Of a stretch of 64,000 nt of DNA, positions 1 to 64,000 are shown one piece after another. The notes below the pieces were generated by a model, which saw only the letters and a list, made by a program, of their open reading frames with translations, ran no database searches and was not told where the DNA came from. This DNA comes from Robiginitomaculum antarcticum DSM 21748 (GTDB taxonomy: Bacteria > Pseudomonadota > Alphaproteobacteria > Caulobacterales > Maricaulaceae): positions 620,001 through 684,000 of the forward strand of contig NZ_KB823011.1 of the NCBI RefSeq assembly GCF_000365025.1, read 5' to 3'. A program made the position numbers and the translations under genes. Each line of letters begins with the position of its first letter. Positions within the stretch are counted from its first letter, which is position 1.

Positions 1-419
1 GAACTTCCAGGATTTTGCGGCGGCGTTAGATCAGGAGCTTGCTGATATCGCCGCTGCGCGGTACGCGGAGCTGAATATGACACGGGGCGCTGAAGTTTCG
101 ATGCCTCTGCCATAGGTTCGACCGGAGCCACGAGATAGGCCGCTCCAAGGTCTCCAGGCAATGGCGGTCCCAATTTGGGTTTCATCTCGCCGTAAGATTT
201 TGGCAGTAGTTCCAAACCGTCAGCCATCGGTTTATGGGTTACATTATAAAGCTCATTGCCGTTTTCGCCGCTATAGTCGGGCGATTGCAGCGCGAAGGCT
301 AAGGCTGCGAACATTATAGAGCCAAGGGCCGCAGCGCCGGCCATGAGAGCTTTACGGCTAAATCTTCGCACAGCGCGCGGCCTAGCCCTGATCGCGAGCT
401 CTGGTGAGCTTTCTGTCAT
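1..419 (-). CDS. trbI: TrbI/VirB10 conjugal transfer protein, N-terminal part (cut by window start)
   Basis: The first 139 codons are visible and the frame stays open to the window edge. The protein begins MTESSPELAIRARPR, has one membrane segment at about residues 25-44, then a Pro-rich periplasmic stretch with the TrbI-type words LELLPKSYGEM and LGPPLPGDLG. TrbI/VirB10 spans the inner membrane, periplasm and outer-membrane core of the type IV secretion channel and senses ATP use. Its ATG overlaps the stop of the trbG gene by four bases (ATGA), so it is translated as the next gene of the trb operon. The C-terminal beta-barrel domain lies outside the window, so integrity cannot be judged. Confidence 0.88.
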   Translation of the reverse strand, partial: MTESSPELAIRARPRAVRRFSRKALMAGAAALGSIMFAALAFALQSPDYSGENGNELYNVTHKPMADGLELLPKSYGEMKPKLGPPLPGDLGAAYLVAPVEPMAEASKLQRPVSYSAPRTAQRRYQQAPDLTPPQNPGS

Positions 420-1453
420 GATGAGCGCTCAATCCGGACGACGGTCTGGTTTTTTTCGCCGAGGCGAAGCTCGGCAGCGTCAAACAAGCGGTCAACGACG
501 TAGTATTCGCCTCTAACCCGGTAATTGACCAGCTTACTGCCTTTGCCTTTTTTGTCAGTTACAAATAATGGCGGCGCCTCGGATACAGCCATATTTTTTG
601 GGAATTGGATAAAAACCTTCTTACCGTCATCAAAGACGCGCGTGGGTCTCCAATTCGGGCTATCGCCCTTGATGAGATAATCGAACCGCAGCTCATCTGG
701 GTTCAGCTTCAAGTCTGACGTTTTGAAACCGGCTTTTGTAAAGCGAGCCTTTTTGGGTGCGGGGCCCCGAAGCTGTTTGATAACGTCATGCGGATAACGC
801 CACGATACTGCCGCCATATAAGTGTCGGCGAACGATTTTAGGTCCAGATAGTAAGTCCGTTTTGTGGTCGTAATGACGGCGTTTGTCGAAAGCTTGGCCG
901 CCATCGGCCTGACCAAAATATGCACTTGTTCATTGGCGCCCGACCCCGATACGGTATCGCCGACGGTCCACCGCTGCGTATCCCCTGCCGAAACCGACGT
1001 GAGCGCTTCACCGCGTTCTAGCGCAATATCTGTGACTTGCGACGGCGCTGCGTAGACTTGATAGACCGAGCCCGGCGTATAGGGATAGAGCTGGATGGCG
1101 TTGAGGTAATTCTCCGAGGACGGCTGAACAATTGCCGCCTGATTAGCATAACTTACCGCCTGAAAGCCCGTAACGCTTGGCCTATCAAAAAATTCGATAC
1201 TGGCGGGTTTGGCTTTCATCTGCCCCGGCATCACAATGCTAGGCGTATGGACGGCAGACTGAATGCTATATTCACCTTCGCCCGACGCTTCTGGGATATG
1301 GATAGCCTTTGACATTTCGCTTGGCGTTGTGGTCTTTGATGATTTCAAATCATTGAACGCGCTCTGAAGGCTCGCGCAGCCTGAAAGGGACGTCACAATG
1401 GCTAGAGCAGATACAGTTTTTACTGAGCGCGTAAGCGCGGGTGGATATGTCAT
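416..1453 (-). CDS. trbG: TrbG/VirB9 family conjugal transfer lipoprotein
   Basis: This 345-residue protein belongs to the outer-membrane core of the mating channel and partners TrbI and TrbF. The start at 1453 is chosen because it follows a good Shine-Dalgarno (CAGGAG), overlaps the trbF stop (ATGA), and gives a clean signal MTYPPALTRSVKTVSALAI with lipobox LSGC. The longer open frame upstream is antisense-like and Arg-rich. The CagX/VirB9 domain fills the rest; the C-terminal block around RVFDDGKKVFIQFP and YYVVDRLFDAAELRLG is typical of the family. Position between trbF and trbI fits the standard trb order. Confidence 0.92.
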   Translation of the reverse strand: MTYPPALTRSVKTVSALAIVTSLSGCASLQSAFNDLKSSKTTTPSEMSKAIHIPEASGEGEYSIQSAVHTPSIVMPGQMKAKPASIEFFDRPSVTGFQAVSYANQAAIVQPSSENYLNAIQLYPYTPGSVYQVYAAPSQVTDIALERGEALTSVSAGDTQRWTVGDTVSGSGANEQVHILVRPMAAKLSTNAVITTTKRTYYLDLKSFADTYMAAVSWRYPHDVIKQLRGPAPKKARFTKAGFKTSDLKLNPDELRFDYLIKGDSPNWRPTRVFDDGKKVFIQFPKNMAVSEAPPLFVTDKKGKGSKLVNYRVRGEYYVVDRLFDAAELRLGEKNQTVVRIERSS

Positions 1454-2148
1454 CGGGAGACTCCTGTTGAATTGAGGTCTTTTGACCAATTGAGGCCGTG
1501 GACGTAGAGGCCGAGGGGATTGCGGTGCAGCGTCTCGGCATCGCGAGGGGGCGCGGTAATAACCGATAGGCTTGCGGTAAAGTCGGCTACGCCAATCTGC
1601 GCGCCGCTTCGAAATGACGTTTCGCGCCATCGAAGTTCAAAACTATCATCGGATGAACGCACAATGCTGGTGACATCGACGGTGACGCTGCGCTGTCCGA
1701 CTTCTGAGAACGGATCGTTTTCCTGCGCGTAAGCATTGAGCGTTATCGAAGCTTGGTCAGTGGTAAAATTATAGGCGTCGAGCCAATTTTGGCGCAAAAC
1801 AACAGGGTCGATGGATATGCTTCTCACGTTTTTGATAAACCGCGCGAGTTGACTCGCTATTTGGGCATCTGTCGGTTTGTAATCGCCCTGCAAGGGACTG
1901 ACGCTTTTAACGCCTGCATTGGCGTCAAGCTCTATGACATAAGGCATGATTGTGGCCTGAGCGCCCTGCCAGACAAAACCAAGCGCGAGTATGGCACTCA
2001 GGGCCGTCTGCCCAAAGAAAGCGAGCCGCCAATTTTTACCCCTTACAAGGGCGGATCCATGGCGCTCATCGACCACCTGCTTGGCTCGCTGATAAGGCGT
2101 GTCGGGAACCGGCGTCATGCTGTATTTTGATTGGCTGCGTTTCCACAT
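1450..2148 (-). CDS. trbF: TrbF/VirB8 conjugal transfer protein
   Basis: A 232-residue bitopic inner-membrane protein. It has a short cytoplasmic N-terminus with the TrbF-like PDTPYQRAKQVVDERHGSAL, one membrane segment near residues 43-65, and a periplasmic VirB8 fold (residues about 75-220). VirB8 proteins dimerise in the periplasm and nucleate assembly of the secretion channel. It follows trbL by three bases and overlaps trbG by four, so translation is probably coupled. Length is normal for TrbF. No anomalies were seen. Confidence 0.9.
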   Translation of the reverse strand: MWKRSQSKYSMTPVPDTPYQRAKQVVDERHGSALVRGKNWRLAFFGQTALSAILALGFVWQGAQATIMPYVIELDANAGVKSVSPLQGDYKPTDAQIASQLARFIKNVRSISIDPVVLRQNWLDAYNFTTDQASITLNAYAQENDPFSEVGQRSVTVDVTSIVRSSDDSFELRWRETSFRSGAQIGVADFTASLSVITAPPRDAETLHRNPLGLYVHGLNWSKDLNSTGVSR

Positions 2149-2151
2149 ATC

Positions 2152-3507
2152 CTAATCCTCCTGCTGAAGTGAAACGGCCATTGCCCCGCCGTGGCTATCG
2201 CTATTGCGAATGGCATTTGAGGCCGAGCGTCCGGCGCTACGGGTTTGTTGTTTACGGTGAACCTTTTTAGCCCAATTGGGCTCACTTCCGCTGGCTTCAT
2301 CCTTAGGCTTTGGCTTCAAGCCTTTTTTGGACATGGCATTAACCGCGCCGCGGTATCCGCTGGCATGTGCGCCTGTGACAGGCGCGGCTAATTTTTTAGC
2401 GCCCGCGGCTCCGGCCTTGGCCACAGCGCCTCCGGCGGCTTGCGCCATACCAGCAGCGCCCGCCATTGCCCCTTTTACGCCGCCTGAGCCGGACGCTATT
2501 TTACCCAGCGTAAAACTTGACCGCGCGCCGCCCGCCATTGAAGCGCCAGCCTTGACGGCGGTCCCGGATGCTTTCACCGCTGCGCCGCCTGCCGCTCCTG
2601 CGGCCGCTCCGCCCGCAATCGCCCCGCCGCCAATGGCGGCCATGGTCCCGACGGCGGCTCCCGCGCCCAGTTGCGGCGCGCCGGACACTAGGCCCGTGGC
2701 GATACCCGGCCCAAATATGCCGAGGGCAAGCAATGCCATACTGGCAAGAATGACTGAAGCGGCGTCTTCAAGTCTGATGGGCGCAGGCGGCGGACCAGGA
2801 ACGCCGGGCGCGGGCGGGCTGCCGAACGCAGCCGTAATATCGCCAAAGATAGTAGAGCCAATGCCGACGATGATAGCTAGCACCATGAGCTTGATGCCCG
2901 AAGCCACCACATTACCGAGAACCTTTTCGGCGAGGAATGATGTCTTATTCCAAAGAGCGAACGGGATGAGGATAAATCCCGCCAATGTGGTCAGCTTGAA
3001 CTCAATGATCGTGACAAAAAGCTGGATGGCGAGAAAGAAGAAGGCAAATAGCGTAATAATCCAGGCGAGAGCCAGAACCGCAATCAGCACAATGTTTGTA
3101 AAGAACTTCACGGGTCCGCTGAGCTTGGTTATTTCGTCAAGCAAAGGATGCGCGGCTTCGTATCCCGTATTGGCAATGAAGCCGGGGCGGAGCAGATCAT
3201 CGACGGTCAGGCTCGTCGCAGTTGCCTCCAGCCCTAGCCCGCCGAAACTGCTAAATATGATGCCCGAGAGCGCCGAAAAATTGGTGATAATGAGAGCAAA
3301 AACACCGACATACATGACCTTTTTCAGGAACTTGCCGATGATGGAACTGTCTGATCCCATGGCCCAGTAAAGACCGGCCAAGGTGATATCGATACCGATC
3401 AAGACGGCTGTCAGGTACTGGACCTCGCCGCCGAGCAACCCAAACCCGCTATCAATATAAGTAGAGAAGGTTTTGACGAATTCGTCGATTATGCCGAGAT
3501 CATCCAT
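2152..3507 (-). CDS. trbL: TrbL/VirB6 polytopic mating-channel protein
   Basis: A 451-residue inner-membrane protein of the TrbL/VirB6 family. The N-terminal half (residues about 20-240) has five to six hydrophobic segments. The C-terminal 180 residues are a low-complexity Gly/Ala-rich tail ending in a basic KKVHRKQQTRSAGRSA stretch, as in other TrbL proteins. VirB6 proteins form the inner-membrane pore through which substrate DNA passes. Its start overlaps the trbJ stop by one base (TAATG). The Ala/Gly tail creates a long GC-rich open frame on the opposite strand that is not a gene. Confidence 0.9.
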   Translation of the reverse strand: MDDLGIIDEFVKTFSTYIDSGFGLLGGEVQYLTAVLIGIDITLAGLYWAMGSDSSIIGKFLKKVMYVGVFALIITNFSALSGIIFSSFGGLGLEATATSLTVDDLLRPGFIANTGYEAAHPLLDEITKLSGPVKFFTNIVLIAVLALAWIITLFAFFFLAIQLFVTIIEFKLTTLAGFILIPFALWNKTSFLAEKVLGNVVASGIKLMVLAIIVGIGSTIFGDITAAFGSPPAPGVPGPPPAPIRLEDAASVILASMALLALGIFGPGIATGLVSGAPQLGAGAAVGTMAAIGGGAIAGGAAAGAAGGAAVKASGTAVKAGASMAGGARSSFTLGKIASGSGGVKGAMAGAAGMAQAAGGAVAKAGAAGAKKLAAPVTGAHASGYRGAVNAMSKKGLKPKPKDEASGSEPNWAKKVHRKQQTRSAGRSASNAIRNSDSHGGAMAVSLQQED

Positions 3508-4250
3508 TACTTGTCTGCCCCCGCATAAGCAGAGCGCGAACCCGAAAACCGCTTAAAGCGCTCTTGGCTTTCTTTCTCGATGGCGATACGCCGGGCGGCA
3601 TCGATACTGTCCGCCCGGTATTGCGAGACCATCATTTGCTGCATCTGCATGTTCTGTTTGACCAATAGCGCGATGAGTTGATTGGTTGATTGAACGGCCT
3701 GCAACTCGCCCGCCGCGCCGTGGCTTTTGTTCATCGCCTTGGTCAGCAGGCCCCTATCCTCCTCAAGGCTTTCGACCATTTTGGACTGCATAATCATCGA
3801 AGCCGCATAAGCTGCCTGCGACATATGCCATTGCTGCTCGGCCCGCCTCGCAAGATCGTCATCGCTAAAAGCTTCGTAGTCGTCTGGGTATTGTTCTTTG
3901 ACAAGTTGGCGTGTCCGGCTGACCTCATAAGCGACATTTTCAGCCTGGGAGTTGAGATAGGCAATTTCGCCTAAGATCCGGTTGAGTTCATTGACAGCGT
4001 TCAGATCAAGCTTTTTGAGATTTTTAGCCTGATTGATGAGCATATTCGCTTCATTTCGAAGCTGTTGGGCCTGCCTTATGAGCTGGCTATGATTATGGAC
4101 GGCCGTTTGAAAGTTCTGAACATAATTGGTGGGATCATAGACAATACCGCCAAAAAACTGCGCGTGCGCGGCCGGCGTATAGGCCAACCCCAACACAGCG
4201 ATTGCTGTCAGCGTGATTATGCGTGTTTTTACTCGGCCGCGTCGAGCCAT
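3507..4250 (-). CDS. trbJ: TrbJ/VirB5 conjugal transfer protein
   Basis: A 247-residue exported protein. Signal peptide ends near AAHAQ (residue about 31) and the mature part is almost entirely helical and coiled-coil (LIRQAQQLRNEANMLINQAK and following). VirB5 relatives sit at the pilus tip and help recognise the recipient; TrbJ also contributes to entry exclusion in RP4. The reading frame overlaps the end of trbE by 22 bases. Its place between trbE and trbL matches the canonical trbBCDEJLFGI order; no separate TrbK exclusion lipoprotein is visible between trbJ and trbL. Confidence 0.9.
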   Translation of the reverse strand: MARRGRVKTRIITLTAIAVLGLAYTPAAHAQFFGGIVYDPTNYVQNFQTAVHNHSQLIRQAQQLRNEANMLINQAKNLKKLDLNAVNELNRILGEIAYLNSQAENVAYEVSRTRQLVKEQYPDDYEAFSDDDLARRAEQQWHMSQAAYAASMIMQSKMVESLEEDRGLLTKAMNKSHGAAGELQAVQSTNQLIALLVKQNMQMQQMMVSQYRADSIDAARRIAIEKESQERFKRFSGSRSAYAGADK

Positions 4251-6685
4251 GGCACATCCTCCTCATCATTGGTGGTAAATTCGGCGCCCAAGAGGTCGGC
4301 GGCCCATTCAAGGCGTTTGAAACGTAGCCAATTGCCCGCGAAGGCTTCCAAGCCCGCCTTATCTTGAACGACGTCAATATCTTTATGGTCTTGCTCAGAA
4401 CCCGCGCCGCAAAAGGCAAGCGCCACGGGCCCGAGCTGCAAATCAAACAGACGGTTTCCAGCATGGCTCTGAAAGTAATAATCCCGTTTGGGCATCGCTG
4501 TGGCAACGATCTGGATTTGCCGCTTATTTAGCCCAAAGCGGGCGTAGATGTCTTGTTGTTGTGGTTCCATTGCCCGGTTATTGGGCAAAAATATGCGAGA
4601 TAGGCAGCTTTCAATCACAGCAGGCGCGATAGGGCTATCCGCAATATCTGCCAAGGATTGCGTCGCGAAGATCACGGACACATTTTTCTTGCGCAGCACT
4701 TTAAGCCATTCACGGATGCGGCCAGCGAACATGGGGTCATCTAAAAACACCCAAGCTTCATCCAAAATCAGGAATGTCGGTTTGCCGTCGAACCGGGCTT
4801 CCAGCTTATGAAAAAGATAGGTCAGCACGGGCGCAACTAGCGCCTTGGTGTGCATCAGCGTTTCCATCTCGAAGGCTTGGACGCTGTTGCGCTTAAGCGT
4901 ATCTTCGCTCCCGTCCAAGATATGGCCGTAAGCGCCTTCCAGCGTGAACGGCTTAAGAGCTTGTCTAAGGTCTGTATTTTGCAAAAGAGCCGAAAGTCCC
5001 GTGAGCGTTCTTTGGTCCGGCTGTGCGCTCGCAAGGCTACCAAGTGCTGACCACACGCCGTCTTTAATATCCGGCGTTATCACTACGCCTTCGCTTGTTA
5101 GAAGCCCTGAGACCCATTCAAGCGCCCAGGCAATTTCGGCCTCGTCATCGATATTTTGAAGCGGCTGGAACGTGAGGCCCGTATCAGCGCCGCCAAGATC
5201 GTGGAAATCACCTCCTAATGCCAGAATAGCTGCGCGGGACGAGCGGCCTTTATCGAAGGTGAAAATCTGCGCGCCCTCATACCGTTTGAACTGAAGGGAG
5301 AGCAGGTTGAGCAGAACCGATTTACCCGAGCCTGTCGGCCCCACGACTAGGGTATGCCCCACATCGCCTTGGTGCGTTACCAGCCTGAACGGCGTATGCC
5401 CTTCGGTTGTCGCATATAATAAGGGCGCGCCGTCCAGATGCGCATTTGTTTCCGGCCCCGCCCATACGGCTGAGAGCGGCATCATATGAGCAAGGTTTAA
5501 AGTCGAGACGAGCGGAAGGCGGACATTGGCGTAAGGGTTACCGGGATGCGTCCCAAGCCAGGCGTCAACGGCGTTGACCTTCTCGTGAATAGTGGCAAAG
5601 CCTCTACCGTTGATGATACGAATAACCGCCCGTATGCGGGCATCAGCGACGGCCGCGTCCTCATGCATCACGCAAATACACGTCGTTAGATAGCCGTAAC
5701 CTACATAATCACTGCCAAGGTCTTGCAGGGCGGCGTCCGCGTCCGAGGCTTTATTGTCCGCGTCGCTATCCACCAGAACCGATTGCTCATTAATCAAGGC
5801 TTCTTTGAGTAGCGCGGCGACAGATTTGCGCTTGGCGAACCATTGCCGGCGGGTTTTTGTAATGACCTTTGTGGCTTCCGCCTTACCTAACGGCATAAAC
5901 CGGGTCATCCAGCGATAGGAAAACCCGAGGGTGTTAAGCTCGTCCAAAATCCCGGGTGTCGTGTCATTGGGAAACCCGAGAATGCTGACAGCATTGATGG
6001 CGTGATCACCAAGCCTGGGGACAAGGCCGCCCACAAGATCCGCGCCGCCGATGAGGGCGTCAATATAGGCGGGGGTATCAGGGGTTTTAATGGGGTGACG
6101 ATGAGGCGATACAGCCGAATGCAAATATGTCAGCGTGCCGTTATTACCCAGCCACTTGGCCATCGGGAATTGAGCCTGCAGCAGGTCCAAGCATCTACCG
6201 GTTTCGGACATAAAGCTTTGGAGGTGATCTTGAACGGAAGGTTCAGTCTCTTCGTCAGGCGTTTCGATGAACAGTTTTGCGGCTTTGTTCGTTGTATCGG
6301 CGGGGGGGATAAACTGAAATGTCACATAATAAGCGGACTCGTAAAGCTCGCGGGTCTCTTCAAAGGCCCCTCGCCGTTCCTGTTCCACGATCCATGCCGC
6401 GGCGTTAGTAAACTCGGATTCTGGGTAGGATTTAGCAGGAATACGGGCGGCTTCAAAATAGAGAGCCCAACTTGACCCAAACCGCCGCAGCGCGTTATTC
6501 AGACGCGCGCATGTGGCAATCAGTTCTTCTTCTGTCGAGCTCTCAAGGTCAGGCCCCCGAAACTCCGCCGTGCGCTGGAAACTCCCGTCTTTGTTAAGAA
6601 CCACGCCGCGGGCGACCAAAGCGGCCCAAGGGAGATAGTCAGACAGCCTGTCCGGACACTTTCGATATTCTGTGAGGTTCATCAT
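4229..6685 (-). CDS. trbE: TrbE/VirB4 conjugal transfer ATPase
   Basis: An 818-residue ATPase that energises pilus biogenesis and substrate transfer. The N-terminal CagE/TrbE domain is followed by a RecA-like ATPase with Walker A GPTGSGKS near residue 449 and Walker B FLILDEAW near residue 645. The VSVIFATQS motif typical of VirB4 lies shortly after. Length agrees with other TrbE proteins. The start overlaps the trbD stop (ATGA). Confidence 0.95.
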   Translation of the reverse strand: MMNLTEYRKCPDRLSDYLPWAALVARGVVLNKDGSFQRTAEFRGPDLESSTEEELIATCARLNNALRRFGSSWALYFEAARIPAKSYPESEFTNAAAWIVEQERRGAFEETRELYESAYYVTFQFIPPADTTNKAAKLFIETPDEETEPSVQDHLQSFMSETGRCLDLLQAQFPMAKWLGNNGTLTYLHSAVSPHRHPIKTPDTPAYIDALIGGADLVGGLVPRLGDHAINAVSILGFPNDTTPGILDELNTLGFSYRWMTRFMPLGKAEATKVITKTRRQWFAKRKSVAALLKEALINEQSVLVDSDADNKASDADAALQDLGSDYVGYGYLTTCICVMHEDAAVADARIRAVIRIINGRGFATIHEKVNAVDAWLGTHPGNPYANVRLPLVSTLNLAHMMPLSAVWAGPETNAHLDGAPLLYATTEGHTPFRLVTHQGDVGHTLVVGPTGSGKSVLLNLLSLQFKRYEGAQIFTFDKGRSSRAAILALGGDFHDLGGADTGLTFQPLQNIDDEAEIAWALEWVSGLLTSEGVVITPDIKDGVWSALGSLASAQPDQRTLTGLSALLQNTDLRQALKPFTLEGAYGHILDGSEDTLKRNSVQAFEMETLMHTKALVAPVLTYLFHKLEARFDGKPTFLILDEAWVFLDDPMFAGRIREWLKVLRKKNVSVIFATQSLADIADSPIAPAVIESCLSRIFLPNNRAMEPQQQDIYARFGLNKRQIQIVATAMPKRDYYFQSHAGNRLFDLQLGPVALAFCGAGSEQDHKDIDVVQDKAGLEAFAGNWLRFKRLEWAADLLGAEFTTNDEEDVPWLDAAE

Positions 6686-6945
6686 GCCAAATATCCCTTA
6701 TGTTTGATGTGACGAATAAGGACTTCCACGAACTGAGGGTCACGGTTGGCGAGGAAGACGCAGAGCGTATGGGCGCACACATAGTAGATGATCCCGAGCG
6801 CCCAGAGCTGAAGACCCAGGCCGAACGCCGCCGCCATGGTGCCGTTGACAATGGCCGCTGTCCTCGGCGCGCCGCCGAGTAGAATGGGCTCTGTGAGCGA
6901 GCGGCGAACCGGTATGGCGAACCCTTCTGCGAGATGGTCCGTCAT
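6682..6945 (-). CDS. trbD: TrbD/VirB3 conjugal transfer protein
   Basis: An 87-residue inner-membrane protein with one or two hydrophobic segments (about residues 32-65) and the family opening FAIPVRRSLTEPILLGGAPR. VirB3 proteins associate with the VirB4 ATPase; in some systems the two are fused. It shares one base with the trbC stop and four with the trbE start, so it is tightly packed in the operon. Confidence 0.9.
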   Translation of the reverse strand: MTDHLAEGFAIPVRRSLTEPILLGGAPRTAAIVNGTMAAAFGLGLQLWALGIIYYVCAHTLCVFLANRDPQFVEVLIRHIKHKGYLA

Positions 6946-7286
6946 TAGATGATCGCCCCGCCTGAGAATTTGAAGAAAGACAGGAAGAAGCTTGTCGCTG
7001 TAAACGCGATAGACAGGCCGAACACTATCTGAATGAGTTTACGAACGCCGCCGCCTGCATCCCCGAAAGCCAATCCAAGGCCCGTCATAATAATGACAAT
7101 GGTGCCGAATATCTTAGCCACAGGGCCTTCGATTGATTTTAAGATTTTGGTAAGCGGCGCTTCCCAGGGCATTGCCGAGCCTGCCGCGTGGGCGGTTTGC
7201 GGCATGAGCACTATCACTGCAGCCGTTATGAATAGTCCGATGACGATCCTTTGACTGATATTTGTGTTGGTGAATGGTCCCGGCAT
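6945..7286 (-). CDS. trbC: TrbC/VirB2 pilin precursor
   Basis: A 113-residue pilin precursor of the TrbC/VirB2 family. It has a long signal region ending near HAAG (about residue 35) and two hydrophobic stretches around residues 55-75 and 90-107, separated by a short loop (FGDAGGGVRK). This is the usual pilin hairpin. It would be the major subunit of the conjugative pilus. It lies one base after trbB. Confidence 0.9.
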   Translation of the reverse strand: MPGPFTNTNISQRIVIGLFITAAVIVLMPQTAHAAGSAMPWEAPLTKILKSIEGPVAKIFGTIVIIMTGLGLAFGDAGGGVRKLIQIVFGLSIAFTATSFFLSFFKFSGGAII

Positions 7287-7287
7287 T

Positions 7288-8289
7288 TTAAGTCTCCTTT
7301 ACGAGGGTTAGGGTTGGGGGTGATTTGGGTTTAAGGGGCACGAGCTCGTAGCCATCCCCTGATAATTTTGTCAGCATGGCAACGGTCTCGACGCGGCGTT
7401 TGGCTCCTCGTCCTGCGATGAATACGACGATATCAATAGCTTCCGCGATCAACGCCTTTGGCGCGTTGGTTGCCGCTTCCAAGGTTAGCTGCTCTATTCT
7501 GAGCAGCCCGGCCTCAGCGGAATTAGCGTGGACTGTGGCTATCCCGCCGGGATGGCCTGTGTTCCAAACCTTGAGCATGTCGAGGGCTTCTGGGCCGCGG
7601 ACCTCGCCGACAATCACGCGGTCTGGCCTAAGACGGAGCGTTGACCGCACAAGGCGTGCCAGCGTGACATTGAGCCCGTGGGTTCTAAGCGCTACAACAT
7701 CGTCAGCCTCGCATTGCAGCTCGCGCGTATCTTCCAAGATAACGACGCGGTCATTGGTCTGCGCCACTTCAAAGAGCAGCGCATTGGCGAGCGTTGTTTT
7801 ACCGCTGGACGTTCCGCCCACAATTAAGATGTTTTTACGGTCAATCACCGCTTCGCCCAGCGCGACCGATTGATCCGGCGTCATTGTCCCTGCCTCGACA
7901 TAGTCCCCGAGCGTAAACACGGCGACGGCCTTTTTACGGATAGCGAAACTCGGCGCGGCAACGACGGGCGGCAGAATGCCCTCAAAGCGTTCCCCGCCGC
8001 CGCCCTCGTGGCTTGGAAGCTCCGCGCTCACAATTGGATTTGAGGGCGTCACGTCCTGATTAATGTGACTGCCAACAAGCCTGACAATACGTTCAGCTGC
8101 TTGCGGCGTGACGGCGGTTTCTGACTTGGTGCAGCCCTGCCCGAGACGGTCAAACCAAAGCGCTCCGTCAGGGTTGACCATAATCTCGATGATGTCTGGA
8201 TCGTCCAAAGCAGCGGTCATTATTGGCCCCATGGCGGAGCGTAGCATGTCGAGCGTGCGGGCAGCGGTGACGGGGTTATTCGGCGGCAT
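7288..8289 (-). CDS. trbB: TrbB/VirB11 secretion ATPase
   Basis: A hexameric traffic ATPase of the VirB11 family that switches the machine between pilus building and DNA transfer. The start at 8289 (MPPNNPVTAART, 333 residues) is preferred over the longer frame because GGAGG stands seven bases before it. Walker A GGTSSGKT is at residues 158-165; the Asp box (VVILEDTREL) and Walker B (RVIVGEVRGPEAL) follow. His box GGIATVHANSA is present. The start overlaps the end of the CopG-like gene by 14 bases. Confidence 0.95.
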   Translation of the reverse strand: MPPNNPVTAARTLDMLRSAMGPIMTAALDDPDIIEIMVNPDGALWFDRLGQGCTKSETAVTPQAAERIVRLVGSHINQDVTPSNPIVSAELPSHEGGGGERFEGILPPVVAAPSFAIRKKAVAVFTLGDYVEAGTMTPDQSVALGEAVIDRKNILIVGGTSSGKTTLANALLFEVAQTNDRVVILEDTRELQCEADDVVALRTHGLNVTLARLVRSTLRLRPDRVIVGEVRGPEALDMLKVWNTGHPGGIATVHANSAEAGLLRIEQLTLEAATNAPKALIAEAIDIVVFIAGRGAKRRVETVAMLTKLSGDGYELVPLKPKSPPTLTLVKET

Positions 8290-8788
8290 CGACAACCTCC
8301 GCCCCGTCATTGACGGCAATAGTCTGGTGTTTCTTCATCCGCGAAATTTCTTCGCGGGTGAAAAAATCATTGTCCGTCGTCAGCACGTCTTTGAGAGCGT
8401 TTTTAAATGTATATCCCCCGCCCTTCATTTGATCGGCAAGACGGTCGACAAAGACATTGAAATGCTGCGTCCCCTCAGACGCTCTTGATCCCCGGTCGGC
8501 GTCGTTCACGCGGGGCATAACGGTTAGAAAATAGCGCATGAAAAGCGTGAACCCTTCCGTGAGCACGCGTAGGTCCTGGGAATGGCGCAAATCATGCCGG
8601 GTCATGAGATCGAGGCGGCGCAGAAACGCCTCATCGCGCACATCATCCTCATTGCTGCGAAAATAATGCGTCAGAGCTTTATCGACTATTTGCGCCTGAG
8701 AATGCCGGCTCTGCCGCGTGAGCAATGTGAGGCGGTTATGGTTATACGGCGAGATACGGGCGCGAATACGGGGTTTGACACTGGGCAT
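8276..8788 (-). CDS. CopG-like ribbon-helix-helix family protein of the trb operon
   Basis: A 170-residue cytoplasmic protein lying between traG and trbB, where alphaproteobacterial conjugative elements usually encode a CopG-family regulator. The N-terminal 50 residues (RIRARISPYNHNRLTLLTRQ, then a helix with ALTHYF) resemble a ribbon-helix-helix DNA-binding domain; the remainder is charged and helical with no recognised motif. It could regulate the trb operon or act at the transfer origin as an auxiliary protein. Function is inferred from family and position only. Confidence 0.7.
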   Translation of the reverse strand: MPSVKPRIRARISPYNHNRLTLLTRQSRHSQAQIVDKALTHYFRSNEDDVRDEAFLRRLDLMTRHDLRHSQDLRVLTEGFTLFMRYFLTVMPRVNDADRGSRASEGTQHFNVFVDRLADQMKGGGYTFKNALKDVLTTDNDFFTREEISRMKKHQTIAVNDGAEVVDAAE

Positions 8789-8790
8789 CG

Positions 8791-10824
8791 TTATATTCCT
8801 AACTCTGGGTCTATGGCGGTGTTCATGGCGTGGGCGCGCTGCAGGGGATTGAGAATTTGCGGTAGGTGACCGATCTGCAAGACCGCGAGTTCTGCCGGGC
8901 TTAATTCGGTGCCTATCTCGTTTTCGCGTTCCGCTTCTGGCCCGCTTTTGCTTGGGACGCCTGGCAATTCAGGCGTGCGCTCTTTTCCGGCCCTGACACT
9001 CGTATTCTTGAGCGCTTTCTTCTCCGCCGCTGTAATAAGGCGGCCATCCACAAACCGTGTCATGGGGGCGCCGTTCTCTGTCCAGTCTGTTGCCGCGCTG
9101 TTAGGGGAAAACGGGTACGGACCTTCTGGAGAAAGCAAGGGCGGGGGAATGACGCGGCCTGTGAAATTCTTATCAGTGTAATATTTGAGTTTCTTGGTTT
9201 TGATGGGCGAGAAGCCGGAGAGAAGAATAATCTCCTCGTCTTGAGGCAATTGCATGACCTCACCCGGCGTTATGAGCTGGCGCGCCGTTTCTTGGCGCGA
9301 AACCATGACATGCGAGAGCCAAGGCGCGAGGCGGTGACCGGCATAGTTCCGCATGGCCCGCATCTCTGTTGTGCTGCCGACCGCGTCGGAAATCCGCTTT
9401 GCGGTCCGATCATCATTAGTGGCAAAGACAACGCGGACATGGCAATTATCGAGAATGGAGTTATTGGGGCCATAAGCCTTCTCAATCTGGTTGAGAGACT
9501 GGGCAATGAGAAAAGCCCGCAGGCCGTAACCCGCCATGAACGCTAGCGCGCTTTCAAAGAAATCAAGACGGCCTAACGCCGGAAATTCGTCAAGCATGAA
9601 GAGCACGCGGCGACGTTTTTGAACCACGCCAACATCGAGGCTTTCCGTGAGGCGGCGGCCAATTTGGTTTAGGATCAGCCGAATGAGAGGCTTCGTGCGC
9701 GAGATGTCTGATGGGGGCACGACCAGATATAGTGAAACCGGCTTCTCTCCATTGACCAAATCATCAATCCGCCAGTCACAGTCAGAGGTCACTTTGGCGA
9801 CCGTGGGGTCACGGTAGAGCGCGAGAAAGCTGATCGCCGTTGACAATACGCCTGAACGCTCATTATCGGATTTATTGAGAAGCTCGCGGGCGGCTTGCGC
9901 AACAACGGGATGAGCCTTGGCGAAGTCTTGATTTCCAAGATGATTGGTTTTCATCATCACATAGAGCGTGTCTTCAAACGGGCGGTTCGGATCAGAGAGA
10001 AAAGTTGCGACTTGGGCGAGCGTTTTTTCGGGCTCAGCGTAGAGAACATGTAAGATAGCGCCGACGAGCAATGAATGGGCTGTCTTTTCCCAGTGATTGC
10101 GGCGCTCAAGAATACCTTCTGGGTCTACCAAAATGTCGGCAATATTTTGGACGTCGCGGACTTCACATTCGTCCCTGCGGACTTCGAGCAAGGGATTGTA
10201 CCGCGCGCTGGCCGGGTTCGTCGGATCAAACAATAACACGTTTGAGAATTTTGAACGCCATCCGGATGTGAGTTTCCAGTTCTCGCCTTTAATGTCGTGA
10301 ATGATGGCGCTGTCGGTCCAAGACAGTAATGTGGGAACGACTAGGCCAACACCCTTCCCTGACCGTGTCGGCGCAATGGTAATGACATGCTCTGCCCCGT
10401 CATGCCGGATATAATCTTTCTTCTCCCGGCCCAAGAACACGCCGTGATCTTCAAAGAGACCAGCGGACTTCATTTGCCTATGGCTCGCCCAGCGTGATGA
10501 CCCAAATGTATTGAGCTTGTCGTTTTGCCGTCCGCGCCAAACGGAACCGATAATAGCAAATACAATTCCTATGAAACCACCGGCGGTCGCGATTTGACCG
10601 CCCTTGGCAAAGACGTGCGGGGCATAGGCATCGAATGAATACCACCACGGAAATAACATCCACGGCGCGTAGACGCCATGTTCGCCAATAACAAACCAGG
10701 GCGCTCCGAGGTAAGCATCATAGTCAAACTGAAAGGCGACCCACTGCGTTGCATACCATGTGGTCAGAATGATCGTGGTGAACACGATAATGATCTGACC
10801 GATGAGTATGGATTGTGGCGACAT
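8791..10824 (-). CDS. traG: TraG/VirD4 type IV coupling protein
   Basis: A 677-residue coupling protein that delivers the relaxase-DNA complex to the secretion channel. Two N-terminal membrane segments (about residues 8-30 and 78-96) are followed by a cytoplasmic ATPase with Walker A APTRSGKG at residues 151-158 and Walker B VLFMLDEFPAL near 395. The motifs FGSSRWAS and LIAQSLNQIEKAYG are characteristic of TraG. AAGGA stands a few bases before the ATG. It is the first gene of the traG-copG-trb unit, downstream of the 10-bp repeat array. Confidence 0.95.
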   Translation of the reverse strand: MSPQSILIGQIIIVFTTIILTTWYATQWVAFQFDYDAYLGAPWFVIGEHGVYAPWMLFPWWYSFDAYAPHVFAKGGQIATAGGFIGIVFAIIGSVWRGRQNDKLNTFGSSRWASHRQMKSAGLFEDHGVFLGREKKDYIRHDGAEHVITIAPTRSGKGVGLVVPTLLSWTDSAIIHDIKGENWKLTSGWRSKFSNVLLFDPTNPASARYNPLLEVRRDECEVRDVQNIADILVDPEGILERRNHWEKTAHSLLVGAILHVLYAEPEKTLAQVATFLSDPNRPFEDTLYVMMKTNHLGNQDFAKAHPVVAQAARELLNKSDNERSGVLSTAISFLALYRDPTVAKVTSDCDWRIDDLVNGEKPVSLYLVVPPSDISRTKPLIRLILNQIGRRLTESLDVGVVQKRRRVLFMLDEFPALGRLDFFESALAFMAGYGLRAFLIAQSLNQIEKAYGPNNSILDNCHVRVVFATNDDRTAKRISDAVGSTTEMRAMRNYAGHRLAPWLSHVMVSRQETARQLITPGEVMQLPQDEEIILLSGFSPIKTKKLKYYTDKNFTGRVIPPPLLSPEGPYPFSPNSAATDWTENGAPMTRFVDGRLITAAEKKALKNTSVRAGKERTPELPGVPSKSGPEAERENEIGTELSPAELAVLQIGHLPQILNPLQRAHAMNTAIDPELGI

Positions 10825-10869
10825 AGCCTAAGTTCCTTTTGCTGTTGGAACTCAAGCTGGCTTAACCGA

Positions 10870-10898
10870 ACTATATTTGACAATGGGGTGTTTGACAG
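10870..10898 (-). promoter_or_regulatory. probable traG-trb promoter
   Basis: On the minus strand, CTGTCA (10898-10893) and TATAGT (10875-10870) are separated by exactly 17 bases and lie about 45 bases before the traG ATG. TATAGT matches five of six positions of the sigma-70 -10 box; CTGTCA matches four of six of the -35 box. TGTCAAA occurs three times here (plus-strand TTTGACA at 10876, 10891 and 10901), two of them in step with the 10-bp array that begins just upstream. Inference from sequence only. Confidence 0.5.
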
Positions 10899-10910
10899 GG
10901 TTTGACAGGC

Positions 10911-11094
10911 CAAACCGAGTGAAACCTAGCGAATACGAGTCAACACGAGTGAAACCGGTTGAACCTAGGTGAAAAAGGCCGAATGGAGGCCAATGCGAGT
11001 GAAAACGGGCCAATCCGAGTCAACGCGGGTGAAACCGAATGAATACGAGTGAAATCTAGTGAAAGCGAGTGAATACGAGTCAAACCGAGTGAAA
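10911..11094. repeat. 10-bp tandem array, 18 units, upstream of traG
   Basis: Eighteen consecutive 10-base units, plus the first four bases of a nineteenth, run without a phase change. The plus-strand consensus is about GAAACCGAGT (first base G or C; AA nearly invariant; AGT frequent). Because the period is close to one helical turn, the AA/AAA tracts face the same side of the helix, which should bend the DNA, and any bound protein would be stacked on one face. It directly abuts the probable traG promoter. The minus-strand open frame across it merely reflects the repeat. Confidence 0.9.
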
Positions 11095-11275
11095 ATAAGA
11101 TACAATTCCTAAATTGGCTGGCTTTATGATCAGAGGGGTATCCGGTAACAGGTATCCCGCCATTATCTGAAACAGGTCGGCGCGACATGATATACTCGCA
11201 AGAAATCATCCCCAAGTTCTGATACTTTGATAGAATTGATAGTGTCTTCACATTTTAAAGTGTAGTTCCTTGGCT

Positions 11276-11737
11276 ATGAAACATACTCTGCTCACCTTTG
11301 CCTTAATTACTCCATTTTTGTTTGTCAGCTGTGCTCTAGCGGAAGATTCGACAAGTGCAAAAGATCCGTCCTCGCTGTCCTTTAAATCAATATATTGGTC
11401 TGACGGCGATAGCGGCAGATTAGATGGTTTGAAATTTCGTCTTGCCAATATTGACGCCCCTGAAACCGGCAGCTTGAAACAACGCGGCGGCGCGAAATGT
11501 GAAGCCGAGCGCGAGATTGGCTATGAAGCCAAAGCGTTTTTGGTGGAGTTTACACGCGGTAAGGAAATCAAGATCGTCCGTGATTACGGTGAAGACCGTT
11601 ATGACCGCCTCGTTGTTGATTTGACGGCAAATGACGTTGATGTGGCGAAAGCTGGCATTGATGCTGGCCAATTGTTGGCTTGGCCTCACAAAAAAGGACG
11701 CGCTCTAGCACCTAAGCCGGATTGGTGCGCTCGTTGA
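11276..11737 (+). CDS. secreted thermonuclease-like (SNase family) nuclease
   Basis: A 153-residue protein with an N-terminal signal (MKHTLLTFALITPFLF... ending near CALAE) and an SNase/thermonuclease-like OB-fold. Family landmarks are a DGDSGRL strand, RLANIDAPE (catalytic Arg/Asp region) and the later RDYGEDRYDRLVVDL containing the second Arg. A Cys in RGGAKCEAE and one in the C-terminal PDWCAR may pair. Small secreted SNase-like proteins commonly accompany Tra/Trb elements in alphaproteobacteria; their role in transfer is not settled. ATG 11276 is preferred to the TTG six bases earlier. It points away from traG. Confidence 0.8.
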   Translation: MKHTLLTFALITPFLFVSCALAEDSTSAKDPSSLSFKSIYWSDGDSGRLDGLKFRLANIDAPETGSLKQRGGAKCEAEREIGYEAKAFLVEFTRGKEIKIVRDYGEDRYDRLVVDLTANDVDVAKAGIDAGQLLAWPHKKGRALAPKPDWCAR

Positions 11738-11877
11738 CAACCAATGAACTTGCTTCCTCCCCTGAACTCGCGGCCGAATTAAATGCTCTTGAATACGATC
11801 ACGGGATGAGTGCAGAGCTGATTGGATCCCTGAAAGTATCCAAAGAAGAAGCGCGCGCCCATATTAGCTTTTTCTAG
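11734..11877 (+). CDS. small hypothetical protein coupled to the nuclease
   Basis: A 47-residue frame starting at a TTG that overlaps the nuclease stop (TTGA). The product (TTNELASSPELAAELNALEY, then SLKVSKEEARAHISFF) is acidic and helical and looks like a small helix-turn-helix fragment (MSAELIGSLKVSKEEARAHI), but no family is assigned. The only support is the overlap and plausible composition; no independent Shine-Dalgarno is seen. Confidence 0.4.
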   Translation: MTTNELASSPELAAELNALEYDHGMSAELIGSLKVSKEEARAHISFF

Positions 11878-11880
11878 CGG

Positions 11881-12039
11881 ATGATGTTTGTAACTAACGG
11901 GGGAGTGATGACCGGTGGGCTCGCCCTGTTAGGATTTGGCGTCCAACAGCTTACGGGTGGGATTTCTGCAGTAGGCGTTATTTGCTTGGTAGCGGGGCTA
12001 TTGTTATTTTTGAGTTCACCTCTGTGTTTGCAAGCATGA
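11881..12039 (+). CDS. small predicted membrane protein
   Basis: A 52-residue frame beginning three bases after the previous stop. It is mostly hydrophobic: two stretches (GGLALLGFGVQQL and AVGVICLVAGLLLFL) are predicted to span the membrane. It would be the third gene of a nuclease unit. No family recognised, and such a short hydrophobic frame may be fortuitous. Confidence 0.35.
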   Translation: MMFVTNGGVMTGGLALLGFGVQQLTGGISAVGVICLVAGLLLFLSSPLCLQA

Positions 12040-12114
12040 CGCGGGCTATAAGTGAAACCGAAGCAGCGGCGCAAAAATTTGACCCAATTTAACCGCCTTC
12101 GTAAAGGAAGTTTA

Positions 12115-12170
12115 CCCCCAAACCAGATCTTAGTTCAGAGGCTTAGTTGGAGCGATTTTAAGACGCTCGG
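12115..12170. repeat. dispersed intergenic palindromic element, copy A (partial)
   Basis: This copy holds the right half of the element: CCCCAAACCAGATCTTAG, TCAGAGGCTTAGTTGG, then GCGATTTTAAGACGCTCGG. It differs from copies B and D at scattered positions and its left half is not recognisable. It lies between the small membrane protein and the next gene. Confidence 0.75.
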
Positions 12171-12233
12171 TTATGGCCTATCGGGGGGTGAAGTGTAAAT
12201 ATGTTTTAAGAGATATGAGCTAATCAAGATTAC

Positions 12234-12911
12234 ATGATTTCCAGAAACATAAATGAACCGATTATTCTCAGTTCAAAGCCTAATAAAATCCGTTTTTACT
12301 TTTCTCTGCTTTTGCCAATTTTGATGATAGGGTTAGGCCTCCATGAGTTTATCGAGGATGGGCAAGTCTTGTTTTTTCTTGCTGGCATAGCCTTGTTCAC
12401 CGCAAGTTGGTTTTTTAGGTTCAAAAATGAAACTTACATAACTCATAAAGCTGTTTATCAGCGCGTAAGTTCCAAGAAGTACGAAACTTTTCGACTCTCC
12501 GATTTAAGCTATGCCTGTTTTGAAGACGACGTAGTATATTGTATTTTTGGAGAGCAAGGCGACGAATGTTATTCAATTTCAAATGACGCGAACAATTTTG
12601 AGGAAATTAGAGCGCACCTGGAGCAGCTAAGCCAAAAACATCTTCCATATCATAGATACGAATTTGCTTTACGTTCAGAGATGTCTTTTGCTGATAAGCT
12701 AGGTTGTTTAGATTGTGCGAGCATATTCGGGTTTTCGGGTGTCATCAATTGGACAACTGAAAGGACCAGGTGGTCATTTTTTAGCCGACAATTGCCTGAA
12801 ATTGCGGTATGCCCATCTTGCAAAAAAGAAGGGCGCGTCATTGTTTCACGGACAGGGCTGGTAACGCCGCACGGACTCAAATCTATGAATCGCCTTTATA
12901 AAAACTCCTAG
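12234..12911 (+). CDS. hypothetical membrane protein with C-terminal Cys pairs
   Basis: A 225-residue protein. Two hydrophobic segments (about residues 21-37 and 44-61) form an N-terminal hairpin. A soluble domain follows, with two Cys pairs (CLDC near 162 and CPSC near 197) that resemble a zinc ribbon split by an insert. No known family was recognised. Base composition is visibly more AT-rich than the trb genes, suggesting an accessory origin. It is flanked on both sides by copies of the dispersed palindromic element (A and B). Confidence 0.65.
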   Translation: MISRNINEPIILSSKPNKIRFYFSLLLPILMIGLGLHEFIEDGQVLFFLAGIALFTASWFFRFKNETYITHKAVYQRVSSKKYETFRLSDLSYACFEDDVVYCIFGEQGDECYSISNDANNFEEIRAHLEQLSQKHLPYHRYEFALRSEMSFADKLGCLDCASIFGFSGVINWTTERTRWSFFSRQLPEIAVCPSCKKEGRVIVSRTGLVTPHGLKSMNRLYKNS

Positions 12912-12973
12912 GTTGTTTTTATAGCCCATGTAACGTCGGTTTTAACCGATTGTAGAAATCAGCGAGCGGCCTT

Positions 12974-13068
12974 CTTTGAGCGTTTATGGCCTCTGAGAAA
13001 ACGTAGCTCGATCCCCCAAACCAGACATTAGCCCAGAGGCTTACGTTAGGCGATTTAAAGCCACTCGG
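12974..13068. repeat. dispersed intergenic palindromic element, copy B (complete)
   Basis: About 95 bases. The left arm TTTGAGCG then GGCCTCTGAG is matched on the right by CCAGAGGC and the outer ACTCGG; between them lies CCCCCAAACCAGACATTAGC. The right arm contains GTTAGGC. The left arm is shared with copy E and the right arm with copies A, C and D. Confidence 0.85.
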
Positions 13069-13079
13069 TTTTGGCGGCG

Positions 13080-13604
13080 TCAGGGATTAAACAGAATGAT
13101 TAAAGTAGCGACTATCAGCATTATAACCGTAGGATGAAATGTGGATGCAAAACCTATCGCACGAAATAACGGCGACTTTTTATACCCAATCCAAAATAGC
13201 ACTCGGGCGATTAAGAACCAACCACCTAATATAGGCAAGATAGAAGCAGCTTCTTTTGGAGCAGAGGCTGCCAAACAAATTGATGCCAGCGTAAAAATAA
13301 TTACTTGCTCTGTTGTGTTTCGAATGTATCTCAAGGTGATATCTAATGGCGTGCCATTTATTGGTGCAGATCCATCAATATTTTGTTCAAAATGACGTGT
13401 TCGTGCAGCCCATGCTATACCTGCAACAAGTGAAAAACTTGGAGGAATAAGTGTAATCGCTATAACTTGGTATAATGAATAAGTAGAGAACCAATCTTGC
13501 GAAAATGACAACCAAAACCCAAATCCAATAAATGCCGCACTCAAGATCCAAGCGGTGAAAATCCCCTTGAGAACTTTGATTTTATCACTTGATGTATTCG
13601 CCAT
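13080..13604 (-). CDS. MAPEG-family membrane protein
   Basis: A 174-residue integral membrane protein with four hydrophobic segments. The MAPEG-type block covers residues about 90-170: RNTTEQVIIFTLASICLA, then GGWFLIARVLFWIGYKK and FRAIGFASTFHPTVIML. MAPEG proteins include membrane glutathione transferases, but many bacterial members have no defined reaction. It is a single gene between copies B and C of the dispersed element; no operon partner. Confidence 0.7.
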   Translation of the reverse strand: MANTSSDKIKVLKGIFTAWILSAAFIGFGFWLSFSQDWFSTYSLYQVIAITLIPPSFSLVAGIAWAARTRHFEQNIDGSAPINGTPLDITLRYIRNTTEQVIIFTLASICLAASAPKEAASILPILGGWFLIARVLFWIGYKKSPLFRAIGFASTFHPTVIMLIVATLIILFNP

Positions 13605-13665
13605 AGGTACTTTTATAACACTAAGTTTGTGATTTCCAATGTCCTGAAATTGGAATTAGTAGAAG

Positions 13666-13705
13666 TTCTGGGCTACTTACATTAGGCGATTTTAGGACGC
13701 TCTGG
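13666..13705. repeat. dispersed intergenic palindromic element, copy C (right end only)
   Basis: About 40 bases matching only the right end of the element: CTGGGCTACTTACATTAGGC then GATTTTAGGACGCTC. The GTTAGGC of copy B is CATTAGGC here. The left half has been lost or replaced. Confidence 0.65.
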
Positions 13706-13715
13706 TTTATGTTTG

Positions 13716-14471
13716 CTATCCGTTATTGGACGTCGTTGAACGACCAAGGATGAATTGAAGGATAATTGAGCATAAGAAGTAGGCTACAATTAGACAGAAT
13801 ACCCCAAACATGGCGAGTATTCGTAACAAGGCTGCAACGGGGCTAAGTGTAATTAATGCTGCATCATCAGTAAACCGCACGTCCTTTAGCGCTAGTCTGG
13901 CAATCATACCTGTCTTTCCAGAGCGCTTGAGGTTATAAATTGGTATAGTTTCAAAAAACTTCTTTGTTCCTGAAAGAATCAGTCCCTCAAGGACTTTTTC
14001 ATCCGTTAGTAAAATCCTAGCATCTGTTGGGTTCTTCTCCTCAAGGCTTTTACGCTTACGCCGTAATACGTTTCGCGCTGCGTCCCTTAACTCACTTAAC
14101 TCCGATTTGGTTTCGTTATCTGTTAGAAATCCACCTTCAATCAACTCTATTTCATCAAGATATAACCGAGGAATGCGATAAGTTATGCCTGTTGAAAACT
14201 TACCATCAAACTGACCAGAATAACCGTGGCCTTCTAACGTCATTTCGCTTTTGATATGAGCGCTATTATCCGCCTTAAAATCAATCGAAATGGACTTTGG
14301 GGAAATATTAACGCCGAAGCGATGATAGTTGTCAGATACTAAATAATCATCGATTGCCGATTGGGCCTCAGTTTCACTCACACTTATTTCAATGTCTGTT
14401 GCAAATAAGAAAATAGCGGCCATTAGGAGTAAAATGGTAGCCGAGATTATAAGTGCAGCCTTCTTGAACAT
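13716..14471 (-). CDS. hypothetical membrane-anchored protein (DUF1439-like)
   Basis: A 251-residue protein with an N-terminal membrane anchor (residues 5-25), a periplasmic domain and a C-terminal hydrophobic segment (about 215-240). The middle portion (ISVSETEAQSAIDDYL, strands with NISPKSISIDF and HIKSEMTLEG, then EKVLEGLILSGTKKFFETIP and VRFTDDAALITLSP) resembles the DUF1439/YceB lipid-binding-like fold, but similarity is only by eye. Single gene between elements C and D. Role unknown. Confidence 0.55.
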   Translation of the reverse strand: MFKKAALIISATILLLMAAIFLFATDIEISVSETEAQSAIDDYLVSDNYHRFGVNISPKSISIDFKADNSAHIKSEMTLEGHGYSGQFDGKFSTGITYRIPRLYLDEIELIEGGFLTDNETKSELSELRDAARNVLRRKRKSLEEKNPTDARILLTDEKVLEGLILSGTKKFFETIPIYNLKRSGKTGMIARLALKDVRFTDDAALITLSPVAALLRILAMFGVFCLIVAYFLCSIILQFILGRSTTSNNG

Positions 14472-14527
14472 ATATTCAAACTAAAGAGGATATGCCTACG
14501 GAGCAAGAGACTTGAGCGAACGGCTTA

Positions 14528-14645
14528 TTTTGAGCGATTTAAGCCTCTCCCAGACGTCCGCAATGCCCCCTTTGTTGAAGTCGCAACGATCCCCAAACCA
14601 GACATTAGCCCAGAGGCTTACGTTGGGCGATTTTAGGACGCTCAG
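14528..14645. repeat. dispersed intergenic palindromic element, copy D (complete)
   Basis: About 118 bases. Left arm TTTGAGCG, ATTTAAGCCTCT; right arm CCCAGAGGCTTACGTTGGGC and GATTTTAGGACGCTCA. AAGCCTCT pairs with AGAGGCTT and TGAGCG with CGCTCA, giving a long imperfect hairpin. The central CCCCAAACCAGACATTAGC is almost identical to copy B. GTTGGGC takes the place of GTTAGGC. Confidence 0.85.
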
Positions 14646-14719
14646 TTTTTGATTAACTCTGTGATGAAAAATGAACTTGTGGTCACGAAATTGATAAACT
14701 TCTGAAGGCGCTAAATTTC

Positions 14720-15997
14720 TCAATAGGTGCCGCTTCCAATTGCTGAGAGCTGCACTTCGAAGCAGTGCTGACCCGGTTCATTGAAAGACCGCTGTAGTTC
14801 AGGTAAACTTCTTGGCCAATCTGCCAATGCGCTACTGCTATATACTAATGCCAACGGATGCTTCCATGCATTCTGAAATTCCGCACAAACTCGAACTTTT
14901 CCGTCGTCAATGGATGTATAAGTGGCGACCGGAGTATTATTAGTGGGGTGATAATAGCTTGGTGCCCACCCGCAACTATATCTTCGGGCAACAGAAGGAT
15001 TGGACACGATTGTTTGGATTGCATCATCTATACTCGCAGGTGGCGCGCCTTTAATTGAATGCGCACATCTCGCAAGCCTAAGAATATTAACGACATCACC
15101 GATCGCGCGTTTATCTTTAATGACTTCATCCCGTTGTTTCTCCGGAACGCTCTCTTCACCAAATGGTTCGTTCGTTGTAAATGTAGGAATAGTCGCAGGA
15201 GGATCAGGGAAGAGCATTTTTATCAGGTAGCAAAATTTTCCGGCATTCGGACGCTTTTGCGCCAACACAGAAAATCGCGCATCCGTTTTTGGATCAAAAA
15301 TTCGAGCTGGCTCGCGGGATGGGTCATACGTCCCTGCAAACTCCGCACATAACTTCACGGTCGAACTGTCTAATTTCGAGAACTGTAGAGTTTGGTCGGG
15401 TTGCCATAAGAAACTAAGCGCGGGACTACAAGAAGGGTCGGCTCTGTTTTGAGCGCTAAGCTCCCGAGCGTGTTGTATATCTCTTGGAATGTCTCCTGCT
15501 ACCCCAAACGCACACTCAATCGCTGTAGCTCTGGCGTCCATTTCTCTGTACAATAATGCATCGTGTCGAATGACACCCTCAGTCATTTCTAGATTCATAT
15601 CATAGCAGTGTCGGCCTTTTACGGGACGCGGAGTAGTCAATTCTTCATCCAACTCCCAACTCACATCAAAATATGGATGAGCCGTTTTTTGACCCCCAGA
15701 ACGTTTTTCAAAATCGCCACAAAGGCTTATCGTGGACGGACCAAGACGTTCATAGGATACTCCAATTTCATCTTGCTCGGGTCTCCCGAGTATTTTTAGC
15801 AACTCCTTTAGGGAATCAGGAATTTGACCCGTTTCATCAAGAGCTTTTTGCGCATCAAGAGCAATATATTGCATTGTTGTGAGTAGCCGATCATCAGGAG
15901 TGCCGTCACGCAGCATCAGATGGCTTGTATTCAGGAATAAACTGACAAGCCCTACCAGCAGGATAAGTGCAGTGGTTATAATCAAAGGTCGTTTCAT
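14720..15997 (-). CDS. hypothetical protein with a triplicated domain
   Basis: A 425-residue protein starting MKRPLIITTALIL, with an N-terminal signal or anchor. The rest consists of three diverged copies of a ~120-residue unit. Each unit has a helical part with spaced Leu/Ala, a Pro, then strands carrying ISLCGDF, VKLCAEF or VRVCAEF, and closes with GRHCYDMNL, GKFCYLIKM or GQHCFEVQL. The paired Cys of each unit suggest a disulfide and thus a periplasmic location. No family recognised. It stands alone between elements D and E. A TTG 15 bases upstream is an alternative start. Confidence 0.6.
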   Translation of the reverse strand: MKRPLIITTALILLVGLVSLFLNTSHLMLRDGTPDDRLLTTMQYIALDAQKALDETGQIPDSLKELLKILGRPEQDEIGVSYERLGPSTISLCGDFEKRSGGQKTAHPYFDVSWELDEELTTPRPVKGRHCYDMNLEMTEGVIRHDALLYREMDARATAIECAFGVAGDIPRDIQHARELSAQNRADPSCSPALSFLWQPDQTLQFSKLDSSTVKLCAEFAGTYDPSREPARIFDPKTDARFSVLAQKRPNAGKFCYLIKMLFPDPPATIPTFTTNEPFGEESVPEKQRDEVIKDKRAIGDVVNILRLARCAHSIKGAPPASIDDAIQTIVSNPSVARRYSCGWAPSYYHPTNNTPVATYTSIDDGKVRVCAEFQNAWKHPLALVYSSSALADWPRSLPELQRSFNEPGQHCFEVQLSAIGSGTY

Positions 15998-16072
15998 GGC
16001 GAGCAGTTTCAAGGGCTATATCGATTAAGACCTCATATAATGGCTCTTTATAATAATTAAACCAGTGTCCTT

Positions 16073-16137
16073 TTTTGAGCGGTTATGGACTCTGAGAAAA
16101 TGTAGCAAAATCCCCATTGCAGACATTAGCTTAAGTA
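16073..16137. repeat. dispersed intergenic palindromic element, copy E (left half)
   Basis: Contains the left half of copy B with few changes: TTTTGAGCGGTTATGG, CTCTGAGAAAATGTAGC, then CCCC and CAGACATTAGC. It stops before the CAGAGGC right arm. It is the complement in extent of copies A and C, which keep only the right half. Confidence 0.75.
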
Positions 16138-16182
16138 CAATCACTCTCATTTACACGAATATCCTACTATTAATATAGCTTC

Positions 16183-18258
16183 TTATTTCGAGAATATTCG
16201 GTTTAATTCTTCTTTGGAGTAATGGAGAGCGCATATGTCATAGCCATAAGGTGATTGCACCCAAGCTTGCGTATTATGGCCCGTTCGGGCATTTATATAA
16301 CGAGAATATTGGCTGCACAGATCTTCATTAACTTTACTACTTAAAACTCCCCCTAAAAATGTAACTTGTGTTTCTAGGGGAACACAAGCTTTTATCGAAC
16401 TTCCAACATGAGTTTTGTAATCCTTCTCAGAGCAAATACCATCAGCATAACATTGAGATAACAGGCCAGAATTCAAACACGTTGAAACGCCGTGAACATC
16501 TGCCCCCTCATGAAACAAATAATTAGAATCTTTTTCGACACTAATTTTAAAAGAGTATGTTACGCCCATTTGTTTATCGGTGTTTATAAATATTGAGGGT
16601 GGATTTGCTATTCTTGGATCAAAACTTATTCCCAGTTTCTCTTGCGCTGTTTTTTTGTTGTTAATACGAAAATCTGTTTTTTCTAGCCTTGCCCTGTTGC
16701 CCTCTACATACTCTACATAATCACCAATCAAATAGTTATATAAGTCGATTGCTTTACTGCTTCTAACGGCTTTGTCCCAAGCTTCCTTATCAGACTCCAG
16801 CATTCTTTCGTAAAAAGTTTCTGAAAGCGGATTGTAATCAGACTGATATTCTCGTTTGGATTTATCCATTCGATCAATCAACGCTTGAGAATATTTATCA
16901 CTCACCATTTTTGAATATTGTTTTAGCGATAAATCTTTAAACGCATTACAAATTTCGAAGCTAGTTGAATTTTTTGTCAAAGATAATTCTTTTAAAATTG
17001 GAGATTTTTTCAAGAACATGTCAATTGCTAGATTAGTATAAGGCCCAGAAATTCCATCAATAAAATCGTCATAATACCCATATTCTGACATCTTTTTTTG
17101 TACGCAAACAACGTCATCGTAATCTTTACGAAACCTTCTATAAACTGAAGCCCTATTGGTTTTGATAACGCTTCCTTTTTCGAGAGTAATGTAGCGGGTA
17201 ACGCCGTCAATTTCGCCAGCAATTTTTACGTAATCATTTTTATCAATATTTGGTGGTAAATCCGCCATTGTGACAAATATTGAAATATTATCAGGTATTG
17301 ATGATAAAAATACCCGAGATTCATTTTCGGAAAGAATCGTGACACCATTGACTTTTCCGAACCAGCTATTTTCGGGGACGCGCCAGCCTTTGTATCTCGC
17401 ATCTGAACTGGTGGCATCGAGAACTTTTTTTGGCGACACGCTCGTTGGTAATACCTTGTCCGTTTTCGATTGGCTTTCTTTCTTTTTTTCTAGTGCTTCA
17501 CGTTCTACCGGCTTTGGGTCTGACGGATTAGATTCGACATTTTCCGCTTCAGTTGAACTATTCAGCTTCTCAATTAATTTGGGTGTATTCAGGTATAGCG
17601 CGATTAAAGCACCGGGCACAATTAAGACCCAAAAGAGTAACCGTTTTAACGACCCGGTTTTTTTGTTTTGATGTTCGGAAATTCTGTTGTGAGCCACGAC
17701 TGAGAGGGGCGTATTGTGACCATATTTTTCTAGGAAGTTTTCATATGAAGACTTATCATACTTCTTACTTTCAATTTTCTTCCACGCTTGGATTTGATTA
17801 GGTGGTCCCGCTTCTAATTCTAAATTTTCTGTCTCTGTTGGTTCATGTTCGCCCGGGCTTTCGCTGCCCACTTTTTTTTCTATTGCTTGTATGATGTCGT
17901 CTGGTAGCGAGAATTTTGGAGCATCAAAAGCCGGCTTTATGTCTAAGGTCTGTGTTTGTTTAAAACCAAGAGGAATTTCATCGATTTCGATATCATACGA
18001 TGTCGATATTAATTTCTTTAACTTTAGAGCGAGTGTCGCCTCGTCCCTGACAAAATGGCTGTCAACGGCTTTTGATGTCCATAAAACGATAACAGTCTTT
18101 GCATTCTCAATAACTGAAGTTATTTCGGATTGAAAATCATCACCAGGCAGCAGGTCTACATCCCACCATACAGAATAGCCCATATCCAATAGCGCTTTGG
18201 ATAGCGTTTCGGCTAAACGCCTATCCTCGTTTTGATATGATAAAAAAACGTCAATCAA
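16183..18258 (-). CDS. TIR domain - transmembrane - peptidoglycan-binding-like protein
   Basis: A ~691-residue multidomain protein. The N-terminal TIR domain (residues about 1-125) begins IDVFLSYQNEDRRLAETL and contains VWWDVDLLPGDDF and a candidate catalytic Glu in VRDEATLAL (residue 73). Many bacterial TIR domains cleave NAD. A single membrane segment (about 206-223) leads to a Lys/Ser-rich linker and a PG_binding_1-like unit (about 384-418, YYDDFIDGISGPYTNLAID), then a C-terminal domain with several Cys. Topology predicts TIR inside and the rest in the periplasm. TTG 18258 is preceded by GATGGGG; TTG 18285 would give 700 residues. The gene is strikingly AT-rich. Role (defence, envelope sensing) is inference. 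Confidence 0.75.
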   Translation of the reverse strand: MIDVFLSYQNEDRRLAETLSKALLDMGYSVWWDVDLLPGDDFQSEITSVIENAKTVIVLWTSKAVDSHFVRDEATLALKLKKLISTSYDIEIDEIPLGFKQTQTLDIKPAFDAPKFSLPDDIIQAIEKKVGSESPGEHEPTETENLELEAGPPNQIQAWKKIESKKYDKSSYENFLEKYGHNTPLSVVAHNRISEHQNKKTGSLKRLLFWVLIVPGALIALYLNTPKLIEKLNSSTEAENVESNPSDPKPVEREALEKKKESQSKTDKVLPTSVSPKKVLDATSSDARYKGWRVPENSWFGKVNGVTILSENESRVFLSSIPDNISIFVTMADLPPNIDKNDYVKIAGEIDGVTRYITLEKGSVIKTNRASVYRRFRKDYDDVVCVQKKMSEYGYYDDFIDGISGPYTNLAIDMFLKKSPILKELSLTKNSTSFEICNAFKDLSLKQYSKMVSDKYSQALIDRMDKSKREYQSDYNPLSETFYERMLESDKEAWDKAVRSSKAIDLYNYLIGDYVEYVEGNRARLEKTDFRINNKKTAQEKLGISFDPRIANPPSIFINTDKQMGVTYSFKISVEKDSNYLFHEGADVHGVSTCLNSGLLSQCYADGICSEKDYKTHVGSSIKACVPLETQVTFLGGVLSSKVNEDLCSQYSRYINARTGHNTQAWVQSPYGYDICALHYSKEELNRIFSK

Positions 18259-18467
18259 GAATAAAACCCCATCCCAGTGGAACAAATGTAGAATATAAAA
18301 GAGATTCGTTGTTTATTCCAGACTGCAACCTGCATTGTCCACAACTGAATATTCAGTACAGTCCATTGATTACGATGTCGTTTTCCTTTTGCTTTAAGTC
18401 AATTCTGATGTCTCCTTTGCCCCCACAGTACGCATTAGGACAAAATTTGCGATGCCCGTATGAGAGT

Positions 18468-19295
18468 TCATGATTTATCGAATCCAGCGTGATCTAGACT
18501 TCCAAAACCCTCATCAAAAACCTCAATCCAATCATCGCGCTCCAATTGCTGTGCCATTTCACGTAAGTCTCGAATGAACTCCAACCGGGCACGATAATTT
18601 TGCAAGATAAGGGTATCGGTTTCGACATTGAGTTTACGCGTTTCTGCATAGAGTTTTTCGGCTTCAGCTAGTATTTTTGTAACCTCGGCGGATATCTTCT
18701 CATTGTTTTTAGCGGGGCCCTCCAGAACGGCTTTAATGTGGTCCAGTGATTTCGTCGCAATAGTGCCGAGCTCTTCCCGTACCGTGTGCCCCTCGGACGT
18801 TGGCAGCTTCACATCAAGCAATTGCTCCATCTGCTTGTAGATTTTTTGCTGCAATGATCGCCTATGCTTAAATTTGTTCTCGCCGGAGATGACTGGATTG
18901 GCGGGGATAGTTCCGCGCCTATAATCAACGAAGGTATCAATGATGACTTTTGATAGCCGGACTGCGCTTTCGGACTTCATGCCCATCGACATCATGGCAA
19001 CTCCATGTTCCGTGTATGCCCACGGCAGAACTCTCGCCCCGCCTCTCCCAGTGTTTGAAGTCACATTTTGTGACCTCAAAACCTTTACTTCTTCATTTGT
19101 AAGCTGAAAGGCGTAATCTATGGTGAACCTATCCGCATTACGCGAGCGGTACTGATTTACGGCTTTCGTAGTCGTTTCGTAGAATTGTGCCAGGTCATTC
19201 GCCAAAATGACAGGCTTCCCTCGGACCAACACAATAACCTGTTTGATACTATCGGATTGATCCGGGCTCCCAATATTTGCCTTACTTGAACTCAT
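18468..19295 (-). CDS. ORF6N domain protein (phage-type DNA-binding)
   Basis: A 275-residue cytoplasmic protein. Residues about 18-115 form an ORF6N domain: VIVLVRGKPVILANDLAQFY, TKAVNQYRSRNADRF, QNVTSNTGRGG and PWAYTEHGVAMMS. This domain is related to the Bro-N/KilA-N DNA-binding folds of phages and large viruses. The C-terminal part is charged and coiled-coil-like (KILAEAEKLYAETRKLN). It overlaps the upstream lipoprotein gene by 14 bases and is thus the last gene of the relaxase unit. Such proteins often act as anti-repressors or regulators in mobile elements; the function here is not known. Confidence 0.8.
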   Translation of the reverse strand: MSSSKANIGSPDQSDSIKQVIVLVRGKPVILANDLAQFYETTTKAVNQYRSRNADRFTIDYAFQLTNEEVKVLRSQNVTSNTGRGGARVLPWAYTEHGVAMMSMGMKSESAVRLSKVIIDTFVDYRRGTIPANPVISGENKFKHRRSLQQKIYKQMEQLLDVKLPTSEGHTVREELGTIATKSLDHIKAVLEGPAKNNEKISAEVTKILAEAEKLYAETRKLNVETDTLILQNYRARLEFIRDLREMAQQLERDDWIEVFDEGFGSLDHAGFDKS

Positions 19296-19944
19296 CGGTA
19301 TGCACCCATCCTTTATCGCTCAAAACCAAATCATCGCTATCTTCTGATACCCCTGCGATTGCGGCAGGCCCGAGAGCAAGCCGCGGCGCTAATTCAGGCA
19401 TGATCGCCCACTCAGGGACTTCGGCTAATCGGTAGCGATATTTGACATGGCTTGTCGCCGCGCTGCTCTGCACGACAGGCGCGGTAAAATTCATGATCTC
19501 AACAATGTCCCGGCGTCCGTAACAAAGCTGCAACATGTCTTTGTCAGGCCCCCTGTTTAGCGCCTTAGGCTGGATAGCGGCCTCCCCGGCTTTTGTGAGC
19601 CGAAAACCCTTTGCGGGAACCTGTTCCGTCTTGCTAAAATTCTTCAGCTCAAGCGTCGTGTCGTGCACGCTCATAATTCCGGCTCTTGCCAGCGCTAAGA
19701 ACGGCTTTAAGTCTCGCGCATTGCGTTTCGCCCCGAGGACCTTGCCATCGTCTGCCACCTCCACGACAAACAAAAAGGTCTGCCCAGCCTCCATTTTGCC
19801 AATTGGAAAGCACTCATGGTATTTAGTGTAATGTGCGTTCAGGACTTGGATGAAGTTTTCATTCGTGGCTTCATTATCAGGCGCGCCGCACGCCGCCAGT
19901 AAAAGCGCTATCATGCCGACCGCTCTGCATATATTCCGATTCAT
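19282..19944 (-). CDS. hypothetical lipoprotein next to the relaxase
   Basis: A 220-residue protein starting MNRNICRAVGMIALLLAAC, a clear lipoprotein signal with Cys at residue 19. GGAGGA six bases before ATG 19944 decides this start over the longer frame. The mature part has no recognised domain; it is mixed alpha/beta and has Cys residues at about 47 and 143. It lies 24 bases after the relaxase stop, so it is probably co-transcribed with it. Surface exclusion or envelope roles are possible but unsupported. Confidence 0.6.
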   Translation of the reverse strand: MNRNICRAVGMIALLLAACGAPDNEATNENFIQVLNAHYTKYHECFPIGKMEAGQTFLFVVEVADDGKVLGAKRNARDLKPFLALARAGIMSVHDTTLELKNFSKTEQVPAKGFRLTKAGEAAIQPKALNRGPDKDMLQLCYGRRDIVEIMNFTAPVVQSSAATSHVKYRYRLAEVPEWAIMPELAPRLALGPAAIAGVSEDSDDLVLSDKGWVHTDEFK

Positions 19945-19968
19945 TATCGTTCCTCCATTACGTAGCAT

Positions 19969-21894
19969 TCAAGAAATCTCCCGCCCCTTTGTGAGCGTCC
20001 AGGAAATACTGTGCCCGCTAATATCCCCTGTGACAGAGCGGCCTGGATTGCGCTCCAGCGTCTCGCGCCACGGCACGAGGGTAAAATCTTTTGACCGCTC
20101 GATAACACCGTAACGCCCGCTCGGCCGGTTAACCGCTTTGACATATGTTCCGGAGATTTTGCCGCTGGCTGGCATCTCTGCGAACGGCTTACCCATATCG
20201 CTTGATATGTCACTCGCGGCGTCCGCCACATCGCGGGCTTCTAGGGTTTGTAAATGCTCGGACGTGATAGGCTCGCTGAGCGCGCTGATGACCGCCTCAT
20301 CCAATAGGAATTTACGGCGCAGGGTTTTGGCGGTTTCTACGTCTTGGCCGAACCCCTCAGGCGCGTCAGACCCGCTTGGAAGCACTAACTGCTCATCCAG
20401 CCATGTCCGGCCCATCATTTCGGCTAGTTTTTTAAGCGGGCTGCCGCTCACTATGCGAACGTCCACTGGACCCGCCAAGGCTTTTGACTTTTCAAAGCGC
20501 GCGGCCCGTTTCAAATAGTCTGGCGGCACAGTCCAGGTTCCGTCCTTTTCGCGCTCGGCATGGCCCGCGCGCCGCATGGCTTCAAGCCGTCTTATATGAG
20601 CTTCGATGAACTGAGGCCGCGCTTCTTTATCCGTCTCCATATGCGCGGCCACGCTGTAACGCCCGCCGCTTCTGTGAGCGATGGTATCGATCGTATAATC
20701 GGACGGCCTGGGCGTGATCGATTTTGGTTTTGCCTGAACAGTCATCCCCGGCGCAACGCCCTCGATATTAGACGCCCCGCCTGTATCCACATAAAGCGCC
20801 TCGCCACTAGTGCAATCGAGCACCATATAGCTGCGGTCACTCACATCATCGCGGAGGCCGGTTTTCACCACCCTGCCAGTCACGGTCTGCGCCTTGGCAT
20901 CAAAGGGATCGTAAATTTCATCGCTGTGAACTTGGCGGGTAAGTTTAGCCTCCGTCATGGCGCGCTGATACGTCCGGATAATATCGCCGCGCTCGCCCAT
21001 GCGCCGCAAGGTGCGCTCAAACCCCTCATCTAGCTTCCAAATGCGCCGCCCGGTTTTCTCTACCAGCCCCATTTCTCCAAGCCGTTTGAGCCGTCCCATA
21101 TCCAGACGCCAAATGGCCTCTGACCCGGCGTCCGGCCCTGCCGACAAATCAAGGACGTTATCTTTGGCTTGGGTCACAAAACTCTTGTCCAATAATGTGA
21201 ACCGCTTTTCAGGAACCATAGCGGCCAATTTCATGGCGGCGTCCATTTGCCGAATATAGCCGAGCTCTTTTGTTACGAGTTCGGCAGCAAGTTCCCGCAT
21301 CCCCCGCGAGATATAAGCCCGCGGGATGACGAGATCTTTCCCGTCCGCCGTCTTGCCTCTTAAAACAATATGGGTATGCGGCACCGAAGTGTCGTAATGA
21401 TCAGCGGCGACCCATTCTAGCCGCGTTTCAAGATCGCTCTCCATGTGGCGCATAAAATCACGGGTGAACCCGGTGAGGCTGAGCATGTCCTTACTGTCCT
21501 CGGGCGAGACGATAATTTTGAAGTAATGACGGTCGTCTTTCAGGGTCTCTGCAAAGCCTGATTTATCCGGGGATATGCCGTCGTCGCCATAGAGAATGCC
21601 CTTGCTCTCATCCCGCCCAGCGCCGTCTCTCTCAATATAGTCCAGGTGATGATTAAGACTGGCAGTTTGCGCGGCGCCGTTTTTGACTAGGCTGACTTTC
21701 ACAACAATGCGCCTGACAAACATTTCTTCAGCTCTTGGCGCGAACCTCGAGCGGCTTCCGCCCCCGCGCTTTTTGGACGAACTCCTTGCCGCGTGCCTGA
21801 CGCGCCCGGCCAGACTTAAGAACTGTCCAGTGCCATTCGGCGCAAAAATTTTTCCAAGCTTCACATTGAAGGGATCATCGCCGCGCCCGCTCAT
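19969..21894 (-). CDS. VirD2-like relaxase with DUF3363 domain
   Basis: A 641-residue relaxase of the mobilisation nuclease type with a C-terminal DUF3363 region. It would nick one strand at oriT, stay bound to the 5' end and be carried to TraG. The metal-binding pair is visible in SVPHTHIVLRG (His173, His175), and Tyr86 in NHHLDYIERDG is the best candidate for the nicking tyrosine. The N-terminal Arg/Lys-rich stretch (residues 31-65) precedes the VKVSLVKNG strand. Unlike RP4 TraI there is no helicase domain. It is preceded by a ~190-base gap rich in inverted repeats. Confidence 0.9.
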   Translation of the reverse strand: MSGRGDDPFNVKLGKIFAPNGTGQFLSLAGRVRHAARSSSKKRGGGSRSRFAPRAEEMFVRRIVVKVSLVKNGAAQTASLNHHLDYIERDGAGRDESKGILYGDDGISPDKSGFAETLKDDRHYFKIIVSPEDSKDMLSLTGFTRDFMRHMESDLETRLEWVAADHYDTSVPHTHIVLRGKTADGKDLVIPRAYISRGMRELAAELVTKELGYIRQMDAAMKLAAMVPEKRFTLLDKSFVTQAKDNVLDLSAGPDAGSEAIWRLDMGRLKRLGEMGLVEKTGRRIWKLDEGFERTLRRMGERGDIIRTYQRAMTEAKLTRQVHSDEIYDPFDAKAQTVTGRVVKTGLRDDVSDRSYMVLDCTSGEALYVDTGGASNIEGVAPGMTVQAKPKSITPRPSDYTIDTIAHRSGGRYSVAAHMETDKEARPQFIEAHIRRLEAMRRAGHAEREKDGTWTVPPDYLKRAARFEKSKALAGPVDVRIVSGSPLKKLAEMMGRTWLDEQLVLPSGSDAPEGFGQDVETAKTLRRKFLLDEAVISALSEPITSEHLQTLEARDVADAASDISSDMGKPFAEMPASGKISGTYVKAVNRPSGRYGVIERSKDFTLVPWRETLERNPGRSVTGDISGHSISWTLTKGREIS

Positions 21895-22084
21895 TGACCT
21901 GTAATCCTGCTAAATCTGCGAATTTTCGCAGGTGGCCCGCCCGTAATCCCCGCTGCTATAGGGGTTCTTAAGCAACAGCCTGGGTCACCACTCAAAACGG
22001 TGGCCCCTAAAAAACGATGTGCAGACAATGGCTTAGGGCTGACAGGCCCAGCCCTTTTATCTTGCAATATCCACCAATCTAACC
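21895..22084. other. inverted-repeat-rich gap upstream of the relaxase; oriT candidate
   Basis: A 190-base gap between traF and the relaxase gene, in an otherwise overlapping operon. It contains the palindrome CTGCGAATTTTCGCAG (21916-21931), an imperfect inverted repeat GGGTCACC/GGTGGCCC (21982-22006) and a hairpin AGGGCTG/CAGCCCT (22035-22055) followed by TTTT on the plus strand. Transfer origins often sit next to the relaxase gene and carry such repeats. No nic consensus could be assigned. Confidence 0.4.
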
Positions 22085-22630
22085 TCACCCCCCTAATTCC
22101 CCCATTTTACCGGACTTAGCGGATATTGATGTCCCGAGATATTCCACTTCTCCGAGGATATTCTCGAGCGTAACAGGCCCAAAATAACGGCTATCAAACC
22201 CGGTCTGCACATCCGGCGAGACAAGAAAATATTCGCCCAATTTTAAGGTAATACACCCCGACTGAGCCGGCATGTCGCGCCCCAAAGCATCCTGCGACTG
22301 CCGGGAGATATCAGCATGCTTTGGGACGCTCACCCCGTTTTTATGATAGCAAATCTCATCCCCTTCGACGGCCCAAACCGTCTTTATGAGGGGGTAATCA
22401 TAGGGCAAATATCCGCGCTCATCGGCCAGTTTGCGCGCCCATTCCGGCGCGTAAGCCGCGACCTGAGAATTAAGACCGGGCATATTATTCTTGCGCAATC
22501 TATAAAACCCAATGGGCGCACTGGGACTAGGATTGTAGAGCAAAAAAGGTTTAGGCGGAAAAGCAATTTGAGCTGTTGTCACGACAATTGCGCCCGTAAT
22601 AATCATGGCAATAAGCGAATTTCTAAGCAT
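22085..22630 (-). CDS. traF: TraF conjugation-type signal peptidase (S26 family)
   Basis: A 181-residue inner-membrane serine protease that processes and cyclises the TrbC pilin in RP4-type systems. An N-terminal membrane anchor (residues 5-24) precedes the catalytic Ser37 in NPSPSAPIGFYRL; the general-base Lys83 is in YPLIKTVWAVEGDEIC. The C-terminal block EYFLVSPDVQTGFDSRYFGP is the usual S26 box. Its start overlaps the DUF2840 gene by eight bases. Confidence 0.92.
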   Translation of the reverse strand: MLRNSLIAMIITGAIVVTTAQIAFPPKPFLLYNPSPSAPIGFYRLRKNNMPGLNSQVAAYAPEWARKLADERGYLPYDYPLIKTVWAVEGDEICYHKNGVSVPKHADISRQSQDALGRDMPAQSGCITLKLGEYFLVSPDVQTGFDSRYFGPVTLENILGEVEYLGTSISAKSGKMGELGG

Positions 22631-23069
22631 TGTTCTGTGCCAAATATTGACTTATCTGGGGCGGGTCATCCCTGCAAATTTCCGTATGATGATACTGCCG
22701 CCAATAGCTGGCCGGGACGACGGCGAGGTCACTACCCACTCGCTTTTCCAGCTTCGTCAAACGCGCCAGCAAGCGGCGCGTGGCCTTCGTGCCGCGTGAT
22801 CGCAGCAGCAGTTCAGCGCCGGGATAGACGCCAGGCATTTCAGTCAGTCGCCCCGTTTTTTGGGTTTCACAAATATATAGATTCCAGAGAATTGTACCGT
22901 GATCGTTGCGCGTCCACCGCACCATTCCAAATGTCGCAAAAGGCCGAAAGCTGTGTATTTTAATTCCGCTTGGACGCTCAATTATTGTTTGGCCACCGCC
23001 AAACCTGAGCCGGTGATTGCAAACACCGCGAACAAAATGCTCGGTGACTATGGTGCAAGCATCAGACAT
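22623..23069 (-). CDS. DUF2840 protein
   Basis: A 148-residue cytoplasmic protein matching the DUF2840 family in its core: IKIHSFRPFATFGMVRWT, NDHGTILWNLYI and PGVYPGAELLLRSRG, followed by a Lys/Arg-rich helix. DUF2840 genes regularly stand between traF and a small HTH gene in alphaproteobacterial conjugative elements; their function is not known. It overlaps both neighbours. No Shine-Dalgarno is visible, so coupled translation from the HTH gene is likely. Confidence 0.8.
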   Translation of the reverse strand: MSDACTIVTEHFVRGVCNHRLRFGGGQTIIERPSGIKIHSFRPFATFGMVRWTRNDHGTILWNLYICETQKTGRLTEMPGVYPGAELLLRSRGTKATRRLLARLTKLEKRVGSDLAVVPASYWRQYHHTEICRDDPPQISQYLAQNNA

Positions 23070-23286
23070 TTTGGGAGGCTTTTTTACCGCGCGGCTGCGT
23101 TTCTTCTTCGCGGCGCAATGACCACTGCTTCAATTCATCCCGGTGATAGACGACTTTGCGCCCATGTTTTCTGTATTTTGGCCCCTGCCCGTTCCATCTC
23201 ATATTCTGCAGTGTGTTTTGTTTCAGATGAAGAAATTTTGCAGCCTCCTTAACATCCACAAATGGGCATTTCAAAACACGGCCCAT
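23062..23286 (-). CDS. excisionase/AlpA-like helix-turn-helix protein
   Basis: A 74-residue DNA-binding protein with a winged-helix MerR/excisionase-type motif: VDVKEAAKFLHLKQNTLQNM, RWNGQGPKYRKHGRKVVYHR, then a basic tail. Start ATG 23286 has GGAGG five bases upstream and is better than the GTG six bases earlier. It is the first gene of the DUF2840-traF-relaxase unit. By family it may be the operon regulator or a recombination directionality factor. An inverted repeat GCAGGG/CCCTGC (23315-23335) just upstream could be its operator. Confidence 0.75.
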   Translation of the reverse strand: MGRVLKCPFVDVKEAAKFLHLKQNTLQNMRWNGQGPKYRKHGRKVVYHRDELKQWSLRREEETQPRGKKASQNV

Positions 23287-23314
23287 GTCCACCTCCCAGT
23301 CAGTTTCTGTCTTT

Positions 23315-23335
23315 GCAGGGGCCTGATATCCCTGC
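23315..23335. promoter_or_regulatory. inverted repeat upstream of the HTH gene
   Basis: GCAGGG and CCCTGC are separated by nine bases about 29 bases before the HTH start. The arrangement would suit an operator, but the arms are only six bases and no second copy was found. Confidence 0.25.
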
Positions 23336-23441
23336 CATTAAGTGATTCGGGGCATATTTTTACGGGGTTGTATATGGTTAAACTTGCACCCTCAAAAATA
23401 ACCGCTCATCTAAAATAAGCTCATTTGGAGTGTGAACGGGC

Positions 23442-24227
23442 TTATCTAGTCTGGTTTAAAATCTTTAAAAATTGCCCGCGTAACTGGGATTCGGCACGCA
23501 AATAATGATTGCGAACAATGGTTCGCGCATACTCAAATTTATCGGGATTTTTAATCAAGTATTTTTTCCCAAAATGGGCCTCTATGGCGTCTTTCCATGA
23601 CCCGCCAGAGCTGCGAATATCGTAAACCAGCGCCGCGCTTCGGTGCAAATCGGCCCGTTTTGGCGTGTGAATATTCGTGCGGGCGGGCAGTGATCCATCA
23701 AGAATTCCAAAGATTAGAGCGGCGGTTTTAAGCCGCTTTTCACGGCCCTTGGCATGATTAAACTCAAGCCCGATATAGACATCCTCACTTCCTAAATCCA
23801 AATCATCACAATGCAGCTGAAACCAAAACCCTGCGCCTAGAAACCGGGCATGATAAGAGCCGTCTGCGCCCTTAAAATAGGAGCGTTTGGCTGGATAATC
23901 CGACAGCTTGATGGGCCTCGCTTCAGGCCGAACGGATGCTACCTCAAGAACATGGAACCTCACCGCGGAACTAAAATGATCAGGGTGCCAAAACACATTG
24001 GCATCAACAGCGGAAAGCTCCGGGTTTGCCGGAAATAAAAGCCCGTATTTTTCAAATTCTGGGTAGAGTTTGAGCGCTGTTAATTGCACGGCGTCATCTG
24101 ATAATTGGGCGGCCAGCAAGTCTATAGGCGCTGTTTTTGCGTAAAGTTTCTTATAAGACTCCACGCGCCGCACGACCTCCCAGGAAGAGGATGGAAACGT
24201 ATTCCACGGTGAAATTTTATAAGGCAA
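23442..24227 (-). CDS. DUF2285 (FseA-like) regulator
   Basis: A 261-residue protein. The N-terminal WNTFPSSSWEVVRRVESYKKLY resembles DUF6499 and the C-terminal ~100 residues (LKTAALIFGILDGSLPAR, then SWKDAIEAHFGKKY and YARTIVRNHYLRAESQLRGQ) match DUF2285. The two halves correspond to the parts of FseA, the activator of excision in the Mesorhizobium symbiosis island. There they are joined by programmed frameshifting; here they are in one frame. Start is TTG 24227, backed by AAGGAG. It could activate the excision gene; this is inference from family. Confidence 0.75.
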   Translation of the reverse strand: MPYKISPWNTFPSSSWEVVRRVESYKKLYAKTAPIDLLAAQLSDDAVQLTALKLYPEFEKYGLLFPANPELSAVDANVFWHPDHFSSAVRFHVLEVASVRPEARPIKLSDYPAKRSYFKGADGSYHARFLGAGFWFQLHCDDLDLGSEDVYIGLEFNHAKGREKRLKTAALIFGILDGSLPARTNIHTPKRADLHRSAALVYDIRSSGGSWKDAIEAHFGKKYLIKNPDKFEYARTIVRNHYLRAESQLRGQFLKILNQTR

Positions 24228-24311
24228 AACACTCCTTTACACCAAAAACTAGCATCAAAACAGTGCCTCTACCATGATAATCTGCAAGATATGCGCCATG
24301 GATATAACCAC

Positions 24312-24342
24312 AAAAAACCCGCCCGATAGTGCATCGGGCGGG
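24312..24342 (-). terminator. rho-independent terminator after the DUF736 gene
   Basis: On the minus strand, CCCGCCCGAT pairs with ATCGGGCGGG and is followed by six T. It begins about 20 bases after the DUF736 stop. Confidence 0.9.
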
Positions 24343-24361
24343 GGTATTTAAGAGAAACCGC

Positions 24362-24688
24362 TTAGGCGCGGGGGTTCCAGACCATCGCGAATTTCTTCTC
24401 TTTAGTGCCTTTGACCCGGCCCAGATTAGCATAGACCCTGCGGTCGCTGATATTGGGGTGTTCAAAGGTCAGGGAGATATAATCTTTCCCTGAGGTTTCA
24501 CCGACGCGGTTCCAGCCTGCGCCGACTTCGTTTAAACGCTCTCCGAAGATCCGGTAATCCGGCTCCTGGGACTTCGGCGTTTTGGACTCATTGGCGACGA
24601 TTTTGATGCGTTCATTGACGCCCATCGCTAACAGGCCTTCGAAGTTTCCGGTGTCAGTTTTTGTGATATATCCGATTGCTTTGGACAT
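24362..24688 (-). CDS. DUF736 family protein
   Basis: A 108-residue small protein of the DUF736 family: GYITKTDTGNFEGLL, DYRIFGERLNEVGAGW, DYISLTFEHPNISDRRVYAN and FAMVWNPRA. DUF736 is very common in alphaproteobacterial plasmids and ICEs; its role is unknown. It is a monocistronic gene with GGAG eight bases before the ATG and a strong terminator. A decayed second copy, including leader and terminator, lies in opposite orientation at 25003-25384. Confidence 0.88.
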   Translation of the reverse strand: MSKAIGYITKTDTGNFEGLLAMGVNERIKIVANESKTPKSQEPDYRIFGERLNEVGAGWNRVGETSGKDYISLTFEHPNISDRRVYANLGRVKGTKEKKFAMVWNPRA

Positions 24689-24749
24689 AGTTTAGTCTCC
24701 ATTTGTTTGCCGCGTCGGGGCCAATCCCCTTGCTGACAACCAAATGGAA

Positions 24750-24930
24750 GCGGGCGGCCCGCCGCCTATCACGCCTTCAATAGAATCAAATCATAAAGCA
24801 GGCCGAACGCGCACTGCGCGTTCGCACCCGTAAGAGACGCTAATTTGTGTCGCGATGAATTGGGCCTTCTCTTTTTAGGCCCAAGAGGAAATTAGTGTGT
24901 CTGGAGCGGTTGAAAGGCGGCGAGCCGCCT
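24750..24930. repeat. cluster of four perfect palindromes
   Basis: Four hairpin-forming palindromes lie in 180 gene-free bases: GCGGGC/GCCCGC (24750-24762); 10-base arms CGAACGCGCA/TGCGCGTTCG with one central base (24804-24824); TTGGGCCT/AGGCCCAA (24860-24884), nested inside CTAATTT/AAATTAG (24840-24895); and AGGCGGC/GCCGCCT (24915-24930). None has a U-tract suited to a terminator. The stretch 24689-25002 separates the intact and decayed DUF736 copies. Function unknown. Confidence 0.8.
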
Positions 24931-25002
24931 GCTCATTTAAGGGTGACAGCAAGGGGATTGGGCGCGGCGCATCTGACAAATGGAACCGACGATTAAAACT
25001 AC

Positions 25003-25333
25003 ATGCCCAAAGGGATTGGATGTATTACGCGGACTGACACCGGCAACTTTGACGCTTTTTTTCGCTATGGGCGGCCATGATCGCCTCAAATGCCTCTCCG
25101 GCGCGTCCGAAACTTCCTGATGTCCCAAGAGCTGGATTTCTATATCTTTAGAGGGGGTTTGAATGATGACGGCAAAGGCTGGGGCCGTGCCTGCGGCACA
25201 TCAGGGAAAGACGGTATCTCCCGAGCCTTTGAGCGCCTCAATATCTGCGGCCGCAGGGTCTATGCCCATCTGGGCCGTATCAAAGGTATAAAAGTGCCGA
25301 TATTGGCTATGGCCTTGAACCCGCTGCGCCTAA
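25003..25333 (+). pseudogene. decayed inverted copy of the DUF736 gene
   Basis: The plus strand starts MPKGIGCITRTDTGNFDAFF, clearly the DUF736 start, but meets a TGA after 25 codons. A second frame then continues the family: DFYIFRGGLNDDGKGWGRAC, TSGKDGISRAFERLNICGRR and VYAHLGRIKGIK, ending near NPL. A frameshift near 25080-25140 and loss of the NER-IKIVANESK segment inactivate it. The leader (GACAGCAAGGGGATTGG) and the terminator are also copied, so the whole unit was duplicated in inverted orientation. Confidence 0.8.
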
Positions 25334-25354
25334 GCTGTTTCTCTTACATGCCGG

Positions 25355-25384
25355 CCCGCCTGATACACAATCGGGCGGGTTTAT
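25355..25384 (+). terminator. terminator of the decayed DUF736 copy
   Basis: CCCGCCTGAT and ATCGGGCGGG-like arms (CCCGCC...GGCGGG) are followed by TTTATTT on the plus strand. The sequence corresponds to the terminator of the intact gene at 24312-24342 with a mismatch in the left arm. Confidence 0.7.
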
Positions 25385-25665
25385 TTGCGGCTATCTCTAT
25401 TGCTCTCATTCTCAAACGCGCTTAGTCAATGATCGCGCGTAGCAAAATCTGCGCGTGGGGATCGTCAACCCCTCTGAAAACCGTAGACGGCCTGCCCGGC
25501 GCGTCTTGGGACATCAATGCACATTCGGCTCTGGCCGGATGGTGCGTAATGTCCAATGGTCTTTGCCTGAAAAGGTGCGGCCTAAATACCGCGCACAGAG
25601 TCCTACGGTTCTCTGTTTTGACGACATCCGGCTTTTCGGATGCGTTTAAACGAACCGGAGGCCTT
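25385..25665. other. stretch without a convincing gene
   Basis: About 280 bases between the pseudogene terminator and the next start. An open frame runs through it in phase with the downstream gene but has no family features and no internal Shine-Dalgarno. It may contain the promoter of the downstream gene; nothing definite is seen. Confidence 0.5.
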
Positions 25666-25956
25666 ATGGTAAGCCAAGCTGATTATAGTCAGACACTCTA
25701 TTTAAGTCTGCTACCGAGCGGCGGCATAACGCTCGACAAAGACTACTGCGAGGCCGGAACCGATACGCCCGCGCTTGACCCCGATATCGTGCTGGCCCCA
25801 ATTTCCATGCTGCAGTTAACTCAAATCGCCGCCGATACTATTCTCAAACTTCCCGACCAAAACGACCCAAATGAACTTGAGAATCTCCTTGCAAGCATAG
25901 ATAAATGCTTGGAAATGGTCAAATCCGCTATAAAAAAGCGGGAGTCCAAACCCTAA
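25666..25956 (+). CDS. hypothetical protein, 96 residues
   Basis: A small acidic protein (MVSQADYSQTLYLSLLPSGG... ending KSAIKKRESKP), with a C-terminal helical half (TQIAADTILKLP, NELENLLASIDKCLEMVKSA). Start ATG 25666 is set by GGAGG five bases upstream. Not recognised. It is the only intact plus-strand gene in the 23-29 kb backbone and converges on parB; a shared hairpin separates them. Confidence 0.6.
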   Translation: MVSQADYSQTLYLSLLPSGGITLDKDYCEAGTDTPALDPDIVLAPISMLQLTQIAADTILKLPDQNDPNELENLLASIDKCLEMVKSAIKKRESKP

Positions 25957-25957
25957 A

Positions 25958-25983
25958 AGCCGCCCCGCGATTGCGAGGCGGCT
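25958..25983 (-). terminator. hairpin terminator between the 96-residue gene and parB
   Basis: AGCCGCC pairs with GGCGGCT around a 12-base loop. On the minus strand it is followed by TTTT, so it can end parB transcription; on the plus strand it lies directly after the stop codon but lacks a good T run. Confidence 0.65.
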
Positions 25984-26029
25984 AAATGTTCGGCAAGTTT
26001 GGAGACTATTGCACCGAACACCGCTTAAT

Positions 26030-27823
26030 TCAGGCGGCTTTGTCTGTCTCCTTTTTCTCGTCTGTCACCATCACTTTTGATAAGGAAGCGCACTCACTTG
26101 CGGGCGGGCATGTCGCCTTGTCGATGTAATGGGTAGCCGGAACCTGCATCCATTTAGGACGCCAGTCGGGACGAGCTTCGCGGGAGCCTTTAACGTCCAG
26201 ACAGTCCCGTATAATGGCCTTTTGCACCTTACCTGTTTCGGTCAAATTGGCGTCAGCCGCCCGCTTTCCGGCAATATCTTTAACCATCGCATTGATAACG
26301 GCCTTATCGCGCAAGATGTCAAAAAACGCATCATCAGGCTCCCAAAGCGCGGTCATGTCCACTGGCACAGCATAGGTGACTGCTTCAATGATGTCCGCGT
26401 CCTTGGTCAAGCTTTCGCACATAGCGAGGGCCATCACGCGCATGACCGCCGCGTCACCGAGTTCTAAGAGCCGCGCAAAAATCTGCGCTACGCTGCCTTC
26501 TGCCAAATGCTTGGACGGGCTGTAAGGGTGGTCAAAAGGTTTAACTCCCAACAATTCATAAACCGCCTTACGCTCGGCCTCGAAAATTACCGCGCCTTTG
26601 CTATTGGCAATGCTTATCGTAGTGGCCTCTTTGCGCGATTTGGTTGGCTGCGGGGCTACGCTCCACAGATATGACCCTGCAAACATATGGGCCACCGTCA
26701 ATCGAAGTGCGGCCTTGGGGTGGCCTAGCAATGAGGCCCGTATCGCCGCATGACGATGCAAAGCGACATACTCTTTCAGTGGGCCGGACATTTCTGGCTT
26801 TGAGGATTTGGACTTGGAACTCCCCTCGCCGTTATCAACACCGAGAATGGCGTCTATTTTCTTGATGTCAGATTTGGGCATAAAGCCGATATTAGGCGTA
26901 ACGGTTCCGTCATGGCCTGTGGCAATGTATATTTTCCCGCCCTGCTCTTGGCTGCGCTGTCCGTGCTCATAGCGGTCAAACCGCGTTCCGCGTTCTAAGA
27001 CGACAATTTCAGTCCATCCCTGCTCTTTCCACTCACTCACGGCAGTGGCAATGGCGGCGTTTTGCAAAGGCCAGAAGGCATCAGGGTCGGCAAAATAATC
27101 CGTCTCGCCAAAGAGGTCGGTTATAATTGTCCCGTCAAAATCCGCCACATTGAATAGAGCGCATTCCGTGCTAATTTGCGCTCCGCCTGTTAGCCATTCT
27201 TTGAGATTATGACCTTGGGGGGCGTAAGTTTCTCCGTGAAACAGTTCAAGCCATTTGGCTTGTTGGTCAGGCGTCGCCAAGGTCAAGGCTTCCAAAGTAG
27301 GTTGCCGAATTTTGTCGTCGTCAAATAAAGACAGAATTTCAGGTAAAAGGTTGGCAAGTGCCAAAACCCGCCTGACCGACTTAGCAGGTATAGCAAAAAC
27401 CTGCGCAATTTCGTCCACATCTTTGCCGCTATCGGCGAGGCCTTTATAAGCCCCAAATTGCTCCAACATTGTCGCCGGAACCCGCGCAATATTTTCCAAG
27501 AGTGAGGCCTCCCGCGCTGATTTCGCGTTGCCGCTCTCCATTACTATGCAAGGCGCGATTTGTGCCGCTCCTGTCTCCTTGGCTTTCTTTTTGAGCGCGA
27601 ATAAACGGCGGCGTCCGGCGATTACGCCCCATCCCTTGCCTTCTTTACGAACAAGCATGGATTGATTGATACCTTTATCCAATACGCTCGGATAAATATC
27701 ATCAATATTAGGCGAGTTTTTGCCGTACCTCATATTTAGCTTGCTGACGTGCATATCAGCAATCGGCAGCATTTTAACCTCACAGGCGAGGCTTTTGGTT
27801 TTTCTAGTTTTTACTTTCGTCAT
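26030..27823 (-). CDS. ParB/RepB/Spo0J family partition protein
   Basis: A 597-residue protein with a ParB N-terminal (ParB/Srx) domain at residues about 15-110 (ADMHVSKLNMRYGK, GWGVIAGRRRLFALKKKA, REASLLENIARVPATMLEQF). A helix-turn-helix region follows (IAQVFAIPAKSVRRVLALANL), then a long C-terminal extension typical of mobile-element ParB-like proteins. ParB with ParA segregates plasmids, but no parA is present in the window. It may instead act as a CTP-dependent regulator or stabilise the excised element. It overlaps its upstream neighbour (ATGA). Confidence 0.85.
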   Translation of the reverse strand: MTKVKTRKTKSLACEVKMLPIADMHVSKLNMRYGKNSPNIDDIYPSVLDKGINQSMLVRKEGKGWGVIAGRRRLFALKKKAKETGAAQIAPCIVMESGNAKSAREASLLENIARVPATMLEQFGAYKGLADSGKDVDEIAQVFAIPAKSVRRVLALANLLPEILSLFDDDKIRQPTLEALTLATPDQQAKWLELFHGETYAPQGHNLKEWLTGGAQISTECALFNVADFDGTIITDLFGETDYFADPDAFWPLQNAAIATAVSEWKEQGWTEIVVLERGTRFDRYEHGQRSQEQGGKIYIATGHDGTVTPNIGFMPKSDIKKIDAILGVDNGEGSSKSKSSKPEMSGPLKEYVALHRHAAIRASLLGHPKAALRLTVAHMFAGSYLWSVAPQPTKSRKEATTISIANSKGAVIFEAERKAVYELLGVKPFDHPYSPSKHLAEGSVAQIFARLLELGDAAVMRVMALAMCESLTKDADIIEAVTYAVPVDMTALWEPDDAFFDILRDKAVINAMVKDIAGKRAADANLTETGKVQKAIIRDCLDVKGSREARPDWRPKWMQVPATHYIDKATCPPASECASLSKVMVTDEKKETDKAA

Positions 27824-28059
27824 TTGGAAGTCTCCAATTTTGCGATGAGGTCACAAAGGTCTATCTGCGAACGAGCCACCTCATCAAAAAGGCCGATGTC
27901 GCAAGATTTCTGAGGCGCATTCAGGTTCGGACCTAAAGAAGGGCCAGCAACCATCGGATGCGTTGTTCGGGCTGTCAGTTTTTCGCGCATTGTCACGGGG
28001 CAAACGCCATCAATCAGGGTCTGCTCTCCCACCTCTGTGGGTTCGGGTTTAAAGGTCAC
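27820..28059 (-). CDS. hypothetical protein, 79 residues
   Basis: Small soluble protein (MTFKPEPTEVGEQTLIDGVC, C-terminal FDEVARSQIDLCDLIAKLE helix). It overlaps parB and the preceding gene by four bases each, which supports real, coupled translation. Not recognised. Confidence 0.6.
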   Translation of the reverse strand: MTFKPEPTEVGEQTLIDGVCPVTMREKLTARTTHPMVAGPSLGPNLNAPQKSCDIGLFDEVARSQIDLCDLIAKLETSK

Positions 28060-28526
28060 GCGCTGGCCTCGGAGAGTATTTTGAGTTGCCGCGTCTGTTC
28101 GGCCTTGGCCACGATTATCGCCTCGCCGAGCAAGTCATTAGCGGCCTCGGTCAGATAGGCATTGTCGCTATTCGGAAAATTCGCCTCAATGCCCCATAGA
28201 CTCGCGGCGTGGTCGGTTAGGCTTATGTCGCCGATGGTCACCGATAAGATAACGCCGCAAAAAAACCACTCGCCCGCTGTCCAAGCCGCCATGGTAGCTT
28301 CGGCCTTCCCTTGAGCTTTGGCAAAACGATCCCGAAAACCATTTCCTGGGCCGATGAATCCCGCGTCATCTTTATACAGGCTCGGCCAAAATCCGTCTTG
28401 CCGCTCGTCGGGCGCGTCCGCGCAATCATCATGAGCTATGCGGGCGGTCACGGTAAAGGCTCCGACCTCGCAAGACAGGCTATCGCCAAGACAGACAAAG
28501 CCCTCGAATTTTTCCGCGAAGGTCAT
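28056..28526 (-). CDS. hypothetical protein, 156 residues
   Basis: Soluble protein with a strand-rich middle (SCEVGAFTVTARIAHDD and FFCGVILSVTIGDISL) and a C-terminal helical part (LTEAANDLLGEAIIVAKAEQ). It overlaps both neighbours by four bases in the ardA-parB unit. Proteins of this kind accompany ardA and parB in similar elements, but no family function is known to me. Confidence 0.65.
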   Translation of the reverse strand: MTFAEKFEGFVCLGDSLSCEVGAFTVTARIAHDDCADAPDERQDGFWPSLYKDDAGFIGPGNGFRDRFAKAQGKAEATMAAWTAGEWFFCGVILSVTIGDISLTDHAASLWGIEANFPNSDNAYLTEAANDLLGEAIIVAKAEQTRQLKILSEASA

Positions 28527-28732
28527 TGCGCCCTGCGCATTTCAAAACCTTCGGTGCTGCATAGTCCAATGAGGCGGCTGACCTCGTTGACATTCAAGTC
28601 GTCGCCGATTTGGCAATATATTGACGCCTGACGGAGGGCTTTCCCGTTGCGGGTCTTGACCACATGCAACCACCGATAAGGGCCGCGTCCATCTTCTCTG
28701 GGTTTAACTTGGTAACAGGCCATGACTACCAC
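28523..28732 (-). CDS. hypothetical protein, about 69 residues
   Basis: Small basic protein (ACYQVKPREDGRGPYRWLHV, then KALRQASIYCQIGDD). It overlaps the end of ardA and the start of the next gene. The ATG at 28723 is an alternative start. Not recognised; support comes from the tight packing of the unit. Confidence 0.55.
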   Translation of the reverse strand: MVVMACYQVKPREDGRGPYRWLHVVKTRNGKALRQASIYCQIGDDLNVNEVSRLIGLCSTEGFEMRRAQ

Positions 28733-29319
28733 GCCCCAAAAATGTGGACTTGCTCAAAGCCTGTCTCAATTATGAAAATATCGCCCGAATTTTCCCAATC
28801 TCGACTCATGCTTTTATAGTCGATATAAAATTCAAGACTCTCTGGGATTTTGGGGCCGCAATCCTCGGTGCACTCGCGCGCGTAATCTTCGAGGGTTTCA
28901 TATTGGCCGTGATAATGCTCTAGGGCTTTACGGGCATCGTTCAAGTCAGAGCCGTAATGCTCTAAGAGTTTGCCGCCTAATTCTTCGTGTTCTTCAATAA
29001 ACTTGGCGATTGCCGCAACGCTCTCGAAAGACTCCCATTCGGAAAGGCTCGCGCCTTCAAAACCTTCATAGTCGTGGATTGCCCATTCCTCGGCGTCAGG
29101 CTCCGGCGAGTCGGCAAGCATGGCTTTTGTTTCATCCCAGATATGAGACTCGCCAAGCGCGGCGTCTATCCATCTACCGTGCAGGTGGCCGCAATTATAA
29201 GCGGCAAGGCAAGCGACATAAATTCGGATGGTGGAAACCGTAGGTTTGTGAAAATTTGGCAAATAGCCAAATGGCACGAAAGGGGCCGGAATCGGGGTCT
29301 GGGATTGGCGCGGGGTCAT
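28726..29319 (-). CDS. ardA: ArdA antirestriction protein
   Basis: A 197-residue acidic DNA mimic that inhibits type I restriction enzymes and protects incoming single-strand-derived DNA during conjugation. Family features are IRIYVACLAAYNCGHLHGRW, the acidic WAIHDYEGFEGASLSEWESF, then LEHYGSDLNDARKALEHYHG and YIDYKSMSRDW. It has an N-terminal extension of about 30 residues. GGAGA stands eight bases before ATG 29319. It opens the ardA-parB unit and fits a leading-region gene expressed first after transfer. Confidence 0.92.
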   Translation of the reverse strand: MTPRQSQTPIPAPFVPFGYLPNFHKPTVSTIRIYVACLAAYNCGHLHGRWIDAALGESHIWDETKAMLADSPEPDAEEWAIHDYEGFEGASLSEWESFESVAAIAKFIEEHEELGGKLLEHYGSDLNDARKALEHYHGQYETLEDYARECTEDCGPKIPESLEFYIDYKSMSRDWENSGDIFIIETGFEQVHIFGAW

Positions 29320-29825
29320 CGGTTTGTCTCCAATGCCGCCCCAAGAATTGGGCGCGCCGCGCCCAGCACTTGGACGCGAACGCGTTCCCCCCGCAGGGGG
29401 GCGGGGGGAGCGGCAAGGAGGCCAGACAGGCGAAGGGTAAAAAGACCGGGCGCAAGGGCTTTGGTAGGACGGCTAAAACGCATTCAAAACGACATGGCAC
29501 CAAGGCCCTTGCGGCTGGGCTGCCCTTCGGCAGACTGGTCGTCCGCTCCCCCTGTCCCCCGAGGATGGGAACTCACCTTCAATGCCGGCGCGCCCGCGCG
29601 CCGCTTACCGCCGCAGCGTGAGCAGCGGAGCGCCAGCCGAACGTCAGTGAGGGAAGGATCAAAGCCCGAAAGGTGGAGACTTGGCTTGCCAAGGCTCCAT
29701 TCACGCGAGCTCGGCACTGCGCCTTCGCAGGGAGGCGTCCTAATGTTGATGATAAAGTGCGTAGGTATGCATGAAACAAACCTGTCTTAGTTAGACTTGC
29801 TCATGGATATTATATAAGAAGACCT
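29320..29825. other. GC-rich gene-free stretch at the element/PUL junction
   Basis: About 500 bases without a credible gene. The first ~420 bases are strongly GC-rich, with CCCCCC/GGGGGG arms around GCA (29387-29401) and the palindrome GAACGCGTTC (29378-29387). Composition changes sharply near 29740 to AT-rich sequence before the FGE gene. It must hold the ardA promoter and may contain the end of the mobile element. No tRNA or att core could be identified. Confidence 0.5.
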
Positions 29826-30710
29826 ATGAAGTACTTATACATTGTCGCTCTTAGTATCTGCATAGCTAACTGTTCTCCTCAGAAGACCCCAGCTACCACA
29901 AAAACTTGTTTGGGCAAAATTTCCACGACAGTACAAATAGAAGGCGCTCGGACAATCATTGGCAGCAATATGTTTTACCCCGAAGAAAGGGAAAGGTCGG
30001 TTCAGTTCAGCAGTTTCGACATCGACACGACGGAAGTAACCAATCAGATGTTTACCAAATTTGTGTCAGAGACTGGATACGTAACAACGGCCGAAAAACC
30101 ACAAGCCGGATTCAATACAGCTGGCGGGGCCGTATTTAAACAACCGACTGCCAAAAATCTAAATTGGTGGCAATTTGTTGAAGGCGCGAACTGGCGTGCT
30201 CCCGAAGGGCCAGGATCCTCTATTAAGGACAGAGGCTTTGAACCAGTTGTGCAAGTATCTTTTGAAGATGCCCAAGCCTATGCCAAGTGGAAGGGTCGCG
30301 ATCTACCGAGTGAAGGACAATGGGAATTTGCAGCCCGTGCTAATGATACCACGGAATTCGTCTGGGGCGACGAACGCGCACCCGAGGGACAAGAGATGGC
30401 AAATAGTTGGCAAGGCGCTTTTCCTATACAGAACACTCTAAAAGATGGTTATCAATTGCGGGCACCTGTTGGATGTTATCCGCCGAATGACTACGGGTTA
30501 TACGACATGATCGGAAATGTCTGGGAATGGACAAAAACCCCGTATAGCCCACAAGACCAAAATCCAGTATATGCCATAAAGGGAGGTTCATTCTTGTGCG
30601 CTCCAAATTTTTGCGCGCGATATAGAGCCCCTGCCAGGCAACCCCAAGAAGGTGATTTTTCGACTAATCACATTGGTTTTAGAACTGTTAGCAAAGAGGT
30701 TTCAAATTAG
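29826..30710 (+). CDS. formylglycine-generating enzyme (sulfatase activator), exported lipoprotein
   Basis: A 294-residue FGE/SUMF1-type oxidase that converts the active-site Cys of type I sulfatases to formylglycine. The fold runs from about residue 38 (EGARTIIGSN, FDIDTTEVTNQMFTKFV) to the end. The active motif GGSFLCAPNFCARYRAPAR keeps both copper-binding/catalytic Cys (258, 263), and LYDMIGNVWEWTK and HIGFR are present. The N-terminus has a lipobox IANC (Cys16), so the enzyme is predicted outside the cytoplasm. It serves the four Cys-type sulfatases downstream. Lone gene, convergent with ppc. Confidence 0.93.
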   Translation: MKYLYIVALSICIANCSPQKTPATTKTCLGKISTTVQIEGARTIIGSNMFYPEERERSVQFSSFDIDTTEVTNQMFTKFVSETGYVTTAEKPQAGFNTAGGAVFKQPTAKNLNWWQFVEGANWRAPEGPGSSIKDRGFEPVVQVSFEDAQAYAKWKGRDLPSEGQWEFAARANDTTEFVWGDERAPEGQEMANSWQGAFPIQNTLKDGYQLRAPVGCYPPNDYGLYDMIGNVWEWTKTPYSPQDQNPVYAIKGGSFLCAPNFCARYRAPARQPQEGDFSTNHIGFRTVSKEVSN

Positions 30711-30791
30711 ATATGCGTGTTGCTTCGCAATACTTCTGTATAACGAGTGCTAATTTACCAACTTATAAGAAGACAGACAGGGCAATCTAAT

Positions 30792-33551
30792 TCACCCAAA
30801 TGCATCATAGCTATGGGTGATTGCAATTGAAATTTGCCGAACAAGCGCCGCTCCGCGCGTCATCGGCTTGATGACGGTCTCGGCAATATGCGGGAACCCT
30901 CCCATCTTCGACGATTGGACGTCCGACTTTTCAATGAGTTGATCGACCCAATCATTAGATTGCTTTTGTGATGGATAAGCACTTTGCAAATCATGCACAA
31001 TTGAATCGATTTGGAAGCTTTGTAAACGTTGCAAGATATCCAGTTGAGACACGCCGTTCTCATTATAAGCAGGGAGTTCTGTCGCCAATATCAACATTTT
31101 CATGATCACGGCGAGGCGCAAAGCATGGAGAATTTTGAGGTTCTGGTCATCATCTGATCGCTCGACGCCCATGACACGGGCACTCTCAAACATATCGATC
31201 CGAAGACTGTTGGCCAGATCGGTTATTTGGGATCGCCATTCAGACGTTTTGAGAGTTTCCGATACTTGGAGGCATTTTTCGGACAATGCGGGCTCATTCC
31301 CTGACAAGGCCCGGCTGATCCAAAATCCCGGATCAAACAAGCGGCCATAGCCCGTCAAAATCGAAATGTTCGCGCGTTTAGATGCGGTGGTAGCCAGCGT
31401 GAAAAGAGACCGCGCCCGGTCCGAATTTTCCATCAATGACGAAAACTTCTCAGGGTCAATTCCGGCTGCGCGGCCAAGTCCGTAGAAGACATTTGCGGGC
31501 GTTCCGAATTGCTGCAAGATCGCATTGTGGGGAATGGCGCGAATCTGCCTCGGGTCAAAAGTTTCGGTTTTGCCGTCACTCGACGCACGTTTCACCGCCC
31601 GCGACCCTGTTGGAACTAATAGATTTTGACCAAATCCGCCCAACAGATTCACATAATCAGGATTATTATAAAGCGCTTCTTGCTCAGCTGAAAGCGTACG
31701 GAACACGTCCCAAGAGAAATCTCTATCTGTATAGAAGGGGTCGTCCTGCGCCTTGGAGCGATCAGCATGTCTTGCGGCAATAATTGAGGCCACACTTGCA
31801 TGTGCCAAGGCGTCGGTTTGGAACCACAGAAATCCATCTCCGCCCTGAAAACTGGTTTCATGACAGAGCGGCACGTGCGCGTCTTCATACTGACTGACCG
31901 CCCAAGGACTCATCACATAATCAATGCGGTCTTTCAGGTCTCCGGGATGTCCGCCGCGCCCCATGCCCTCGCCGTGGGTGTTGAAGACAATGGCTGTGAC
32001 ATCCGTCAGGCCGCGCTTGCCCAGCGCAGACGCTAGGTGAGATTGTAAGCGCTCAATAGCTAGGGTCGCCGGGAGCTGGCCCATAAAGCGGCCCGCATCC
32101 GAAAACCCGGTTTGGATCGCGAAGACGCCGCGGCGTTCCACATAGTCCCGATACACAGGATTATCGAGCATCTTACTTATAATACGCCCGCCATTATTTA
32201 GCGCTTCTGCTGTTTCAAACAAAGGCGAAATATCCAGATGATCTTGCAAACCATACAGCCGCGCGAGGTATAACATGCCAAGCGGAATAAGACTATCTTC
32301 GCACTCAGCAATTAACATGCGGATCGGCGTTTCTTCGTCGATATATTTGTGGATTTGCGCGACCAGCATCATCTGTTGGTGAGCCGTGTTTTTCTCAAGC
32401 TCCAACGCCGCAAAATTGACTTGCAGCGGCTTCACTTTACGGGTCATTTCTGATGCCCGCTGCAAAAGCGTGCGCGTATCACTGCCCGTATCGCGAATGC
32501 CAAAGGCTGCGCGCACGCCGTTGATAACATGGCGAGAATTCAAGCGGAAATGAATCCGAGCTGTGCCAAGACCGAACGTACGTATGCTTGAGCGCAAGAC
32601 AAGCAAATCCCGCTGGACGCTCTGCGATCCAGCTTCTTTGATCGCCTGTTCTATGAGCGGATACAGGGATTTAGTTGACCGAATACGGCGCTCTGAATCC
32701 CGGGTCAGATTATTGGCCGCAGCAATCAGGCTCTCCGGATCATGCATATCCTCTTTGAAGAGCGTTAAGTCCCTCTCCGTGCTTTCGCAGGCGTGAGTTA
32801 GGCGTTTTTTTAGCTCGGCTAATGCGGCGGTAGGTTCAGTTTTAATCGCTTCGATTGACTTACGGTATCGGCAAAGTTGCTCATACTTTTCGGAAAGACG
32901 AAGGCGAATGGCATCTGCCCAGCCAATATCCGTCCGACCATCAATGTCGTACCCGACCCAGCTATAGACTTTCGCCAAACAGGGCGTGAGTTCGGCCCAC
33001 TGATCTGGAAATTTTTCGGCGGCGACGTCCAGAACAACGGCATTCACTTTCGCAAGAGCCTGTTGAATTCTCAGGATCGCCGATTGTGTATCGACATGTT
33101 CTTCCTGCAGTGTTGGAGCGCTCTTTTGCAAGAACGGAAGTGTTTTTAGGTGCTCTGTCTGCTTCCCGCATTCGCCAGACCCCGCCGTGGCAATCTCGCC
33201 AAGCGTGTCGCGAACTTCGGATGAAAGAGAAAATGTCGGGTGAGCCGTTAAGACGATGCCTTGCCCGGCCGACTCGGCCCAAGATTTGAACGCGTCAAAT
33301 CCCGCTTCAGCTTTTGAGACAGCATGCACCCGAATAATATCATTGATATCAGGTTCTGGACGAACGCCGGCACGGTAATGCAAACGCCGGGCCCGGCGAA
33401 TTGCACTTTCATCCGAGATGGATTTTACAAGGGATTCAATATCTCTGAACGCAATGCTGCGCTCTTCAACAGCTTTTGAAATATCATAGGCCAGCAGCTT
33501 AACTGGATTGGACTGCGGATCGCTATCGATCCGGCTTTCATGATGTTTCAA
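30792..33551 (-). CDS. ppc: phosphoenolpyruvate carboxylase (divergent alphaproteobacterial type)
   Basis: A 919-residue PEPC that makes oxaloacetate from PEP and bicarbonate, an anaplerotic step. Seen are LTAHPT with catalytic His104, GFSDAGRFMGQ, the HGEGMGRGGHPG loop, TGSRAVKR and RAIPHNAILQQFG. The loop differs from the classic HGRGG-x-x-GRGG-x-P: it is shorter and has Glu where the first Arg is expected. This is probably a feature of a divergent clade rather than damage, since all other landmarks and full length are kept. It is not obviously part of the polysaccharide locus. Confidence 0.88.
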   Translation of the reverse strand: MKHHESRIDSDPQSNPVKLLAYDISKAVEERSIAFRDIESLVKSISDESAIRRARRLHYRAGVRPEPDINDIIRVHAVSKAEAGFDAFKSWAESAGQGIVLTAHPTFSLSSEVRDTLGEIATAGSGECGKQTEHLKTLPFLQKSAPTLQEEHVDTQSAILRIQQALAKVNAVVLDVAAEKFPDQWAELTPCLAKVYSWVGYDIDGRTDIGWADAIRLRLSEKYEQLCRYRKSIEAIKTEPTAALAELKKRLTHACESTERDLTLFKEDMHDPESLIAAANNLTRDSERRIRSTKSLYPLIEQAIKEAGSQSVQRDLLVLRSSIRTFGLGTARIHFRLNSRHVINGVRAAFGIRDTGSDTRTLLQRASEMTRKVKPLQVNFAALELEKNTAHQQMMLVAQIHKYIDEETPIRMLIAECEDSLIPLGMLYLARLYGLQDHLDISPLFETAEALNNGGRIISKMLDNPVYRDYVERRGVFAIQTGFSDAGRFMGQLPATLAIERLQSHLASALGKRGLTDVTAIVFNTHGEGMGRGGHPGDLKDRIDYVMSPWAVSQYEDAHVPLCHETSFQGGDGFLWFQTDALAHASVASIIAARHADRSKAQDDPFYTDRDFSWDVFRTLSAEQEALYNNPDYVNLLGGFGQNLLVPTGSRAVKRASSDGKTETFDPRQIRAIPHNAILQQFGTPANVFYGLGRAAGIDPEKFSSLMENSDRARSLFTLATTASKRANISILTGYGRLFDPGFWISRALSGNEPALSEKCLQVSETLKTSEWRSQITDLANSLRIDMFESARVMGVERSDDDQNLKILHALRLAVIMKMLILATELPAYNENGVSQLDILQRLQSFQIDSIVHDLQSAYPSQKQSNDWVDQLIEKSDVQSSKMGGFPHIAETVIKPMTRGAALVRQISIAITHSYDAFG

Positions 33552-33696
33552 ATCACTGGATAGAGTTTCGAGCCATTCAGCTTCTGTTTTGCGGCGGGCG
33601 ATATCAGATCCTTATAAAAATTTGGCCATGACCATCGGGATAATAGGCGAATTAGGGACTTTGATTTATTGAAATGGAAGTATTTCATTACGGCTA

Positions 33697-35262
33697 TTAT
33701 CGGATTCCGGCAACCATGAGCTTTTCTAGTTCGGCTTGCAGGATCTTGACCTTAGAGGCATTTTCCGGCGCAATATTTTCCGTTTCTCCGGGGTCAACGG
33801 ATAAATCGTAAAGCTGCGGTTCAAAGGAAAGTCCCGACTCGACGCCTTTGCGAGCGAGAAACTTAGGGTTCTTTTTGCCCTTCGGCGCTGGGGCGATATA
33901 TTTTAAGTTCCCCTTTCGAAGAGCCACTGCCGCAACAGCCTCATAAAATAATGTGTCGCGCGCTTTGTCGGTCAGGCCCAGCAAAGCAGGAAGAATATTT
34001 TGGCTATCCACAGCCTCGCCCGCGACGAGATCGTGCCCCTGTATTGCCGCCAGTGAAGCATATAGGTCTGTTTGAGATATAAGGGCCCCGCTGACGCGGC
34101 TATCAATCATCCCCGGCCAATAGGCTATTGTGGGAACACGTGTACCGGCCTCATAAATACTATATTTAGCGCCACGGTACGGACCGCCGGGGTTGTGATT
34201 GCCCAGTTTCTCGACCGCACCATCTTCGTATCCATCATTCAGAATCGGACCGTTATCACTCGTAAAAATAATCAGTGTTTCATTAGCAATACCAAGAACT
34301 TCCAGCTCATTGATAATTTGCCCTGTCATCCAATCCATCTGGACAATTGCATCACCGCGCCACCCCATATCGCTTTGACCTTTAAATCTTGGGTGAGGCA
34401 AACGCGGGACATGGATGTCGTGGAAGCTGTAAAATAGAAAGAACGGATTATCCTTATTCTTTCGAATAAATTCGACGCTTTTTTCGGTAAAGACATCAGG
34501 AAATTCTTCATCAACCCAGAGAGCCTTCTCGCCGCCCCCCATATAGCCAATACGCGAAATTCCATTAACGATTGTTTTGCTGTGCCCAGGGTCAGCAGCA
34601 TAGCGTAACAAGTCAGGGTTTTCTTGGCCTGTCTGGCGCTCTCCGACTTTATTGCGGTAGTCGACAACAATAGGGTCATTGCTATCGGCATCGACAACTT
34701 TATGCCCCTCCAGATAAACAGTAGGGACACGATCTCCTGTTGCTGGCATAAGGAAAGAATAATCAAATCCAATTTCCAACGGGCCTGGTTTAACGCTGTC
34801 GTTCCAATCGACATTCCCATCACCTAGCCCCAAATGCCATTTCCCCACGACACCCGTTGTGTACCCAACTTTTTGGAGCATAGACGGCAAGGTCGGTTTA
34901 CCAGGCTGTATGAGGGCCGGAGCATCACCCGGTAAAACACGAGCATTGTTGCGGAAAGCATATTCGCCCGTCAATAGTGAGTAGCGTGACGGCGTACACG
35001 TCGCGGCGGATGAATGAGCGTCAGTAAACCGAACGCCGCCATTGGCCATTTTATCTACATTCGGCGTTCTTACGCCAATAGCGCCGTAACTCCCGAGGTC
35101 TCCGTAACCCAAATCATCAATGTAAATGATAATGATGTTGGGCTTCGCTAAGTCGGATATTTGCCGCCTTTCAGTCGTCTGATTTTGACAAGAAACCAAC
35201 GCTGAACACAGCAATACTGAAAAACATACCCCTAATGCTTTATACATAACCAGTCTCATCAT
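33697..35262 (-). CDS. S1-family sulfatase, lipoprotein
   Basis: A 521-residue type I sulfatase. Lipoprotein signal with Cys25 (ALVSC). The metal site begins IYIDDLGYGD (Asp49, Asp50), and the formylglycine motif C-T-P-S-R starts at Cys89, followed by GKWHLG and the metal-site FTSDNGP. It should remove sulfate esters from galactan oligosaccharides after FGE maturation. It overlaps the upstream GH110 gene, with which it likely forms one transcript. Position specificity cannot be read from the sequence. Confidence 0.92.
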   Translation of the reverse strand: MMRLVMYKALGVCFSVLLCSALVSCQNQTTERRQISDLAKPNIIIIYIDDLGYGDLGSYGAIGVRTPNVDKMANGGVRFTDAHSSAATCTPSRYSLLTGEYAFRNNARVLPGDAPALIQPGKPTLPSMLQKVGYTTGVVGKWHLGLGDGNVDWNDSVKPGPLEIGFDYSFLMPATGDRVPTVYLEGHKVVDADSNDPIVVDYRNKVGERQTGQENPDLLRYAADPGHSKTIVNGISRIGYMGGGEKALWVDEEFPDVFTEKSVEFIRKNKDNPFFLFYSFHDIHVPRLPHPRFKGQSDMGWRGDAIVQMDWMTGQIINELEVLGIANETLIIFTSDNGPILNDGYEDGAVEKLGNHNPGGPYRGAKYSIYEAGTRVPTIAYWPGMIDSRVSGALISQTDLYASLAAIQGHDLVAGEAVDSQNILPALLGLTDKARDTLFYEAVAAVALRKGNLKYIAPAPKGKKNPKFLARKGVESGLSFEPQLYDLSVDPGETENIAPENASKVKILQAELEKLMVAGIR

Positions 35263-37145
35263 TCAGATGCTGTAAAACCGGAATTATTCTCAACTACAAC
35301 ATTCTCGCTATCCCCTGAGACTGTTACTTTCAATGGCCAGTCGAAGCCAGTAGCTACATTATCTTTAACAATGACGTCCTTAGAGTAGTTGATGTCTATG
35401 GCAGGAAAGCTGCTCACCGGAGGATAATCGTCTAAAAACTCTAATTTATTTCCTATGATTTCGAGGCCTTCCACGGACAAAGATTTTACAAGCAAACCAT
35501 TGAAACCGCGAAGCGTGTTGTTATTAAATTTGACATTATGGTGATAATGTCCCTCTCCAATACGTTGCTGCTGTGTGAACAAGGGTGATGCGAGCAGTGG
35601 GTAAGCCGCCCCGCCCAAAAAGCCGCTATTGACGAATGTGTTACCTTGAATCGTAACGTCTTCTACCGCCCCGGACTCGTACCAAAATTTGTTGTCACCC
35701 TCGAGCAAAATACCGTGCATTTGGGAACTGAAATAATTATTCTCAACAAGCACCTTCCCTTTAGTTGTGACCAACATACTACGTGCCCGGTTTTCACGGA
35801 CAGTATTGTTTCTGAACGTTAAACTGGGATTCCATGTTAGGTTTTCCAATGATAGCGGGCCTTCAGGTAAGTCTTCGGGAACGCTGTCCAAGGTCAGAAG
35901 AAAGCGCTTTTCGTTAATCGGCGTAAAGGACTTAATCTCTGTTTCATGAAACGGCAGAACGGTTTCGCGTGACAAGATAGCGACCTTGTCTCCAGCCTCG
36001 CCAAATACAAAACCCATCTGTTGAAAATGGCTAATAGACGCTAGAAATTTGTTATCACCGAGGTATTCATCAATATTCACGTACGCGCCGTGCACATTGA
36101 TCGCATCATCAAGCATGTGCTCCATTGTACTATTCTCAACTAAAATCTCGCCCTTGCACCCGATAAAGTGCGTAGCGTCGGCCCGGGTTGCGACAGTTCG
36201 GCCTTCAGCTGACGTAAGTTTGTATCCGTCTAAATGAATATTCTCCGTCCGCTCAACAATCAAGCCCATGCCGCCGGCCGTATGAACGGTGACATTTTCA
36301 ATTTTCACATCTTTTGAGTTTGTAACATGGATACCCGGAACAAGGCGGCTGGTGGGGTGAACACCGTAGACAACCAACACGCTACCAACTGGCGGTGCAG
36401 TCTTATTGATTTTATCAAACCGGACACGACCATTTCCTAAATCAGTTACCTTCACGGACTTGCCATTTAAAACATAGTCACGAGTATTGAAAATTGGCGC
36501 GCGCGTTTTGGAATCAATGACAATATTGGACCCTATAGGATCCATCTGCCCTAGCCGGTCAAATAGGATTTTTCCGCCTTTAACTTCGTAGGGAGACATA
36601 GCAGCGTCAATCTCGGCGACAAATGACTTTTGCTCAGGGTTACTTTTAACAATTTTCAGTTCCGCATGAAACGGACGAATAAAATCAATTGAAAAGTCTT
36701 TTAGCGTAACGCCGTCTGTGCTCTCAACCGTGACCGGAACAACCCTGCCATGGAACATGAATAGTGACCCGTTCCCGTCTATGGTGATGTTTTTCGTATT
36801 GTAGATTGGGAAGCCCATTCGCTTCAGGCCGTTATCATGGTTAGCCACGTAGCGGTATTTTTCGACAGCATATTTTGGATAAAAATCATACTGCCCTTTG
36901 GGAAAGTTGAGCGTTACGTTTTCTGCTCCTTCAAGACTCGCTAACAATTCATTGACCTTGATAGTCACATCTTCGCCCGGAACAATACCGCGGTCAGCGA
37001 CATTGATAACACTACCGGAAAGAGAGGACGTCCCAGACGTTTGTTGATGTGTATTTTGCGACGCATCCGACGACATAGCGTCTTGATACGGAGAACATGC
37101 CACTAAAGCGGTAGAGACCAGGCATAATAGGAGAAATTTTTTCAT
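35259..37145 (-). CDS. GH110-like alpha-galactosidase, lipoprotein
   Basis: A 628-residue right-handed beta-helix enzyme. Start ATG 37145 (MKKFLLLCLVSTALVAC) gives a lipoprotein signal and has GGAAG upstream. ITIDGNGSLFMFHGRVVPV and VTLKDFSIDFIRPFHAELKI are hallmarks of GH110, followed by many beta-helix coils (NNTVRENRARSMLVTTKG, VEDVTIQGNTFVNSGF). GH110 enzymes release terminal alpha-1,3-linked galactose; members in carrageenan loci act on carrageenan-derived oligosaccharides. The operator-like palindrome at 37191 lies 46 bases before the start, so this gene opens a two-gene unit with the sulfatase. Confidence 0.88.
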   Translation of the reverse strand: MKKFLLLCLVSTALVACSPYQDAMSSDASQNTHQQTSGTSSLSGSVINVADRGIVPGEDVTIKVNELLASLEGAENVTLNFPKGQYDFYPKYAVEKYRYVANHDNGLKRMGFPIYNTKNITIDGNGSLFMFHGRVVPVTVESTDGVTLKDFSIDFIRPFHAELKIVKSNPEQKSFVAEIDAAMSPYEVKGGKILFDRLGQMDPIGSNIVIDSKTRAPIFNTRDYVLNGKSVKVTDLGNGRVRFDKINKTAPPVGSVLVVYGVHPTSRLVPGIHVTNSKDVKIENVTVHTAGGMGLIVERTENIHLDGYKLTSAEGRTVATRADATHFIGCKGEILVENSTMEHMLDDAINVHGAYVNIDEYLGDNKFLASISHFQQMGFVFGEAGDKVAILSRETVLPFHETEIKSFTPINEKRFLLTLDSVPEDLPEGPLSLENLTWNPSLTFRNNTVRENRARSMLVTTKGKVLVENNYFSSQMHGILLEGDNKFWYESGAVEDVTIQGNTFVNSGFLGGAAYPLLASPLFTQQQRIGEGHYHHNVKFNNNTLRGFNGLLVKSLSVEGLEIIGNKLEFLDDYPPVSSFPAIDINYSKDVIVKDNVATGFDWPLKVTVSGDSENVVVENNSGFTASE

Positions 37146-37190
37146 AAGTGACACTTCCGCAGTAATGACCTGATACAAATTGTATAGTAT

Positions 37191-37207
37191 TATTTATACT
37201 ATAATTA
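37191..37207. promoter_or_regulatory. putative PUL operator, site 1 (GH110-sulfatase unit)
   Basis: TATTTATACTATAATTA, identical to site 3 and one change from the perfect palindrome of site 2. An additional longer inverted repeat TATAGTA/TACTATA spans 37183-37203. Located 46 bases upstream of the GH110 start. Confidence 0.7.
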
Positions 37208-37249
37208 AAGTCACCACATCAAGTAAATTAACTAAATCATTACCGGACG

Positions 37250-38179
37250 TTATTCAAACGCCGACAACTCTTTCAGTTTCTCTGCAAATGCGTGCCCCCA
37301 ACGCAACTGACCTTCCGTATTGTAATGGACATTATCGCTGTGTTTTGGAAAGTCTGGCCACGTACGATCTGTTGTTGTGCGGATGATTTTGACGTTAATG
37401 TCGCCCTCCGCCACAGTCACCATGGCCGCGCGAACCATGTCCGGACCCTTTTTAAACCGGCCATAAGTCGAATTTATCTGACCAATAACGAATGGCAAAT
37501 CAGGCTCATCCAAATCAGATCTAAATCTCATAATAAGCGCCTTTAAGTTTGCTTCGTAAGTTCGCGCCGCCGCTTCTTTACCGCCATCATTTTCACCTTG
37601 AAGCCATAAAACTGCGGCTACCTCATAATCTTCTCCCCTTGCCTTCAACCCGCTCAGCGCCTCTTGGGCCTGCTGCATGTGCATTGCGTAATAAGGCGTG
37701 GATTGCTTTTGAGGCCCCTTCTCCACTGCTGCCGCTTTTTCTGCGCTCCAGTCCGGATTCCACGCCCCGTAAAGGGATGTCCCGCCGCGCGTTGTCTTGA
37801 TAAATAAAAATTCCTGCTCAGGATAGCGTTCTGCAAGTTCAACGGCCAAACCGACTTCAGGGCCAAAGGATTTTTCAAATCCATATTTCTCCAACTTAAA
37901 CTTACTCAGCGTGTAACGAATGTGTGAAGCAACATTCCCGGCATTTCTGATCTGTATGCGGTCATCAATAGCTTCCAGTTTAACGCGTGTTTCAGTTGGA
38001 ATCTCATCGAAGTTCCCTGCCCCTTCCATATTGGACTGACCCGCCATCAAAATGATTTGCAGCGGACGGACTGCACTTTGCGGCATAGGCTGTTCGGCCT
38101 TTGTTTGGCAGTTCGCAAACATGGTGGCGGTGAAAATTAGTAAGGATAACTGTACCCAATTTTTAATCATATTTTTCAT
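37250..38179 (-). CDS. SASA-type carbohydrate esterase, lipoprotein
   Basis: A 309-residue SGNH-like esterase of the sialate O-acetylesterase (SASA, DUF303) family. Catalytic landmarks are MAGQSNMEG (Ser), LWLQGENDG and the His block DNVHYNTEGQ. Start ATG 38179 follows AGGAG and gives a lipoprotein signal with Cys at the FANC lipobox. It probably removes acetyl or similar ester groups from the galactan; the real substrate is unknown. It is the last gene of the sulfatase-GH2-epimerase unit, 16 bases after the epimerase. Confidence 0.82.
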   Translation of the reverse strand: MKNMIKNWVQLSLLIFTATMFANCQTKAEQPMPQSAVRPLQIILMAGQSNMEGAGNFDEIPTETRVKLEAIDDRIQIRNAGNVASHIRYTLSKFKLEKYGFEKSFGPEVGLAVELAERYPEQEFLFIKTTRGGTSLYGAWNPDWSAEKAAAVEKGPQKQSTPYYAMHMQQAQEALSGLKARGEDYEVAAVLWLQGENDGGKEAAARTYEANLKALIMRFRSDLDEPDLPFVIGQINSTYGRFKKGPDMVRAAMVTVAEGDINVKIIRTTTDRTWPDFPKHSDNVHYNTEGQLRWGHAFAEKLKELSAFE

Positions 38180-38195
38180 ATTAAACTCCTGAGTT

Positions 38196-39092
38196 TTACT
38201 CAACTTCAATTTTCATCCAGATTGAAAATGTCTCTCTAGGTGCTAGAATTTCATAATCCTGCGGCGGAACACCAAACATATTACTGCGTCCAGATGTCGG
38301 CTCAATAGCAACGAAATCACCGCCTGGTTGATAGAAGACATGTAAGTGCTTTGCTTTGTGAGAGGCTGTTATCGATACTGTAGGACAACCTGGCTCGGTA
38401 AGAATTGCGCGGTCAAGCCAATTGTAATGGGACGTGTCCAAAAATTCTGTGTCCACAAGATCAGCGCCGACCGTAAAATCTTTACGGGTCGACCCAGACA
38501 CTTTCTGCACAGCATGTTGCCGATCATTATTGCCCCAATACCCGTCATATTGGGCCTTAAGACGCGTGCTAGATGTCATCGGAAAATAAGGGTGAAAACC
38601 CAATGCAGCAGGCATATGCGTTTCAGATCTGTTCGTAACAGAAAGTTCTGTGAATAGGCCATTGTTCTCAAGTTTGAATTTTTGATGCGCCTCGAACGCC
38701 CATGGCCACAATCCAGACTCATACTCCAATTTCAGTACCGCTTCGGACTCCCCTTGCATTTCAATCGACCACGACCTTTTCCACCCAAAACCATGGATGA
38801 AATCTGATGTGCCCGGCAAGTTAGGTGCGAGTTCCACTGAACGTCCCTCGAACGTAAACTTTCCATCTGGAATACGGTTCACAACAGGAACCATAGGGAA
38901 ACTCGCCATTTGAACAATATCTGTCTCTTGCTTCGACCCGGAGCGTAAGATGTCCTGCTTCCGCCACCTTAGCGATTGAATAGCCCCGCCTAGCGCTGGC
39001 CGAATGACGAGCTCGGTATCCCCTCTCATGAGAACAAATGTGTCCAATTCATTCGCTGTAGTGTTCACCCTGTTCGCATTTTCAACCATCAA
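38196..39092 (-). CDS. aldose 1-epimerase (galactose mutarotase family)
   Basis: A 298-residue cytoplasmic enzyme of the GalM-like superfamily, interconverting alpha and beta anomers of released hexose. Landmarks: NRIPDGKFTFEGR, the catalytic His region FIHGFGWKRSW, ALGFHPYFP (second His), VDTEFLD and the late Glu region FVAIEPTSGRSN. No signal peptide. It overlaps the GH2 stop by four bases. It would supply the anomer used by the sugar dehydrogenase of the De Ley-Doudoroff route. Confidence 0.88.
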   Translation of the reverse strand: MMVENANRVNTTANELDTFVLMRGDTELVIRPALGGAIQSLRWRKQDILRSGSKQETDIVQMASFPMVPVVNRIPDGKFTFEGRSVELAPNLPGTSDFIHGFGWKRSWSIEMQGESEAVLKLEYESGLWPWAFEAHQKFKLENNGLFTELSVTNRSETHMPAALGFHPYFPMTSSTRLKAQYDGYWGNNDRQHAVQKVSGSTRKDFTVGADLVDTEFLDTSHYNWLDRAILTEPGCPTVSITASHKAKHLHVFYQPGGDFVAIEPTSGRSNMFGVPPQDYEILAPRETFSIWMKIEVE

Positions 39093-41623
39093 TCTACAGT
39101 TATCACGTCAACGACCAAGACTTTGGTTTTCAACCCCAGTGACGCGATCTCAACTTCAATAGATCGATTATCGCCATTGGATTGCACGAGGGCCATCAAT
39201 TTTCCATGGAATGCCTTGCGGTTATCATCTTTGGTTGATTGCAATTCCAGTACGTCACCGTTTTCAATTCCGATTAACCGCCCGCCGCCCGACACGTACA
39301 CAAACACACGATTGTCAGCGTGAGGATTATAGGTGCCGTCTTTGTCCACGAGGTTTATCTCTAGATGAACAAGTGAACGGCCATCTGCAGGCAACATTGT
39401 ACGGTCAGGAAGGAGAGCGACCCTACTGACTTCCCCGGCCGTATTGCGGATTATTTCTTCGCGCTCGCCGTTATCTCCCGTAGCAATAACTTTTATCTGG
39501 CCCGGTTGATATGGCACATGCCAGACTATTTGCATGTCATCCGTCATCTCCTGCTTGCCTGCGGATTTACCGTTCACGAAGAGTTCCGCGGCGTCTAGAT
39601 TTGTATAGGACACAACCGGCATTGTGACGCCCTCTTTGTCCGGGTGTGTCCAGTGAGGGTCGACCCAAACCATTGGGTCTTTTGCCCATTGGCTCTTGTA
39701 AAGGTGATAGGCACCTTTGCGCAGGCCTGCGAGGTCGATGACCCCAAAGTTCATTGTCCGCTCAGGCCAATATTTCGCTTCGCCCATATAATCGAAAGCT
39801 GTCCAACGGAAGGACCCAATCATGTATGGTAAGTCACGGACGGCCTTAATCTCTTCGCGGATAGGCATACGAACCAAATTATTATCAAATGAGGACGCGT
39901 AACTCTTCGTCACATTTGGCCAGACTTCTTCTTCCGTAAAATCTGGAACGTCATGGACGCCTTTTTTGACGTGCGCACGCCACTTCATAATAGGCGAGCG
40001 TTTAGGGTTGCGCATTTCCCACGGGGCAGGATTGTCGCGTGTCCGGTATTCTGTTTTCGATTTATAGACATCGCGCGTATGCAGCGTGTGGGTCATTTCC
40101 GTACCAACCATGATTTGGTCAGGATGTTCGGTATGATGCTTTTCAAGCGCTTTCATATATTCGCCGTGGCCATTAAAACCCGCAATGTCAGCATGTGGTA
40201 GGTAATAACCGCGAGCCTGAACAGTAGGACGAGTGGAATCCAAAGCTTTGACTGTATCTACCAGTTTCTTTTGTGTTTCGGCGGTCGGGTCCCTCACCTC
40301 ATTTCCAATGCTCCACATGATGATGCTGGGATGATTTCTGTCGCGCCGGATCAACGCCATCAGATCTTCTTCCCACCAGTCATCAAAGTACAGACCGTAA
40401 TCAAACACAGATTTTTCAGTTTCCCATCCGTCAAAAGCTTCGTTCATCACGAGAAACCCCATTTCATCTGCGAGGTCGTAAAATTCCGGCGCGAAAGGGT
40501 TATGCGCCGTGCGTACAGCATTCACTCCCGCCTCTTTCAGAAGCTCAAAACGCCTCCGCCAGACATCAATGGGCACAGCTGACCCGACCGGACCGCCGTC
40601 ATGATGCATGCACATGCCATGAATGAGAGTCGTAACGCCATTGAGAATAAAGCCTCTATCAACTGTAAATTCAATAGAGCGAAATGCAGTCCGAGTTTCA
40701 TAACGGTCTAAGACCTTATCGCCTTTAGAAAGCTCGAATACCACTGTGTAAAGCTCGGGGGTTTCTGGGGACCAAAGTTTCGGCGACTTGATAACAATGC
40801 TTTGATCAAGTGCAAAAACTTCGCCCGGCTTGAGGGTCACATCGCCAATTGTATCTGCGACCATGTCGCCCTTGGCATCCAACAATGAGAGCTTCCCCTT
40901 GCCAGTTAGAGTTTTGCCCGTTTCATTTTTAATTTCGTGTGTGGCTAAAAGTGTTGCGCTCTGCGCTGTTACTTCGGCGGCCCTAACATAAGACCCGTTG
41001 TGAATAACGTGTACCGTCTCTGTTACCTCCAACCAGACATCGCGGTAAATACCAGAGCCCGTATACCACCGGCCGCTTGGCATTTTGGAATGGTCCACGC
41101 GCACAGCAACTGCGTTTACGCCGGGCTTTAGAAAGTCTGTTACGTCGATATTTACGCCGATATACCCATAGGGTTGATGGGCAAGCTTTTCTCCATTTAC
41201 ATAAATACTACCATTCATGTAGATGCCGTCGAATGTCAAATTAACGCGTTTGCCCTCCCACGCCGGATTCCAGTTCAATGATTTGCGGTACCAGCCAATG
41301 CCGCCTGGCAAGAATGCCCCGGCGCGTCCCGCTGGGTTTGCTTCACGGTATTCCCCTTCAATACTCCAGTCATGTGGTAGGTCGAGTTTGCGCCAATCTA
41401 TGTCAGAAAAATCTGGCGTTTGTGCCCCCTCAACATCACCGAGATGAAAGGACCAATCCTGAGTAAGACGTGAGCGTGACCGGTTATCAGATAGATATTC
41501 ACCAGATGCATAGGTCGAGCGAGTTAGAGCCTCAGATGGAGCCGTCTTAGTATCACCACAACCCGCCGCTGCGAGAAGAGCAGCGCATACTAAATTTCTG
41601 AGAACAATAGGCGCGTTCATCAC
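39089..41623 (-). CDS. GH2 family glycosidase (beta-galactosidase type), lipoprotein
   Basis: An 844-residue GH2 enzyme. The lipoprotein signal has Cys22 (AAGC). The sugar-binding domain includes DFSDIDWRKLDLPHDWSIEG and GSIYVNGEKLAHQPYGY. The TIM barrel has acid/base Glu442 (MWSIGNEVRD) and nucleophile Glu509 (MVGTEMTH), followed by C-terminal Ig-like domains with AELFVNGKSAGKQ. Exo-beta-galactosidases of this type act on desulfated carrageenan ends. It overlaps the upstream sulfatase and the downstream epimerase by four bases each. Confidence 0.92.
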   Translation of the reverse strand: MMNAPIVLRNLVCAALLAAAGCGDTKTAPSEALTRSTYASGEYLSDNRSRSRLTQDWSFHLGDVEGAQTPDFSDIDWRKLDLPHDWSIEGEYREANPAGRAGAFLPGGIGWYRKSLNWNPAWEGKRVNLTFDGIYMNGSIYVNGEKLAHQPYGYIGVNIDVTDFLKPGVNAVAVRVDHSKMPSGRWYTGSGIYRDVWLEVTETVHVIHNGSYVRAAEVTAQSATLLATHEIKNETGKTLTGKGKLSLLDAKGDMVADTIGDVTLKPGEVFALDQSIVIKSPKLWSPETPELYTVVFELSKGDKVLDRYETRTAFRSIEFTVDRGFILNGVTTLIHGMCMHHDGGPVGSAVPIDVWRRRFELLKEAGVNAVRTAHNPFAPEFYDLADEMGFLVMNEAFDGWETEKSVFDYGLYFDDWWEEDLMALIRRDRNHPSIIMWSIGNEVRDPTAETQKKLVDTVKALDSTRPTVQARGYYLPHADIAGFNGHGEYMKALEKHHTEHPDQIMVGTEMTHTLHTRDVYKSKTEYRTRDNPAPWEMRNPKRSPIMKWRAHVKKGVHDVPDFTEEEVWPNVTKSYASSFDNNLVRMPIREEIKAVRDLPYMIGSFRWTAFDYMGEAKYWPERTMNFGVIDLAGLRKGAYHLYKSQWAKDPMVWVDPHWTHPDKEGVTMPVVSYTNLDAAELFVNGKSAGKQEMTDDMQIVWHVPYQPGQIKVIATGDNGEREEIIRNTAGEVSRVALLPDRTMLPADGRSLVHLEINLVDKDGTYNPHADNRVFVYVSGGGRLIGIENGDVLELQSTKDDNRKAFHGKLMALVQSNGDNRSIEVEIASLGLKTKVLVVDVITVD

Positions 41624-43149
41624 TCAAAATTCCAACGCGGGTTTGTTGCCCGATGTCGGGCGCTCATAATGGCCGCAATTTCCTTCACAATCTCAGGATG
41701 AAGTGCCGCGATATCAGTCGTTTCATATTTATCAGCATTTAAATCAAATAGCATAATCGGCATTTGATCAAAGGGTGTTTTGCCTCTTTCCGCAAAAGGC
41801 CGAACGCCTTTCCAATCCCCGAGCCGCACAGCCTGCGCCGCGCCGTCGCCGCCTTTCTCGTGGAATTCCCAATACATGAAGTTATGCTGTCTTTGCGCCT
41901 CATCCCGGCCTAAAAGTGTCGGCAAGAATGAAATGCCATCTATGTCTTTAGGCGGATCAACACCTGCCAATGCAGCTGCGGTTGGGAAAGTGTCCCACAT
42001 TGCAGAGACATGATTAGACCGACTTCCAGCGCTAATTACGCCGGGCCAGTACGCCACAAAAGGCGCACGGATACCGCCTTCCGTTAGAGAGCGCTTATAA
42101 CCGCGAAAGCCCGCACTTGCGTTAAAAAAATCTATGTCCGCTCGCGAAGAAGATTCGATTGCAGGACCATTATCACTCGTGAAAACAATCAGGGTTTTTT
42201 CCGCAATGCCTAATTGTTTAGTCAGCGCGACTATCTCGCCGACTTGGCGGTCTAATAACGATATCATAGCCGCTCGCGCCGCCTTGGGACGCGGGTGCGG
42301 TGAGTAGTAGCCACCTGAGAACGGCGTCTCGTCAAATTCATAGGGCTCTAGTTCTTCATCAGGAATTTGCAGAGCGGCATGCGGAATAAGCGAGGCATAA
42401 TACAGAAAAAATGGCTCGTCCGCATTCTTACGAATGAAATCCAGCGCTTTGTCTTGCATGTAATAAGCGGCGTAATCCTGTCCAACAAAATCTTTATAAG
42501 AATCTTCGATAGGGCGGTTTTTGATGTCGACATGTTTGAGGCTCGCGGGTTTGCCATGCATAGAAATGCCGCCATTATCAAAAAACTGCTTTTCTCCATT
42601 CTCCCATAGATATTCTGGGTAGTAATTATGAGCCAAAGTTTGATCTATAAAGCCGTAAAAGTAATCCATACCCTGTAGGTTCGGCGCGCCCTCGTCATTA
42701 TACGAACCCAAGCCCCATTTCCCGACCGTTCCGGTCGTATAACCAGCGGATTGCAGTACACTTCCAAGTGTTGGCGTACCTTTTTTTAGATATGCGTCTG
42801 TTTTAGCGCCGCCATTTCCGCGAACCTGAGTATGCCCTGTGTGCTTGCCTTCAATTAGGGTTGAACGAGACGGCGCGCAAACAGGCGCACCAGAATAATG
42901 CTGCGTAAAAAGCATGCCGTTTTGTGCCAGCTTATCGATATTTGGAGTCTTGATAAGTTTCTGACCGTTAGCCCCGATATCGCCATAGCCGAGATCATCA
43001 GCGAGTATGTAAATGATATTTGGTTTTTCGGGGAATCTGTCTGTGTCTGCAACTGAACCGATATTACTTCGCGTACCAGTACCGTTACACGCGGCTATAA
43101 TTGCGCAAACCATTACAACCAAACAGAAAGTGTTCCTCTGTGAAGTCAT
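41620..43149 (-). CDS. S1-family sulfatase, lipoprotein
   Basis: A 509-residue type I sulfatase with a lipoprotein signal (Cys21 in IIAAC). Metal ligands are in YILADDLGYGD, the formylglycine motif C-A-P-S-R starts at Cys91, and GKWGLG and FTSDNGP complete the active site. It heads the four-gene unit sulfatase-GH2-epimerase-esterase. Its start is 65 bases from the terminator hairpin of the TonB receptor gene. No copy of the 17-bp operator was found directly before it, so it may rely on read-through or a weak own promoter. Confidence 0.92.
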   Translation of the reverse strand: MTSQRNTFCLVVMVCAIIAACNGTGTRSNIGSVADTDRFPEKPNIIYILADDLGYGDIGANGQKLIKTPNIDKLAQNGMLFTQHYSGAPVCAPSRSTLIEGKHTGHTQVRGNGGAKTDAYLKKGTPTLGSVLQSAGYTTGTVGKWGLGSYNDEGAPNLQGMDYFYGFIDQTLAHNYYPEYLWENGEKQFFDNGGISMHGKPASLKHVDIKNRPIEDSYKDFVGQDYAAYYMQDKALDFIRKNADEPFFLYYASLIPHAALQIPDEELEPYEFDETPFSGGYYSPHPRPKAARAAMISLLDRQVGEIVALTKQLGIAEKTLIVFTSDNGPAIESSSRADIDFFNASAGFRGYKRSLTEGGIRAPFVAYWPGVISAGSRSNHVSAMWDTFPTAAALAGVDPPKDIDGISFLPTLLGRDEAQRQHNFMYWEFHEKGGDGAAQAVRLGDWKGVRPFAERGKTPFDQMPIMLFDLNADKYETTDIAALHPEIVKEIAAIMSARHRATNPRWNFE

Positions 43150-43202
43150 AACCCGTCCTTATATCCAGGGCGAAAATGTTATTAGTAACCGAAAGGCTTG
43201 TG

Positions 43203-43238
43203 TAAAAATTTGTGTGCGGAACACTGAGTGTTCCGCAC
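43203..43238 (-). terminator. terminator after the TonB receptor gene
   Basis: On the minus strand, perfect 11-base arms GTGCGGAACAC and GTGTTCCGCAC around a three-base loop (43214-43238) are followed by ACAAATTTTTAC. It starts about 44 bases after the receptor stop. Confidence 0.85.
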
Positions 43239-43281
43239 GTCATCAAAGTCGGTAAATCCGGCCAGGAGTCTACTTAGGTCG

Positions 43282-46200
43282 TTAGAATGTCATCCGAACG
43301 CCAGCACGATAAATCCGGCCAGTATTCACTAACCTAAAGGTACGGTCTTTATTCCCGCCAAACTCGAACGGCTCAGCCGGCAGGTCACCATTACCCGTCG
43401 TAACATATTGACGTGTAACCGTATCCAGTAGGTTTTGCGCCTGGAAATTCAATGAGAACATTTTGTTTATCTTGAATGTACCAGAAGCGTCTAGCGTATC
43501 GAAACCCTCTGTCCACACAGCATTATTATTCCGTGTGCTGCGATCGACCAAATAGTCTGTGCGGTAATTATAGGCAAGACGCATTAGGAGACGATCATCT
43601 TCATAGAATCCCGTCAAGTTTAACGTATGCTCGGAGGTCTCAGGCAGGGGCGTTTCCGGGAAGAAGAAATTCGTAATTTCATCTTCTTCTTCATCCGCCC
43701 TACTGTCCGAATAGGTATAGTTTGCCAAGACGCCTACATGGCTCAGAGCACCTGGAAGATATTCAAAGTTATGCTGAAAAGCGACCTCTACGCCTCTCAC
43801 ATATCCGCCTGTGCCGTTTCGTGATTGACTAACGAGAACTTCATCACAAAATCCTTCGCCCACAGGCGTTTCCAAAACTTGCTCTCTGTTCGGCATACAC
43901 CCTGCTTGGTTAGCACCGCCAGAAAACGGAAGAAAAACAGAGTCAAATGATGCAACAAAATCAATTTGGCCTTCAGGTAAAACCGATCCGTCAGCGTTGA
44001 AATACTCCCCCCTCAAATCACGATAGTAAGACGCAAAAGACCCAGTTTCTGCAAAATCTTTGAGCGTCTTGTCGAAGAGTGCCACTGAGAAAAGCGAGTT
44101 GCTATCGAAATACCACTCATAAGATATGTCAAAGTTCTGTGATTTAAACGGTGTCAGACTGGGAGCGCCGATAGTGGCTCGAGATGACGTGTTAAATATA
44201 TCTTCAGTCAAACTGAAACCTGACCTCAGGTCATTTATGCGAGGACGGGCAATCGTTTGTGATGCTGCAAATCGCAACATCATATCATCACGCACCAGCC
44301 AATTCACGTTTATGCTCGGTAAGACATTCGTGTATTTGTTGGTTCCTAAAGTTTGCGTATCAGGCGAGTCATTAGGTGTATTTTGGCCTAGCTGAGCAAG
44401 CACGGCGGCCTCTGAGCCGAAAAATGCCACGTTATCGTCATTGGCAAAATTGAAGGAGTTATAGTTGAAGCCGGAGAAGCCCCGGGATTCTAGCTCGGTT
44501 TGCACAACGCGCACCCCGAGGTCTCCGAATATATCGCCACCAAAAAATTCGAAGTTACCTTGCACATAGCCACCCCAGACATCCTGCGTAATATCTAGGG
44601 ATGTTCTTAGGTTGCGTCTAATCTGGGGTACAAAACCCAAGTCATTGAGTTGTGAAATAACTAACCCACCGTCTAAACCTACGAAATTTGCGCCGGGCGG
44701 ATTAGCATCAATTCCTAGGGTTGCACCAAAATTATCAGGAACAACACCTGGAATTGCGAAATCCGCAAATGTTGAGCCGTTATCTCTTAAGATGTTTCCC
44801 GTAGCTGCAGCGTTAAAGCCAACTGACGAATCATCGTACTGTTTATTACGGCTCGACCATTTTAAACCAGCCTCAAAGCTCGTAAACGGCCCAAATTCTT
44901 GATTCCATTCCGTATCAAAATATATGGACTTTGCTTCGTCAGACCCTGTTTGTTCAGAAATGTTGGCCGTATTGTAGGAGAAAGTTGTCGGGTCATTGAT
45001 ATAGTCATTAGGAATGACAAAACTGCAAACGACAGGAGTTGTTTCGCAATCATAGCCGAGCGTAACTCCGGTATCGCGATTTCGCGCATTCCGAAACCGT
45101 GTAAATTGACGCTGCGGAGTCGTTAGATCTGTTTTAGAGTGCCCAGCTTGCAATGAGAAATCAAAATCACCAAATGTTTTCTCAACCAAGCCAGAAATTG
45201 TAAGCGTATCCTGCTCTGTCTCATGCCTCACGTCAGCATATTGCAAAACATCTTCACGGTTGTTGTTTCGTGCACCTGACGCTGTGTGGATGTTCCGGAC
45301 CAATACAAATGTATTCGGGTCAAAAACAAGATGATCCTGCAAGTCCGCGTTAGACGTATCCCGGTTACCAATATTGCTTACGGCACTAAATTCGTTCTGA
45401 CGCCGATCCGTATCACGAGACGCATAAGTCACGTCTAGCTTAACGTTCAAATCATCTGTCGGTTTGTATTGTACCGTCCCCGTGAGGGTCCGTCGATCAG
45501 TTGTGACTTGATTATTCGTTAGCCTGACCTGCTGCGGCATGTGCGCAATAATATCTCTTAGACCATTGCCATCGCCGTAATCAAACTGTGTGATGAACTC
45601 ACCTGTATCTGCATTGATTGCACCGCCACGAAACCTTGAAGCATTGTAAGGCCGATAGCCTTGCCCCACATCATACTGGTCACGACGGGCTGTTGACGTT
45701 TCGTCAACAGCAACAATTGACACACCAAGCGTGTTATCCAAGAATTTCTGAGATAGCGAAGCACTGAATTTATGGTCCTGAGCTAAATCCGACAGGCTTG
45801 GCACTGATTTATTGCCAACAAAGCTATTATATCGGCCTTGAATTTCGATTACACGGCGATTTTTTCTGGAATCCAAGGGGCTAAAACTATTTAATACAAT
45901 AGACGCGCCCAAGCTCCCTTCATCCAGAGACGCACTTGGCGTTTTTATGACTTCGATAGATGACAGTACATCTGATGAAAATTGAGACAAATCTACTGCG
46001 CTACCTTCGCCACCATTAGTTAACGGAACACCGTTCAGTGTGATATTATTCAGAGCCGCTGGCGCGCCGCGAGCGACAATGGTAGTGCCTTCGCCGCTCT
46101 CGCCGCGATTAATCGAAACACCGGTAATACGCTGAAGCGCTTCAGCGATATTTTGGTCAGTAGATTTACCGATATCCTCGGCTTTAATGGCATCTGAAAT

Positions 46201-46443
46201 ATTACCCGATGCTCTTTTTGCATCCAGCGCATCCTTAATCGACTGACGGAAACCCGTTACGACAATCTCATCAATCGGCTCACCCGCCGAATTCGTCGGT
46301 GGCGGCGTCGTATCAGGGGCTTGCGCTATAGCAAGTTGAGGCAATGCCGTAACTATCGCAAACGTTGCTACGCCGCGTAGAGCTCTGGACATAAAAGGCC
46401 TCGTTGAGATTGATTTATTATGTATGGTTTCGGAGCTTTTCAT
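43282..46443 (-). CDS. TonB-dependent outer-membrane receptor (oligosaccharide uptake)
   Basis: A 1053-residue receptor. Start ATG 46443 follows GGGGAG. The signal peptide ends near AIAQA; a TonB box DEIVVTGF precedes the plug domain (IAEALQRITGVSINRGESGE, TTIVARGAPAALNNITLNG, SSIEVIKTPSASLDEG), and the barrel ends in Phe (RAGVRMTF). The large size is typical of carbohydrate receptors in Caulobacterales-like bacteria. No SusD partner is present. The perfect operator palindrome (site 2) lies 53 bases upstream, and a strong terminator follows. Confidence 0.93.
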   Translation of the reverse strand: MKSSETIHNKSISTRPFMSRALRGVATFAIVTALPQLAIAQAPDTTPPPTNSAGEPIDEIVVTGFRQSIKDALDAKRASGNISDAIKAEDIGKSTDQNIAEALQRITGVSINRGESGEGTTIVARGAPAALNNITLNGVPLTNGGEGSAVDLSQFSSDVLSSIEVIKTPSASLDEGSLGASIVLNSFSPLDSRKNRRVIEIQGRYNSFVGNKSVPSLSDLAQDHKFSASLSQKFLDNTLGVSIVAVDETSTARRDQYDVGQGYRPYNASRFRGGAINADTGEFITQFDYGDGNGLRDIIAHMPQQVRLTNNQVTTDRRTLTGTVQYKPTDDLNVKLDVTYASRDTDRRQNEFSAVSNIGNRDTSNADLQDHLVFDPNTFVLVRNIHTASGARNNNREDVLQYADVRHETEQDTLTISGLVEKTFGDFDFSLQAGHSKTDLTTPQRQFTRFRNARNRDTGVTLGYDCETTPVVCSFVIPNDYINDPTTFSYNTANISEQTGSDEAKSIYFDTEWNQEFGPFTSFEAGLKWSSRNKQYDDSSVGFNAAATGNILRDNGSTFADFAIPGVVPDNFGATLGIDANPPGANFVGLDGGLVISQLNDLGFVPQIRRNLRTSLDITQDVWGGYVQGNFEFFGGDIFGDLGVRVVQTELESRGFSGFNYNSFNFANDDNVAFFGSEAAVLAQLGQNTPNDSPDTQTLGTNKYTNVLPSINVNWLVRDDMMLRFAASQTIARPRINDLRSGFSLTEDIFNTSSRATIGAPSLTPFKSQNFDISYEWYFDSNSLFSVALFDKTLKDFAETGSFASYYRDLRGEYFNADGSVLPEGQIDFVASFDSVFLPFSGGANQAGCMPNREQVLETPVGEGFCDEVLVSQSRNGTGGYVRGVEVAFQHNFEYLPGALSHVGVLANYTYSDSRADEEEDEITNFFFPETPLPETSEHTLNLTGFYEDDRLLMRLAYNYRTDYLVDRSTRNNNAVWTEGFDTLDASGTFKINKMFSLNFQAQNLLDTVTRQYVTTGNGDLPAEPFEFGGNKDRTFRLVNTGRIYRAGVRMTF

Positions 46444-46495
46444 GGCTCTCCCCTTTGACAACACGCAATTTAAATTGGCTTATAGCATTTGTTAG

Positions 46496-46512
46496 TATTT
46501 ATACTATAAATA
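46496..46512. promoter_or_regulatory. putative PUL operator, site 2 (TonB receptor)
   Basis: Perfect 17-bp palindrome TATTTATACTATAAATA (8-base arms around a central C), 53 bases upstream of the receptor start. Confidence 0.75.
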
Positions 46513-46679
46513 AGACTGAACTGATAAGTCAACCTGCAAGCCCAAAAACTTGGTCTTAATTGCAACCTAATTTTAAAGTGGTGCGTATTTATCACACATG
46601 GTGACATACTTGGAGCATCTATCGTGCAGACAGTTTCACCTGCTGCCTAGTTCAATACATGCGAGCTAAAGGCCTAATT

Positions 46680-47597
46680 CTACATATTTTTTATGAAGCG
46701 GTCGGGAGCGCCCCCCCTAACATTGGTCTTATAAATAAAAACGTGACCTGATTGCGGAAAAGATTCCATTTCAGGAACGGAAAGCCCTTCATGAGCAGAT
46801 GTAACAATAAGATGATCTAGGTTGGGCCCTCCAAAAACTGGGATAGTTGGATGGGGCACTGGCATTTTTAGCTTCGCAACCTCAATCCCATTAGGATCAT
46901 AGCAGGCAACACGCCGCCCCCCCCAAAGAGCTGACCAGTAATTTCCAAGACTATCTGTCACTGCCCCGTCTGGTGCGCCTCCAATCGTTTCTGTAAAAAC
47001 TTCAAATTCACCGCACTTTCCTGTTTCTTTATCGAAATCAGCTTGAAACACAGTACTTTTTGTTGAGTCTGACACGTAAATACGGGCGGCATCAGGACTC
47101 CACGTAAGGCCGTTACTGATCTTAAGACCAGGATGAACAAATGACACCGTGCCATCACCTGCCATTCGGTAGAGCCCTGTTTGGTTCACACCACCAGCGA
47201 CATCCGCGCATTCCAACATAGAACCAGCCCAAAAGGCTCCATCAGGACCCACGCGCCCATCATTCAGCCTCCGGCCACATCCTTTTTCCAGTTCTTTCGG
47301 TTGGTACACCCAATCAATACGTCCGCTTTCAGGTTCAAAATAGGCGAATCCCGTCTCGAAAGCCGCAACAAACACTGCATCGTTACCGGCAACACACCCA
47401 AACGCCCCTAAACGTTCAGGCAGTAGAAATTCACGGGGTGTTTCCGCGCCCCACGCCAAGCAATACAAGGCTTTTTCCTGTATATCAGTCCACCAAATTG
47501 TCTGATCAGAGGGTCGCCAAAGAACGCCCTCCCCCAGCGTATTGCCGACAGGAATGACCTGCTCAAGTTCATAAGAAAAATTCTCCGGCATAGTCAT
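46680..47597 (-). CDS. SMP-30/gluconolactonase-family lactonase
   Basis: A 305-residue cytoplasmic six-bladed propeller enzyme that hydrolyses sugar lactones. Landmarks are LGEGVLWRPSDQTIWWTDI, GRRLNDGRVGPDGAFWAGSM, ISNGLTWSPDAARIYVSDS and GGAPDGAVTDSLGNYWSALW, including the metal-binding Glu, Asn and Asp. In this locus it should open galactono-lactone made by the SDR enzyme, giving galactonate. It follows the sulfatase gene by nine bases and is its operon partner. Confidence 0.9.
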   Translation of the reverse strand: MTMPENFSYELEQVIPVGNTLGEGVLWRPSDQTIWWTDIQEKALYCLAWGAETPREFLLPERLGAFGCVAGNDAVFVAAFETGFAYFEPESGRIDWVYQPKELEKGCGRRLNDGRVGPDGAFWAGSMLECADVAGGVNQTGLYRMAGDGTVSFVHPGLKISNGLTWSPDAARIYVSDSTKSTVFQADFDKETGKCGEFEVFTETIGGAPDGAVTDSLGNYWSALWGGRRVACYDPNGIEVAKLKMPVPHPTIPVFGGPNLDHLIVTSAHEGLSVPEMESFPQSGHVFIYKTNVRGGAPDRFIKNM

Positions 47598-47606
47598 TCC
47601 TGCGAT

Positions 47607-49178
47607 CTACGGGGTTGGGATACCATCCGGACGCCAAACACCTTCATTCGCCTCCAGCTCGGCAATCTGAGGCCGCCTCTTTTTCATACCTTTTTTTGAT
47701 ATTGCGATTGCAACAGCCGGGTCCTCCGGCACCCGGCCCATATCGCCCGTTTCTTCCTGCCAATCTGCTAAACGTCCTCGCATGTCCGCAAGCACGCCGG
47801 TATAAGCGGGGTCGTTCGCAAGATTTTTTACATTGTGCGGATCTTTGACCACATCGAACAATTCCTCTTCAGGCTTACGGTCAGCAAAAAACAGCGACGG
47901 TATCGGCCCTAGCATCCCCGCATTGTATAACCGGAACATCAAACGATATGGCGCGTATTCAGTTTCTTTGTACGCGTTGAATTGTGTGTAGGGCCGGTCA
48001 GGGTAAAAGTTTTTTATGTAGCGAAATTTATCGCTGCGCACAGTTCGCATATAGTCAGACGTTTCGTCCGCTCGGTCGCGTGCTGCATACACGTAATCTT
48101 GGACCTGGGCTTCGCCACCCAGAAATGGTCTGCCTTGCATACCATCAGCATTGTAAGCCCCGCCTAGAGCCAAAGTCGTGGCTGTGATGTCGATGCCCGA
48201 AACAAGCTGCTTAGACCGACTGCCACGCTTAAATCCATATGGCAACTCTACGCCTTCAGGGACATAAATAATCAGGGGAATATGCAGACCAGAGTCATAA
48301 AGCCATTGCTTCCCGCGAACCATGGCGCGACCGTGATCAGATAGAACAATCACAATCGTGTTGTCGGTCAAACCCTCTTCTTTCAGGCGCTCGAGAACAA
48401 TACCCGTCTTCAAATCGAACGCCATAACGGCATTGAGATAATCCGCCCAATCTTCTCGCACGATAGGGTGGTCCGGATAGTAAGGCGGGATATCAACTTT
48501 CTCAGGCTCAGCTGGGTGATCGATCTTGTTAATAGCATCTTCCCAATCACGACCCCGGTGGGTTTCTGCAAATTGCACATGTGCAAAAAACGGCTGATTG
48601 TCTTTCAAATCTGCAATATTGTTACTGTCATAAGGTTCACCCTCATAGGTGAAATTCCAATCGGTTTTAGCGCGAGGGTTCAGCCATGTATTTGCAGCCT
48701 CATCTTTTGAAACCTTTGTCAGCAAGGCGGTGAAATATCCAGCTTTCCTAAAGTGATCCGTTAACAGTGCTACGTTGACAGGCAGTGGCCGCTTATCGCC
48801 TTTTAATGTTCTGTGCTGATGGGCGCCGATCGAGGTTTGGTACATCCCCGTATAGAGAGCTGAACGGCTAATCGAGCAAATGGGCGCTGTTGTGAAAGCC
48901 TGTTCAAAAACCATGCCGTCCTTAGCGAGCGCGTCAATAACGGGGGACTTAACCTGCGGCGTTCCATAAGCCCCGAGCTCGGGTCCCATGTCTTCTGACA
49001 TGACCCAGAGGATATTGGGCTGTTCGGAAATTTGACTCTTCACATCTCCCTCACTGCTCGCTTGGCAGGCCGCAATTAAGAGTGTCGCAAAGGCAAGCCA
49101 AATACGCCGAAGATTATGCTTTGAGAACCATGGCACGCCAATAACCATTTCCGAATGATTGAACCTAGTCATCAACAT
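47607..49178 (-). CDS. S1-family sulfatase with altered motif C-S-I-S-R, lipoprotein
   Basis: A 523-residue sulfatase resembling the S1_8/N-sulfoglucosamine sulfohydrolase branch. The start at 49178 has GGGG six bases upstream; lipobox IAAC ends at Cys38. Metal residues are in WVMSEDMGPELGAYG (Glu62, Asp63), and the candidate formylglycine Cys101 is in APICSISRSALYTG, where the usual Pro of C-x-P-S-R is Ile. VLSDHGRAM and the GKQWLYDSGLHIPL block are normal for the family. It forms a unit with the lactonase gene; operator site 3 lies 64 bases before the start. Confidence 0.85.
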   Translation of the reverse strand: MLMTRFNHSEMVIGVPWFSKHNLRRIWLAFATLLIAACQASSEGDVKSQISEQPNILWVMSEDMGPELGAYGTPQVKSPVIDALAKDGMVFEQAFTTAPICSISRSALYTGMYQTSIGAHQHRTLKGDKRPLPVNVALLTDHFRKAGYFTALLTKVSKDEAANTWLNPRAKTDWNFTYEGEPYDSNNIADLKDNQPFFAHVQFAETHRGRDWEDAINKIDHPAEPEKVDIPPYYPDHPIVREDWADYLNAVMAFDLKTGIVLERLKEEGLTDNTIVIVLSDHGRAMVRGKQWLYDSGLHIPLIIYVPEGVELPYGFKRGSRSKQLVSGIDITATTLALGGAYNADGMQGRPFLGGEAQVQDYVYAARDRADETSDYMRTVRSDKFRYIKNFYPDRPYTQFNAYKETEYAPYRLMFRLYNAGMLGPIPSLFFADRKPEEELFDVVKDPHNVKNLANDPAYTGVLADMRGRLADWQEETGDMGRVPEDPAVAIAISKKGMKKRRPQIAELEANEGVWRPDGIPTP

Positions 49179-49241
49179 ATTTTCCCCTGACGCGCCTAAT
49201 TTATTTTGGAGTCATGAATACTCGACCGCATTCATTCTTCA

Positions 49242-49258
49242 TATTTATACTATAATTA
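49242..49258. promoter_or_regulatory. putative PUL operator, site 3 (sulfatase-lactonase unit)
   Basis: TATTTATACTATAATTA, identical to site 1, 64 bases upstream of the sulfatase start. Confidence 0.7.
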
Positions 49259-49321
49259 GTAAGCTATCAAGGGATAGACCGTGTACCATGTTTTAAAGTG
49301 TAGCCTTTACAGACAGAAACT

Positions 49322-49335
49322 AAACCCAAGGGTTT
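49322..49335 (-). terminator. possible weak terminator after the GntR gene
   Basis: AAACCC and GGGTTT arms with a two-base loop lie 11 bases after the stop; the following minus-strand sequence AGTTTCTG is only weakly T-rich. Confidence 0.3.
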
Positions 49336-49346
49336 CCAGTTACGCG

Positions 49347-50048
49347 TTAAAGCAGTTTGTCGTCAGGGTAAGTCGCCTCAACGAGATCAAGCGCTGCAGA
49401 AATATGCCCGTGTATTAATTTACGGGCGCGCGTAGCTTTCCCAGACTTGATAGCCGTAAAAATGTCTTCATGATCCGTCACACTAGCCATCTGAACGCCT
49501 TTAATCTGGTTCGTGACCCTAATTGTCATACGAAGGGCCGTATCTACCAAAGGCGACATTTGAGCAAAAAAGCGGTTCCCGCTCGCTTTTAGTATGCTGG
49601 CATGGAACATACAGTCAGCAGATAATGCATCTCCACCGCCCGTCGCCGCGCGCTTCATCAAGTCCAAAGCCTTTTCAACTTCCGACGTATCAGCCTTATT
49701 AAGCGCTGCCATTTCCGCTGCCGCTGGCTCGATAGCCAAGCGCATATTTAAAAAATCTTTGACCAATTTGACTGACATGCCTCTCTCCAAGAGCCAGGTC
49801 ATAACATCAGGGTCCATGAGGTTCCAATCTTCCTCGTCCTGCACAATGGTTCCGCGCCGCGGCCAAGCCTTTACCAAACCCTTTGCAGCAAGCATCTTCA
49901 TCGCTTCCCGAGTTACCGTTCGGCTAACTTTATGCATTGCAGCTATTTCAGCTTCAGCAGGTAAGTTAGTGCCAATAACATAATCGCCCCGGACGATACT
50001 CCCACCAAGCTCATCCAAAAGTGCGCGCGTTATTCCCCCAGATGACAT
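49347..50048 (-). CDS. GntR-family regulator, FCD subfamily (FadR/DgoR-like)
   Basis: A 233-residue transcription factor. An N-terminal winged helix (residues about 8-70: LPAEAEIAAMHKVSRTVTRE, LVKAWPRRGTIV) is followed by an all-helical FCD sensor domain with metal-binding Asp145, His149, His193 and His215. FCD regulators such as DgoR respond to sugar acids and normally repress catabolic genes. It sits among the galactose-catabolism genes, and a variant of the 17-bp palindrome lies 60 bases before its own start, suggesting autoregulation. It is the best candidate for the regulator of the whole locus. Confidence 0.9.
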   Translation of the reverse strand: MSSGGITRALLDELGGSIVRGDYVIGTNLPAEAEIAAMHKVSRTVTREAMKMLAAKGLVKAWPRRGTIVQDEEDWNLMDPDVMTWLLERGMSVKLVKDFLNMRLAIEPAAAEMAALNKADTSEVEKALDLMKRAATGGGDALSADCMFHASILKASGNRFFAQMSPLVDTALRMTIRVTNQIKGVQMASVTDHEDIFTAIKSGKATRARKLIHGHISAALDLVEATYPDDKLL

Positions 50049-50107
50049 AGTTCTATCCTTACTAATCTAATGCGTGACGCAATATTACCGTCCCTGTTCC
50101 ATATGTA

Positions 50108-50124
50108 CATTAATATTATAAATA
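50108..50124. promoter_or_regulatory. putative PUL operator, site 4 (GntR gene)
   Basis: Minus-strand TATTTATAATATTAATG matches 14 of 17 positions of site 2. It lies 60 bases before the GntR start, in the gap behind the GH82 gene. Confidence 0.5.
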
Positions 50125-50133
50125 TACACAGTT

Positions 50134-51471
50134 TTATTTTATCCTTGGGGAAGGCGTTAGGGCAATATCAGGCGTGCCCGAAAACCCTTCTGATGTGACG
50201 TTCAAAACCCCTATCGGAAAATTCGCAATATTGAGAACGGGCGCAATTGATGGGCCCCGATGACTAGACCCATCTTCACTCTCATTAGAAATTTTACTCA
50301 GCAAACTCTCCGGCATATATTTAAAATGCTTACGTTTGAGTTGTGCATTTTCACCAAACTTTGCGTGAATATTCGATACGCGCGTTCCCTGCGCAAAAGT
50401 ACCCGCTTCAAGATTCGGATTACTGTATTTTTTAGCGACGTAGCCATTGCCGATGCGCACTGCGAAGCCACACCCCTCTGACTTTACGCCCTCAACAGCG
50501 ACAACGCCGTTATGCATGGCGTGAGGTGATATCATAAACGCGGCATTGCCGTCTTTGCAGGATATATTTCTGCCGATTACATTTGCAAGACCGCCAAATT
50601 GGTCGTCGTTCACTCCCTTTGCGCCCGTTTCCATTCGAAGGACGGCACCTCCTACGCCGTGAAGGTTTTCAAAGAAAACGTTTTGCGCCGCTTGGGTTTG
50701 GACTATTCCATAGCCGTAAGCGGCCCCTGTCTGAGTGAAGTCAGACACATATCCATTGATTGGAAATCCGCGTGCAGAGTCCTTCTTGGCAGATGGTCCC
50801 ATGGTAATTGCAGAGAACTTTGTAAGAGCATCTTTGACATGAACATTTGATATTTGAAAATTATCTACATTGCCCAAGCTAAAAACGGCGATACCTGGGG
50901 CGTAGGCGTGCAACTCAACAACAAAAACACCGCCCTTTCCGACAATGCTGACATTTTCGATTTTACCAGAACGCTTGCCGAAATCAAAAATGGTTATTGA
51001 AGATAGCTTTGCTTCCTTTTTATTTTTGCCGCCTTTTGAAAATGATTTAACGGGCCGAATAATTGTACCCGCTTCAATTTCAATATGGGTATTCGATTTA
51101 ATTTTTATACCAGAAAATACATATTCTGCTTTTGGAATAAAAATCGACCCTCCGCCCGCTTTAGAAAGTTTATTGAGAGCTTTCTGTAATCTCGCACTAT
51201 CATCAGAGGCCCCATCTGCGATAGCGCCAAAATCCTTCATAAAATCAAAGCTTTTCCCAGCGTTTTGAGGCGCCGAATAAAAGCCGGTCTTACCCGGAGG
51301 CATTGTCAGGGTCATGCTATGGGGCCCAGCTTGCGCTGGCCATTTATCAGAAACGACCTTTTCTTGAGGAATTGGCTTGGCCTGTTCCTTAGAAGCCGCT
51401 TGGCAGCTCACAAGTAAGGAAAGAGCAAGGGATGACAGTATTACTCTTGTATAATGTCTTGAATGGCTCAC
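50134..51471 (-). CDS. GH82 (iota-carrageenase family) protein, lipoprotein
   Basis: A ~445-residue right-handed beta-helix protein. GTG 51471 is chosen (AAGGGG upstream, signal RVILSSLALSLLVSC); a TTG 57 bases earlier is possible. DFGAIADGASDDSARLQKAL and the block GYGIVQTQAAQNVFFENLHG, then GGAVLRMETG and SPHAMHNG align by eye with iota-carrageenase of Alteromonas. The Gln, Glu and His corresponding to Gln222, Glu245 and His281 are kept, but the general-base Asp247 position reads Gly. Either the base comes from elsewhere or the substrate differs. It is the last gene of the dehydratase-kinase-aldolase-symporter unit. Confidence 0.82.
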   Translation of the reverse strand: MSHSRHYTRVILSSLALSLLVSCQAASKEQAKPIPQEKVVSDKWPAQAGPHSMTLTMPPGKTGFYSAPQNAGKSFDFMKDFGAIADGASDDSARLQKALNKLSKAGGGSIFIPKAEYVFSGIKIKSNTHIEIEAGTIIRPVKSFSKGGKNKKEAKLSSITIFDFGKRSGKIENVSIVGKGGVFVVELHAYAPGIAVFSLGNVDNFQISNVHVKDALTKFSAITMGPSAKKDSARGFPINGYVSDFTQTGAAYGYGIVQTQAAQNVFFENLHGVGGAVLRMETGAKGVNDDQFGGLANVIGRNISCKDGNAAFMISPHAMHNGVVAVEGVKSEGCGFAVRIGNGYVAKKYSNPNLEAGTFAQGTRVSNIHAKFGENAQLKRKHFKYMPESLLSKISNESEDGSSHRGPSIAPVLNIANFPIGVLNVTSEGFSGTPDIALTPSPRIK

Positions 51472-51534
51472 GAAAATTACCCCTTTGTATAAATAAAAAT
51501 GGGTGCCGCATGAGCATCCATTTCCCAATATTGA

Positions 51535-53103
51535 TTACCACCAAGTTGCGTAAATTGCGATTAACATCAGAGTGATAATCACAGCCGCAATATTAAATCC
51601 ACGCGAGGTTTTGAAGTCGATGCCTTTCAGATCTACGGCCATGCCCGCCCCTGAAGGTTTTTGCAGCAATGACACTGCAGCACCAATTGCTACGCAGAGA
51701 AGGAAGACAACCCCGACGCGGTCCATGAACGGCATGTCTGGGAATATCATCGGCCATATAGCGGAGAGCGCAATCGACGAAATCACGGCGGCAAGGCCAC
51801 CCATTTCTGTTGCCCGCTTCCAGAACATGCCCAAGACAAATATAGCGACAATTCCTGGTGTAAAGAAACCAGTCCAATCTTGAATCTTTTGGAAGACCTG
51901 ATCAGCGCTGCCAAGCAGAGGTGTTGCCAAGAATAGAGCCATAACTAAAGCCACGAAACTCGCCACTCTCCCGGTGTTCACCAATTGGTGTTCAGTCGCG
52001 TTAGGAGCAATTAGAGGCTTCACTAAATCCATAGTAAAGATTGTCGAGATCGAGTTAATCATAGAGCCTAAGGAAGAGACAATCGCCGCCACAAGAGCTG
52101 CAAAAATCAAACCCCGAATACCCGTCGGTGCTAACTTCAGCATCTCAGGATAGGCTTGGTCCGGCTTGGCAATATCTGGTGCGAGCATTACAGCCGCAAT
52201 GCCAGGAATGACCACAATAAACGGAATTAACATCTTCAGGAAGGCTGCAAACAACAGGCCTTTTTGAGCTTCGCCAAGGTTCTTTGCACCTAACGCGCGC
52301 TGAATGATATATTGGTTGAAACCCCAGTATGAGATATTCATAACCCACATACCGCCCAGCAATACGCCGATACCCGGAAGGTTTTTGTACTCCGGATTAT
52401 CGCGTGACAGGATCATATCAAACTTGCCTGGAAGCTCACCCATTAGATGACTAAACCCAGCAATTGCACCACCATCGGGGCTAAGTTTATCCAATGCGAT
52501 ATATGTGATCAAGAAGCCGCCAAATATAAGCAAGACAACTTGAATGATATCCGTAAAGGCAACCGCTTTAAGACCCCCGTAAAGCGAGTATGCTGCCGAG
52601 AATGCACCCAACGCCAACATAGCATGAAACATACTAAGACCCGTCAGTGAGTTCACTGCCGTAGCGCCGAGCCACATGATCGTTGTCAGGTTTACGACGA
52701 CGTAAAGCACCAACCAAAAAACACTCATGGTGTATTTAACAGACGGACCAAACCGGGACTCAAGGAATTGCGGCATGGTATAAATCTTGCGCTCCAGAAA
52801 GATGGGCAAGGCGAACTTCGCGACAAGGACCAAAGTAATGGCTGCCATCCACTCGTAAGAGGCAATGGCTAAACCAACCGCAAAGCCCGAACCGGACATA
52901 CCGATAATTTGTTCGGCGGAAATATTAGCGGCAATCAAAGATGCGCCAATGGCCCACCACGGCAAAGACTTACCGGCTAGAAAATAATCTTCCGTATCTT
53001 TTTCGTGTCCTACTTTGTCGCGGGAGACCCACAGGGCCACGCCCAACAAGCCGACTGCATAAACGAACAGCACTCCGTAATCTAAATTTGTTAGTCCCAT
53101 CAT
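51535..53103 (-). CDS. sodium/sugar symporter (SSS family, SglT-like)
   Basis: A 522-residue inner-membrane symporter with about 13-14 membrane segments. Family landmarks: DTEDYFLAGKSLPWWAIGAS, LIAANISAEQIIGMSGSGF (sodium and sugar site region), LYGGLKAVAFTDIIQ and SSLGSMINSISTIFTMDL. It likely imports galactose or small galactosides from the periplasm with sodium, suiting a marine habitat. It lies between the aldolase (27 bases) and the GH82 gene. Confidence 0.92.
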   Translation of the reverse strand: MMGLTNLDYGVLFVYAVGLLGVALWVSRDKVGHEKDTEDYFLAGKSLPWWAIGASLIAANISAEQIIGMSGSGFAVGLAIASYEWMAAITLVLVAKFALPIFLERKIYTMPQFLESRFGPSVKYTMSVFWLVLYVVVNLTTIMWLGATAVNSLTGLSMFHAMLALGAFSAAYSLYGGLKAVAFTDIIQVVLLIFGGFLITYIALDKLSPDGGAIAGFSHLMGELPGKFDMILSRDNPEYKNLPGIGVLLGGMWVMNISYWGFNQYIIQRALGAKNLGEAQKGLLFAAFLKMLIPFIVVIPGIAAVMLAPDIAKPDQAYPEMLKLAPTGIRGLIFAALVAAIVSSLGSMINSISTIFTMDLVKPLIAPNATEHQLVNTGRVASFVALVMALFLATPLLGSADQVFQKIQDWTGFFTPGIVAIFVLGMFWKRATEMGGLAAVISSIALSAIWPMIFPDMPFMDRVGVVFLLCVAIGAAVSLLQKPSGAGMAVDLKGIDFKTSRGFNIAAVIITLMLIAIYATWW

Positions 53104-53130
53104 TTTCCCCTACTTGGTCTTCGTTTTTAT

Positions 53131-53742
53131 TTATTGTTGTAGGCCTTTAACCAAGGCTTTAGCTTTATTTGCCGCTATTTCAGGCGTGTCGCCGGGCATA
53201 TATATTGAGGACCCCGCGCCGACGCCCGCCGCTCCGCCGCTGATCCATGCCCCAACATTAGCCGCATCAACACCGCCAACGATCACAACGTCCAAATCTG
53301 GCGGCAAAACAGCCTGAATATCCTTCAAATATGGAAGCCCCAGTCGCCCGCCCGGAAATAATTTAATGCATTTCACACCGGCCTTGTAGGCGGCAAAAGC
53401 TTCAGACGGTGTATATACCCCAGGTGCAGCAATGAGTTTATGCTGCAGCGCCGCCTCAACGACTTCTGGATCGAAATTCGGTGTCACCATCAACTTTGCC
53501 CCCGTATCCGCCAGCGCCGTGACCTGAGCCGGTTGCAGTACGGTTCCCGCGCCGAGCAATATTTTATTACCAAAATGATCGACAAGTTTCTTGATACTTA
53601 CAAATGGATCCGGTGAGTTTAGCGGCACCTCAATAATCTCGACACCTTCGCTAACAAGGGCCTCACAGATGTCTATCGCTTCTTCAGGCTTTATACCGCG
53701 CAAGATAGCAATAATCGGATTTTTAAACCCTAACAAACTCAT
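53131..53742 (-). CDS. dgoA: 2-dehydro-3-deoxy-6-phosphogalactonate aldolase
   Basis: A 203-residue class I aldolase that splits KDPGal to pyruvate and glyceraldehyde 3-phosphate. The Schiff-base Lys127 is in GVKCIKLFPGG, and Glu38 in IIEVPLNSP plus LLGAGTV complete the site. LNSP rather than the TLRT of KDPG aldolase (Eda) favours the DgoA assignment. It overlaps the kinase gene by four bases. Confidence 0.92.
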   Translation of the reverse strand: MSLLGFKNPIIAILRGIKPEEAIDICEALVSEGVEIIEVPLNSPDPFVSIKKLVDHFGNKILLGAGTVLQPAQVTALADTGAKLMVTPNFDPEVVEAALQHKLIAAPGVYTPSEAFAAYKAGVKCIKLFPGGRLGLPYLKDIQAVLPPDLDVVIVGGVDAANVGAWISGGAAGVGAGSSIYMPGDTPEIAANKAKALVKGLQQ

Positions 53743-54701
53743 TGTGCAAACTCCAGTGGATGTGCATGAACTTTCGATTGGAACACACTAAACAGACCCT
53801 TTGCCCCTATTTCTGCCGCGTTAATGGTTTCTGCGGATACACCCCAATGGGACAAACCCTGCTTGTAACGCTCAGTTAAATATGAAGCACCAATTAATGG
53901 AACAGGATTGCGTTTCATAGCGTCCAACCCGAAACACTTTATAGCCGCATTGACGTCCGCTCCAATTAACAAACCAGACAGATAATCCGTAGCATCTGCA
54001 TCGGTGAACCGACCCACAACAGTGTTCGCACGTGTTGTGAACAATAAATTCATCAGATTCTCCGGCTGAGCCGATATGTCTTTTACGGCACGAAAAAATG
54101 CGACTGAAGACTTAACAGACTTCTGATAATGCGGCTTGGCTAAAACACCATTCGCTGCGATTACTTGATAAACCTCACCCACGACGGATGTGAAAAACGA
54201 GGTGATACGCGCGTCCTTTACCTGAACCCACTTAGCATGTGTACCAGGAATGCAGAGAACCGAATTCTTCATTTGTTCATCTGTAGCGCTGGCCGTCCAT
54301 GAAAGCAGTTCTGTTTCTTCGCCGCGCATTACATCAGGATGACCAAAGGGGTTTTCACAGGAAAGACCCGGAACAATCGAGATTGGCATGCCGCGTTTAG
54401 TGAAATCTAATGTACTTGCCGAAACGTCCCGAATATCGAGCGGGCATTTAAGATATGGCACATCAACCCAGCCTAAAGTAGAGCCAACCATGCCGCTAAG
54501 CTGAACGGTCAGGACCTCGTGCTGCGACGTCCACGGATCAATAATCGAGAACAAGACATCTTCAGGACTTCGTCCACTAAGTCTGGAAATCCCCGGCCCC
54601 ACCTTTTCCGCTTTAACCGCGCCTGATACGGAGTTTACAAGTGACAAGGTCAAATTGGTTGTGCCCCACATTCCAGCAATGATATATGTATCATCAGCCA
54701 C
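53739..54701 (-). CDS. dgoK: 2-dehydro-3-deoxygalactonokinase
   Basis: A 320-residue kinase of the DgoK family (ASKHA-like fold) that phosphorylates KDGal at O6. Landmarks are IAGMWGTTNLTLSLVN, MVGSTLGWVDVPYLKCP, VPGLSCENPFGHPDVMRGEE and LCIPGTHAKWVQV, then the RFTDADATDYLSGLLIGADV helix. It shares one base with the dehydratase stop and overlaps dgoA by four, so the three are translated as a block. Confidence 0.92.
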   Translation of the reverse strand: MADDTYIIAGMWGTTNLTLSLVNSVSGAVKAEKVGPGISRLSGRSPEDVLFSIIDPWTSQHEVLTVQLSGMVGSTLGWVDVPYLKCPLDIRDVSASTLDFTKRGMPISIVPGLSCENPFGHPDVMRGEETELLSWTASATDEQMKNSVLCIPGTHAKWVQVKDARITSFFTSVVGEVYQVIAANGVLAKPHYQKSVKSSVAFFRAVKDISAQPENLMNLLFTTRANTVVGRFTDADATDYLSGLLIGADVNAAIKCFGLDAMKRNPVPLIGASYLTERYKQGLSHWGVSAETINAAEIGAKGLFSVFQSKVHAHPLEFAQ

Positions 54702-56437
54702 TAATGAGACTCTCTTTTAACGTCGCTGCCGCTACCGCCTTTTAGGAAATCGAGGTCACACCCCGTATCGGCTTGTTCGACAGTTGTTTGATACAAGCGA
54801 ACATACCCACGGCTTTCTGGAGTAAAATTATCCATTGCCGGGTTTGTCCGCTTCTCTAATTCTTCTGGAGTGACATCGACATTAATAGTCCGGGCTTTCG
54901 CATCTAGTTTTACAATATCGCCCGTCCTGACCAGTCCTAATGGACCACCAGCAGTCGCCTCAGGACACACGTGTAAAACAACAGTTCCGAAGGCTGTACC
55001 GCTCATTCTGGCGTCAGAAACCCGCACCATATCCTCGACGCCCTGCGCGAGTAGTTTTTGCGGTAAAGCCATATTGCCGACTTCAGGCATTCCCGGGTAA
55101 CCTCTTGGGCCACAACCGCGTAGCACAAGAACCGTATCCTTGGTGACATCAAGGTCAGGATCATCAATCCGCGCTTTGTAATCTTCAATATCCTCAAAGA
55201 CTAGGGCCGGGCCAGTATGCTGTAAAAGCTCAGGAGACGCTGCACTTGGCTTCATAATCGCGCCGTCAGGACAGATATTTCCGCGAAGAACAATCGTCCC
55301 TGCGTCTTTTTTAACGGGGTCTTCCAGGGTACAAATTACATCTCCCATGTAGATTTCCGCGCGGTCACTGATCTCTTTTATTGATCGACCTGAAACGGTA
55401 GGCGCATCACCGTGAAGATGTTCACCTAGCCGGGAAAACACACCCGGGACCCCTCCGGCATAATGAAATTCTTCCATCAAATATTTCCCTGAGGGCTGAA
55501 CATTCGTCAAAAGCGGAATACCCTGAGTTAATGCATCAAAATCATCTAGCGTCAGATCAATACCCAGACGGCCTGCTACAGCGAGTAAATGGATAACTGT
55601 GTTGGTTGAACCGCCAATGGCCGCATGTACTTTAATTGCGTTTTCAAAAGCCTCGCGCGTAAGGAAATGCGAAAGGCACAAATCTTCTTTAACCAAGCGC
55701 ACAATCTCCCTACCCGCTTGATGAGAAATACGTTGCCGCTCGGCAACAACCCCAGGAGCCGTCCCATTCATAGGCAGCGCAACCCCCAAGGCTTCAGCGA
55801 CTGAGGCGAATGAAGAGGCAGACCCCATAGTCATACACACTCCGCGTGAGCGTGACATTCCAGTTTCGGCAGCCATAAACTCTTCTTGAGTCATACGGCC
55901 GGCTTTAACCTCGGCATCAAACTTCCATACATCTGTTCCCGAGCCAATATCGCGCCCTCGGAATTTTCCATTTAACATAGGCCCTGAAGAAACAATCATC
56001 GTTGGCAAGTCTACGCTAGCCGCGCCCATTAACTGCCCCGGGGAAGTCTTGTCACACCCCCCCATCAAGACCACTCCGTCAATTGGGTTCGCGCGAATAG
56101 ACTCTTCAACATCCATCGCCAGTAAATTTCTAAACAGCATTGCCGTTGGCCGCATTTGGGTTTCACCAAGTGAACTGACTGGAAACTCTAAAGGCAGACC
56201 ACCCATTTCCCACACGCCGCGCTTTACGAATTCTGCAAGTTCGCGCAGGTGAGAATTGCACGGCGTAATCTCAGACCATGTATTGCAAATGCCGATGACC
56301 GGACGTCCGTCAAATACGTCTTCAGGGAATCCTTGCGCCTTCATCCAAGACCGATGAATAAATCCATCCTTATCATTTTTCCCGTACGCGCCTTGACTGC
56401 GTCTGACTTTAGGGATTTTGTCTGAGCCCAAGACCAT
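54701..56437 (-). CDS. IlvD/Edd-family sugar-acid dehydratase (probable galactonate dehydratase)
   Basis: A 578-residue Fe-S dehydratase. ATG 56437 (MVLGSDKIPKVRRSQGAYGK) is preferred over a longer frame because the family begins here and GAGGA precedes it. Cluster-binding Cys are in GICNTWSEITPCNSHL, VVLMGGCDKTSPGQLMGA and SRGVCMTMGSASSFASV. In this family and context it should convert galactonate (or a related C6 acid) to 2-keto-3-deoxygalactonate. It heads a unit of five genes; perfect operator site 5 is 94 bases upstream. Confidence 0.9.
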   Translation of the reverse strand: MVLGSDKIPKVRRSQGAYGKNDKDGFIHRSWMKAQGFPEDVFDGRPVIGICNTWSEITPCNSHLRELAEFVKRGVWEMGGLPLEFPVSSLGETQMRPTAMLFRNLLAMDVEESIRANPIDGVVLMGGCDKTSPGQLMGAASVDLPTMIVSSGPMLNGKFRGRDIGSGTDVWKFDAEVKAGRMTQEEFMAAETGMSRSRGVCMTMGSASSFASVAEALGVALPMNGTAPGVVAERQRISHQAGREIVRLVKEDLCLSHFLTREAFENAIKVHAAIGGSTNTVIHLLAVAGRLGIDLTLDDFDALTQGIPLLTNVQPSGKYLMEEFHYAGGVPGVFSRLGEHLHGDAPTVSGRSIKEISDRAEIYMGDVICTLEDPVKKDAGTIVLRGNICPDGAIMKPSAASPELLQHTGPALVFEDIEDYKARIDDPDLDVTKDTVLVLRGCGPRGYPGMPEVGNMALPQKLLAQGVEDMVRVSDARMSGTAFGTVVLHVCPEATAGGPLGLVRTGDIVKLDAKARTINVDVTPEELEKRTNPAMDNFTPESRGYVRLYQTTVEQADTGCDLDFLKGGSGSDVKRESH

Positions 56438-56530
56438 TCTCCTATTCCTCTCGTCATTAAAACACTGACGAGGGCTTTCTGCAAAGGAGTTGAATACTGA
56501 CAATGCCAGCAACATTCCATACACTGTGTT

Positions 56531-56547
56531 TATTTATAATATAAATA
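56531..56547. promoter_or_regulatory. putative PUL operator, site 5 (dehydratase unit)
   Basis: Perfect 17-bp palindrome TATTTATAATATAAATA (arms as in site 2, central A), in the gap between the divergent dehydratase and SDR genes. Confidence 0.75.
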
Positions 56548-56605
56548 GCATGATTAAGGATGTCGTCAACCAATGATTGAGGTTTACATTGAAATTAATA
56601 TATAG

Positions 56606-56622
56606 TATTTATAGTATCTATT
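56606..56622. promoter_or_regulatory. putative PUL operator, site 6 (SDR-GAPDH unit)
   Basis: TATTTATAGTATCTATT keeps the left arm and centre of the motif; the right arm is degenerate. It lies 87 bases before the SDR start, about seven helical turns from site 5. Confidence 0.5.
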
Positions 56623-56708
56623 ATGACGCGCTTATATTTTATTCCCGCCGCAAGTAGTTTAGCGGTAGGCATTAAGAATATCTATCTGAAAGAACTGGGG
56701 GAACAGTA

Positions 56709-57467
56709 ATGACAAGTTCAAATAAAGATAAAGTTGCTATTATTACAGGGGCGGCTGGCGGTATAGGTCGATCGCTATGTAAATCATTTAGAGAAGCTGG
56801 ATATTTCGTTGTCGGCACGGTTCGCACAATGCCAGAAGATACTAAAGATTATGACGCGGTTATTCAGCTCGGCCTTAATGAATTGGTCAATGATCCGGAG
56901 CGACGAATCCAATTTGAAGAATCGGTTCGCAATGCCATTGGCAATCGCCCTGTAAAGGTCCTGATAAATAATGCGGCAATCCAAATTTTGGGCAAAACTG
57001 CGGATTTAAAAGTGTCCGACATGCAAATCAGCTTCAATGTGAACGTCCTAGCCCCCTTCATGCTAGCGCAAATATTTCAAGATGATTTATCTAAAAATTC
57101 AGGCAGCATTCTAAATATTGGAACCGTCCATGCACGGGCCACAAAGTCCGAATTCGTAGCTTATGCGACCAGCAAGACAGCGATGCACGGCCTAACACGG
57201 GCTCTCGCTGTTGACCTTGGCGGACAGATTCGCGTCAACACACTCGCACCTGCAGCGACGGCGACACCAATGCTAAGGGCCGGTTTTATTGGAAACGAAA
57301 GTGCACTTAACGACCTTGAAGCGTGCCATCCCATCGGGAGGATTGCCGACGTTCAAGAAATTTCGGATACGGCTCTTTTCCTATGTTCGGATCAGGCCAG
57401 CTTCATCACTGGATCAACAATATATGCAGATGGCGGGATTCTTTCTCGCCTTCATGACCCCGCTTAA
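56709..57467 (+). CDS. SDR-family sugar dehydrogenase (probable galactose 1-dehydrogenase)
   Basis: A 252-residue short-chain dehydrogenase: cofactor motif TGAAGGIG (residues 13-20), NNA (88-90), catalytic Tyr152-x3-Lys156 in VAYATSKTAMHG and the C-terminal FITGSTIYADGG. Thr139 stands where the catalytic Ser is common. The substrate is inferred from context: with mutarotase, lactonase, galactonate dehydratase, DgoK and DgoA it would oxidise D-galactose to galactonolactone. A 3,6-anhydrogalactose derivative cannot be excluded. GGGGGA stands before the ATG. Confidence 0.8.
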   Translation: MTSSNKDKVAIITGAAGGIGRSLCKSFREAGYFVVGTVRTMPEDTKDYDAVIQLGLNELVNDPERRIQFEESVRNAIGNRPVKVLINNAAIQILGKTADLKVSDMQISFNVNVLAPFMLAQIFQDDLSKNSGSILNIGTVHARATKSEFVAYATSKTAMHGLTRALAVDLGGQIRVNTLAPAATATPMLRAGFIGNESALNDLEACHPIGRIADVQEISDTALFLCSDQASFITGSTIYADGGILSRLHDPA

Positions 57468-57513
57468 ATTGACGGACCAGATCATACCCACATCGAAATT
57501 CTAGGACTTTATT

Positions 57514-58521
57514 ATGCCCCTTCGAATCGCAATTAATGGATTTGGCCGAATTGGCCGCATGGTTCTCAGAGCCATTGCTGAAAATGAACATACAGATATG
57601 CAGGTCGTGGCGATCAATGACTTGGCCGATGCAAAACGTCTCGCTCACCTATTAAAATATGATAGTATTCATGGTCCTTTCCCTGGAACCATCGCATCCT
57701 CAGAGACTTCAATCGACGTAAATGGTTCCAAAATTGCGATGTACGCAGAACGCAATCCTGAGGATATTCCTTGGGGTGACCACAGTGTAGATATTGTAAT
57801 GGAATGCACAGGGTTTTTCTTAACCAAAGACCTCTGCGGGAAACACATAATGGCGGGGGCCAAGCGCGTCCTCATGTCAGCGCCAGCTAAGGACAACACA
57901 AAAACGATTGTGTATGGTGTCAATGACAATGTGATAGATGCGACAGACATCTTCCTCTCCAATGCCTCCTGCACGACAAATGCTCTAGCGCCTCTCCTTT
58001 CAGTCTTAAATGAAAATTACGGCATTAAGAGCGGCATGATGACAACTATACACGCCTATACTGGCGATCAACCGACACATGATGCCGTTCACAAAGACCC
58101 CTACCGCGGGCGAGCGGCAGCCCTATCGATGGTGCCGACGACCACAGGTGCCGCCAGGGCGATTGAGAAAGTAATACCGGACCTATCGGGTAAGCTTGAA
58201 GGCGTCGCCGTGCGCGTGCCCGTGCCTAACGTTTCAATGGTTGACCTAACGGTGATTACCGAAAAAGAAACGAATGCAGAAGACATCGATAAGAAATTTA
58301 AAACAGCTAGCGAGTCATCCCTTAAAGGGATTTTAGGCTACATTGATGAACCTCTCGTATCAGTGGACATGAATCACAATCCTAACTCATCCAGCTTCAT
58401 TCGCGAGCACGCCTATGTCAGCCATGCAAATCTTGTTAGGGTTATGGCTTGGTATGATAATGAATGGGGCTTCTCAAACCGCATGATCGATACTGCCCGC
58501 GCGATGGGCCGTTTCTTGTAA
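57514..58521 (+). CDS. gap: glyceraldehyde-3-phosphate dehydrogenase, type I
   Basis: A 335-residue NAD-dependent GAPDH: INGFGRIGRM at the N-terminus, an NAD-type Asp in AINDLAD, catalytic Cys153 in SNASCTTNALAP, and WYDNEWGFSNRM near the end. It oxidises the glyceraldehyde 3-phosphate released by the KDPGal aldolase. It follows the SDR gene by 46 bases and precedes an outer-membrane receptor gene by 11, so it is part of the locus rather than a lone housekeeping copy. Confidence 0.95.
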   Translation: MPLRIAINGFGRIGRMVLRAIAENEHTDMQVVAINDLADAKRLAHLLKYDSIHGPFPGTIASSETSIDVNGSKIAMYAERNPEDIPWGDHSVDIVMECTGFFLTKDLCGKHIMAGAKRVLMSAPAKDNTKTIVYGVNDNVIDATDIFLSNASCTTNALAPLLSVLNENYGIKSGMMTTIHAYTGDQPTHDAVHKDPYRGRAAALSMVPTTTGAARAIEKVIPDLSGKLEGVAVRVPVPNVSMVDLTVITEKETNAEDIDKKFKTASESSLKGILGYIDEPLVSVDMNHNPNSSSFIREHAYVSHANLVRVMAWYDNEWGFSNRMIDTARAMGRFL

Positions 58522-58532
58522 GATAGAATACT

Positions 58533-61202
58533 ATGCACCGTAGTGGTTTTTCGATTTATCCTCTGAACATTCTATTTGGCAAATTTTGCCGCTTCACTCT
58601 GGGTACTATGCTTTGCGCTGCGCCAATAGCTGCAAATGCTCAAACCTCACCTGCTCAGCCCATCACTTCAACAATAAAACCAAAACCGATAACACCAAAA
58701 GCACCGCCTCCCAAAGCATCCTTTGAGGAGCCCCCAAATGCGGGCTTTGACATTTATGACTTCCCAGATGAAATCGTTGTAGTCGGCGTTAAGCAAGGTG
58801 GGTTTACTGAAACAAGCACAGTATTGCCAGATATCGTATTTGGCATACGGGATATCCTTGCATTCGGGGCTGGCGACATAGGAGAGTTGCTAGATGCCAT
58901 AAGGGCAGAGACATTCTCAAATTCTGACGAACCGCCCCTATTACTTCTCAATGGACGGCCCGTGACAAGCATGAAGGCAATCAAACGCTTTCCGACAGAG
59001 GCCGTACGGCGTGTCGAGGTTTTACCCCCCAACACAGCCGTTAAGTTTACATCGGACCCGTCACGGCGCGTTCTCAATTTTATCTTAAGATCGCGCTTTC
59101 ACGCAGCAACAGGCAAGGCCACAGCCAAGACGACGACAGAAGGAGGCGGGACATCAGGAACTGCCGAATTCGATACACTTAAAATAAAAAATAGAGTCCG
59201 CATTTCATTGAATGCAGCCTATGAAAAAACAGAAAATTTAAAACAAGCGCAACGGAATATCCCTGCACGGAATATACAAAATCCGTTTTCTTTAGGCGGT
59301 ACGATTACCGCACTCAACCAATCCGGTGAGATTGATCCCACCTTATCTGCATTAGGAAACCAGCCCATAACGATTGCGCGTGTACCGGATGCGGCTCGCC
59401 TCGGCCCGCTCGAACTTGAAGACTTTTTAAGTGGCGCCAACGAAAGCTCGGACATAGACCCGCAAGAGTTTCGCGACCTCAAACCTCAAACCGAATCCCT
59501 GACTCTCGGTGCCAGTCTTTTCAAACCAATTGGGGAACGATTATCTATATCGGGGTCAATAGATGCGGAGTTCTCTACATCGGAGTCTCAACGTGGGCTG
59601 GTCGGTTCTCAGCTCATATTACCGCCGGATAATCTGTTCTCACCGTTCGAACAATCCGTGTCACTTCATCGCTATGATGGCCCGATAAAACGGAGAAACG
59701 CCAAAGACGACATTGAGACGAATATCGGCATCTTTGGTGATTATTCGGATTGGCGCTGGTCACTTGAAGGGCGGCATTCAAATGTTACAAATGCCCGCAC
59801 AGCAAGTCGGGATAATGGAGTGGCAGGCCTGCAAGATCGTCTCTATCAAAATGACTCAGCGCTCAATCCGTTTGGCCCGTTTCCTATATTGATTAACACC
59901 CGAAGCAATCGGTCCGAAGAAACCCTGTTATTGAAAGCAGGAATCAGCGGAAAAGTTGCCGCCATGCCTGCTGGCGATGTAACAGGGTCCGTCAGATTCG
60001 AATATGTTGATGCCGTTTTAAACTCAGTCGAAATCGATAGTGATAGGCATCTGGAAAATATGTTTTCGCGTAAAGCTGCCCAAGCTAGTACAGAAATGAG
60101 CATTCCGTTGACCGGGAACCGCGGCAGGCCGAAGGCCGCCGGAAAGCTGTCTTGGCGGCTAAGCGGAGCTGTTCGCGGGCTAGATGGATTTGGAACTTTA
60201 ACGAGGTATGGCACCGGCTTGAACTGGAACGCTTCGGATAAATTACGTCTAGAGGGCTCACTTGATTACCAAGATCGCGCCCCGAAGCTGACACAGCTTG
60301 GAAACCCCGTTATCAGAGATTCCAATATTCGTGTCACAGATTTTGAGGCCGGAAGATCCGTGTTTATAGACCGGGTAAGCGGTGGGAATCCGGACCTAGA
60401 TTCCGAGCGAAGACGGACGCTAAAGATATCTGCAAAGTATCGTATGAACAAGGGCTTTTCATTTAACACGCGCTATCAAGCCCGCACGACCGACAATGCG
60501 ATTTCTTCATTCCCCTTCTTAACCCCGCAAGTCGCGGAAGCCTTTCCTGAACGGTTACAGCGGAGCGAAACGGGCACCCTGATAAGCCTTGATGCTCGCC
60601 CTCTTAACGCGCACCGTACGCAGCAAGCCTCTGTGCGCAGTGGGTTTAACTGGAAAAAACGGTTCACGAAGCGTGAAGGCACGAAATGGCCGCGCGATCA
60701 AATATCTCTCTCCGTTTACCACACGTGGCGCTTGGAGGATAAATTCCAGTTTCTTCAAGATGGGCCGGTTTTCGACTTACTACACGGAGCGGCATTGCGT
60801 CGGCAAGGCGGTGAACCTAAGCACGAAATCAGCGCCCGTATTAATGTACGGCGCAAGAATTATGGCGGAACACTCTATGGAACCTATGAAACTGGGACCA
60901 GGATTGACGTTGGCTCCCTACCCGGCAATCAAGGCCGCAATGGAGATCTGAATATCAATACTCTCTCGAAAGCCAATTTGCGGGTATTTTATGAGCTTGG
61001 ACGCAAACCTAATGGCCGAAAAGTAAAGCGCACGGACTGGCGCCGAGATCTCCGCATAACCTTGGACGTCACCAATATAACGAATAGCAAGCAATCAGCT
61101 GTGAACGGCCAAGGTAATATTCCATTTGGGTACGAAGAGGATGCATTGGATCCGTTAGGCCGAGCTATTATGCTTTCATTACGCAAAGTGTACTTCAAAT
61201 AA
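58533..61202 (+). CDS. second TonB-dependent receptor-like outer-membrane protein
   Basis: An 889-residue outer-membrane protein. Signal peptide ends near ANAQT, followed by a Pro/Lys-rich spacer, a TonB-box-like DEIVVVGV and a plug domain (IGELLDAIRAETFSNSDEPP, LLLNGRPVTSMKAIKRFPTE, VRRVEVLPPNTAVKF). A beta-barrel follows, ending RAIMLSLRKVYFK. The plug resembles the abundant sphingomonad/caulobacter TBDR subtype of unknown ligand. Co-transcription with SDR and GAPDH suggests uptake of a locus-related sugar. Confidence 0.85.
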   Translation: MHRSGFSIYPLNILFGKFCRFTLGTMLCAAPIAANAQTSPAQPITSTIKPKPITPKAPPPKASFEEPPNAGFDIYDFPDEIVVVGVKQGGFTETSTVLPDIVFGIRDILAFGAGDIGELLDAIRAETFSNSDEPPLLLLNGRPVTSMKAIKRFPTEAVRRVEVLPPNTAVKFTSDPSRRVLNFILRSRFHAATGKATAKTTTEGGGTSGTAEFDTLKIKNRVRISLNAAYEKTENLKQAQRNIPARNIQNPFSLGGTITALNQSGEIDPTLSALGNQPITIARVPDAARLGPLELEDFLSGANESSDIDPQEFRDLKPQTESLTLGASLFKPIGERLSISGSIDAEFSTSESQRGLVGSQLILPPDNLFSPFEQSVSLHRYDGPIKRRNAKDDIETNIGIFGDYSDWRWSLEGRHSNVTNARTASRDNGVAGLQDRLYQNDSALNPFGPFPILINTRSNRSEETLLLKAGISGKVAAMPAGDVTGSVRFEYVDAVLNSVEIDSDRHLENMFSRKAAQASTEMSIPLTGNRGRPKAAGKLSWRLSGAVRGLDGFGTLTRYGTGLNWNASDKLRLEGSLDYQDRAPKLTQLGNPVIRDSNIRVTDFEAGRSVFIDRVSGGNPDLDSERRRTLKISAKYRMNKGFSFNTRYQARTTDNAISSFPFLTPQVAEAFPERLQRSETGTLISLDARPLNAHRTQQASVRSGFNWKKRFTKREGTKWPRDQISLSVYHTWRLEDKFQFLQDGPVFDLLHGAALRRQGGEPKHEISARINVRRKNYGGTLYGTYETGTRIDVGSLPGNQGRNGDLNINTLSKANLRVFYELGRKPNGRKVKRTDWRRDLRITLDVTNITNSKQSAVNGQGNIPFGYEEDALDPLGRAIMLSLRKVYFK

Positions 61203-61249
61203 CGAGACTTAAATAAATGCCTCTGGCAATGGACAAAACCATATAATCA

Positions 61250-61266
61250 TATATATACTACAAATA
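61250..61266. promoter_or_regulatory. putative PUL operator, site 7 (sulfatase-GH2 unit)
   Basis: TATATATACTACAAATA matches 15 of 17 positions of site 2; it lies 46 bases before the sulfatase start, as site 1 does before GH110. Confidence 0.6.
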
Positions 61267-61311
61267 AAGATAACCGAGTTAACCAACGTTAGATAAATTT
61301 GGGAACCAGTC

Positions 61312-62724
61312 TTGAACTTTTTTAAGTCAAATACGTCAGTTAATACGGTAGTATCAGCGCTTATTTCCGTCTTCCTGCTGGGATGTAGCGGCGGGAGTGA
61401 AAAAGCAGGCCCGCAGATACAGCCGCAGCATAGTTCGAACAAGCCCAATATCGTTTTGCTTTTCGTTGACGACCTGGCTTGGATGGATATTCGCGATCGT
61501 TCAGGGTTTATTGAAACACCCAATATTGACCGGCTTTCAAAAGAGGGCATTAGCTTTGAGCGCGCCTACTCCCCCGCACCCGTCTGCAGTCCGAGCCGCG
61601 TAGGGCTAATTACGGGTGAGTATCCCGCGAAGTACGATTTTTTCCGCCACGTCGGCTCCGGCGTAAAAACAGATTTTGACAAATACGGGAACGCACTTAA
61701 GGAGTTTTCTTACTGGAAGACCGACCCTGCAAAGATGCCCTCTAAGAACTGGTTGCCACTAGAAGCCACAACTATAGCAGAACGTTTAAAGCCTGCCGGA
61801 TACAACACACATTTTGTCGGCAAATGGCATATCGGTCATGACCCTTTCCATCCGATACATCAGGGTTTTGATACTCAGCATGGCGTAACAAATAGCGGCC
61901 ACCCTTCGAGTTACTATCCCCCATATTTTAAATATTCTGAAACTTACAAAGATGCGCCCGCAGATAAGTATCTGACTGACCGGGTTACTGACGACGCGGT
62001 AGAAGTCATTGCGAATGCCGTAAAGACGGACAAACCCTTTTTCCTAAATTTGTGGTGGTACGGCGTTCACCGTCCGACGGTGGGGCAAAAAGAACATATC
62101 GATAAATACCTCGCCAAAGGCGTCAGCCAAGTGCAGGCGGAATACGCCACTCAAGTCGAAGCTATCGACAATTCTGTTGGCCGAATTGAAGCGGCTTTAA
62201 AAGATGCGGGTGTGACCGATAACACCATCGTCGTCTTCACGTCTGATCAAGGCGGATATTTTGCTCGCCCGCCCCTTACGGGACGTAAAGGCGGCGGCCT
62301 CGCCTTGTTTGAAGGCGGCGCGCGCGTACCGCTGATTGTCAAATGGCCTGCCAAAGTTAAACCGGGCCAAAGAACAGATTTAACGGTCAGCCTTTTAGAT
62401 GTCGCGCCCACCCTAATGAGCGCGGCGGGTGCCAATAAGGAAGGCTTGGACGGAGTTGAATTGATGACATCAGCGCGGACACCGATTACATCGCGCGAGC
62501 CGATAATTTTATACCGTCACTATGAAAATGAATACGCCGCCGTCATAGATGGGGCTTGGAAACTCATGGCTAAAGTCTCCGGTGATTATTCGCTCTATAA
62601 TACACAGGACGACATCTCTGAGAAAAATGATGTCGCCGGCGACCATCCGGAGCGTGTTAAAACCATGACAAATATCTTAGAAAAATGGAAACGGGACGAA
62701 AACATCCGGCCAATTCCAGAATAA
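61312..62724 (+). CDS. S1-family sulfatase, lipoprotein
   Basis: A 470-residue type I sulfatase beginning at TTG 61312, with a lipoprotein signal (Cys25 in FLLGC). Metal residues are in LFVDDLAWMD, the formylglycine motif C-S-P-S-R starts at Cys92, and FVGKWHIGHDPFHPIHQGFD and FTSDQGGYF are present. The sequence differs clearly from the other three sulfatases, suggesting a different sulfate position. A GH2 gene follows 39 bases later in the same direction. Confidence 0.9.
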   Translation: MNFFKSNTSVNTVVSALISVFLLGCSGGSEKAGPQIQPQHSSNKPNIVLLFVDDLAWMDIRDRSGFIETPNIDRLSKEGISFERAYSPAPVCSPSRVGLITGEYPAKYDFFRHVGSGVKTDFDKYGNALKEFSYWKTDPAKMPSKNWLPLEATTIAERLKPAGYNTHFVGKWHIGHDPFHPIHQGFDTQHGVTNSGHPSSYYPPYFKYSETYKDAPADKYLTDRVTDDAVEVIANAVKTDKPFFLNLWWYGVHRPTVGQKEHIDKYLAKGVSQVQAEYATQVEAIDNSVGRIEAALKDAGVTDNTIVVFTSDQGGYFARPPLTGRKGGGLALFEGGARVPLIVKWPAKVKPGQRTDLTVSLLDVAPTLMSAAGANKEGLDGVELMTSARTPITSREPIILYRHYENEYAAVIDGAWKLMAKVSGDYSLYNTQDDISEKNDVAGDHPERVKTMTNILEKWKRDENIRPIPE

Positions 62725-62763
62725 AATTGATTGAGCAATGAAACACAGACTGACAGGCAAGTT

Positions 62764-64000
62764 ATGAAACCCTATCACACCGGATTGACCTTATCATTGA
62801 CCACTGCTTTGCTCTGCTTAGGCCTTGCCGGATGTGGAAACTCCGTCTCCGCGGAACCTGCGCAATCTGTTATTCCGTCCGTCGCGAAAGATGCTCCAGC
62901 TTGGGTTACAGGCGGCGATAAAGAACTTAAAGAAATACCGCTTGAGACCATTGACGGCTATACGGACGGTCAACGCCGATTGTTCAATTCCGGCTGGTTA
63001 TTTGCCAAAGGCGATCAGAACGTTGCCGAGGCCATCAATCACCCGCATGAGCGCTGGTGGGAAGCTGTTACCTTGCCCCATGACTGGGCCATTAAAGGCC
63101 CGTTTAGCCGGGAGCACAATGCACGCACCGGAGGCCTACCTACAGCGGGTACAGGCTGGTATCGCAAGCATTTCACGCTCCCACAAAGCGCGCTTAGCAA
63201 AAGTGTAAAAATTGAATTTGACGGCGCGATGGAGCACAGTTCTGTTTGGGTCAATGGCGAATTTGTCGGCTATCGTCCTTATGGCTATATCGGGTTTAGC
63301 TATGATGTTTCGGAGTTTTTAAAAGCCGGTGACAATGTCATCGCTGTCAAATTAGAGCCAAAAGATCTAGGCTCGCGGTGGTATGCAGGCGCAGGGCTGT
63401 TCCGCGACGTCTTTATTGAGATTGATGCTGAGGCGCATTTGTCTCCTGAAGACGGGTATATGCGCACTGATTTGACGGACCCAAATAATCCGGTCGTCAA
63501 TATGTCAGTAGTGCTAAATACTGAATTATCCAGCGCGGAAGTCGAAGTCGAAATCAAAGATGCCAACGGCAAGGTTGTCGCGAGCAAGCGCGCTGATGTA
63601 AGTAATGAAAACGCGAACAACGTTCTCATGCAATTGGAAGTTCCCGGCGCAAAACTATGGTCAACAGAAACGCCTTATCTTTACACCGTTGAGCGCCGCC
63701 TCATCCAAAATGGCAATATCACGGATAAGTTTTCAAGCCGTTTAGGTTTTCGCGAATTTGAGTTCCACAAAAGCGATGGCTTTTTTCTGAACGGTAAACG
63801 CGTCGAGATTAACGGCGTTTGCTTGCATCATGACAATGGGCCGCTCGGTGCGGTTGCCAATCGCCGGGCCATACAGCGCAAATTAGAAATCATGAAAGAG
63901 ATGGGCGTGAACGCAGTTCGCACCTCCCACAACCCGCCCTCACCTCATCTGGTCGACCTCGCGGACGAAATGGGTATCTTGCTTCAACTCGAAGCTTTTG
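62764..64000 (+). CDS. GH2 family glycosidase, N-terminal part (cut by window end)
   Basis: The first 412 codons of a GH2 beta-galactosidase-type enzyme; the frame is open at the window end. It has a lipoprotein signal (LGLAGC, Cys21), a sugar-binding domain (WWEAVTLPHDWAIKGPFSRE, TGWYRKHFTLP, VWVNGEFVGYRPYGYIGFSY), an Ig-like domain, and the start of the TIM barrel (EINGVCLHHDNGPLGAVAN, GVNAVRTSHNPP). The catalytic Glu residues lie beyond the window. It shares architecture with the other GH2 but is clearly diverged. It likely acts together with the preceding sulfatase. Confidence 0.92.
   Translation, partial: MKPYHTGLTLSLTTALLCLGLAGCGNSVSAEPAQSVIPSVAKDAPAWVTGGDKELKEIPLETIDGYTDGQRRLFNSGWLFAKGDQNVAEAINHPHERWWEAVTLPHDWAIKGPFSREHNARTGGLPTAGTGWYRKHFTLPQSALSKSVKIEFDGAMEHSSVWVNGEFVGYRPYGYIGFSYDVSEFLKAGDNVIAVKLEPKDLGSRWYAGAGLFRDVFIEIDAEAHLSPEDGYMRTDLTDPNNPVVNMSVVLNTELSSAEVEVEIKDANGKVVASKRADVSNENANNVLMQLEVPGAKLWSTETPYLYTVERRLIQNGNITDKFSSRLGFREFEFHKSDGFFLNGKRVEINGVCLHHDNGPLGAVANRRAIQRKLEIMKEMGVNAVRTSHNPPSPHLVDLADEMGILLQLEAF

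Follow-up and report, generated by a model that had tools for sequence, protein, structure and literature searches.

A phased 10-bp array before traG, conserved in step and place and variable in letters, is probably an operator of Trb elements

What purpose could a long run of short repeats serve directly before the first gene of a conjugation operon? In the window, by which we mean the whole stretch of 64,000 nucleotides that was analysed, the coupling protein gene traG is preceded by eighteen tandem units, which the original prediction described as helically phased, ten bases long and free of slips. The units are genuine. Read from 11094 to 10915 on the traG-sense (minus) strand they follow one another without any slip, the array scores 110 bits at a period of 10 and 8.1 at the next best period, and 93 lag-10 matches are found across 150 positions, where the maximum of 2000 shuffles is 63. 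On the traG-sense strand the unit has two columns of T that are constant in all 18 units, then C or G (13 and 5 units), A (14/18), C (15/18), T or C, C (14/18) and G (15/18), and the other two columns vary among the units. A genome-wide search found the array once in the 2.77 Mb genome. The array and the features downstream of it are the following.

10915..11094, minus strand: Array A, 18 tandem 10-bp units, consensus NTTSACTCGN on the traG-sense strand
10890..10909, minus strand: two in-step 10-bp CCTGTCAAAC units, adjoining the promoter-like pair and overlapping its -35-like hexamer
10870..10898, minus strand: putative promoter as judged from sequence, with -35-like CTGTCA at 10893-10898, a 17-bp spacer and -10-like TATAGT at 10870-10875
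10825..10858, minus strand: traG leader hairpin of 12 pairs, its 3' arm holding the Shine-Dalgarno-like AAGGAA
8791..10824, minus strand: traG, coupling protein, first gene of the traG-trb operon
8276..8788, minus strand: RHH/CopG-like protein, second gene of the operon, candidate ligand of the array

Since traG reads leftward from 10824, the array lies directly upstream of its promoter region, which agrees with the position first claimed for it, next to the traG-trb -35 region on the upstream side; it is flanked by traG, the CopG-like gene and trb on one side and by an SNase-like gene on the other. The two TTTGACAGG words at 10891 and 10901 (plus strand), which are CCTGTCAAAC on the traG strand, are 10 bp apart and in step with the array, just as had been noticed, and the proximal CCTGTCAAAC unit covers the -35-like CTGTCA. 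Their letters differ from those of the 18 units, and they are thus a second, phase-locked motif rather than two extra copies; for the same reason one protein may not read both. The CCTGTCAAAC units resemble the array of a close relative, G112 (CCTGCCCAAACTTGCC...CCAAACACCCC).

The traG homologues compared came from the family (137 genomes), the order (398 genomes) and 80 named loci. Upstream of traG, a 10-bp periodicity was individually significant in 48 of the 115 other non-redundant Trb elements (the window excluded), and the other lags from 6 to 15 were significant in 1-8 of them. The array also keeps its position in the relatives, between about -140 and -60 relative to the traG start, and the lag-10 identity is raised only near traG, with 0.342 at -140 to -90 compared with a background near 0.26. 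The original prediction had proposed to look for such an array before traG in homologous Trb elements, and would have been refuted by its absence in close relatives with functional transfer; a 10-bp array is present and in the same place in these 48 elements, so that an argument from absence in the relatives fails. Period and place are accordingly conserved among Trb elements, while the letters of the unit are specific for each element. The unit is GCAAATCCCT in G023, TCAYAGAANN in G005b, G014b, G017b and G060, AAAAAGTACC in G055a and CCGCAAATNN in G184a and G359b; the array of G116 has TCCC-led units, and several sphingomonads carry a few GCCCATCNGC-like units. The G005b group retains its array while the DNA further upstream is unrelated, and one genome even holds two different arrays, G005a and G005b. 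The 18 units of the window are the longest array seen, 4-9 being common and 12-13 found in G184a and G359b. When the genomes of five relatives were searched with their own unit, allowing 2 mismatches, the traG array was the sole tandem and no tandem copies were found near integrases, and a similarity search of the array DNA in plasmids returned chance pieces only.

A conserved period and position combined with a changing unit sequence argue for an operator array, and against an oriT, an iteron or a gene. We hold it highly probable, at roughly 0.85, that the segment is a phased operator array for some oligomer encoded by the element, and a co-operative protein filament, which was among the possibilities first raised, is the best reading of the array. 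The oriT-like and iteron-like recognition arrays that were suggested at the same time did not hold. An iteron origin lacks its gene, there being no replication initiator gene beside the repeats, and a ParMRC centromere can be set aside likewise, as a ParM-type ATPase gene is absent from among the neighbours of the array. The conserved nic-type block that looks like an oriT is found elsewhere, not at the array.

22015..22036, minus strand: oriT-like block CTAAGCCATTGTCTGCACATCG, in the traF-rlxS gap

In this gap a CTAAGCCATTGTCTGCACATC block, preceded by AAGATAAAAGG, is nearly invariant in 12 family elements. The block at 22015-22036 is a probable oriT core, and the oriT of the Tn4371 family has been mapped by deletion to the traF-rlxS interval (PMC11448139).

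Two explanations would do without a protein reading the units. The array could act by sequence-directed curvature alone, through phased AA/TT tracts, and the strong intrinsic curvature that was foreseen is indeed predicted for the array of the window, 0.394 in a wedge model compared with 0.132 +/- 0.063 in shuffles. As the general logic of these arrays it is not supported, however, since only one of ten relatives tested in the same way, G055a, was clearly curved, G023 and G116 being borderline and the arrays of G359b and G005a straighter than their shuffles. The periodicity of purines and pyrimidines moreover equals that of A+T in strength, and we regard curvature alone as very improbable. Still less credible is that the segment is no operator at all, being either the remnant of a repeat born by slippage or a piece of coding sequence. 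A 103-aa ORF (10940-11251, minus strand) does overlap the array, and a 30-bp similarity would yield a repeat of 10 residues, but the variation is 10-periodic and not codon-periodic, the ORF is without support, and a single slippage event cannot account for dozens of elements that agree in place and period but not in letters.

If the array is an operator, which protein reads it? Besides the CopG-like protein of the operon itself, the region of rlxS and traF offers a second serious candidate.

23062..23286, minus strand: RdfS-type wHTH protein (HTH_17), 74 aa, candidate ligand
23442..24227, minus strand: FseA-like activator gene upstream of rdfS, assigned by the domains of homologues at this position

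The product of 23062-23286 matches the solved structure of RdfS, 8DGL (E=1.4e-14). The protein of the window upstream of it has no PDB or Pfam match of its own and was assigned through FseA-like homologues at that place, which carry PF20109 and PF10074. The order fseA-like, rdfS, DUF2840, traF, rlxS is kept in most of the relatives examined. Published RdfS forms superhelical head-to-tail oligomers with about one molecule per 10 bp (PMC11963761), and the step of the array matches this spacing. Mobilisation of an oriT plasmid, which requires no excision, still depends on the same protein, and further targets are expected (PMC11963761). The spacing, and a conjugation phenotype that is otherwise unexplained, make us lean slightly to RdfS as the protein that stacks on the traG array, a reading to which we give a little less than an even chance.

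The known sites of RdfS, at attP, PrdfS and PrdfG, are about 40 bp long and have no consensus motif (PMC11963761). A general 10-bp periodicity was not found at the rdfS promoters, one of these known sites. The array motif of an element was found at its own rdfS promoter with a combined p=0.014 over 14 elements, mainly due to G116 and the element of the window, and PWM scans of the element regions gave convincing second sites only in G116 (at the rdfS promoter and in the traF-rlxS gap) and weaker ones in the present element and in G108b. One PWM match in the window, at 45324, falls within a long ORF and was discarded. RdfS homologues are also carried by Tn4371-like elements of beta- and gammaproteobacteria, so that presence or absence cannot discriminate between the ligands. 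As to the neighbouring activator, published work places the action of FseA at an inverted repeat in front of rdfS (PMC10359603), and the rdfS promoters of several relatives (e.g. G055b and G019) hold an inverted repeat GTGTCGGAATC...GATTCGACAC, a possible FseA site.

Alternatively, the RHH/CopG-like protein might regulate its own operon, its dimers stacking along the 10-bp units in the manner of ParR on parC and repressing traG-trb. In 134 of 137 elements the gene next after traG is RHH-like. The array is peculiar to the promoter of its own operon, and ParR of pB171 and R1 binds direct repeats of 10 and 11 bp, respectively (PMC9426499). The RHH fold is called from a weak profile match to CopG structures (E=0.034) together with secondary structure; an AlphaFold model of the protein had a low mean pLDDT of 64.5, and a fold search with it found nothing. 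Covariation of the arrays with the proteins was examined in 60 elements by Mantel, conflict-pair and joint-regression tests of array likeness on protein identity, the p-values being from permutations in which shared ancestry partly remains and several analyses having been tried. With whole proteins the regression over these 60 elements gave p=0.020 for RdfS, p=0.050 for the CopG-like protein and p=0.049 for traG. With recognition residues, the CopG-like strand was significant on ranks (p=0.001) and RdfS was not (p=0.166), and on capped scores both were (p<0.001). Of the partial effects on array likeness, the most robust is that of the DNA-facing strand residues of the CopG-like protein, which vary strongly between elements. 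The pair G359a/G359b points the same way, with array and CopG-like protein common to both and RdfS recognition helices that differ, but other arrays that are alike go with different CopG-like proteins and track RdfS (G082a/G372, and L056 and L063 with L069), and G055b/G140 also tracks RdfS and not the CopG-like protein. One MAG, L071, keeps array and RdfS without a CopG-like gene after traG, and an array mainly upstream of the -35 box, which reaches 130-200 bp upstream in several elements, would be unusual for a simple repressor. The suggestion that the CopG-like protein binds the array therefore stands as one of two serious candidates and not as the only one, and we find repression by it possible, though below an even chance; nothing pointed to ParB, which had been named beside it. 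It is rather unlikely that the array has another reader, such as an FseA-like activator, a host nucleoid protein or a response regulator, or that RdfS and the CopG-like protein compete for it. The tests gave no separation of these two proteins, and by the capped scores both contribute. FseA, on the other hand, is reported to act at its inverted repeat before rdfS, and a host protein with a single specificity cannot explain letters that are specific for each element, including G005a and G005b in one genome.

With RdfS as the preferred ligand, we hypothesize that the traG-trb operator is a directional phased array that would take one protomer per 10-bp turn, in a filament running into the -35 region. 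An FseA-like activator would turn on rdfS, and rising RdfS would first drive excision of the element; at a higher level its protomers would occupy the whole traG array, head to tail as far as the -35 box, and would activate traG-trb. That the effect would be activation and not repression is suggested by the place of the array upstream of the -35 box and by the published rdfS phenotype; with the CopG-like protein as ligand, the same array would be the operator of a repressor. The letters of the unit would diverge as operator and protein co-evolve, with the 10-bp step fixed by the filament. We propose tentatively, and with the odds against so specific a scheme, that Trb elements have an element-specific traG operator code that is read by the excisionase RdfS, coupling excision to the transfer machine by protein level and insulating co-resident elements from each other.

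The closest known systems are the following. RdfS of ICEMlSymR7A is a homologue in the same gene order, binds with one molecule per 10 bp and has a role in conjugation beyond excision, but its sites are about 40 bp without consensus and a tandem array before traG is unreported (PMC11963761). BldC of Streptomyces, a structural relative of RdfS and likewise a small wHTH protein, forms an asymmetric head-to-tail filament on directional repeats that vary in number, with an AT-rich part and a C-G contact per unit, although its units are of 9 bp, at most four of them are described there, and it is a chromosomal regulator of development (PMC5859096). ParR, an RHH protein, occupies direct repeats of 10 or 11 bp in parC of R1 and pB171, at the promoter of its own operon and with a repeat sequence that differs between plasmids (PMC9426499), but it serves a partition centromere with ParM, whereas here the operon is one of conjugation, with traG, the RHH gene and trb. 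In the Tn4371 family, ICEKKS102Tn4677 has the same traG-trb operon and transfer module, but a half-site of the LysR-type TraR has been proposed for its traG promoter and a 10-bp array is unreported (PMC11448139). Among the papers searched, none links traG, trbB, 10-bp repeats and a promoter, and the array is absent from the accounts of Tn4371 (PMC11448139) and of RdfS (PMC11963761). Operators of phased repeats are a known kind; one with a fixed step and changing letters before traG, as in this element family, seems not to have been described. Deletion of rdfS stops conjugation even when excision is not needed, and the promoter responsible was not named (PMC11963761); the traG-trb array, in register with the measured spacing of RdfS, names a concrete target for this phenotype. 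Should the RHH protein be the ligand, the array would be the operator through which the transfer apparatus of a widespread integrative element family regulates itself. With either ligand, related elements in one genome could escape cross-talk because their operators diverge.

The expression of traG may be controlled at a further level. The leader hairpin stands directly before the start codon and pairs the Shine-Dalgarno within its 3' arm. In the family the arms are AGTCC/GGACT, GCCTC/GAGGC, CTTTCAG/CTGGAAAG, TTTCTCC/GGAGAAA and others, and 44% of 116 leaders fold with z < -2, compared with 9% of control stretches. As the pairing is kept in spite of the changed letters, the hairpin suggests a second, translational control of traG.

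As to the rest of the element, no integrase domain was found between the end of trb and the ArdA gene (G000 C1 618000-650000), and the nearest integrase-like ORF, of 495 aa at C1:707035, is about 76 kb upstream of traG and beyond the window. Between traG and rlxS lie genes for a TIR-domain protein (16183-18285, minus strand) and an ORF6N-domain protein (18468-19295, minus strand), likely cargo, the latter with a relative of 82% identity at a similar place in G050a. An ORF at 25090-25425 (plus strand) resembles the DUF736 protein at 24362-24688, in the opposite orientation, and looks by eye like a degenerate second copy.
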